Shown in pieces: positions 1-34,040 of a DNA stretch of 34,040 bases; position 1 is the first letter of the stretch; the number at the start of each line of letters is the position of its first letter. The stretch spans positions 1 through 34,040 of the forward strand of contig JAIEPP010000711.1 of NCBI GenBank assembly GCA_019748335.1, read 5' to 3'. The position numbers and the translations under genes were made by a program. Source of the stretch: Xanthobacteraceae bacterium. Lineage in GTDB: Bacteria; Pseudomonadota; Alphaproteobacteria; Rhizobiales; Xanthobacteraceae. Below the pieces are notes generated by a model, which did not search any database, had not been told where the DNA came from, and saw only the letters and a program-made list of their open reading frames with translations.

Positions 1-897
1 CACGGCCTGTTCGTGGCCAGCAACGTCACGCTGTTCGCGCGCGCCTCGATGATCTTCCTGCCGAAGCTCGATCCCGAACTGATCGTCAAGCTGATGGCGC
101 GCTCCACCGTGTTGATGGGCGTGCCGACCTTCTATGCGAGGCTGTTGCAGACTCCCGCGCTGACGAAAGATTCCGCCAAACACATGCGGCTGTTCATTTC
201 GGGCTCGGCGCCGCTGCTCGCCGACACCCATCGCGAATGGTCGGCGCGGACGGGATTCGCCATCCTCGAACGCTATGGCATGACCGAAACCAACATGAAC
301 ACCTCGAACCCCTACGACGGCGACCGTGTCCCCGGCGCCGTCGGCCTACCTTTGCCCGGCGTTTCCGTGCGCGTCACCGATCCCGAGACCGGCAAGGAGA
401 TGGCGCCAGACACTATCGGCATGATCGAGGTCAAGGGCCCGAACGTGTTCAAGGGTTACTGGCGGATGCCCGAGAAGACCAAGGCCGAATTCCGCGCCGA
501 CGGCTTCTTCATCACCGGCGACCTCGGCAAGATCGACGACAAGGGCTACGTCCACATCCTCGGCCGCGGCAAGGATCTCGTCATCTCCGGCGGCTTCAAC
601 GTCTATCCGAAGGAAATCGAGAGCGAGATCGACGCCATGCCGGGCGTGATAGAATCCGCCGTGATCGGCGTACCGCACGCGGACTTCGGCGAGGGCGTCA
701 CCGCAGTGCTGGTCTGCAGCAAGGGCGCCGATGTCAGCGAAGCCGCGGTGCTCAAGGCGCTCGAAGGGCGGCTCGCAAAATTCAAGATGCCCAAGCGTGT
801 CTTCGTCGTCGACGAACTTCCGCGCAACGCCATGGGGAAAGTCCAGAAGAACGTCCTGCGGGAGGTCTACTCGGAGACATTTAAGACGAAAGGATAA
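1..897 (+). CDS. matB: malonyl-CoA synthetase (MatB), C-terminal part
   Basis: Acyl-adenylate-forming enzyme that would activate malonate with ATP and CoA to malonyl-CoA in the cytoplasm. The reading frame is open from base 1, so the start lies outside the window; 298 codons are visible of a family length near 500. Visible landmarks of the ANL superfamily are the ERYGMTETNM motif (A5 region), GYWRMPEKT followed by DGFFITGDLG (A7 aspartate), the hinge-region GRGKDLVISGGFNVYP, and the C-terminal PRNAMGKVQKN holding the adenylation lysine. The GFNVYPKEIE and GKVQKNVLRE wording matches MatB rather than general acyl-CoA synthetases. It ends in TAA, with no same-strand gene for about 920 bp. There is no obvious link to the peptide genes downstream. 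Substrate is assigned from family resemblance; a related short dicarboxylate or acyl ligase is the alternative. Confidence 0.85.
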   Translation, partial: HGLFVASNVTLFARASMIFLPKLDPELIVKLMARSTVLMGVPTFYARLLQTPALTKDSAKHMRLFISGSAPLLADTHREWSARTGFAILERYGMTETNMNTSNPYDGDRVPGAVGLPLPGVSVRVTDPETGKEMAPDTIGMIEVKGPNVFKGYWRMPEKTKAEFRADGFFITGDLGKIDDKGYVHILGRGKDLVISGGFNVYPKEIESEIDAMPGVIESAVIGVPHADFGEGVTAVLVCSKGADVSEAAVLKALEGRLAKFKMPKRVFVVDELPRNAMGKVQKNVLREVYSETFKTKG

Positions 898-1818
898 TGA
901 CCTGAGCTTCGGGATTGGCCGTCGCTGTCACCGCCAGATGAACGCATAAATTCAATCCTTCCAGCATAGGAAAGACGACGCTTGGCCAGGACAACCGCCA
1001 GCCGTAATTATCGTCCAACAAAGCCCAGATGGAGCTTTGAGATCGGTACGCTACGTTGGAAATGCCGGGCGACAGCCCCCTCAATTTCCTTCCTCAGGTC
1101 ATCTTTAATTTCCGCAAGGAAATGCTGGACCTGCTCGCAACGAAGAGTGCCAATCCGCTTGTCGCCGTGCAACCACCCCAAAGCTATAACGGTTGATCCG
1201 CGGTTCGAGTACCACCATCGCTGATCGCGATCGCAAACGAGGTGAGAATGAACAAAGTCGGCGTTATTGGCACAAAACTAACATGGCACAGAGGGTAAGC
1301 CAGTCAGCACCTGGCGCAAAGCGGCCTTTGGGATGTCATTTCGCTGGCTTTCATCTGCTGGACTTGGCTCAAACTTCCCCATGATGGAATGGAGCAAGAG
1401 TTTAAGTTTTTCAGGCAGCGATGAGGAGGGTGTGCGCTTCGCGTGTCTGGGACATCTGAGAAAATCCAGGAACACAGTTCGAGGCGCCATTGGTGCACCG
1501 ATGCCTAGAGCAAATGAAATTGCATTAGGAAAGCCGGAGGCCGGTGAAGTCTCGCTCGATTGAGGTCAATTTTACGGAATGGACGGCTAAGGAACTATTC
1601 CATCTGACCTAAAATCGCCATCAGCTTTGGATCGCCCTCGTGGCTCATCGAAACTTGCAACTAAAAACCTATCTACCATCTTGCTACGGTCAAGAGTGGC
1701 ACCGTTGCTTGCGCGGCATCACACTGCTCGAATTTCAATAATTGACGAAATGCTCCTGATGAAGGCTCGTGTATGTCACGGGCCCGTTTCATTTTGCCGA
1801 GGGGCGAACGGAGTAGAA
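898..1818. other. 921-bp stretch without a convincing gene
   Basis: No frame gives a recognisable protein, and the base composition is less GC-rich and less codon-biased than the neighbours. One 44-codon stretch at 1062-1196 (MPGDSPLNFL... to ...PPQSYNG, TGA) has a coding-like composition and may be the tail of a decayed gene; I do not recognise it. A 16-codon open frame follows a GAG-rich site at 1248-1298 (MNKVGVIGTK...), possibly another fragment. The frame of the downstream GGT-family gene stays open back to 1627, but that extension has no family resemblance. Most of the interval is probably degraded sequence plus the promoter of the downstream gene. Confidence 0.5.
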
Positions 1819-3414
1819 ATGCGGACACTGAGAAATCACCGCCCCCTGATCATGGGTCGCCACGGCGCTGTCGCCTCGAACCATCCGGCCGCAACGCAGA
1901 TCGGTCTGGACGTGCTTCGCGCCGGGGGGCACGCCGCCGACGCCGCGGTCGCCATTTCCTTTGCGCTCGGGGTTTGCGAACCCATGATGTCGGGGCTGGG
2001 CGGAGACGGCTTCATGCACGTCTTCGAGGCGCGTAGCGGCAGATCCAGGGTGTACAACGGCACCGGACCGGCGCCGCTGGCGGCGACAAAGGACAAGTTT
2101 CCCGGCGGCATACCGAATAACGGTCCGCTTTCGGTTTCGACCCCGGGCCTGCTTGGCGCGCTGGACGCCATGCATCGCGATTTCGGCCGGGCTGCGTGGT
2201 CCGCGCTGGTCTCGCCGGCGAGCAAGCTTGCCCGGGAGGGTGTCGGTGCGACCCACACCTATTGCACCTTTGCCAACGAATGGCCTGGCGTGAAGGAAGC
2301 TTTGGCGGCGGACCCGTTCGCGAGGCAGACGTTCCTCGGCCACTCCGTCGGCAGCATCATCGTGCAGAAGGATCTCGGCAATACGCTCGAAGAAATCGCA
2401 TCAGACGGTGCCGAGACGTTCTATCGGGGAAAGCTGGCCGAGAGGTTCTGCAAGGAGCTGCAGGCAGCGGGGGTGCCGATAACCCGACGCGATCTGGCCG
2501 AGTTTCACTCCGAAACGGTGGATGCTATCTCGATACGTTATCGGGATGTCGAGGTATTGCAAACACCGCCGAACTCGATGGGATTTACGCTGCTGCAGAT
2601 CCTTAAGATCGTGGAGCAGTTCGACATCCGCGCCATGAGCGAAGCCCGGCGAATTCACGTCTTCGTCGAGGCGAAGAAATTGGCTTTCGCCGACCGCGAT
2701 AAATATGCCGACGATCCGCGGAGCAACGACGTGCCTCTTGATTTGCTCTTGTCCGCCGCGCGCGCCGCCGATCATGCCGGTCGGATTGATGGCAGCAAAG
2801 CGAGACCCGTGCCGCTCGTCAGCGCCAGCGGAGGCGGCGATACCACGTATTTCTGTGTCGTCGACCCCGACGGCAACGCCGTCAGCGGCATTCAAAGCAA
2901 TTCTGCCGTATTCGGATCCGCCGTCGTGGCCGGACGTACCGGCATCGTGCTCAATAACCGCCTCTCCACCTTCCATCTTCAGGAGGGCCATGCCAACGAG
3001 TTGCGGCCCGGCAAGCGTGTCCGGCACACGATGAACAGTCCAATTCTCGTGAAGAACGGCCAACTCTGGGCGTTGCTCGGAACGCCTGGCGCCGACAACC
3101 AGGTTCAGGTCAATGCGCAGCTCGTCTCTGCCCTGGTCGACTTCGGATCTGATCCGCAAGCTACCGTCGAATATCCAAGATGGAGCAGCAACCCGGTCGG
3201 TCAGGCCGGCGCGGCAAGCACGAACTCGAATCTGGTGATCGAGACGAGTTTCGATTCCGAGATACTGAGCGAACTCAGGACCATGGGCCACGAACTCCAG
3301 CCGGTCGCCCCGCTCGGCGGCCCTGGTTCGGCAGAGATCATCAGAATTTTCGATAATGGCCTGCGCGCAGCCGGCTCCGACCCGCGACGAGACGGCTGGG
3401 CCGCCGCATACTGA
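1819..3414 (+). CDS. gamma-glutamyltransferase-family Ntn hydrolase (YwrD-like, non-canonical)
   Basis: 531-residue member of the GGT/acylase family of N-terminal-nucleophile hydrolases. The precursor would cleave itself before Thr342 (GGGDTTYFCVVDPDGNAVS), giving a large chain of 341 residues and a small chain of 190, the usual proportion. No signal peptide is visible, so it is probably cytoplasmic. ATG 1819 was chosen because GGAG lies 5 nt upstream and homology begins at once (HGAVASNHPAAT, LRAGGHAADAAVA). Residues that hold the gamma-glutamyl alpha-carboxylate in E. coli GGT are not kept. The Arg-Glu of the REMAP-type motif is Thr82-Gly83 (NGTGPAP), the Ser-Ser pair is His403-Thr404 (RHTMNSP), and the PGGS loop is PGAD (424-427). 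This resembles the B. subtilis YwrD-like branch, whose substrate is unclear. It may hydrolyse another amide or gamma-glutamyl-like bond. It lies 47 bp before the alcohol dehydrogenase and is probably cotranscribed with it. Confidence 0.85.
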   Translation: MRTLRNHRPLIMGRHGAVASNHPAATQIGLDVLRAGGHAADAAVAISFALGVCEPMMSGLGGDGFMHVFEARSGRSRVYNGTGPAPLAATKDKFPGGIPNNGPLSVSTPGLLGALDAMHRDFGRAAWSALVSPASKLAREGVGATHTYCTFANEWPGVKEALAADPFARQTFLGHSVGSIIVQKDLGNTLEEIASDGAETFYRGKLAERFCKELQAAGVPITRRDLAEFHSETVDAISIRYRDVEVLQTPPNSMGFTLLQILKIVEQFDIRAMSEARRIHVFVEAKKLAFADRDKYADDPRSNDVPLDLLLSAARAADHAGRIDGSKARPVPLVSASGGGDTTYFCVVDPDGNAVSGIQSNSAVFGSAVVAGRTGIVLNNRLSTFHLQEGHANELRPGKRVRHTMNSPILVKNGQLWALLGTPGADNQVQVNAQLVSALVDFGSDPQATVEYPRWSSNPVGQAGAASTNSNLVIETSFDSEILSELRTMGHELQPVAPLGGPGSAEIIRIFDNGLRAAGSDPRRDGWAAAY

Positions 3415-3461
3415 GTCGTGTGGCGTGAGCTGCGACCAGAAATCACAACGGAGACGAGAAG

Positions 3462-4517
3462 ATGTTTCAATGTTTCGGGTACGCGGCCGACGAGCCGCAA
3501 GCTGCGCTGTCGCCGTTTTCGTTCGAGCGGCGCGACCCGGGACCGAGCGATGTCGTGATCAAGATATTATACTGCGGTGTCTGTCATTCGGATCTGCACG
3601 TCGCCCGTAACGAGTGGGGAAAAACGACATATCCGTGCGTACCCGGACATGAAATCGTCGGCGAAGTGATTGCCGTCGGCCAGGCCGTGAGGAAGTTCAA
3701 GGCGGGCGATCTTGCTGGGGTCGGCTGCCTCGTCGATTCCGACCGGACCTGCCAGCACTGCCGGGCCGGATTGCAGCAATTCTGCGAATCGGGATCGGTC
3801 CCGACCTACAATGGCAGGGACAAGCACAACGGCAAGCAGACCTTCGGCGGCTATTCCAGCCATATCGTGGTGGATCAGGACTTCACCCTGCGCATCCCGC
3901 CAAACCTGCCGCTGGCGGGTGTGGCGCCATTGCTTTGTGCCGGTATCACCAACTATTCGGCGATGCGGCATTGGGACGTTCAGCCGGACGACAAGATCGG
4001 CGTCATAGGGCTCGGTGGGCTCGGGCATGTAGCGGTGAAAATCGCACGCGCCATGGGTGCCCATGTGACTGTGCTGACAACATCCGCCGGCAAGATAGAG
4101 GACGCGTTCAGGCTCGGGGCGAACGATGTCGTGGTGACGACCGATCCGGCAGCGCTTGCTCCGCTCGCCAACAAGCTCGATCTGGTGATCGACACGATTT
4201 CCACCGATCACGACGTGGCCATGTACCTCGACTTGTTGGGATTGGACGGTACCTACGTCCAAGTAGGCATCCCCGAGAAGCCACTTTCCGTTCCTGCGTT
4301 CAGCGTCATCGCGCGCCGGCGCAACTTCACCGGCGCCCGCATCGGCGGCCTGCCGGAAACGCAGGAGATGCTCGATTTTTGCGCCGAACACAACATCGTT
4401 GCCGATGTCGAGCTGATTTCACCCGCGGAAATCAATTCGGCCTACGAACGCATGGTGAAGAACGACGTCAAATACCGCTTCGTGATCGATATGGCATCGC
4501 TTCACGCATCCGGCTGA
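3462..4517 (+). CDS. zinc-dependent alcohol dehydrogenase (CAD/YahK-like MDR family)
   Basis: 351-residue medium-chain dehydrogenase/reductase that would interconvert an alcohol and an aldehyde with NAD(P)H. Catalytic zinc ligands are visible as Cys41 (GVCHSD), His63-Glu64 (PGHEIVG) and Cys159 (LLCAGIT). The coenzyme fold shows GLGGLGHVAVKIA from about residue 183. The length is typical of the cinnamyl-alcohol-dehydrogenase-like group. The structural zinc lobe is odd: the usual Cys-x2-Cys-x2-Cys-x7-Cys reads Asp94-x2-Cys97-x2-Cys100-x7-Cys108, because codon 94 is GAC where relatives have TGC. An acidic ligand at this position is known in the Sulfolobus solfataricus enzyme, so zinc may still bind. 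The start ATG follows GGAGACGAG. It sits between the GGT-family gene and a LysR gene; the substrate cannot be deduced. Confidence 0.88.
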   Translation: MFQCFGYAADEPQAALSPFSFERRDPGPSDVVIKILYCGVCHSDLHVARNEWGKTTYPCVPGHEIVGEVIAVGQAVRKFKAGDLAGVGCLVDSDRTCQHCRAGLQQFCESGSVPTYNGRDKHNGKQTFGGYSSHIVVDQDFTLRIPPNLPLAGVAPLLCAGITNYSAMRHWDVQPDDKIGVIGLGGLGHVAVKIARAMGAHVTVLTTSAGKIEDAFRLGANDVVVTTDPAALAPLANKLDLVIDTISTDHDVAMYLDLLGLDGTYVQVGIPEKPLSVPAFSVIARRRNFTGARIGGLPETQEMLDFCAEHNIVADVELISPAEINSAYERMVKNDVKYRFVIDMASLHASG

Positions 4518-4577
4518 GGGCATTCGCTGACCAATGTCAGGAGTTGCGACCCATTAGAGCGTTGGTGAGGCGTTCAA

Positions 4578-5510
4578 ATGAACAGTGTGGCGCTGAGATA
4601 TTTCCACGAAGTGGCGCGCGCAGGGTCGATCGCCGCAGCATGTCAGCGTCTGAACGTAGCGGGGTCAGCCGTCAGCAGGCAGATCGCGGCGCTGGAGTAT
4701 GAAGTGGGTGCCCAGCTCTTCGACCGTCAGCCGCGTGGTATGGTGCTGACCGAAGCGGGCCGTTTGCTGGCGCAACATGTGCGATTGTCGCTGTTGGAGG
4801 AGGAGAGGGTCCTTGCGGACATCCGCAGCAACGGCACCCGAAACATCGGCACTATAAAGGTCGCCACCAGCCAGGGACTGGCTTCGAATTTCGTGCCGGA
4901 AGCGGCACGGATATATCGGCAGCGGTTTAACGATGTTCGTTTCGACATCCGCGCGTTGGGTCCGACGGACATCATTGCAGCGGTTACCGCTGGCGAAGCC
5001 GATCTCGGCATAGCTTATGCGCTAGGCAACCACCCTGGTGTCATTGTAAGGCACCGGGCGATAACGCCTACGTTCGTTATTCTTGCGCCGAAGCATCAGC
5101 TTGGGCGCAGAAAGCTGATCAGGCTCGAGGAACTCGATGGGCTACCGGTGGCGACTTCCCGTGATTCGACCCTGAGAGGCATGGTCAGCCGGCGCGCGGC
5201 GGTACTGGGCGTTCACTTCGACATTGTTTACGAAAGCGATTACAGCGATGGCCTCTTCAACTATTGCGCATCGGGAGAGGCCCTGGCGTTTGCATCGAGA
5301 TTTTCGGCGGCGCGCTGGATGGACCGGGGTGAGCTCAGAGCTGTGCCTCTTGCCGATGCCGAACTGTTCGAGCGCAGCATCGAGGTACAAACGATGGCCG
5401 GACGAACGCTGCCCGGCTACGTCGAAGACTGGATCAGATTTCTGTTGGGGCGCCTGCCCGCCGACGAGAAGCCGGTGATCCCGGCGCAACGTCGTGCCGA
5501 CGGGGCGTGA
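4578..5510 (+). CDS. LysR-family transcriptional regulator (LysR1)
   Basis: 310-residue LTTR. The N-terminal winged helix-turn-helix (about residues 1-60) reads YFHEVARAGSIAAACQRL, then AGSAVSRQIAALE as recognition helix, then LFDRQPRGMVLTEAG. A linker helix and a periplasmic-binding-protein-like effector domain (from about residue 90, IGTIKVATSQG) follow. It is 60 bp downstream of the alcohol dehydrogenase on the same strand and converges with the M24 gene, leaving only 6 bp between stops. Its DNA-binding region is close to that of the central regulator at 20607-21548: both have ALEY-VG--LF-R-PRG--LTEAG. The two are probably paralogues and could recognise similar operators. No GATGC-type box was seen in front of it or of the two genes upstream, so its own targets are not evident. 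Confidence 0.92.
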   Translation: MNSVALRYFHEVARAGSIAAACQRLNVAGSAVSRQIAALEYEVGAQLFDRQPRGMVLTEAGRLLAQHVRLSLLEEERVLADIRSNGTRNIGTIKVATSQGLASNFVPEAARIYRQRFNDVRFDIRALGPTDIIAAVTAGEADLGIAYALGNHPGVIVRHRAITPTFVILAPKHQLGRRKLIRLEELDGLPVATSRDSTLRGMVSRRAAVLGVHFDIVYESDYSDGLFNYCASGEALAFASRFSAARWMDRGELRAVPLADAELFERSIEVQTMAGRTLPGYVEDWIRFLLGRLPADEKPVIPAQRRADGA

Positions 5511-5516
5511 CCTGAT

Positions 5517-6653
5517 TCAGGGATAGATGGCCGGCTTACCCAGTATCGGTATCTCCATCGGCGAGAGGCCAAGGGTAAGGAGGCGGTGTCCAGTCTCCGT
5601 TATCACGACGGCATCCTCGATGTGGTAGCAGCTTCCCTCGGCGTCGATCGTCATCGGTTCGATGTTGATCACCATCCCCGGCGCCAGCGGGGTCATGTCG
5701 CCCGGTCGGATCATCGGCGTTTCATGGGTCTCGATACCGAAGGAGTGGCCGATATGGGGAAGCGTGCAGGGCAAATCCCGTCTCTCGAGTTCCGTCTTGC
5801 ATAGCGTGAACAGATGGCTGGCCAGGACGCCGGGTTTCATGGCTGTGATGATCGCTTCATGAACCTCGCGAAGCTTGCGGTAGGTGACCCGCTGCAACTG
5901 GGACGGGCTACCCGTGGAATAGGTTCGGGCCAGGTCGCTGCAATAAGGTCCGTAAAGACCGCCGACGTCCAGCCGAAGGATCTCGCCCTCCCGGGTTTTG
6001 GCATCACCCGGATGGTTGTGAATTTGGGACGATCGCTCGCCGGAGGCAAGGTGCACATGAAGCAGGCTGTTGGCGCCATCATCGATCATTCTGTGGACGA
6101 TGCGTCTGGCGATCACGCCTTCGCTGTCGCCGACCGTGCTTTCGGCCATGCCTTCGAGTACGGCCCGATGCGTGTCTCGGGTGGTCCGCTCCAGGAATGC
6201 AATTTCCTCGGTCGTCTTGATGCTGCGTATTCTGGCGACATCTTCGGTAACGTCCTCCAGTTTCACGTCCGGGAGCCTCTTGCGCAGTCGTTCGTAAGAC
6301 GATGCGGGTAGGTAGTTCAGGTCGATGCCGATGCGCGCGCTCGCAAGGCCGTTATCGACCAGTGCGTCGGCGAAAGCCAGGACCGGATCGTCGACGAATT
6401 CGATGTAGGGCCGGATATCGTCGATCCAGCTCGATGAACGGGCGAGCGTCGTCTCGATGCCGCAAATCACCAGAAATGGTGTGCCCGTGCGGCGCAAAAT
6501 AGCGAAGGCCAGGCGCGGGCGGATGTTCTCCACGGTGGTGATGTGCACGCCGGCAAGATAAGTGAAATTTTCCGGACTGAGGCAGGCGATCGCCTCAAGG
6601 TTTCTGTCAGCAAGGAGTTGCTCTAGCGAGTTTAGTCGCGGGCGAATGCGCAT
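5517..6653 (-). CDS. M24-family metallopeptidase (Xaa-Pro aminopeptidase / creatinase fold)
   Basis: 378-residue pita-bread metallohydrolase. An N-terminal creatinase-like domain (about 1-150) is followed by the M24 catalytic domain. All five metal ligands are present: Asp229 (LRLDVGG), Asp240 (CSDLART), His303 (IGHSFGIETHE), Glu332 (NIEPMTID) and Glu346 (HIEDAVV); the second active-site His310 is also kept. It is therefore expected to be an active dinuclear metal enzyme that removes an N-terminal residue from a peptide or cleaves a related amide. ATG 6653 is preferred over an in-frame start further upstream (6764) because homology starts there (RPRLNSLEQLLADRNLEA). It is divergent from the binding-protein gene at 6954, and a LysR-type box lies 96 nt upstream of its start. 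M24 enzymes beside peptide importers usually process the imported peptide; the exact substrate is open. Confidence 0.9.
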   Translation of the reverse strand: MRIRPRLNSLEQLLADRNLEAIACLSPENFTYLAGVHITTVENIRPRLAFAILRRTGTPFLVICGIETTLARSSSWIDDIRPYIEFVDDPVLAFADALVDNGLASARIGIDLNYLPASSYERLRKRLPDVKLEDVTEDVARIRSIKTTEEIAFLERTTRDTHRAVLEGMAESTVGDSEGVIARRIVHRMIDDGANSLLHVHLASGERSSQIHNHPGDAKTREGEILRLDVGGLYGPYCSDLARTYSTGSPSQLQRVTYRKLREVHEAIITAMKPGVLASHLFTLCKTELERRDLPCTLPHIGHSFGIETHETPMIRPGDMTPLAPGMVINIEPMTIDAEGSCYHIEDAVVITETGHRLLTLGLSPMEIPILGKPAIYP

Positions 6654-6749
6654 GATCGATCCCGGTGATTTCCAATGGCGCGAAATGCGCCATCGATGAT
6701 CCAACCACTTATTCGCAATCCCGAGGAGCATAGGGAATCGGGAGGCCCG

Positions 6750-6764
6750 ATGCCTTGACGGCAT
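6750..6764. promoter_or_regulatory. LysR-type operator, site A (ATGC-N7-GCAT)
   Basis: ATGCCTTGACGGCAT, flanked by CG on both sides, giving 7-bp perfect arms CGATGCC/GGCATCG around a 5-nt centre. It fits the LTTR T-N11-A pattern. It lies 96 nt upstream of the M24 start codon and 189 nt upstream of the binding-protein start codon. The spacer is nearly the same as that of site C (20624-20638). Confidence 0.6.
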
Positions 6765-6840
6765 CGAACTGCGACAATCACGGGATGCGATCCATCTGTC
6801 TGGCGATCCACCGATCGCGGTGCGGTAGCGTCACGCGCCG

Positions 6841-6855
6841 ATGCCAGGCCAGCAT
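6841..6855. promoter_or_regulatory. LysR-type operator, site B
   Basis: ATGCCAGGCCAGCAT, preceded by G and followed by CA. The GATGC/GCATC arms are perfect; the next inner pair is C/A instead of C/G. It lies 98 nt upstream of the binding-protein-1 start codon, on the importer side of the divergent region. Confidence 0.55.
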
Positions 6856-6953
6856 CAGCTACCGCGAACAACGGCACTTCTCGCTTATCCCGCCGCGTGC
6901 TCCCCTGCAGCGTCGGGTCATCAAGCGGCTGAAGATGGGGATCGGGGCACACC

Positions 6954-8504
6954 ATGGCTGAACAAGGACTTTCTGGACGTTTCCATATTGCTTCGAGCCG
7001 CAGGACTTTGGGTATCGCGGCGTGCTCACTGGCCTTCGTGCTCGGTGGCGTGATCTTGGTTTCCGCTCCTGCGAGTGCCCAGCAAAAGGTGCTTACCGTC
7101 GGAGCTGCTACCTTTCCGAGCTCGCTGCAGACCGGCGTGGCTTCCTTTACTTCCGAAAGCCTCATCCTGCAGACTTATGACCCGCTGGTGATGCGTGACA
7201 ATGAAGGCAACTTCGTTCCGGCTCTCGCCGAGAGCTGGGAATCCAAAAGCGATACAGTCTGGCGCTTTCATCTCAGAAAGGGTGTCAAGTGGCATGACGG
7301 CAAGGAGTTTACCGCCGAAGATGTGAAGTTCACGATCGACAGAGTCATCGACCCTCAAACTGCATACGGCTACCTCGGCCGGATCGGACAGGTGAACGGT
7401 GCCACCGTCGTTGACCCATATACGGTCGATATCTCGACCAAGGCGGTATTTCCGATTCTCAGCAAGGGGCTCGCCGACATCGCGATCGAGGCCAAGCATT
7501 ACTACGATGAAGTCGGCGTTGAAGTTCCAAAGCGCAAGCCGATGGGTACGGGGCCTTTCATCGCCGTCAATTGGGTCCCTGGTGACAGGTACGAACTCAC
7601 CGCCAACAAGAATTACTGGAGAGGCGCGCCCAAGGTCGACAAGCTCGTCATCAGGCAAATCCCGGAGGCCGCGACCCGTATCGCGGCGCTCATTTCGGGC
7701 GAGGTCCAGATCATCGAGGAAGTTCCGGTCGACGTCATCGCCGAGATAGAGTCCTCCAAGCGGGCGAGGGTCATCAGCATTCCCACCAGCGCCGCCATGG
7801 TGCTCACTTATGACACGCGGCGGCCGCCGTTCGACAATCCCAAGGTGCGTGAAGCGCTGGATTACGCGGTCGACAAAGAAGTGATCCGCAACGAGATTCT
7901 GAAGGGCAAGGGTGAAATCCTCCAAGGACAATTGCTCACCGCGCGCACATTTGGCTACAACCCGAATGTCAAGGCGCGTCCATTCGATCCCGCGAAAGCC
8001 AAGCAGCTCCTGAAGGAGGCCAATTTCGACTTTTCGAAGCCGGTCGCCATCATGACCCAATCCGGAAAATACCTTTCCGACGTGGACATTTCCAACGCCG
8101 TGGCGGGCATGCTGCGCAACGTCGACATCCAGGCCAATGTCAGCGTCGTCGAGAGCGCGGTTTATCTCAAGCAATGGTCGGCTCTGGAAATGGGGCCGAT
8201 CTACATGGTCGGCTGGTACAGCCTCAACGACGCCGATTTCGCTACCATTTGGTACACCGAAGGGGCGAAACGTAGCGTCTGGAAAAACGCCGAATACGAG
8301 AAGCTATTCGTGGAAGCGCGTTCGACGAATGATCAGGCGACGCGGGACAAGGCGTACCAGCGCATGATGGAGATCATGCATGCCGAAAACCCTTCCATGT
8401 TCCTGTTCGGGATTCCCAGCGTTTATGCCGCGAGCAACAAGGTGAAGAATTTTGGTGCCGCTGCGGACAAGATCCTGAGACTCGAAGCCGTTTCGATCGA
8501 TTGA
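6954..8504 (+). CDS. ABC transporter substrate-binding protein, family 5 (importer 1)
   Basis: 516-residue extracytoplasmic solute-binding protein of the peptide/nickel (DppA/OppA) family, expected in the periplasm. The N-terminus has a long positively charged region, a twin-arginine-like SRRTLG (15-20), a hydrophobic stretch (about 19-37) and an ASA-QQ cleavage site after residue 42. The mature protein starts KVLTVGAATFPSSL and carries family landmarks: LAESWE, VWRFHLRKGVKWHDGKEFTAEDVKFTIDR in pieces around residues 85-125, and GTGPF near 190. It is the first gene of a five-gene importer operon and is preceded by two LysR-type boxes. Family 5 proteins bind di- and oligopeptides, opines, nickel or sugars; neighbouring peptidases favour a peptide-like ligand here. 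The ligand itself is not determinable from sequence. Confidence 0.92.
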   Translation: MAEQGLSGRFHIASSRRTLGIAACSLAFVLGGVILVSAPASAQQKVLTVGAATFPSSLQTGVASFTSESLILQTYDPLVMRDNEGNFVPALAESWESKSDTVWRFHLRKGVKWHDGKEFTAEDVKFTIDRVIDPQTAYGYLGRIGQVNGATVVDPYTVDISTKAVFPILSKGLADIAIEAKHYYDEVGVEVPKRKPMGTGPFIAVNWVPGDRYELTANKNYWRGAPKVDKLVIRQIPEAATRIAALISGEVQIIEEVPVDVIAEIESSKRARVISIPTSAAMVLTYDTRRPPFDNPKVREALDYAVDKEVIRNEILKGKGEILQGQLLTARTFGYNPNVKARPFDPAKAKQLLKEANFDFSKPVAIMTQSGKYLSDVDISNAVAGMLRNVDIQANVSVVESAVYLKQWSALEMGPIYMVGWYSLNDADFATIWYTEGAKRSVWKNAEYEKLFVEARSTNDQATRDKAYQRMMEIMHAENPSMFLFGIPSVYAASNKVKNFGAAADKILRLEAVSID

Positions 8505-8549
8505 CGTTGGGTGGGGCAGACTGGATACGGATTTGGCCGGTGACGTCTG

Positions 8550-9467
8550 ATGCTTAAATTTACCCTGCGGCGATTAGCCTATGTCCCGGTCTCGCTTCTG
8601 TTCGTGAGCGCCGTATTGTTTACGGTCCTGCGGCTGACGGGAAATCCGATCGATACCTATCTCGACATCAATCGGACCGACGAACAGGTAGCCGCGCTGA
8701 CAAAGCGCCTGCATCTCGATCAATCGCTCCCGGTTCAGTTCCTGATCTATCTGAAGGACGTTCTGAGTGGGGATTTTGGCCAGTCACTGCAATTCGGCGA
8801 GCCTGCCATTCATGTCGTACTAGAACGCGCAGGTGCAAGCATACAACTGGTAACGGCGGCACTGCTGATCGCCGCCATCATTGGAATTCTGGCTGGAATG
8901 GCCTGTGCCGTGTTCAAGGACAAGCTGCCGGACTTCCTGATCTCCACGCTTGCGGTAGCCGCCCAGTCGATGCCGAGTTTCTGGCTCGGGATCCTGCTTA
9001 TTCAGTTTTTTGCGGTCCAGTTGCGCTGGCTTCCGACGTCCGGGCGGGGTGGGTGGGAAAATCTCGTCCTTCCCGCATTTACGCTCGCCGCCTATTTGCT
9101 CCCGAACATCATTCTGATTACCCGCACCAGCATGCTTGAAACGCTCCGGGAACAATTTGTGGTGACGGCGATCGCCAAAGGATTGTCGGGAAGGCAGGTG
9201 CTGTTCCGACATGCCTTGCCGAATGCGCTGAATCCGATCATCAGCTTCATCGGTCTCCAGATCGGGCGGCTGATGGGAGGGGCGATCATTACCGAGACCA
9301 TCTTCGCGTGGCCGGGAATTGGCCGTCTGATGATCGGCAGCATTTTCCAGCGTGATGTCCCGGTCGTCATTGCGGGCGTCCTGATCGTCAGCGTGGTCAT
9401 TGTCGTGGCCAATCTGGCGGTCGACATCCTTCTCTCGATCAACGACCCGCGGATCAGGCTCGATTGA
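8550..9467 (+). CDS. ABC transporter permease, DppB type (importer 1)
   Basis: 305-residue inner-membrane permease. The N-terminus (RRLAYVPVSLLFVSAVLFTVL) is the typical first transmembrane helix, followed by the periplasmic loop with LHLDQSLPVQFLIYLKDVLSG-type sequence and about five more helices. The cytoplasmic EAA loop is visible as AKGLSGRQVLFRHALPNALNP, which docks on the ATPase. The protein ends with INDPRIRLD, the usual end of DppB-like proteins. The start codon lies 45 bp after the binding-protein stop. It should form the translocation pore with the DppC-type permease, which starts 1 nt after its stop. Confidence 0.93.
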   Translation: MLKFTLRRLAYVPVSLLFVSAVLFTVLRLTGNPIDTYLDINRTDEQVAALTKRLHLDQSLPVQFLIYLKDVLSGDFGQSLQFGEPAIHVVLERAGASIQLVTAALLIAAIIGILAGMACAVFKDKLPDFLISTLAVAAQSMPSFWLGILLIQFFAVQLRWLPTSGRGGWENLVLPAFTLAAYLLPNIILITRTSMLETLREQFVVTAIAKGLSGRQVLFRHALPNALNPIISFIGLQIGRLMGGAIITETIFAWPGIGRLMIGSIFQRDVPVVIAGVLIVSVVIVVANLAVDILLSINDPRIRLD

Positions 9468-9468
9468 C

Positions 9469-10314
9469 ATGAAGCGAAGCCTGTTTGGAAAGCGATTCAA
9501 GATCGTCCTCGGAGCCGGCATTATCGTCGCCATGTGCCTGCTTGCGGCGTTGGCCCCATACCTGGCGCCATACGATCCGCTGCAACAGGATCTGCTGCGC
9601 CGGTTGAAGCCGCCGTTCTTCATGGCCGGGGGAACGGCGAAAAATCTTCTGGGGACCGACAATTACGGCAGGGACCTGTTATCGCGGCTGATTTTCGGTA
9701 CCCAAACCTCCATCATGGTAGGCACCGCATCGATGGCGTTGTCCTGCATCCTGGGTGCGATCGCCGGCCTCATTGCCGGCTACAAGGGTGGCCGCATCGA
9801 GCAGCTCATCATGCGCTTTGCCGACGCCCACATGGCGTTTCCCGATGTGCTGTTTGCGATCATCATGGCGGCAGCGTTCGGCGGCAGCACGTTCAACCTG
9901 ATCCTGGTGCTCGGCATATCCGGGTGGATGATCTACGCCCGCCTTGTCTTCGGGCTGGTGCGGTCCCTCAAGCACAGGTCGTTCGTCGAAGCCGCCGTTT
10001 CCTACGGTGGCGGCGATCGTTACGTGATGTCGCGGCATCTGCTGCCGCAGATTGTTCCGATCCTGACGGTCGTTGCGACGCTGCAGGTAGCGCAGATGAT
10101 CCTTCAGGAGGCTGCGCTCTCGTTTCTCGGTCTTGGCTTGCCGCCGCCGGCGCCGACATGGGGCAATATATTGGCGGAGGGACGAGACCGGATGTTCGGC
10201 GCGCCCTGGATCGCCAACTGCGCGGGCATCGCCATCATCCTGATTGTGTTCGGGATCAACATGTTCGGCAACGGACTGCGCGAATATCTGGACCCACAGG
10301 CGAAGCAGCGATGA
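9469..10314 (+). CDS. ABC transporter permease, DppC type (importer 1)
   Basis: 281-residue inner-membrane permease. The N-terminal helix (IVLGAGIIVAMCLLAALAPYLAP) is followed by the diagnostic DppC segment LLGTDNYGRDLLSRLIFG. The EAA loop GGGDRYVMSRHLLPQIVP is followed by EAALSFLGLGLPPPAPTWG and the C-terminal NMFGNGLREYLDP. ATG 9469 was chosen because it lies one base after the upstream stop and gives a normal-length N-terminus; an in-frame start at 9400 would run far into the previous gene. Its TGA stop overlaps the next start as ATGA. Confidence 0.93.
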   Translation: MKRSLFGKRFKIVLGAGIIVAMCLLAALAPYLAPYDPLQQDLLRRLKPPFFMAGGTAKNLLGTDNYGRDLLSRLIFGTQTSIMVGTASMALSCILGAIAGLIAGYKGGRIEQLIMRFADAHMAFPDVLFAIIMAAAFGGSTFNLILVLGISGWMIYARLVFGLVRSLKHRSFVEAAVSYGGGDRYVMSRHLLPQIVPILTVVATLQVAQMILQEAALSFLGLGLPPPAPTWGNILAEGRDRMFGAPWIANCAGIAIILIVFGINMFGNGLREYLDPQAKQR

Positions 10315-11351
10315 CGCCTGCAACAGATCACGAGTTGAGCCCGGTCCTCCGGAAACAGGACGCACCGCTCCTGCGCGTCGAGAATCTAAGCGTGGCCTTC
10401 CACACGCGCAACGGTCTGGTTCGCGCCATCGAAGAGGTCAGTTTTGAGGTACCGGCAGGCAAGGTGCTGGGTATCGTTGGCGAGTCCGGCAGCGGCAAGA
10501 GCGTCACCGCACTATCGTTGCTTCGGCTGATACCAAGCGAAATTGCCGAGATTTCATCGGGCAGCGTCTGGTTCGGTGGACGCGATTTGACCAGGTTGTC
10601 CGAAAGGGAGCTGCGCAGGATCCGGGGCCGCGAGATCGCAATGATTTTTCAGGAACCGATGACGTCGCTCAATCCGATCGCCAGCGTCGGGGCCCAGTTG
10701 CGCGAACCGATGCAGCTCCACCTCGGAATGAAGGCGGCCGAAGCGTCGCGCCGCGTCGAGGAACTGCTCGATCTGGTCGGCATTCCCCAGCCGCGCAAGC
10801 GCATGACGCAATATCCGCATGAGCTGTCCGGCGGTATGCGGCAACGCGTCATGATCGCAATGGCGCTCTCTTGCGAACCGAAGTTGTTGATCGCCGACGA
10901 GCCGACGACGGCGCTCGATGTGACTACGCAGGCCCAGATACTCGATTTGCTTCGCTCATTGCAGAGCCGCCTCGGCCTGTCGATCATCCTGATTACGCAC
11001 GATCTCGGAGTCGTGGCGCAATTCGCCGATAACGTTCAGGTCATGTATGCGGGACGTGCCATCGAGCAGGCGGCGGTTGCCGAGATATTCCGGCAACCGG
11101 CTCACCCGTATACGGAAGGGCTATTGAAGATCGTTGCCGATCTGGAGGCCGAGTGTGGGCGGCTGTCGAGCATCGAGGGGACTGTACCGGCGCCGCACGA
11201 ATTGCCGCCCGGTTGTGCCTTTGCACCCCGATGTCCGCGATCGGACACGGCCTGCACCGCTTCGCCGCCGCCTCTCAGCCCAATTTCGCCGGGCCGCCGT
11301 TGCGCGTGCGTGCGCCCTGTGGGATTTCCGCAGTTCAGGGCATCCGCATGA
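10311..11351 (+). CDS. ABC transporter ATP-binding protein, DppD type (importer 1)
   Basis: 346-residue ATPase energising importer 1. Visible motifs are Walker A GESGSGKS (57-64), the Q-loop in MIFQEPMTSLNP, the signature LSGGMRQRV, Walker B LLIADEPTTALD and the H-loop in ITHDLGVV. The C-terminal oligopeptide-type extension GCAFAPRCPRSDTAC is present; in DppD-like proteins such a Cys-rich region can hold an iron-sulfur cluster. ATG 10311 overlaps the previous stop as ATGA, implying translational coupling; the frame is open further upstream but only as a shadow of the permease gene. It pairs with the DppF-type ATPase that follows. Confidence 0.94.
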   Translation: MTPATDHELSPVLRKQDAPLLRVENLSVAFHTRNGLVRAIEEVSFEVPAGKVLGIVGESGSGKSVTALSLLRLIPSEIAEISSGSVWFGGRDLTRLSERELRRIRGREIAMIFQEPMTSLNPIASVGAQLREPMQLHLGMKAAEASRRVEELLDLVGIPQPRKRMTQYPHELSGGMRQRVMIAMALSCEPKLLIADEPTTALDVTTQAQILDLLRSLQSRLGLSIILITHDLGVVAQFADNVQVMYAGRAIEQAAVAEIFRQPAHPYTEGLLKIVADLEAECGRLSSIEGTVPAPHELPPGCAFAPRCPRSDTACTASPPPLSPISPGRRCACVRPVGFPQFRASA

Positions 11352-12316
11352 CGTCGCATCCCCTGGTTATCGTAGAAGGCCTATCGAAGGTCTTTTCGCC
11401 CGGCACGAAGGCTTCCCTCCGCGCGGTGGACAATGTCAGCTTTGATATGGTGCGGGGCGAGACGCTGGCGCTGGTCGGCGAGAGCGGTTGCGGGAAGTCG
11501 ACCACCGGCCGATTGCTGATGCGCCTGATCGAGCCGAGCGAAGGAAGGGTTCAGTTCGACGGCGTCGACTTTATGTCGTTGTCCAGCAAGGAACTGAAGC
11601 GGGAGCGTCGCCGGCTTCAGCTAGTCTTCCAGGATCCCTACAGCGCATTCAATCCGCGAATGACGGCGGAATCGATCATCGCGGAGCCGATGCTCCTGGC
11701 CGGGGCGTCCGCCTCGGATCGCCGGCAACGGGTCGGCGAGTTGCTTCCGCTCGTCGGGCTTGCCCCGCATCACGCCTCGCGCTATCCGCACCAATTCTCG
11801 GGCGGCCAACGCCAACGCATCGGAATAGCGCGTGCGTTGGCGCTGAGGCCGGAATTCATCGTATGCGACGAGCCTGTGTCCGCGCTGGATGTCTCGGTTC
11901 AGGCACAGGTGATCAATCTGCTGGTCGACCTCCAGCAGAAATTCGGCCTCACCTACCTGTTTATTTCGCACGACCTGAGGGTCGTACGGCACATCGCCGA
12001 TCGCGTCGCGGTGATGTATCTTGGGCGTATCGTGGAACTGGCGGACAAGAAGACGCTGTTTGCGGATCCCCAGCATCCCTATACCCGTCTACTGCTTTCT
12101 GCCGTCCCGCAAATTCGACCGACCGTCCAGGCTGGACTCCTGCGCACGGCGAGCGGCGAGGTCGGTACGGCGGTGACCGAAAGTGGATGCCGCTTCGCCG
12201 GACGGTGTTCGCATGTAATCGACGTCTGTCGCTCAGCGCAACCGCAGCTGCGCCCGATCGCTGGCGGTCATCAAGTCGCCTGCCATCTGGCCGGCAACGT
12301 CGAACCCTCAAAGTGA
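11348..12316 (+). CDS. ABC transporter ATP-binding protein, DppF type (importer 1)
   Basis: 322-residue second ATPase of importer 1. Motifs are Walker A GESGCGKS (44-51), VFQDPYSAFNPRM, signature FSGGQRQRI, Walker B FIVCDEPVSALD, H-loop in ISHDLRVV and the C-terminal GCRFAGRCSHVIDVC extension. ATG 11348 overlaps the preceding TGA in an ATGA junction. Pyruvate carboxylase follows on the same strand, its start codon 61 bp after this stop, so the operon may extend through it. Function follows from family and position; substrate specificity lies in the binding protein, not here. Confidence 0.94.
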   Translation: MTSHPLVIVEGLSKVFSPGTKASLRAVDNVSFDMVRGETLALVGESGCGKSTTGRLLMRLIEPSEGRVQFDGVDFMSLSSKELKRERRRLQLVFQDPYSAFNPRMTAESIIAEPMLLAGASASDRRQRVGELLPLVGLAPHHASRYPHQFSGGQRQRIGIARALALRPEFIVCDEPVSALDVSVQAQVINLLVDLQQKFGLTYLFISHDLRVVRHIADRVAVMYLGRIVELADKKTLFADPQHPYTRLLLSAVPQIRPTVQAGLLRTASGEVGTAVTESGCRFAGRCSHVIDVCRSAQPQLRPIAGGHQVACHLAGNVEPSK

Positions 12317-12377
12317 ACTGATGTTGGGTCCGCGAGCGCGACGCGACGTCGCGCGGCCGGGCTTTTGGAGCATTCGT

Positions 12378-15300
12378 ATGACGGCCGTGACCCCGGACCA
12401 ACCGACTCGTATCAATCGCCTTCTGGTCGCCAACCGCGGCGAGATAGCGATCAGAATCTTCAGGGCGGCCGCCGAACTCGGCATCGAGACGCTGGCAGTC
12501 TTTGCCGATGAGGACAAACTCTCTCTGCATCGCTTCAAGGCGGACGAAGCCTATCAGATCGGTCGTGGCGCAGACGGGACTCTCCGGCTGGGGCCGCTGG
12601 AGGCCTATTTGTCGATCGAGGAGGTGATCCGTATCGCCCGAATGACGAAGGCCGACGCGATCCATCCGGGATACGGGTTTCTGGCCGAAAGCCCCGAACT
12701 CGCCGAAGCGTGTGCGGCAAACGGTATCGTCTTCGTCGGCCCGTCTCCGCAGACGATGCGGGCGCTCGGCAACAAGGTTTCGGCGCGGGAACTAGCTGTC
12801 TCCGTCAACGTGCCGGTGATACCGGCCACCGGACGGTTACCGGCCGATGCGCCAGCGATCGAGCAACTTGCGCGGCAAATCGGCTACCCGCTCATGGTGA
12901 AGGCCTCGTGGGGCGGGGGCGGCCGTGGAATGAGGTCCGTCGAGAGCGAAAATGAGTTAATTGACGCCGTCCGCGCCGCACGCCGCGAGGCGCTTGCCGC
13001 CTTTGGCAAGGACGAGGTCTATCTCGAGAAGCTCGTGCGCCATGCGCGGCATGTCGAGGTTCAGATTTTGGGAGACATGCACGGCAACCGCCTGCATCTG
13101 TTCGAACGGGATTGCTCGGTGCAGCGGCGCAATCAAAAGATCATCGAACGTGCGCCGGACCCTTATCTCGATCAGACGATCCGGGCAGCATTGTGCGAAG
13201 CGGCGTTGAAACTGGCAGATGCTACCGATTACGTCGGAGCCGGAACCGTTGAGTTCCTGATGGATGTGGATACGAATTCCACCTACTTCATCGAGGTCAA
13301 TCCGCGCATTCAGGTCGAGCATACGGTTACCGAGCAGGTAACCGGTTTGGATATCGTCAAGGCGCAGATCCGGATTATGGAAGGCGGCCGGCTCGGCCTA
13401 GTAGATGAAACCGGAATTCCGCCGCAGTCCGAGATCAGGCTGAACGGCCACGCGCTTCAATGCCGGATCACGACGGAAAGCCCGAACAATAATTTCGTTC
13501 CGGACCATGGCCGTATCACCGCCTATCGCGGTGCGTTCGGGCCCGGCATCCGCGTCGATGGCGGCACCGCCTATTCGGGCGCTGTGGTCAGTCCATTCTA
13601 CGATTCCATGATTGAAAAGGTGACGGCCTGGGCGCCATCCTCCGACGAGGTCGTAGCACGGATGGATCGGGCGCTCCGCGAATATCGTATTCGAGGCATC
13701 GCAACTAATCTCGAATTCCTCGAAGCCGTCGTGAACCATCCCAAATTTCGGAACAGTTCCTACACGACCCGGTTCGTGGACGAGACGCCGGAGCTCTACA
13801 AGGCGAAAACTGGGCGCGATCGCGCGACCAGGCTTCTCAGCTATATTGCCGATGTCAGCGTCAACGGCCATCCGCAGACCCGGGACCGCCCCAGGCCGGT
13901 GCGCTTCGGAAGCGTCCTTGCCCCTGTTATCTCGGACCGCGAACAATCCGTGGAAACGACACGCGACATTCTGGACCGGTCCGGTCCGGCCGGCCTTGCG
14001 CACTGGATGCGCGATCAAAAGCGCCTCCTGGTATCAGACACGACGATGCGGGACGCGCACCAGTCCCTGCTGGCAACCCGTGTCCGCACCTTCGATCTAG
14101 TGGCGGCAGCGCCCGCCTACGAGAAGGGTTTGCCGAACCTGTTGTCGCTTGAATGCTGGGGTGGGGCGACCTTCGACGTTGCCATGCGCTTCCTGACCGA
14201 GGATCCGTGGGAGCGTTTGGCCGCGATACGCGCCGCCGCTCCGAACATGGTCACGCAGATGTTGCTGCGTGGAGCAAACGGCGTCGGCTATACCAATTAT
14301 CCCGATAACGTTGTCCGGCATTTCATCCGGCAGACGGCGGCGGCGGGCATGGATATTTTCCGGATTTTCGATTGCTTCAACTGGGTCGAGAACATGCGCG
14401 TGGCGATCGATGCGGTTCTTGGAGAGGGCAAGGTTGCGGAAGGCGCGATCTGCTATACCGGCGACATTCTGGACCCGAACCGGTCTAGGTATTCGCTTAA
14501 CTACTACGTCGCTCTTGCAAGGGAGCTTGAACGCGCCGGTTGTCAGATTCTTGCGCTCAAGGATATGGCCGGGCTGCTCAAGCCGGGCGCGGCTCGGGTA
14601 CTCGTCAAGGCGCTACGTGAAGCCGTCGGCATGCCCGTTCGACTTCACACCCATGATACCTCCGGCGTCGCCGCTGCGACATTGCTGGCAGCGGTGGATG
14701 CAGGTGTCGATGCAGTCGATGTCGCCATGGACGCCATGTCGGGCACGACATCGCAACCGTGTTTCGGTTCCATCGTTGAAGCCGTGCGCAATACCGAACG
14801 CGATACCGGTCTGGATCCGAAGGCCATACGGGCTATTTCGTCCTACTGGGACCGGGTGCGTGGTCAGTATACGGCATTCGAGAGCGATTTACGCGGCGGC
14901 GCATCGGAAGTGTATCTGCATGAAATGCCGGGCGGGCAATTCACCAATCTCCGGGAGCAGGCGCGCTCGATAGGACTGGAAGGTCGATGGGACGAGGTGG
15001 CGCGGGCCTATCGCGACGCCAATGATCTTCTCGGCGATATCGTCAAAGTGACGCCGTCCTCTAAGGTTGTCGGCGATCTGGCGCTGATGATGGTCGCGCA
15101 GAACCTGGCTGCCGCGGATGTCGTGGATCCGGATATCGACATCGCGTTCCCGGCGTCCCTCGTTGAAATGCTACGAGGCGACCTTGGCAATCCCCCGGGC
15201 GGCTGGCCCGACGGGATCCAGACCAAGGTGCTGCAGGACCAGCCGGCAACGACCGTTCGTCCCGGTTCATTGATTGATGCGGTTGACCTCGACAAGGAGC

Positions 15301-15869
15301 GCGCAACGGCAGAGCGGCTGTGTGACCGTCCTGTCGATGACCGGGAGTTGGCGTCCTACCTGATGTATCCCAGGATCTATGCCGAGTACTGTTCCGCGGA
15401 AAGGAAGTATGGCCCGGTCTCGGCGTTGCCGACGAATGTATTCTTCTACGGGATGAAGCCCGGAGACGAAGTGTCGATCCAGATCGAGCTCGGGAAGATT
15501 CTGCTCGTGCGCTTCCAGGCGTTGACGGCCACAGACGAAGACGGTGAGGTGAAAGTCTTCTTCGAGTTGAATGGACAGCCACGAACAATAAAGGTTCCGG
15601 ATCGGACTTTCGCGGGAGAGCGAACCTCGCGTCGAAAAGCCGATGAGGACAATGAATGCCACGTCGCGGCGCCGATGCCGGGTACGATCTCGTCGGTGCA
15701 GGTGAGATCGGGCGACAGGGTCAAGGCGGGCGATACCTTGCTGACGCTGGAAGCCATGAAGATGGAGACCGCATTGCGGGCACCGCGCGACGGTACCGTC
15801 GCTGAAGTCGTTGTGAAGATCGCCGATAGTGTTGCCGCGCGCGATCTCGTCATCGTTCTCGATGGATGA
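12378..15869 (+). CDS. pyc: pyruvate carboxylase
   Basis: 1163-residue biotin enzyme making oxaloacetate from pyruvate, bicarbonate and ATP. Domains in order: biotin carboxylase (from LLVANRGEIAIRIFRAA, glycine loop GGGGRGM near 179, FIEVNPRIQVEHTVTE); carboxyltransferase (DTTMRDAHQSLLATR) with metal ligands Asp559, His757 and His759 and the lysine that is carboxylated, Lys728, at the same spacings as in Rhizobium etli; tetramerisation region; biotinyl domain with EAMKMET, biotinylated Lys1128, 35 residues from the C-terminus. ATG 12378 has GGAG 7 nt upstream; an earlier in-frame ATG (12321) has no ribosome site. Placement directly behind a peptide importer is unusual and suggests carbon from the imported compound enters as pyruvate. 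It could be a second copy besides a housekeeping pyc elsewhere, which cannot be judged here. Confidence 0.96.
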   Translation: MTAVTPDQPTRINRLLVANRGEIAIRIFRAAAELGIETLAVFADEDKLSLHRFKADEAYQIGRGADGTLRLGPLEAYLSIEEVIRIARMTKADAIHPGYGFLAESPELAEACAANGIVFVGPSPQTMRALGNKVSARELAVSVNVPVIPATGRLPADAPAIEQLARQIGYPLMVKASWGGGGRGMRSVESENELIDAVRAARREALAAFGKDEVYLEKLVRHARHVEVQILGDMHGNRLHLFERDCSVQRRNQKIIERAPDPYLDQTIRAALCEAALKLADATDYVGAGTVEFLMDVDTNSTYFIEVNPRIQVEHTVTEQVTGLDIVKAQIRIMEGGRLGLVDETGIPPQSEIRLNGHALQCRITTESPNNNFVPDHGRITAYRGAFGPGIRVDGGTAYSGAVVSPFYDSMIEKVTAWAPSSDEVVARMDRALREYRIRGIATNLEFLEAVVNHPKFRNSSYTTRFVDETPELYKAKTGRDRATRLLSYIADVSVNGHPQTRDRPRPVRFGSVLAPVISDREQSVETTRDILDRSGPAGLAHWMRDQKRLLVSDTTMRDAHQSLLATRVRTFDLVAAAPAYEKGLPNLLSLECWGGATFDVAMRFLTEDPWERLAAIRAAAPNMVTQMLLRGANGVGYTNYPDNVVRHFIRQTAAAGMDIFRIFDCFNWVENMRVAIDAVLGEGKVAEGAICYTGDILDPNRSRYSLNYYVALARELERAGCQILALKDMAGLLKPGAARVLVKALREAVGMPVRLHTHDTSGVAAATLLAAVDAGVDAVDVAMDAMSGTTSQPCFGSIVEAVRNTERDTGLDPKAIRAISSYWDRVRGQYTAFESDLRGGASEVYLHEMPGGQFTNLREQARSIGLEGRWDEVARAYRDANDLLGDIVKVTPSSKVVGDLALMMVAQNLAAADVVDPDIDIAFPASLVEMLRGDLGNPPGGWPDGIQTKVLQDQPATTVRPGSLIDAVDLDKERATAERLCDRPVDDRELASYLMYPRIYAEYCSAERKYGPVSALPTNVFFYGMKPGDEVSIQIELGKILLVRFQALTATDEDGEVKVFFELNGQPRTIKVPDRTFAGERTSRRKADEDNECHVAAPMPGTISSVQVRSGDRVKAGDTLLTLEAMKMETALRAPRDGTVAEVVVKIADSVAARDLVIVLDG

Positions 15870-15902
15870 GGGGCACGGTCATTGTTTGTTAGCGTGTCCC
15901 TC
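15868..15902. terminator. possible hairpin between converging genes
   Basis: GAGGGGCACG at 15868-15877 can pair with CGTGTCCCTC at 15893-15902 (nine Watson-Crick pairs and one G-U) around a 15-nt loop. It overlaps the pyc stop codon and lies between converging transcripts. There is no T-run on either side, so termination is uncertain. Confidence 0.3.
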
Positions 15903-15941
15903 GCGGCGCCGGTAACGACTGGCAGTACCAATCCACGGAAT

Positions 15942-16661
15942 TTATCTTGGGATGTTCGATTGCGGCTGCAACAGCGCCTGTACGAAAGCCTCTTGAGGTA
16001 GTGCGGTGGCCGGGTCCAGCCATCGGTTCCGGTGATAAGCAAGATAGGGGAGGTAGTGATCGTAAAGCCGCCTTAGTTCCGAAACGGCATCGATATGCAT
16101 ATCGATACGCAAGTCCAGTTCGGCAACGTCCCGCGTGCCATGGACAAGAATGGACGCCGAGCGTTCCGGTAGCGGGCCGGATGCGCCCTTTTGTCCGCCG
16201 GCGGTCCGGCCGCCTTCCAACGACCTGACCAGGCGCTCCGCGAGTGGCTCTCCGGCGGACTGTTCAAACGCCGAAGCCATCGCAAGCAGGACGTTCTCGC
16301 TCGCCAAAACGTTGCCAAAAACCGCGTAGTCGGTTCCGGACCGATGACCCGAGAACGCGCGCGTCGACGCGCCCGTGTAAACGGCGGTCCGGCCTTCGCG
16401 GTCCATGATGCCCACCTGCCGGAACTCGCGCAGCGGGTCGGCCTGCATCACGAGTTCGAGGGCGCTTGCCGCGGGGTGGCCGGCGGCAAGAAGGTTGATC
16501 GCCAATGGCCGCAGTTCGGGATTGACGAAAGCCTGGCTCGACATGGCGCCGACATGGCTCGCCGCCTGCGGACACAAGCCGCCGACGCCGAGCGAGTAGG
16601 TTGCGATCGCAACTCCGAGTTCGCCACTGCGGGGGCAACGTCCGATCACTGTGTAGGTCAA
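15942..16661 (-). CDS. DUF1028-family protein, TTG start
   Basis: 239-residue protein of the DUF1028 family (proposed Ntn-hydrolase-like fold, function unproven). The N-terminus TYTVIGRCPRSGELGVAIATYSLGVG matches the family pattern TYSIVARDPETGELGVAV, and GAMSSQAFVNP, GRTAVYTG and GNVLASENV follow. No ATG or GTG fits, but a TTG at 16661 begins exactly where homology begins. It has AAGGAG 7 nt upstream and overlaps the preceding ATPase stop as TTGA. It is the last gene of importer 2 and therefore likely translationally coupled. DUF1028 genes often sit with peptide importers and peptidases, so a role in processing the imported compound is likely but inferred. The roughly 40 C-terminal residues extend past the core and are unassigned. 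Confidence 0.88.
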   Translation of the reverse strand: MTYTVIGRCPRSGELGVAIATYSLGVGGLCPQAASHVGAMSSQAFVNPELRPLAINLLAAGHPAASALELVMQADPLREFRQVGIMDREGRTAVYTGASTRAFSGHRSGTDYAVFGNVLASENVLLAMASAFEQSAGEPLAERLVRSLEGGRTAGGQKGASGPLPERSASILVHGTRDVAELDLRIDMHIDAVSELRRLYDHYLPYLAYHRNRWLDPATALPQEAFVQALLQPQSNIPR

Positions 16662-17653
16662 TACCGAACTCCTTCGAATAGGCTGGTTTCCGGGATTCCC
16701 TGGATCCGAATGCAAGCCGCATGGTGGGTTTCGCTCAGTGTCTTCCAGGGGGGATCGATTTGAGCGCAATCATCGATGGGGACCGGGCAGCGCGTTCGAA
16801 ACCGGCAGCCCGACGGCGGGTTGGCCGGACTTGGCAGATCGCCCCTGAGCACGATGCGCTCGCGTGTCCGTTCCATATCCGGGTCGGGAACCGGCACGGC
16901 GGAAAGCAGCGCCTTGGTATAGGGATGAGCGGCAGAACCGAAGATCTCGTGCTTGTCGGCGGTTTCGACGATGCGACCGAGATACATCACGGCAATCCGG
17001 TCACTGATGTGCCGAACGACGGACAAGTCGTGCGAGATGAAGAGGTAGGCTAGCCCCAGTTCTTTCTGAAGGTCCTGCATGAGATTGATGATCTGCGCCT
17101 GGATCGAGACGTCGAGCGCCGACACCGGCTCGTCGCAGACGATCAGCATGGGTTCGACCGCCAGCGCACGGCAGATCGCGACCCGCTGCGCCTGGCCTCC
17201 ACTCAGTTCATGCGGAAATCGCTGGAGCAGGCGCGCGGGAATACCAACGAGATCGAGCAGTTTTCGGATGCGTGGAAGGCGCGCCGTTCCCCGCGCCAAT
17301 CCGTGGATGTCGAGAGCTTCTCCGATCAGGTCGCCAACGGACATGCGCGGATCGAGCGAGGCCGCGGCATCCTGGAAAATGATCTGCAGCCGGCGGCGGT
17401 ACGGCCGCATTTCTCGTCGCGAGAGGCTGGCAATGTCGATCCCGTCCACGATCACGCGACCGGAGGTCGGTTTGATCAGTTGCAACAGGGAGTACCCCGT
17501 GGTGGATTTTCCGCAGCCGGACTCGCCGACCAGTCCGAGCGTCTTGCCCCGCTCGATGGTGAAACTGACGCCATCGACCGCTCGGACGCGCGCGCCGCCG
17601 GTTCCCGGAAACGACACGCAGAGATTTTCCACCTGAAGCAGCGGCGAGGTCAC
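16658..17653 (-). CDS. ABC transporter ATP-binding protein, DppF type (importer 2)
   Basis: 331-residue ATPase. It has Walker A GESGCGKS (43-50), IIFQDAAASLDPRM (Ala-Ala where most relatives have Pro-Tyr or similar), signature LSGGQAQRV, Walker B LIVCDEPVSALD, H-loop in ISHDLSVV, and the C-terminal GCRFRTRCPVPIDDC. A GTG start at 17653 is preferred: it overlaps the previous TGA as GTGA, has GGAG about 9 nt upstream, and gives the N-terminus VTSPLLQVENL, parallel to the MTSPLLTVNNL of its partner. A start at 17701 would add 16 unrelated residues. It works with the DppD-type ATPase upstream to drive importer 2. Confidence 0.92.
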   Translation of the reverse strand: MTSPLLQVENLCVSFPGTGGARVRAVDGVSFTIERGKTLGLVGESGCGKSTTGYSLLQLIKPTSGRVIVDGIDIASLSRREMRPYRRRLQIIFQDAAASLDPRMSVGDLIGEALDIHGLARGTARLPRIRKLLDLVGIPARLLQRFPHELSGGQAQRVAICRALAVEPMLIVCDEPVSALDVSIQAQIINLMQDLQKELGLAYLFISHDLSVVRHISDRIAVMYLGRIVETADKHEIFGSAAHPYTKALLSAVPVPDPDMERTRERIVLRGDLPSPANPPSGCRFRTRCPVPIDDCAQIDPPWKTLSETHHAACIRIQGIPETSLFEGVRY

Positions 17654-18642
17654 GTCGTTTGTCTCCAGGAGCCCGTCAGGTCGGCAAAGCAGCTTGCCCA
17701 ATGCGCGGGCTGTTCCTCGATCAAGGCGGGCCGCTCGGTCCGGCAGCGGTCGACGCTATGGGCACAGCGTGGCAGGAAAGGACAGAGCGTCATGGGCCTG
17801 CTGAGGTCGGGCGGAAGTCCCTCGATCGGCCGGAGCCTCTCGCCGACCAGGTCGATGCGGGGCGTGCAGGACATCAGGCCCAGCGTATAGCCGTGCGAGG
17901 GCCGGTAAAACACGTCCCGGATCGGACCGCTTTCGACGATCCGCCCGGCGTACATAACGTTGACCCGGTCGCACAAATTGGCGACGAGACCGAGATCATG
18001 ACTGATCCAGATCACCGACGCCCCGATGTCCTTGACGAGCGTCTTGATCAGGTCGACGATTTGCGCCTGTACCGTCACGTCGAGCGCGGTCGTCGCCTCG
18101 TCTGCAATGAGAAGCGATGGATTGCATGACAAGGCAATCGCGATCATCACGCGTTGGCGCATTCCGCCGGAGAATTCATGCGGATATGCGCCGAGGCGCG
18201 ATTTCGCCATGGGGATACCGACCATCTCGAGCAGCTCGATCGCCCGGCGACGCGCGGCGGCTCCATCCAGCGCGAGATGCCGGCGCAAGGTTTCTGTGAG
18301 CTGCCGCCCGACCGAGAGCACCGGGTTGAGCGACCGCATCGGGTCTTGAAAGATCATGGCGATTCGTGCCGCCCGCACGTCGAGCATCTGGCGTTCCGAT
18401 AGCGCAAGAAGATCGATCCCGTCGAACCGCAGTTCGTCCGCCTCCACGGAGCCGGGTGGTTCCGGAATCAGCCGCATGATCGACATGGCGGTCATGCTCT
18501 TGCCGCTTCCGCTTTCGCCGACAAGGCCGAGTATTTCGCCCCGGTTCAGGGTGAACGACACGCCGTCGACAGCCCGCACGGTGCCACGGTCGGACCGAAA
18601 CGAAGTCCGCAGGTTATTGACGGTCAGAAGCGGCGAGGTCAT
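17650..18642 (-). CDS. ABC transporter ATP-binding protein, DppD type (importer 2)
   Basis: 330-residue ATPase. It has Walker A GESGSGKS (42-49), MIFQDPMRSLNP, signature FSGGMRQRV, Walker B LLIADEATTALD (Ala where Pro is common), H-loop in ISHDLGLV, and a C-terminal Cys-containing extension (CPFLPRCAHSVDRC). ATG 18642 overlaps the permease stop as ATGA; an in-frame ATG at 18684 lies inside the permease gene and is rejected. Together with the adjacent DppF-type protein it forms the heteromeric motor of importer 2. Confidence 0.93.
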   Translation of the reverse strand: MTSPLLTVNNLRTSFRSDRGTVRAVDGVSFTLNRGEILGLVGESGSGKSMTAMSIMRLIPEPPGSVEADELRFDGIDLLALSERQMLDVRAARIAMIFQDPMRSLNPVLSVGRQLTETLRRHLALDGAAARRRAIELLEMVGIPMAKSRLGAYPHEFSGGMRQRVMIAIALSCNPSLLIADEATTALDVTVQAQIVDLIKTLVKDIGASVIWISHDLGLVANLCDRVNVMYAGRIVESGPIRDVFYRPSHGYTLGLMSCTPRIDLVGERLRPIEGLPPDLSRPMTLCPFLPRCAHSVDRCRTERPALIEEQPAHWASCFADLTGSWRQTT

Positions 18643-19562
18643 GTCGCGTTCGGCTCCTTGGCAGCCGGCCGGTGCGAACGCCACGACCGCGGCTGAAGCG
18701 CGTCGCGCAATCCGTCACCCAGGAAATTGATCGACATCACGCAGATCATGATCGCGGCCGTCGGGGCAAGGAACAGCCAGGGCGCATCGTTCATGAAACG
18801 GCGCGCCTCGGACAGATCGCGTCCCCAGGATGAAGCTGGCGGCTGAACGCCAAGGCCCAGGAAACTCAGCGAAGCTTCGGCAATCACCGCGGCGGAGAAG
18901 CCGATGGTAACCTGTACGACGATGGCCGACATAATATTGCCGAGGATGTGGCCAATGATGCGTCCGACACCGGCGCCCAAGGCCCGCGTCGCCGTAATGT
19001 AGGTCTCCTCCCGGACCGCCAGGGTGGCGGATCGCACGATACGGGCGAATACCGGCATTTGCACGATTCCCAGCGCCAGCATGACGTTCTGAACGTCGGG
19101 TCCGAGCAGGCCGACGATGGCGACACCGAGCAGAAGCGGGGGAAAGGTGAGGAAGCCGTCCATCAGCCGCATCAGGGTATTGTCCGTATTGCCGCCGGTG
19201 TAGCCGGAGATCAGCCCGACCGGGACGCCGGTTGCGAGTGCAAAAATGACGACGGTGAGGCCCACCGAAAGCGAAATGCGCGCGCCCCAGATCATGCGGG
19301 ACAGAACGTCACGGCCAAAATGGTCGGTGCCCAGCCAGTGAATCAATGAAGGTGGCCGCAGTTTTTCGGATAGTTTGATGGCGGCCGGGTCGAATGGCGC
19401 GATCAGCGGGGCTGCGATCGCGACCAGACAGATGACCAGAAGGCATACCAATCCCACCGTCGCGGCGCGATTCCGCAGGAACTGGCGAAACGCCAGTTGT
19501 CTGCCGGTTTCATTTCGGACGATCTCGATTTCCGTTTCCGCCGATGGCGATGAATAGGTCAC
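18639..19562 (-). CDS. ABC transporter permease, DppC type (importer 2)
   Basis: 307-residue inner-membrane permease. The N-terminal helix LVCLLVICLVAIAAPLIAPF is followed by WLGTDHFGRDVLSRMIWGAR, the mark of DppC proteins. The EAA loop reads ALGAGVGRIIGHILGNIMSAIV, with Gly and Ala where relatives usually have prolines (HILPNIMSP). AEASLSFLGLGVQPPASSWG and NFLGDGLRDALQP follow. GTG 19562 was chosen because it lies 8 bp after the DppB-type stop with GAGG just upstream; the frame is open much further up, but only as a shadow of the DppB gene. The stop overlaps the next start as ATGA. Confidence 0.9.
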   Translation of the reverse strand: MTYSSPSAETEIEIVRNETGRQLAFRQFLRNRAATVGLVCLLVICLVAIAAPLIAPFDPAAIKLSEKLRPPSLIHWLGTDHFGRDVLSRMIWGARISLSVGLTVVIFALATGVPVGLISGYTGGNTDNTLMRLMDGFLTFPPLLLGVAIVGLLGPDVQNVMLALGIVQMPVFARIVRSATLAVREETYITATRALGAGVGRIIGHILGNIMSAIVVQVTIGFSAAVIAEASLSFLGLGVQPPASSWGRDLSEARRFMNDAPWLFLAPTAAIMICVMSINFLGDGLRDALQPRSWRSHRPAAKEPNAT

Positions 19563-19570
19563 GGCGGGCC

Positions 19571-20512
19571 TCAGTACCGAATTCGTGGATCGAGGACGGA
19601 ATAAAGGATGTCGGCGAGAATGTTGGTCAACAGGAAGAACGACGCGATGACGAGGGTGAAGCCCTGGATGACCGGGAAGTCGCGGTTGACGACGGCGTTC
19701 AGGATCGCCGTTCCCATTCCAGGGATTGCAAAGGTGTATTCGATCGTAACCTGGATACCGATGAGATAACCGAATTGAATGGCGATCATCGTTACGAACG
19801 GAATGAGCGCGTTCTTGAGCGCATGGACGACCAATACGGTACTGGGCATCAGTCCCTTCGCTCTTGCCGTGCGGATGTAGTCTTGCGAGAGCACATCGAT
19901 CATGGACGATCTGAGAAGTCGCGTCAGAACGGCCACTTGCAACATGCCCAATGCCAGGGATGGCAGCACATAGGGCGCGATCGACGCCCATAACGAACTG
20001 CTCGTGGCTCCAATTCCGGTTATCGGCAGCAACTGCAGCTTGACCGAGAGCACGAAGATCAGCACGAGCGCGAGCGCGAAGTTGGGGATCGAAAAACCGA
20101 TCAGGGTGACGCCGGTACAGAGATAGTCGACCCAGGTGTTGCGCCTCAGTGCGGAGATGATTCCGAGCGGAATCGATACCAGCACGGCAAACACCATGGC
20201 TGCCAGCGCGAGCCGGAAGCTGACGGGGAAGCGTTCCGTCAGCAGCGAAACGACGGATTGATTGAGGCGCACGGATCGTCCCAGATCGCCGTGCACGACG
20301 TCCCAAAGCCAGAGCAGATATTGCCGATAGAGGGGCTGGTCGAAGCGGAATTCATGACGAATCGCCGCAACGGCATCCGGCGACGTCTGCATGCCGAGCA
20401 TGATCTGGATCGGGTCTCCAGGAGTCGAACGTACGACGATGAAAATCGTAATCGTTACGACGACGAGAACGATCGGTATTTGACCCAGACGTCTGAAGAC
20501 GTAACGCCACAT
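19571..20512 (-). CDS. ABC transporter permease, DppB type (importer 2)
   Basis: 313-residue inner-membrane permease. It starts MWRYVFRRLGQIPIVLVVVTITIFIVVRSTPGDP, the typical first helix and loop of DppB proteins. The EAA loop is AKGLMPSTVLVVHALKNALIP, and the end is DILYSVLDPRIRY. ATG 20512 gives the standard N-terminus; an earlier in-frame ATG (20638) would overlap the end of the lysR gene and adds unrelated sequence. It is separated from the lysR stop by 94 bp, and a LysR-type box (site C) lies 111 nt upstream of this start, inside the 3' end of lysR. So the permease-ATPase block may have its own promoter. Confidence 0.91.
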   Translation of the reverse strand: MWRYVFRRLGQIPIVLVVVTITIFIVVRSTPGDPIQIMLGMQTSPDAVAAIRHEFRFDQPLYRQYLLWLWDVVHGDLGRSVRLNQSVVSLLTERFPVSFRLALAAMVFAVLVSIPLGIISALRRNTWVDYLCTGVTLIGFSIPNFALALVLIFVLSVKLQLLPITGIGATSSSLWASIAPYVLPSLALGMLQVAVLTRLLRSSMIDVLSQDYIRTARAKGLMPSTVLVVHALKNALIPFVTMIAIQFGYLIGIQVTIEYTFAIPGMGTAILNAVVNRDFPVIQGFTLVIASFFLLTNILADILYSVLDPRIRY

Positions 20513-20606
20513 CTTTTGCGACCTATCGCTCTCCCATGCGCATTGCGACGGCAATGCCGATGACCGCAAAAAGGTTAGGCAGGTGAAGAGTCTCAGTAAA
20601 AGCGGT

Positions 20607-21548
20607 TTATTTCGATGTAGCCGATGCTCTGACGGCATCGACGGGCATGACAGGGAAGGGAAGTCCGGACAGTTCTTCGCGAATGGTCAGAAGAAAAGCT
20701 TCCGCTGCGAGAGGCAACTTGCGTTCCTTCAGGGTGATGACGCTGACGTCACCCCGGAAGTCGTCGCCTTCCACCGGAATCGCACAAAGTTCCTTGTTCT
20801 TGAAGGACGACATGCCGGCATGTCTCAACATCAGGGTGATGCCGGTTCCGCCGAGTGCGAAGCGATGCATCAGCTCGACGGAATTGGTTTCCAGCGCCGG
20901 CTTGATGATGACGCCCGCTTTGGCGCACCCCTTGTCGAAAATCACGCGTGAACTCGACCGCGGCGGCGCCAGTGCGATCGGCCAATTGGCCAATTCCGTT
21001 ATGCTGATGCTCTTGAATTTCGCTAATGGATGGTCAGGCGTCATCGTGGCCAGCAGCGGTTCGCTCGAATTGTAGTCGACGTGGATCTCGTCGCTGAACT
21101 CGCCGCCAAACGTCAATCCGATGTCGACGTCGCCTTCGCAGACGGTATCGAGAACCTTATCGGACGTCAGGATGTCGACCGAGAAGTTGATGTTGGGATG
21201 CTTGGCCCGAAAAGCATCGATCGCGTTGCAGAGGACCGAGGTCACTGCGGATTCCATCGAGGCCAGGCGAACCCTGCCTCGTCTCAGGCCCTTCAGTTCG
21301 TCGATCTCGGAATACAGCCGCTCGATCGCGAAGGTCGAATTGAGACAGTAGGAGTAGAGAAGCTCGCCGGCTTCGGTCAGGGCAACGCCGCGTGGTTTTC
21401 GTTCGAACAGCGGCGTGCCGACCTGATACTCCAGCGCCTGCAGGCGCCGGCTGACGGCCGATTGCGCGATGTTCAGTTCGCCGGAGGCGGCCCGGATCGA
21501 ACCGTGCCGGGCGACGGACATGAGATACCGCAAGGAGGTCTTCAACAT
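20607..21548 (-). CDS. LysR-family transcriptional regulator (LysR2), likely regulator of the locus
   Basis: 313-residue LTTR. The winged helix-turn-helix reads VARHGSIRAASGELNIAQSAVSRRLQALE with LFERKPRGVALTEAG after it. The effector domain begins near residue 90 (GRVRLASMESAV) and includes DVDIGLTFGG and ALGGTGITLMLRH. It is encoded between the binding protein and permeases of importer 2, in the same orientation. ATG 21548 (GGTGA 6 nt upstream) is preferred to an in-frame GTG at 21557; the difference is three residues. A LysR-type dyad (site D) lies 16-31 nt before the start, fitting autoregulation. This gene is the best candidate for the protein that binds all six boxes. The effector is probably the imported compound or a product of it, which is inference. 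Confidence 0.92.
   Translation of the reverse strand: MLKTSLRYLMSVARHGSIRAASGELNIAQSAVSRRLQALEYQVGTPLFERKPRGVALTEAGELLYSYCLNSTFAIERLYSEIDELKGLRRGRVRLASMESAVTSVLCNAIDAFRAKHPNINFSVDILTSDKVLDTVCEGDVDIGLTFGGEFSDEIHVDYNSSEPLLATMTPDHPLAKFKSISITELANWPIALAPPRSSSRVIFDKGCAKAGVIIKPALETNSVELMHRFALGGTGITLMLRHAGMSSFKNKELCAIPVEGDDFRGDVSVITLKERKLPLAAEAFLLTIREELSGLPFPVMPVDAVRASATSK
20624..20638. promoter_or_regulatory. LysR-type operator, site C (inside lysR2 3' end)
   Basis: ATGCTCTGACGGCAT flanked by CG and CG; the outer arms CGATGC/GCATCG are perfect and the next inner pair is T/G. It overlaps the last codons of lysR2 and lies 111 nt upstream of the DppB-type start codon. Over 19 bases it differs from site A at only two positions. 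Confidence 0.55.
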
Positions 21549-21564
21549 TGGCTTCACCGGTCAG

Positions 21565-21579
21565 ATGCCATTTTGGCAT
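21565..21579. promoter_or_regulatory. LysR-type operator, site D (lysR2 leader)
   Basis: ATGCCATTTTGGCAT, a perfect 5-bp-arm dyad preceded by G. It is centred 24 nt upstream of the lysR2 ATG, so bound protein would sit on the promoter or leader. That suits negative autoregulation, common for LTTRs. Confidence 0.6.
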
Positions 21580-21685
21580 AGGGCGAAGAAAATATTGCCA
21601 CTCTTCGGCATACCGTGCACGGTGTTTCTTGTCATCCCGGTGTCATTCTCGTGGTATCGCTCCGGAACGTATAGATTCGAAATAT

Positions 21686-21705
21686 CAAGTAAATTCAAAT
21701 ACTTG
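21686..21705. promoter_or_regulatory. AT-rich inverted repeat upstream of lysR2
   Basis: CAAGTA at 21686-21691 and TACTTG at 21700-21705 form a perfect 6-bp inverted repeat around 8 AT-rich bases, in the most AT-rich part of the 227-bp gap between the binding-protein-2 stop and lysR2. It could be a promoter or operator element. A separate 12-bp palindrome ACCGTGCACGGT lies at 21612-21623. Confidence 0.25.
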
Positions 21706-21729
21706 TCTATTTGGCGGTGTCTTCCAACG

Positions 21730-21754
21730 AAAAGGCCGGGCTGAGCCCGGCCTT
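21730..21754 (-). terminator. intrinsic terminator after binding protein 2
   Basis: AAGGCCGGGC (21732-21741) and GCCCGGCCTT (21745-21754) form a perfect 10-bp stem with a 3-nt loop. Read on the minus strand it ends in a short T-run (complement of 21733-21730). It lies 22 nt past the stop of the binding-protein gene, so most transcripts of that gene should end before lysR2. Confidence 0.78.
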
Positions 21755-21775
21755 CCCAAGAAGCGAATGTGTTCG

Positions 21776-23341
21776 TCACGCCGACCAGGTCGTGGCGTCG
21801 TGCAGCTCGACATATTCCTGCGGAGAAGGTTTGAAGCCGGTCAGGCGCTTGTCGAAGATCTGCACCATGTTGACGTTGCAGTGATAAACCAGCGGGCAGT
21901 CCTCCAGCGTACGGTCGACGATCTGGTGGTAGAGCCCTTCTCGTTTCTCGGGATCCGACTCGGCCCGCGCGCTGTCGGTGAGGGCGTCCATCTCCGGATT
22001 GTTCAGTCCACTCGATGAGCCCTTGCTGTTGAGGAACCACCAACTCGTCGCATCCGGATCGGGCGCTACCAGAGTGATGTCCTCAAGGTGCTGCTCGAAT
22101 TTCTGGTTGAGCCAGAGGTTGTTGAAGCCGCCCATATCAAGGTTTCGGATCTTGTAGTTGATGCCGATCTGGCTGACCATTGCGGCAACCAGTTCGAGTT
22201 CGCGCCGCAGCCAATCCTTGTCGCTGGTTATTACCTCGACTTCGTAACCCTTGACGCCGGCCTGGGCCATCAGGGCTTTCGCCTTGTTCAAATCGCCGTT
22301 CTTTGGATAGCGCTGCAGCGACGCGCGGTGGCCGAGATACCCCTTCGGGATCTGATTGTCGGTGATATTTGCCTCGCCATTATAGATTTCCTTGACGATC
22401 GCTTCCCGGTCGATCGCGTAGGAGATGGCCTGACGGACAAGCTTGTTCTGGAACGGGGCCTTCGGATCGCCCTTCAGATTGAACTGCTGGTAATCCCAAT
22501 TCCATCCGGGTGTGCGAACCGTGGTATAATTCGTATTCTTGGCGGCGTCGGCGACCTCCCGCGACTCCGGATGGGTCATGAAGTCGAGTTCGCCGCGCAT
22601 CAATGCCTGCAGCCGCACGCTGGAATCCGGCACGGCGCGGTACATCAGCTTGTCGAGCTTTGGGAAACCCGGTCGCCAATATTCCGGATTACGAACCAGC
22701 TCCAGTTCGTTGCCCCGCAGGGTCTCGACCATGTACGGACCCTGTCCGATCGGCTTGGCGCTGTAAGCCTGGTTGCCCATCTCCTTGTGAGCATTCTGCG
22801 AGATAATCATGCCGCCGTATCCCATCGCGACGCCGGGGAATGCGCCAAATGGTCGCTTGGTCTTCACCTCGACGACATACTTGCCGTCGGCCTTGATGGT
22901 ATCGAGCGCGAACAGCGCAAATCCGACCTGGAAGCTTTTCGATTCCAGATGATATCGCCAAGTGTAAACCAGATCTTCGGCGGTCATCTCGCCAAAGCCG
23001 CGGTGCCACTTCACGCCTTCACGCAGTTTGATGCGCCAGACGTCGGGCGCGGTGTTGGTCCATTCCTCTGCGATATGCGGGATGATCTTTCGATTCTCGT
23101 AGTCGATCCTGACAAGATTATCGAAGATGTTGAGCATCGGAAGGCCGGCCTGGATATCCCAGCGGACGACCGGACTGATGTTGCCGAAGTCGCCACCCCA
23201 GATTCCGATCCGCATGTCCCGGCGAGCCGATTGAGCAATCGCGGGCGCACCTGGAAACGTGAGCGCTGCGGCGGCAGACGCGGCGCCCTGCAACAGCTGC
23301 CGACGTGAAGGTCCGCTCCGCAGCTTAAACGTGTCTGTCAT
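21776..23341 (-). CDS. ABC transporter substrate-binding protein, family 5, Tat signal (importer 2)
   Basis: 521-residue extracytoplasmic solute-binding protein of the DppA/OppA family. The N-terminus carries a clear twin-arginine signal, SRRQLLQG (12-19), then AASAAAALTF and AIA-Q with cleavage after residue 36, so export folded through Tat to the periplasm is predicted. Family landmarks are HIAEEW, VWRIKLREGVKWH, MTAEDLVYTW, PIGQGPYMVE and NPEYWRPGFPKLD. ATG 23341 has GGAGAGG close upstream and is preferred over in-frame codons at 23353 and 23365. It heads importer 2 but is separated from the permeases by a terminator and lysR2, an arrangement that allows excess binding protein. A LysR-type box (site E) lies 118 nt upstream. 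The ligand cannot be read from sequence. Confidence 0.92.
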   Translation of the reverse strand: MTDTFKLRSGPSRRQLLQGAASAAAALTFPGAPAIAQSARRDMRIGIWGGDFGNISPVVRWDIQAGLPMLNIFDNLVRIDYENRKIIPHIAEEWTNTAPDVWRIKLREGVKWHRGFGEMTAEDLVYTWRYHLESKSFQVGFALFALDTIKADGKYVVEVKTKRPFGAFPGVAMGYGGMIISQNAHKEMGNQAYSAKPIGQGPYMVETLRGNELELVRNPEYWRPGFPKLDKLMYRAVPDSSVRLQALMRGELDFMTHPESREVADAAKNTNYTTVRTPGWNWDYQQFNLKGDPKAPFQNKLVRQAISYAIDREAIVKEIYNGEANITDNQIPKGYLGHRASLQRYPKNGDLNKAKALMAQAGVKGYEVEVITSDKDWLRRELELVAAMVSQIGINYKIRNLDMGGFNNLWLNQKFEQHLEDITLVAPDPDATSWWFLNSKGSSSGLNNPEMDALTDSARAESDPEKREGLYHQIVDRTLEDCPLVYHCNVNMVQIFDKRLTGFKPSPQEYVELHDATTWSA

Positions 23342-23459
23342 TATCCTCTCCATCTTTCGGACCACCGCGACGACACCGCGGATGCATCTTCAACTGTAGC
23401 CTTGATTCAGTGGATCACCGCGAGGACGTGTCGAACAGCGCCGTGATTCGTACGCGGTG

Positions 23460-23474
23460 ATGCCCGGCGGGCAT
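23460..23474. promoter_or_regulatory. LysR-type operator, site E
   Basis: ATGCCCGGCGGGCAT preceded by G and followed by CG; it has a 7-bp perfect dyad (GATGCCC-type arms with GGGCATC) around a short centre. It lies 118 nt upstream of the binding-protein-2 start codon. Confidence 0.6.
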
Positions 23475-23600
23475 CGCAATGGTTGTGGTCGAGGCCGCAG
23501 GGTGGGGTGGGGACGTTGCTGCATGTATGGGCGCCAGCCCTCCAACGTGTGCCCTTTCGAAGCTCATATCGATCAAAACGCCCCGGCAGGCAAGCTACTG

Positions 23601-23615
23601 ATGCTGGCTCGGCAT
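23601..23615. promoter_or_regulatory. LysR-type operator, site F
   Basis: ATGCTGGCTCGGCAT preceded by TG; GATGC and GCAT match the other boxes, and the inner pair T/G is as in site C. It lies 89 nt upstream of the D-glutamate-cyclase-like start codon and directly before an AT-rich CATAATAT stretch. Confidence 0.58.
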
Positions 23616-23704
23616 AATATCCCTCGAAAAACAGCTCTTTATGCGCACGGCAAAGCGAGCTTGGTTTCCGCCGCACCAAAACGCCACTGAGCAAGGGCCT
23701 CAAA

Positions 23705-24784
23705 ATGAACATCACGACGACTGCCTCGAAGAGCCGCCAAGGCTCGAACAAGATTTCAACGGCCGACTTTGTCGGAGAAGCCATCGATCAGGTGATTACG
23801 GTTGAGGCAAAGAACCCCGGCCTGCCACACAACGTGACTCGGACCTTTTACAACGCGGCACGGGCATTGGTCGGCGATCGTCCGATCTCGATGGTTGCCG
23901 CCGAGAGCATCATCAAATCGGTTTCCCCGGGAGACACCGTGCTGATCCTCACGGGCGCTGGATATCCTCCCCACATGCCCAAGGGCGAAGACGACGGCCC
24001 TCCCGGTGCGGCGTCGCTGGCGATGGCCTTGTGGAAGGGAATCGGTGCGGTACCGGTGTTCGTCTGCGAACCCTGCCATGTCGACCCGATCGTTGCGTCG
24101 AGCATGGCGGCCGGTCTGATGATCAAGGACTCCTTCAAGGATGCGCGGGATCGCCGTCTCGGTGCGGCACTTGCCATTTCGCCGAGGAAGCAGACGGAAG
24201 TGAAAGGCTGGGTCGAGAAGATCTTTGCGGAAATGAAGCCCAAGGCGGTCGTGACCGCTGAGCGGCTTGGACCCGCCGCTGATGGCTTCCTCTACAACCT
24301 GACGGCACAGGCCTATATGGGACCTGAAACGACCGTCGAGCACGAGGTCATCGACATTTCGCAGATCGTTACCATGGCGAAGGAAAAGGGCGTCCTCAGC
24401 ATCGGCATCGGCGATCACGGCAACGAGATCGGATTCGGCCGTATCGTCGAGACCGTGGCTGCCGCGATGCCTAACGGCGACCGGCTCTGTACCCGGGTAG
24501 GCACCGACATTCTGCTTCCCGCGATGATGTCGAACTGGGGCTGCTATGGCATCGAGGCCGCCCTGGCTTTCCTGCTCAAGAAGCCGAAGCTGGTGCATTC
24601 CCCTGCCCAGGAGGAACGCATCATCCGTGCCTGCCAGATGGCCGGTGGTATCGACGCGATCTATGCCAGCACCGAATTCGGTGTCGACGGTCTGGACGGC
24701 GAGACGTCGATGGCCTGCATGCAGTTCCTCGGCAATATCGTTCGCAAGTCGCTCGAGGATCCGGACACGGGCGCAGCGCACTAG
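23705..24784 (+). CDS. stand-alone D-glutamate cyclase-like protein (DUF4392 domain)
   Basis: 359-residue protein matching the C-terminal domain of vertebrate DGLUCY (C14orf159), which cyclises D-glutamate to 5-oxo-D-proline. Shared blocks are GAGYPPH followed by DGPPGAASLAMAL, VTAERLGPAADGFLYN (DGLUCY-like ERAGRAADGNYYN), IGIGDHGNEIGFGRI (GVGDGGNELGMGK), MMSNWGCYGIEAALA (SNWGGYALACAL) and STEFGVDGLDG. The N-terminal DUF1445 hydro-lyase-like domain of the vertebrate protein is absent. There is no signal peptide, so a cytoplasmic location is expected. ATG 23705 is the first codon of the group, with only a weak AAGGG upstream. hyuA follows 101 bp downstream and belongs to a family that includes 5-oxoprolinase, which makes 5-oxoproline a plausible shared metabolite. 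Activity on D-glutamate in this bacterium is inferred from the domain, not shown. Confidence 0.85.
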   Translation: MNITTTASKSRQGSNKISTADFVGEAIDQVITVEAKNPGLPHNVTRTFYNAARALVGDRPISMVAAESIIKSVSPGDTVLILTGAGYPPHMPKGEDDGPPGAASLAMALWKGIGAVPVFVCEPCHVDPIVASSMAAGLMIKDSFKDARDRRLGAALAISPRKQTEVKGWVEKIFAEMKPKAVVTAERLGPAADGFLYNLTAQAYMGPETTVEHEVIDISQIVTMAKEKGVLSIGIGDHGNEIGFGRIVETVAAAMPNGDRLCTRVGTDILLPAMMSNWGCYGIEAALAFLLKKPKLVHSPAQEERIIRACQMAGGIDAIYASTEFGVDGLDGETSMACMQFLGNIVRKSLEDPDTGAAH

Positions 24785-24795
24785 TCGGCAGACGC

Positions 24796-24824
24796 GGCGA
24801 CGGGCGGCAGAACCGTCCGTTGCC
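24796..24824 (+). other. intercistronic hairpin before hyuA
   Basis: GGCGACGGGCGG (24796-24807) pairs with CCGTCCGTTGCC (24813-24824) across a 5-nt loop, 12 pairs including two G-U. There is no T-run after it. It lies between the cyclase-like gene and hyuA and could protect or partly attenuate the transcript. Confidence 0.35.
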
Positions 24825-24885
24825 GCAGCCGCTTGCTTTGCTGGACTTGTCTAAACCTCCAAGACTCAAAAAAGAGAATAAGAAA

Positions 24886-27042
24886 ATGAACCAGGAAATC
24901 CGCCCGCGGCCAAACGGTTCGGCGGCCGGGAACGAAAAGACATTGGTTCGCCTGGCCGCGGATATCGGCGGAACATTTACCGATATCGTTCTCGAGGTCG
25001 GCGACAAGCGCCTGACCAGGAAAATCTTGACGACGGCGAAATATCCGGAATTGGGCGTCATGAACGGCGCCGGACTGGCGCTGGACGAGGCCGGCCTGAC
25101 CTACGCCGACATCGACATTTTCGTCCATGGCACGACCTTGGCGACCAACGCCGTGCTCGAGCGAAGTGGCGCGACGACGGCTCTGATCGCGACTGAAGGT
25201 TTCCGCGATGTCATCGAGATCGGTACCGAAGGACGGTTCGATCAGTATGATCTCCAGATCGAAAAGCAGGTTCCGCTGGTGCCGCGCTCGTTGCGACTGA
25301 CCGTTCGTGAACGGATCGATTCGCGCGGAAATGTTCTGGTCGAACTGGACGAGGCCGCGCTTGCCGATCACGCACGGCGCTTGGAGAAAGAAAAGATCGA
25401 GAGCATCGCCATCTGCTTCATCCACGCCTATGCGAACGGCGAGCACGAGCGGCGCGCGCGCGACATCCTTGCCGGCGCGCTCCCGAATGTCCCGATCTCG
25501 ATCTCGTCGGAAGTCTGCCCCGAAATCCGCGAATACGAGCGGACCTCCACGACGGTTGCCAACGCCTACGTCCGTCCGCAGATGGCGGATTACCTCGCGC
25601 GCATGAAATCGGCGTTGTCGCGCGTGAAATTCAAGGGGGTCATCTACCTGGTGACGTCGAACGGAGGCCTGACCTCACTGGAGACCGCGCGCCGTTTCCC
25701 GGTCCGGCTCATCGAATCCGGCCCGGCCGGCGGGGCGATATTCGCCGCCGATATTGCGGCGCGCCTTGACGAACGAAGCGTGCTGTCGTTCGACATGGGC
25801 GGAACCACCGCAAAGATGTGCCTGATCGAGAATCTGCGTCCGGACACGGACCGCGTCTACGAGGTTGACCGCGCGGCGCGCTTTCAGAAAGGCAGCGGGC
25901 TTCCCCTGCGCATCCCGGTGATCGACCTCGTCGAGATCGGCGCCGGCGGGGGCTCGATTGCCCACGTCGATTCCCTGAAGAACGTCATGGTTGGGCCGCG
26001 AAGTGCCGGATCGCAGCCGGGACCGGCCTGCTATGGGTTGGGCGGAACGCTTCCGACGGTTACCGATGCCGATGCCGTGCTTGGACTGATCGAACCCGCG
26101 GCATTTGCCGGTGGAACGGTCGAACTCGACCTTGCTGCCGCCACGACGGCGCTTGAGGACCATGTTGGACAGCCCTTGCAGATGTCCGCCGAACTGGCCG
26201 CCTATGCCGTCCACGAAATGGTCTGCGAAAGTATGGCGAGCGCCGCGCGGGTTCACGCGATCGAGAAGGGGAAGACCACGGCCAATCACACCATGATCGC
26301 ATTCGGCGGCGCCGCGCCTCTGCATGCGGCGCGCGTCGCCGAAAAGATAGGTGTCCGCCGCGTCGTGATTCCGCAGAATGCCGGCGTCGGCTCGGCGGTA
26401 GGTTTTCTCAGGGCGCCGATCTCCTACGAACTCGTGCAAAGCCGGCACGCGTTGGTGGAGACACTCGAGTACTCCGGCATCTCCGAGATGCTGCATCAAA
26501 TGGAGCGGGAAGCGCGGCTGCTGGTCGAAGAGGGGGCCGGGGACGCGCCGCTGAAGACCCGCAAGCTCGCTTTCATGCGATATGTCGGCCAAGGCCACGA
26601 GATCGCGGTCTCGATTCCCGATCGGGATCTGACGGAGAACGATCGTGAAACCCTGGCGAGGGATTTCGAAGACACCTATACGCGGTTGTTCAATCGAACC
26701 ATTCCCGGGGCCGCCAAGGAAATCCTGAGCTGGTCGGTTCTTGTCACAGCGGAGAGCGCGGATAGACTGGGTCCCATCGCGCAAGTGACGGCTGTGGAAG
26801 GGACGGCGGTGGCGCACCGGGTCCGGCGCTTCTTTGATGGACGCAAGGGGACGCATATCGAGCTGCCGCTCTTCGAGCGGGAGGCGCTCGCCGCAGGAGT
26901 CAGGATCAGCGGACCGGCTCTGATCTCGGAGCGTGAAACGACCACCTTCGTATCGGCCGCGTTCGATGCTCACATCGACCGCCACGGCAATATCGTGTTG
27001 AACCGCAATCAACCCGCCGGAAGCAAAAATGCAGCAAATTGA
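24886..27042 (+). CDS. hyuA: hydantoinase/oxoprolinase family protein, subunit A
   Basis: 718-residue HyuA-type subunit with an ASKHA-like ATP-binding fold. DIGGTFTDIV (26-35) starts the Hydant_A_N domain; HGTTLATNAVLER follows near residue 82; the Hydantoinase_A core has SNGGLTS, ESGPAGG, SFDMGGTTAKMCLIE, EIGAGGGSIA and GPACYGLGG. Enzymes of this family with HyuB cleave 5-oxoproline or N-methylhydantoin with ATP, or carboxylate ketones. ATG 24886 is preferred: the upstream 22 codons are non-conserved and a purine-rich AAGAGAATAAG precedes this ATG. It overlaps hyuB by 14 nt. Its place behind a D-glutamate-cyclase homologue favours the oxoprolinase activity, possibly on the D-isomer; this is inference. 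Confidence 0.92.
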   Translation: MNQEIRPRPNGSAAGNEKTLVRLAADIGGTFTDIVLEVGDKRLTRKILTTAKYPELGVMNGAGLALDEAGLTYADIDIFVHGTTLATNAVLERSGATTALIATEGFRDVIEIGTEGRFDQYDLQIEKQVPLVPRSLRLTVRERIDSRGNVLVELDEAALADHARRLEKEKIESIAICFIHAYANGEHERRARDILAGALPNVPISISSEVCPEIREYERTSTTVANAYVRPQMADYLARMKSALSRVKFKGVIYLVTSNGGLTSLETARRFPVRLIESGPAGGAIFAADIAARLDERSVLSFDMGGTTAKMCLIENLRPDTDRVYEVDRAARFQKGSGLPLRIPVIDLVEIGAGGGSIAHVDSLKNVMVGPRSAGSQPGPACYGLGGTLPTVTDADAVLGLIEPAAFAGGTVELDLAAATTALEDHVGQPLQMSAELAAYAVHEMVCESMASAARVHAIEKGKTTANHTMIAFGGAAPLHAARVAEKIGVRRVVIPQNAGVGSAVGFLRAPISYELVQSRHALVETLEYSGISEMLHQMEREARLLVEEGAGDAPLKTRKLAFMRYVGQGHEIAVSIPDRDLTENDRETLARDFEDTYTRLFNRTIPGAAKEILSWSVLVTAESADRLGPIAQVTAVEGTAVAHRVRRFFDGRKGTHIELPLFEREALAAGVRISGPALISERETTTFVSAAFDAHIDRHGNIVLNRNQPAGSKNAAN

Positions 27043-28684
27043 CGCAAGCGCGAGTATCGACCTCCAGGTCATGTGGCATCGATTGATCGCAATCGTCGAG
27101 GAGCAGGCTCAGGTCCTGATACGAACGGCGTTCAGTCCTATCGTGCGGGAATGCGCCGACCTTTCCGCCGGGGTCTTCGACACCAGCGGTAACATGCTGG
27201 CGCAGGCGATTACGGGTGCTCCCGGCCACGTCAACACCATGGCGGAATCGGTGCGGCATTTCATGCGTCGCTATCCGCTGCAAACGATGCAGCCGGGCGA
27301 CGTGTTCATCACCAACGATCCCTGGAAAGGAACCGGCCACCTCAACGATTTTGTGGTCGTAACGCCCTGTTTCAGGAACGGCAGGGCGGTGGCGCTGTTC
27401 TGCTGCACCAGCCACGTCATGGACATCGGTGGGCTCGGTTTCGGTCCCGACGGCTCCGACGTTTACATGGAGGGCCTTCACATTCCGATGCTCAAGTTGT
27501 TCGAGCGGGGGCAAGTCAACGAAACGTTGATGGCGATGATCTGCGGCAATACCCGCCAGGAGGTCGAGACGGAAGGGGATACCTACGCGCTTGCCGCCTG
27601 TAACGATGTCGGCGCCACGCGTTTGCTGGAAATGATGGAGGAGTTCGAGATCGACGATCTCGAGGCACTTTCTTCGCACGTGCTGTCGCGTTCGCGCGAG
27701 GCGATGATTTCGGAGATCAGCAAGTTGCCGAAAGGTACTTGGAAAAACAGCATGACGGTCGATGGTTACGATACCCCGATCGTACTGTCGGCAACGCTGA
27801 CGATCTCCGACGAGGGTATCCACGTCGATTATTCCGGTTCGTCCGCACAGTCTCCGCGGGGCATCAACGTCGCCATCAACTACACCGCAGCCTACACCAT
27901 GTTCGGGCTTGCATGTGCCATTGGCGGACGGATTCCGAACAATTCGGGTTCGCTCTCGATGTTTACGATCACCGCGCCCGAGGGGTCGGTATTGAACGCA
28001 CTGAAGCCGGCACCGGTGTCGACGCGGCATGTAATCGGGCAGATGCTCCCGGATGTGGTGTTCGGATGTCTTCGCCAGGTGGTGCCCGATCGCGTGCCGG
28101 CGGAAGGCGCCTCGTCGGTTTGGTTGATCACGATGCGCGGGGAAACCGCCGATGGGCGCTCGGGCCGTTACGGCTTTACGGTAGGCTTTACCAGCAATGG
28201 CGGCACTGGCGCGAGGAGTGGCAAGGACGGTTTGTCCGCGACCGCGTTCCCGACCAGTCTATCGGGAACGCCGGTGGAGATCGCCGAGACGCAGACGCCG
28301 TTGCTGTTCTGGCGCAAGGAACTGCGCGAAGGATCCGGCGGTGCGGGCAAGACTCGCGGCGGTCTCGGTCAGGTGCTGGAAATCGAATCGGCCTGCAACA
28401 AGCCGTTCCAGGTTCTCGCTTCCTTCGATCGTATCTCGTTCGCAGCCCGTGGCCACGAAGGTGCTGATGACGGATCGGCGGGCTTTATCGGACTGAAGTC
28501 GGGACAGAAGCTGAAGGGCAAGGGGGCTCAGGAGGTGGAAGCCGGGGAACGGCTGATCCTGATGACACCTGGCGGTGGGGGCCGGGGGAATCCGCGGTCG
28601 CGTGCACAGGAAGATGTGGCGCGCGACGTCCGGGACGGGCTGATTTCCATCGAGGTCGCCAGATCGGTGTATGGCGCGCGATAG
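27029..28684 (+). CDS. hyuB: hydantoinase/oxoprolinase family protein, subunit B
   Basis: 551-residue HyuB (Hydantoinase_B) subunit of normal stand-alone length. Landmarks are RTAFSPIVRECADLSAGVFD, GAPGHVNTM, the NDPWKGTGHLNDF motif (96-108; the NDP...H...D pattern contributes metal-binding residues in the family), CCTSHVMDIGG, and the glycine-rich end MTPGGGGRGNPR. ATG 27029 overlaps the end of hyuA by 14 nt, with GGAAG upstream, so translation is probably coupled. With HyuA it should form one ATP-dependent ring-opening or carboxylating enzyme in the cytoplasm. The NDPW-GTGHL variant differs from the NDPYRGGTHLPD wording of classical 5-oxoprolinases, so the substrate needs testing. Confidence 0.92.
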   Translation: MQQIDASASIDLQVMWHRLIAIVEEQAQVLIRTAFSPIVRECADLSAGVFDTSGNMLAQAITGAPGHVNTMAESVRHFMRRYPLQTMQPGDVFITNDPWKGTGHLNDFVVVTPCFRNGRAVALFCCTSHVMDIGGLGFGPDGSDVYMEGLHIPMLKLFERGQVNETLMAMICGNTRQEVETEGDTYALAACNDVGATRLLEMMEEFEIDDLEALSSHVLSRSREAMISEISKLPKGTWKNSMTVDGYDTPIVLSATLTISDEGIHVDYSGSSAQSPRGINVAINYTAAYTMFGLACAIGGRIPNNSGSLSMFTITAPEGSVLNALKPAPVSTRHVIGQMLPDVVFGCLRQVVPDRVPAEGASSVWLITMRGETADGRSGRYGFTVGFTSNGGTGARSGKDGLSATAFPTSLSGTPVEIAETQTPLLFWRKELREGSGGAGKTRGGLGQVLEIESACNKPFQVLASFDRISFAARGHEGADDGSAGFIGLKSGQKLKGKGAQEVEAGERLILMTPGGGGRGNPRSRAQEDVARDVRDGLISIEVARSVYGAR

Positions 28685-28692
28685 AGGCGTCG

Positions 28693-29622
28693 GTGTCGGA
28701 TCGGCTCAACGAACTCGACGTCTCGCTCCTGATGGCGCTGGACGCCCTGCTGATCGAACGTAATGTCAGTCGTGCGGCACATCGTCTTGGCATCACACAA
28801 CCGGCGCTCTCCGGTCGGCTCGGCCGGCTGCGGGTGCTATTCGACGATCGGATGTTCGTGCCGATCGCCGGTCGGGGCGTGACCCCGACACCCCGCGCGG
28901 TAGGGGTCGAGAAGAACCTGACAAAGGTCCTGGCGCAGTTGCGGGAGCTTGTCGGGCCGGAACAGGCGTTTGATCCCCAGCTGGATGAACGGACATTCGT
29001 CGTCGCCGCTTACGACAATCCGGCCGCGATGCTTGCGCCGGAATTGCTGCCGAGCTTCAAGGTTGACGCGCCGCGCGTCCGATTGGCATTCGTGTTGCCC
29101 GATCATGACAAGCTGGCGATAGAGCTGGAACGGGGTGATATCGATCTGTTTGTCGGTGTCATCAAGCACCAGCATCCTGATCTGCTGAGTCGGACGTTGT
29201 TCGAGGAGGAATGGATGACCGCCCAGCGGCGCGGACATCCCCGTGGCAGAGTGAGACCGACCCTGGACGAATTCTGTGAACTCGACCACCTTCTGATCTC
29301 GGCCGAAGGCGCCGAATTCACCGGAATGGTGGACCGGGAGCTTGCCAAACTTGGCCGGAAGCGACATGTGAGCATTTCGATACAGAGCTACGCCCTTGCT
29401 CCGCTGATGATTGCGAACAGCGATTGTCTGTGTACCCTGCCAAGGCGATTTCTGCAGCGCTTCGAGCCTCTGCTCGAGCTGTTTGAGCCGCCGCTGGAAC
29501 TCGGTCGTTTCCGTCTTCAGGCGCTCTGGCACCGTCGCATGCAGGATGATGCAGCGCACCGCTGGATCCGCGAGCGAATTTTTGCGGCGGCCGCGGCGCA
29601 GGTTTCCCAAGCGTCAATCTGA
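28693..29622 (+). CDS. LysR-family regulator, NodD/NahR-like branch (LysR3), GTG start
   Basis: 309-residue LTTR. The DNA-binding part reads LNELDVSLLMALDALLIERNVSRAAHRLGITQPALSGRLGRLRVLFDDRMFV, with LDALL-ERNVSRAA and QPALS typical of the NodD/NahR/PcpR branch rather than of LysR1 and LysR2. The effector domain continues to about residue 300. GTG 28693 is 8 bp after the hyuB stop and has GAGG 5 nt upstream; no ATG fits. It is probably cotranscribed with hyuAB. No nod-box-like sequence was recognised in the window. It may respond to an aromatic or other effector and control a promoter outside the locus, or the downstream genes. Confidence 0.9.
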   Translation: MSDRLNELDVSLLMALDALLIERNVSRAAHRLGITQPALSGRLGRLRVLFDDRMFVPIAGRGVTPTPRAVGVEKNLTKVLAQLRELVGPEQAFDPQLDERTFVVAAYDNPAAMLAPELLPSFKVDAPRVRLAFVLPDHDKLAIELERGDIDLFVGVIKHQHPDLLSRTLFEEEWMTAQRRGHPRGRVRPTLDEFCELDHLLISAEGAEFTGMVDRELAKLGRKRHVSISIQSYALAPLMIANSDCLCTLPRRFLQRFEPLLELFEPPLELGRFRLQALWHRRMQDDAAHRWIRERIFAAAAAQVSQASI

Positions 29623-29639
29623 TCGCGGGCAAGAACGGT

Positions 29640-29664
29640 GCCCGGAGTGCCTCACCGGGCTCTT
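29640..29664 (+). terminator. possible weak terminator after lysR3
   Basis: GCCCGG (29640-29645) and CCGGGC (29655-29660) form a 6-bp GC stem with a 9-nt loop followed by TCTT, 18 nt past the lysR3 stop. The T-run is poor. Confidence 0.32.
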
Positions 29665-29827
29665 CAACCCGCCGATATCAGCCATTCGTCCTATCGATTT
29701 CAACCGCGGCCGGCAGGCGCCTAAACGTCGCATTGGCTCGGCGGCAGACGCTGGCCGCAACAGGCGTCGCCACGCGGGTGAGCCGCTTGCTTCGCCTTAC
29801 CAGTCTCACAATCGAAGGTACGCCAAC

Positions 29828-30511
29828 ATGCTGAAACTTTACTTCCACTCCACGCCGAATTCGATGAAGGTGGCTCTCCTGCTCGAGGAGTTGCAGTTGC
29901 CGTTCGAGGTCCTGCCCATCGACATTATGAAGGGCGAGCAGCACCAGATCGAATTCCTGAAGATCAATCCCAATGCCAAGGTGCCCGCCGTCGAGGATGA
30001 TGGCATCCAGGTATTCGATTCGCATGCCATTCTGCTCCACCTCGCAGCCAAGCACGGGAAATACATTCCAGCCGCGCCGCAAGCGCAGGCCGCAACACTC
30101 TCCTGGCTCGAATTTGTTGCCACCGGCCTGTCAGTCTTCTCCGGTCAGGCCGTTCATTTCCTGCACTATGCCCCGGAGGCGCTGCCTTACGCCAAGAACC
30201 GGTATGTCAAGGAAGTGGAACGACACTACGGTGTCCTGGACAAACATCTCGAAGGATCGAAATATCTGGCCGGGTCCGAATACAGCATCGCCGATATGGC
30301 GCTATGGGGCTGGGCCATTTCCGCCGGCTACATTTTCGGTGAGCAGGGGCTCGCTGCCTTCCCGAACGTTCAGCGGCTGGTCACGGAAATCGGAGCAAGG
30401 CCGGCGGCCCTCAAGGCGCTCAAGCTGAAGGAGAGCACGTCCTTCAAATCGGAGCTGGATGAGCAGGCCCGTAAGGCGATGTTCCCCCAGAACGAAGGAC
30501 TAGCCGCGTAA
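29828..30511 (+). CDS. glutathione S-transferase family protein (Nu/YfcG-like)
   Basis: 227-residue cytosolic GST-fold protein. The thioredoxin-like N-terminal domain begins MLKLYFHSTPNSMKVALLLEEL, where TPN is typical of the Nu class (YfcG/YghU). NPNAKVPAVEDDG carries the cis-proline and the DSHAILLHLA segment holds the glutathione gamma-glutamyl contact (usually Glu/Asp-Ser). The helical C-terminal domain has YSIADMALWGWA. ATG 29828 has GAAGG 8 nt upstream; the frame is open further back over lysR3 but without homology. It may be disulfide reductase-like, as in YfcG. A gap of 205 bp from lysR3 and a possible weak terminator suggest its own promoter. It could link the locus to gamma-glutamyl thiols, but its role here is uncertain. 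Confidence 0.9.
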   Translation: MLKLYFHSTPNSMKVALLLEELQLPFEVLPIDIMKGEQHQIEFLKINPNAKVPAVEDDGIQVFDSHAILLHLAAKHGKYIPAAPQAQAATLSWLEFVATGLSVFSGQAVHFLHYAPEALPYAKNRYVKEVERHYGVLDKHLEGSKYLAGSEYSIADMALWGWAISAGYIFGEQGLAAFPNVQRLVTEIGARPAALKALKLKESTSFKSELDEQARKAMFPQNEGLAA

Positions 30512-30533
30512 GAAGCGCGCCGCTTCACTTCGA

Positions 30534-30561
30534 GCGGAGACCGGGCATGCCCGGCCTCCGC
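30534..30561. terminator. hairpin between converging gst and M20 genes
   Basis: GCGGAG-A-CCGGGC (30534-30546) pairs with GCCCGG-C-CTCCGC (30549-30561): 12 pairs with one mismatch and a very short centre. It lies between converging stops at 30511 and 30602 and could end both transcripts, although neither side has a T-run. Confidence 0.42.
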
Positions 30562-30601
30562 CGCATGGCCATCGGGCCTCCGCTATTACCGACTTGGCAG
30601 T

Positions 30602-31765
30602 TTAGCCCGGCAGCCGGTTCCGGACGATCTCGCTCCACAGCGACATGCCAAAGGGCAGCACGTCGTCGTTGAAATTATAGGCCGGGTGGTGGAGCGACTC
30701 CGAGTCTCCATTTCCGATCAGGATGAACGCCCCCGGGCGCTCCAGCAGGAATTCTGCGAAGTCTTCCGATCCCATCTGCGGAGCGATATTGGTGTCGACA
30801 TGTTCCTCACCGACGAGTTGAGCGGCAGCTTCCGCAAAATAGCCGCTGCAGCCAGCCTCATTTACCATTGCCGGTATCGTGTGCCTGTAGGTGACCATTG
30901 CCCTTGCACCGTATGAGTGGGCCGTCGCCTCTGCGATCATGCGCATTCGTCCTTCGCAGAACTTGCTCGCTGCCGCAGTCAGGGTTCGAACCGATCCGGA
31001 CAGGCGACCGAACTGCGGAATGACGTTATCAGCCTCGCCGGCGTGTATCTGGCAAGCGGAAATGACGACGGCGTCCCTTGGGTCGACATTTCTGGCGACG
31101 ATCGTCTGCAGCGCATTCACGATGGCAGCCAGAACAACGACCGTGTCGACGGCCTTGTCCGGCGTGGCGGCGTGACCGCCCTTTCCCTCGATCTCGATCG
31201 TGAACGAGTCGAACGCCGCCATAATCGAGCCGGTCCGTATAGCGAAGCTGCCAACCGGAATACCCGGCCAGTTGTGCATACCGTAGATCTCGTCGATGCC
31301 GAAGCGCTTCATCAAACCATCGTCGATCATCGCGCGGGCACCACCGGCGCCACCTTCCTCCGCCGGTTGAAACACGAGGATGACCGTCCCCGAAAAGTCT
31401 CGGACTTCGGCGAGGTATCTTGCGGCCCCCAGCAGCATCGAGCTGTGTCCGTCGTGGCCGCAGGCATGCATCAGGCCCGGGACGCGCGATCGATAGGGCA
31501 GATTCGTTTGCTCCGTGATCGGGAGGGCGTCCATGTCCGCGCGCAGGCCGACCGTCCGGCTGCCGGCCGTGCCGCGGCCTTTGATGATGCCGACGACGCC
31601 GGTTCGTCCCAATCCCTCGATAACATCGTCGCAACCGAACTCGCGAAGACGTTGCGCCACGAAGGCCGCGGTGTTCTGGACGTCAAACTCCAATTCCGGA
31701 TTTTCGTGCAGATGATGCCGCCATGAGATGACGTCCGGCAATAGCTCAGAAATGCGCTCCAGCAT
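30602..31765 (-). CDS. M20-family amidohydrolase (HipO/IAA-amino-acid hydrolase-like)
   Basis: 387-residue M20D metallohydrolase that would cleave an N-acyl amino acid or similar amide. Metal-site residues are visible: Cys102, His104 and Asp105 in HACGHDGH, Glu136-Glu137 in PAEEGGAGG, His164 in YGMHNWPG and a late His in SLHHPAYNFND. A dimerisation domain (FTIEIEGKGGHAATPD, GEADNVIPQ, GSVRTL) is inserted in the middle. The RHHLHENPELEF start and the length are typical. ATG 31765 has GGAG 8 nt upstream. It is transcribed toward the gst gene and divergently from the M19 gene. An intrinsic terminator-like hairpin lies in its upstream region, 76 nt before the ATG. It probably deacylates an intermediate in the same pathway, but could act on plant-derived conjugates. 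Confidence 0.92.
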   Translation of the reverse strand: MLERISELLPDVISWRHHLHENPELEFDVQNTAAFVAQRLREFGCDDVIEGLGRTGVVGIIKGRGTAGSRTVGLRADMDALPITEQTNLPYRSRVPGLMHACGHDGHSSMLLGAARYLAEVRDFSGTVILVFQPAEEGGAGGARAMIDDGLMKRFGIDEIYGMHNWPGIPVGSFAIRTGSIMAAFDSFTIEIEGKGGHAATPDKAVDTVVVLAAIVNALQTIVARNVDPRDAVVISACQIHAGEADNVIPQFGRLSGSVRTLTAAASKFCEGRMRMIAEATAHSYGARAMVTYRHTIPAMVNEAGCSGYFAEAAAQLVGEEHVDTNIAPQMGSEDFAEFLLERPGAFILIGNGDSESLHHPAYNFNDDVLPFGMSLWSEIVRNRLPG

Positions 31766-32181
31766 CGATCTGTCTCCAGGAAAGCTGGCCGTAGCACCCC
31801 CCCAAGGAAGCGCGACCGCTTCGCAGTTCCGGCCATTGGTAAAAAGGGACCACCGACCGAAGGTCGGTGGTCCGAGTCTTGGGAGGAAACGCAGATGCCG
31901 TCCCTATCAAGAAAGGCATGAGCGGCACTGGCTTAGCATCCCAGGCGGAACTGACCAGCGCAGAATGGAGAACGGACCGATGCCAGCCGCGCAACGGCGG
32001 GTGAAAACCGGGATCAGGCTGCACTGCTGCCGATCGGAGTCTGGCCAACGACAAGTCTCGGTGACCGGCTCCGAAGTTGGCATTGCCATGGCGGCAACGC
32101 CCCGCCGCCGAAATTGTGCTTTTCATGCGTTCGCGCGTGGGCAAAGTGATCGGATGGTCCGCCAACCCCACATGGTTTCTA
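31766..32181. promoter_or_regulatory. divergent region of the M20 and M19 genes
   Basis: 416 bp without a convincing gene. It holds a strong minus-strand terminator-like hairpin (31841-31873) and a small hairpin GAAGCG-CGAC-CGCTTC (31807-31822). There is a run of seven C (31797-31803). GATGCC and GGCAT half-sites lie 15 bp apart (31894-31919). A 205-codon minus-strand open frame spans the gap but overlaps both neighbouring genes and resembles nothing I know. Confidence 0.5.
31841..31873 (-). terminator. intrinsic terminator-like hairpin upstream of the M20 gene
   Basis: GGACCACCGACC (31847-31858) and GGTCGGTGGTCC (31862-31873) form a perfect 12-bp stem with a GAA loop. AAAAA at 31841-31845 gives a TTTTT tail on the minus strand. 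No gene on that strand ends just before it; it lies 76 nt before the M20 start codon. It may end an unannotated small RNA or act as an attenuator in the M20 leader. Confidence 0.7.
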
Positions 32182-33243
32182 ATGCATAACGCAATCCCGG
32201 TCTTTGACGGCCACAACGACGTCCTCCTGAGGCTCTTGAAGTCGACGTCGGGTGATCCGGTCTCGGACTTTCTCCAAGGCGAGGAGCGGGGACATATCGA
32301 TCTGAAAAAGGCAAAGGCTGGGTCGCTGGTAGGAGGCCTGTTCGCGCTGTATTCGCCGTCCACGTCCGAACCGCTTGCGTTTTCCCGTCAAATGGCCGGC
32401 GGACAATACAAGCTGCCGTTGCCGCCTCGTCTGAGTCTTGAGGAGGCAAGAAATCCGATCCTCTCGATGCTGGCGACGCTGCTGAAGATCGAGAGATCGT
32501 CGCTCGGAGGCGTGGCGATCTGTCGGACCGTCAAGGAAATCAGGTCGACGATCGCGCGTGGCGCGCTCGCCGTGGTGCTGCATATCGAGGGCGCCGACGC
32601 GATCGATGCGAATCTCGATCTGCTTGAGCTTCTCTATGCGGCCGGTTTGCGTTCGCTCGGGCCGGTCTGGAGTCGGGACAATATCTTTGGCCACGGCGTT
32701 CCCTTTCATTTCCCTTCGGGGCCGGATATCGGCGAAGGCTTGACGGCCGATGGCGAGCGACTTGTCAAAGTCTGCAACGACAAGCGTATCCTGGTCGATC
32801 TGTCGCACATCACCGAGAAGGGATTTTGGGATGTCGCCCGTCTCAGCCATGCTCCCTTGGTCGCCACCCATTCCAATGCCCATGCGCTGTGCCCATCACC
32901 CCGAAATCTCACCGATAAGCAGCTCGCGGCGATCAGGGAGACCAAGGGCATCGCCGGCTTGAATTTCGCGACGTGTTTTCTGAGACCGGATGGCAGCATG
33001 CGGCCCGATACCGAGGTCGACTTGATGGTCAGGCAAATCGATTATCTGATCGAAAAGCTCGGAGAGGACCACGTCGGATTGGGCTCGGATTTCGACGGTG
33101 CTGTCGTGCCGGAGGCGATTGGTTCGGCCGCCGGCCTGCAGGTCCTGTTCGAGGCATTACGAAAGCGCGGCTACACCGATCCGTTGTTGCGAAAAATCGG
33201 CTCGGAAAACTGGCTGGCCGTTCTGGAAAGAACCATCGGCTGA
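32182..33243 (+). CDS. M19-family membrane dipeptidase (renal dipeptidase-like)
   Basis: 353-residue zinc dipeptidase of the amidohydrolase superfamily. Ligands line up with the human enzyme: His11 and Asp13 (FDGHND), bridging Glu136 (LHIEGADA), His209 (VDLSHI), His230 (VATHSNAHAL), with the same 73- and 21-residue spacings, plus the GLGSDFDG motif near 300-306. These enzymes split dipeptides, including ones with a C-terminal D-residue, and some act on L-Cys-Gly or D-amino-acid dipeptides. No signal peptide or anchor is seen, so it is cytoplasmic in spite of the family name. ATG 32182 (MHNAIPVFDGHND) is where homology begins; no strong ribosome site is visible, and in-frame starts at 32077 (TTG) and 32125 remain possible. 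It fits a role in breaking imported dipeptides. Confidence 0.9.
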   Translation: MHNAIPVFDGHNDVLLRLLKSTSGDPVSDFLQGEERGHIDLKKAKAGSLVGGLFALYSPSTSEPLAFSRQMAGGQYKLPLPPRLSLEEARNPILSMLATLLKIERSSLGGVAICRTVKEIRSTIARGALAVVLHIEGADAIDANLDLLELLYAAGLRSLGPVWSRDNIFGHGVPFHFPSGPDIGEGLTADGERLVKVCNDKRILVDLSHITEKGFWDVARLSHAPLVATHSNAHALCPSPRNLTDKQLAAIRETKGIAGLNFATCFLRPDGSMRPDTEVDLMVRQIDYLIEKLGEDHVGLGSDFDGAVVPEAIGSAAGLQVLFEALRKRGYTDPLLRKIGSENWLAVLERTIG

Positions 33244-33252
33244 TCCGTATCC

Positions 33253-33286
33253 GATCACCAAAGCCCGGTGATCAGGCCATTTTATT
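33253..33286 (+). terminator. probable terminator after the M19 gene
   Basis: GATCACC (33253-33259) and GGTGATC (33267-33273) form a 7-bp stem with a 7-nt loop, followed after AGGCCA by TTTTATT (33280-33286). It starts 9 nt past the M19 stop codon. Confidence 0.45.
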
Positions 33287-33345
33287 CCATCGTTCGCGCT
33301 GACCGTCGGATGTCCGGCGTTCGCCCTCAATCCCGAGTCCGTGAC

Positions 33346-34040
33346 ATGACCAAAACCCTTGCCGGCGACTTTGACTACGTGGTGGTCGGTGCCGGTACCG
33401 CTGGCTGCATCGTGGCCAACCGCCTTTCCGCCGATCCCAAATCCCGGGTTCTGCTGCTCGAGGCCGGCGGCATGGACAACTGGATCTGGTTCCACATCCC
33501 GGTCGGTTATCTCTTCACGATTGGTAATCCGCGCGCAGACTGGATGTTCAAGACCGAAGCCGAGCCGGGACTGAACGGTCGTGCGCTGGCTTACCCCCGG
33601 GGCAAGGTCGTGGGAGGGTCGTCATCGATCAATGCGATGATTTCGATGCGGGGCCAAGCTGGTGATTATGACGGCTGGCGGCAGCTCGGACTGGCGGGTT
33701 GGGGCTGGTCCGACATCTTGCCGATGTTCCAAAGGCTGGAAGATCATTTTCTGGGGGAGAGCGAATTTCATGGCGTAGGCGGCGGCTGGCGTATCGAAGC
33801 GCCACGCGTCTCCTGGCCGGTTCTTGACGCGGTAGCCGAGGCTGCCACGGAGATGGGCATACCCGCCCAAGCCGACTTCAACACCGGAGACAACGAGGGC
33901 GTAGGCTACTTTCACGTCAATCAGAAGCGTGGCCGGCGCTGGTCTTCGGCCCGCGGCTTCCTGAAGCTCGTTCTGTCCAGGAAAAACCTTCAACTGGAAA
34001 CCGGCGTGCTCGCGCATCGCTTGATCATCGAGGACGGGCG
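33346..34040 (+). CDS. GMC-family oxidoreductase (choline dehydrogenase-like), N-terminal part
   Basis: FAD-dependent alcohol oxidoreductase cut by the window end after about 231 codons of an expected 530-560. The dinucleotide-binding motif YVVVGAGTAGCIVANRLS is at residues 11-28, followed by VLLLEAGG. The GMC signature 1 region reads YPRGKVVGGSSSINAM, and DYDGWRQLGLAGWGW follows as in BetA/AlkJ-type proteins. ATG 33346 is taken as start; an in-frame ATG at 33310 would add 12 residues and cannot be excluded, as neither has a strong ribosome site. Members oxidise choline, alkanols or polyethylene-glycol-like alcohols. The substrate is unknown and the link to the peptide locus is only adjacency. 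Confidence 0.9.
   Translation, partial: MTKTLAGDFDYVVVGAGTAGCIVANRLSADPKSRVLLLEAGGMDNWIWFHIPVGYLFTIGNPRADWMFKTEAEPGLNGRALAYPRGKVVGGSSSINAMISMRGQAGDYDGWRQLGLAGWGWSDILPMFQRLEDHFLGESEFHGVGGGWRIEAPRVSWPVLDAVAEAATEMGIPAQADFNTGDNEGVGYFHVNQKRGRRWSSARGFLKLVLSRKNLQLETGVLAHRLIIEDG

Follow-up and report, generated by a model that had tools for sequence, protein, structure and literature searches.

Which transcript ends at a strong terminator hairpin that has no gene in front of it? An earlier note had described such a hairpin on the minus strand of the window (the whole stretch of 34,040 nucleotides analysed here) at 31841-31873. The perfect 12-bp stem, the GAA loop and the five-T tail, 76 nt from the start codon of an M20 peptidase gene (31765), are present exactly as described. 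Inspection of the open reading frames and Pfam searches found no convincing minus-strand gene ending before the hairpin, as the note had held: the minus-strand frames there are antisense or without a family, and a 60-aa ORF at 32089-31907 has no Pfam match. The gene to the right, for an M19 dipeptidase, indeed runs the opposite way. We argue here that the hairpin is very probably the 3′-end of a minus-strand gene, at about 31925-31841, for a divergent trans-acting sRNA of the αR8 type (suhB/MmgR/SisA), a kind of sRNA widespread in alphaproteobacteria. The features are collected in Table 1.

Table 1. Positions of the features discussed, in window coordinates.
Feature	Position	Strand	Evidence
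M20 peptidase/amidohydrolase gene, downstream of the sRNA	30602..31765	-	PF01546 (E 2e-47), PF07687
CTTGGGGGGG, M20 leader, candidate pairing site for core TCCTCCCAAG	31797..31806	-	10 contiguous pairs including 2 G-U
Predicted αR8-like sRNA, about 85 nt, 5′ end inferred	31841..31925	-	RF00519 31.1 bits; R1 38.7 bits; fold
Terminator tail CTTTTT, presumed Hfq-binding U tail	31841..31846	-	sequence; Hfq binding inferred from αR8 family
Intrinsic terminator stem-loop, 12 bp, loop TTC	31847..31873	-	inverted repeat, scan, resamples, covarying homologous stem
Family core TTTCCTCCCAAGACT, anti-Shine-Dalgarno type, predicted single-stranded	31875..31889	-	TTTCCTCCCNAGACT twice in bin, reversed control 0
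Predicted 5′ hairpin, GCG end just before core	31890..31924	-	alone -14.5 kcal/mol, z -3.2, 2/200 shuffles as good
Possible -10-like TGCTAAG, weak	31932..31938	-	by eye; fits TGnTA extended -10
M19 membrane dipeptidase gene, divergent, start perhaps further upstream	32185..33243	+	PF01244 (E 8e-89)

In an inverted-repeat check, the arms of the hairpin (31847-31858 and 31862-31873) form 12 of 12 pairs, with 100% complementarity, around a 3-nt loop that reads GAA on the plus strand and TTC on the minus strand. After the stem, the minus strand reads C (31846) and then five T (31845-31841). The plus strand continues with GAGTC and has no T run there; the hairpin is therefore not a plus-strand terminator. 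It ranks first among the terminator-like sites that a scan found in 26000-34040. This hairpin is the single case in the window of a stem of 12 or more pairs with five or more T, and 60 first-order Markov resamples of the window contain none; chance is a very unlikely origin for it. The stem also covaries across 37 aligned matches, with 95.9% of cells paired (slid controls, at most 58%) and two-sided changes in six of eight pairs, a result that supports the stem only, the alignment being fitted to the model and the sequences being related. Br-REP elements are common in Bradyrhizobium (PMC5082802), but that the hairpin is a dispersed palindromic repeat of this sort, or a chance structure, is scarcely conceivable given its asymmetric T tail, the family core adjoining it and a chance expectation of about zero. 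A REP-like repeat is refuted by the 6.47-Mb genome bin, where the hairpin occurs just this once.

The stem is immediately preceded, on its 5′ side, by GCGUUUCCUCCCAAGACU, the core that marks the αR8 sRNA family (Rfam RF00519 suhB; MmgR, SisA-D). The first reading had missed this diagnostic UUUCCUCCCAAGACU core adjoining the stem. In a sensitive search of 31740-32260, RF00519 (suhB/mmgR) matched the minus strand at 31905-31834 over its full length (1-77), with E 1.4e-4; the score falls below the gathering score of 41, a cut-off of the database rather than a structural trait. The alignment is carried by GCGUUUCCUCCCAAGACU, next to the stem on its 5′ side, and by the stem itself. At gathering score no Rfam family was found in the window, riboswitches and known leader elements included. 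A plus-strand match to IMES-4 falls well short of its cut-off and is accounted for by this hairpin.

Independent evidence comes from a covariance model (R1) built from 26 diverse relatives with the window sequence left out; the relatives were gathered from other genomes, except L074, which is a copy in the same bin. In the window, R1 finds the site at E 2.3e-9, and the next match scores 11 bits. Across the whole bin the site comes third (E 4.3e-7), below copies on contigs C699 (82.1 bits) and C608 (47.0) and above one on C681 (32.7). Bare terminators in the bin score at most about 19 bits, so that the core supplies much of the R1 evidence. The model aligns at positions 19-69 only, over 31892-31842; the sequence of the canonical 5′ hairpin does not occur there. 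The core pattern has its other occurrence in the bin at the canonical suhB copy on C699. At the site the core matches nine of the ten bases of the canonical 10-mer (UUUCCUCCCA vs. UUUCCUCCCU), the one change being U10 to A, and continues into the conserved AGACU. The site is an additional copy of a known kind of regulator, not a new kind. The earlier note had considered a small RNA from 31874-32180 of the minus strand: the RF00519 and R1 matches support the sRNA, but its likely extent is shorter and reaches through the hairpin.

The predicted fold is consistent with this identification. Known αR8 RNAs consist of a weak 5′ hairpin, a single-stranded UUUCCUCCCU and a terminator (PMC12559287). 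Here, the sequence 31925-31841 folds at -39.3 kcal/mol (z -6.0, with 0 of 200 shuffles as good), and in the predicted structure a 5′ hairpin (31924-31890) with GCG at its end comes first, UUUCCUCCCAAGACUCG follows as a single strand, and the terminator comes last. The Rho-independent terminator at the 3′ end is present, as is a predicted hairpin upstream of the 10-mer. In sequence, the 5′ hairpin is unlike the canonical GCCCUCCUUGGGC hairpin, to which it cannot be aligned. Upstream of the predicted sRNA a consensus scan found no sigma-70 site, and no convincing -35 was found near TGCTAAG. It should be noted that a TGnTA extended -10 has been reported for B. japonicum, where most mapped starts are without a recognised promoter (PMC4842269). 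On the minus strand, the 45 bp at 31925-31969 are 85% identical to a coding part of a flavoprotein monooxygenase gene in L039, of the same genus (LHSALVSSAWDAKPVPL vs. FHSAPVIRLGDAKPVHL); the segment directly upstream of the sRNA is possibly a relic of such a gene.

How isolated is the copy? A DNA search of 148 other genomes of the genus found no orthologous locus, and an exact 17-mer search of 272 found none either. M20 relatives are at most 59% identical, and no αR8-type element was found near M20 relatives (0 of about 110 loci). Since no relative of the locus was found and none of these M20 loci has the element, the site is, on the genomes compared, a lone copy in an accessory region. Plasmid homologs match in the M20 coding part only. 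The bin consists of 711 contigs and is 80.7% complete, and the other genes of the window contig share only about 66% identity with their relatives in the genus, so the contig may be misbinned; the identification of the sRNA is independent of the binning.

Because no orthologous locus was found that could show purifying selection, the copy might be decaying or unexpressed. A vestige of an αR8 copy, untranscribed or without targets amid decaying intergenic DNA, would fit a site that is divergent and alone in its genus, with a stretch resembling a gene fragment next to it and no strong promoter. Yet the terminator is perfect, the T tail is intact, and the core is intact but for one base; these are the parts that one would expect neutral decay to damage first. 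We consider a vestige unlikely, and the divergent αR8 copy is probably functional.

To our knowledge, MmgR and SisA are the only αR8 sRNAs that have been studied functionally. The scheme that we propose joins what was computed (the hairpin, the core, the family similarity, the Hfq gene of the bin and the sibling copies) with three steps carried over from the family: transcription, Hfq binding and repression by pairing. By that analogy, the transcript would begin immediately upstream of the weak 5′ hairpin and end at the U tail. Through its single-stranded UUUCCUCCCAAG core it would base-pair with mRNAs at their G/A-rich ribosome-binding regions, probably on Hfq. The pairing would lower the translation of these mRNAs, as in the case of SisA, which represses its targets through base pairing on Hfq (PMC12559287).

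One candidate target lies close by. The M20 leader CUUGGGGGGG (31806-31797) and the core UCCUCCCAAG give the best contiguous pairing among 22 gene starts, some of them approximate. In a contiguous-pair test, which was post hoc, the pairing was equalled by 0.16% of 75-mers drawn at random from the window and by 1.1% of shuffled cores. The pairing site is 32-41 nt upstream of the M20 start codon and off the Shine-Dalgarno sequence. A canonical core, with U for the first A, would break the helix. It is plausible that M20 mRNA is an extra target of the predicted sRNA, as a post hoc lead only. A stronger version would have the copy specialised: the U to A change in the core makes a 10-nt match to the M20 leader 35 nt downstream, and the sRNA would be a dedicated local regulator of M20, or M20 read-through would be tied to sRNA level, instead of the RNA being a general αR8 sibling. 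This we regard as doubtful.

The M20 gene also enters the other reading offered by the earlier note, a long leader of the M20 mRNA in which the hairpin acts as a conditional terminator; the short RNA would then be only the attenuated product. M20 is on the same strand and only 76 nt away, no obvious promoter lies between it and the hairpin, and within a read-through transcript CTTGGGGGGG pairs with the core. The second hairpin that the note saw in this interval (GAAGCG-GTCG-CGCTTC, 31822-31807) and the G7 run (31803-31797, minus strand) are both there. An antiterminator is harder to find: the best upstream alternative partner of the 5′ arm of the terminator reaches -15.3 kcal/mol where the terminator itself has -25.0, and shuffling the upstream sequence gives as good a partner in 19% of cases. 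Nor does the helix between core and G run compete with the terminator, whose arms it does not overlap and after whose synthesis alone it can form. Moreover, αR8-type elements recur without an M20 gene and, as described above, are absent around its relatives. With no upstream antiterminator better than chance and an element that recurs elsewhere, a conditional leader is not supported, and we judge it improbable; some read-through into M20 may occur.

The αR8 reading also places the site among known siblings. With RF00519 suhB and MmgR of Sinorhizobium meliloti it shares the core UUUCCUCCC-AGACU, the terminator directly after and a hairpin before it, the intergenic location and the multi-copy habit. 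It differs in its sub-gathering score, in the U to A change after CCUCCC, in its 5′ hairpin sequence and in having no FGase neighbour. FGase linkage is typical of the single or canonical copy only, and the neighbours here are M20 and M19; the Caulobacter paralogs are likewise without it (PMC12559287). Those paralogs, SisA-D of Caulobacter crescentus, resemble the present case in being dispersed siblings with unrelated loci and promoters and a common anti-Shine-Dalgarno core (PMC12559287). SisA-D are, however, expressed, and SisA represses mRNAs on Hfq, whereas the window copy is known from sequence alone. The suhB sRNA is multi-copy, with five copies in B. japonicum (PMC1273637).

The bin has a canonical αR8 copy, two further copies and an Hfq gene, and the canonical copy (C699) sits between an FGase gene and a gene of the inositol-phosphatase family, as described for the family. 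In the genus, all 61 of the sampled genomes carry αR8 matches, 1-12 each at E <= 1e-4. Copies in the genus at L112 and L114, before a gene for a small secreted-protein-like product, have GCGTTTCCTCCCAAGACT with the CCCAAG variant seen at the site and then a terminator; they differ from the site in terminator sequence and setting, and are nearer to the canonical family (L112, 60.5 bits). As this divergent copy below the cut-off shows, annotation pipelines count too few siblings in Bradyrhizobium-type genomes, and the window copy offers a case on which sibling-specific targeting could be tested.

Some observations on the surroundings and on the genus may be added. The window contig (G000:C702) appears to be an island of peptide and amide catabolism, with oligopeptide ABC transporters, M20, M19 and gamma-glutamyltransferase-like, hydantoinase A/B-like and M24-like genes, along with three LysR regulators; most of the gene names were given by eye. 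Its tested genes share only about 57-67% identity with their nearest counterparts in the genus. In G010, G013, G053, G073 and others of the genus, as many as 12 αR8-like copies were seen in a genome (E <= 1e-4), many at about 27-41 bits, below the Rfam cut-off. At L112:596-720 and L114:4166-4290, the αR8-like core and terminator lie in the apparent 5′ leader of the secreted-protein-like gene, which has a strong AAGGAGG site; in L114 the core occurs twice, in tandem. The same block is found at L115 and L124-L126 without that gene, as if dispersed. Finally, in L097, L099, L105, L111, L116, L122 and L123, αR8-like elements follow the apparent end of one conserved gene (ending GCGGCCTGA), and are possibly 3′-UTR-derived sRNAs.
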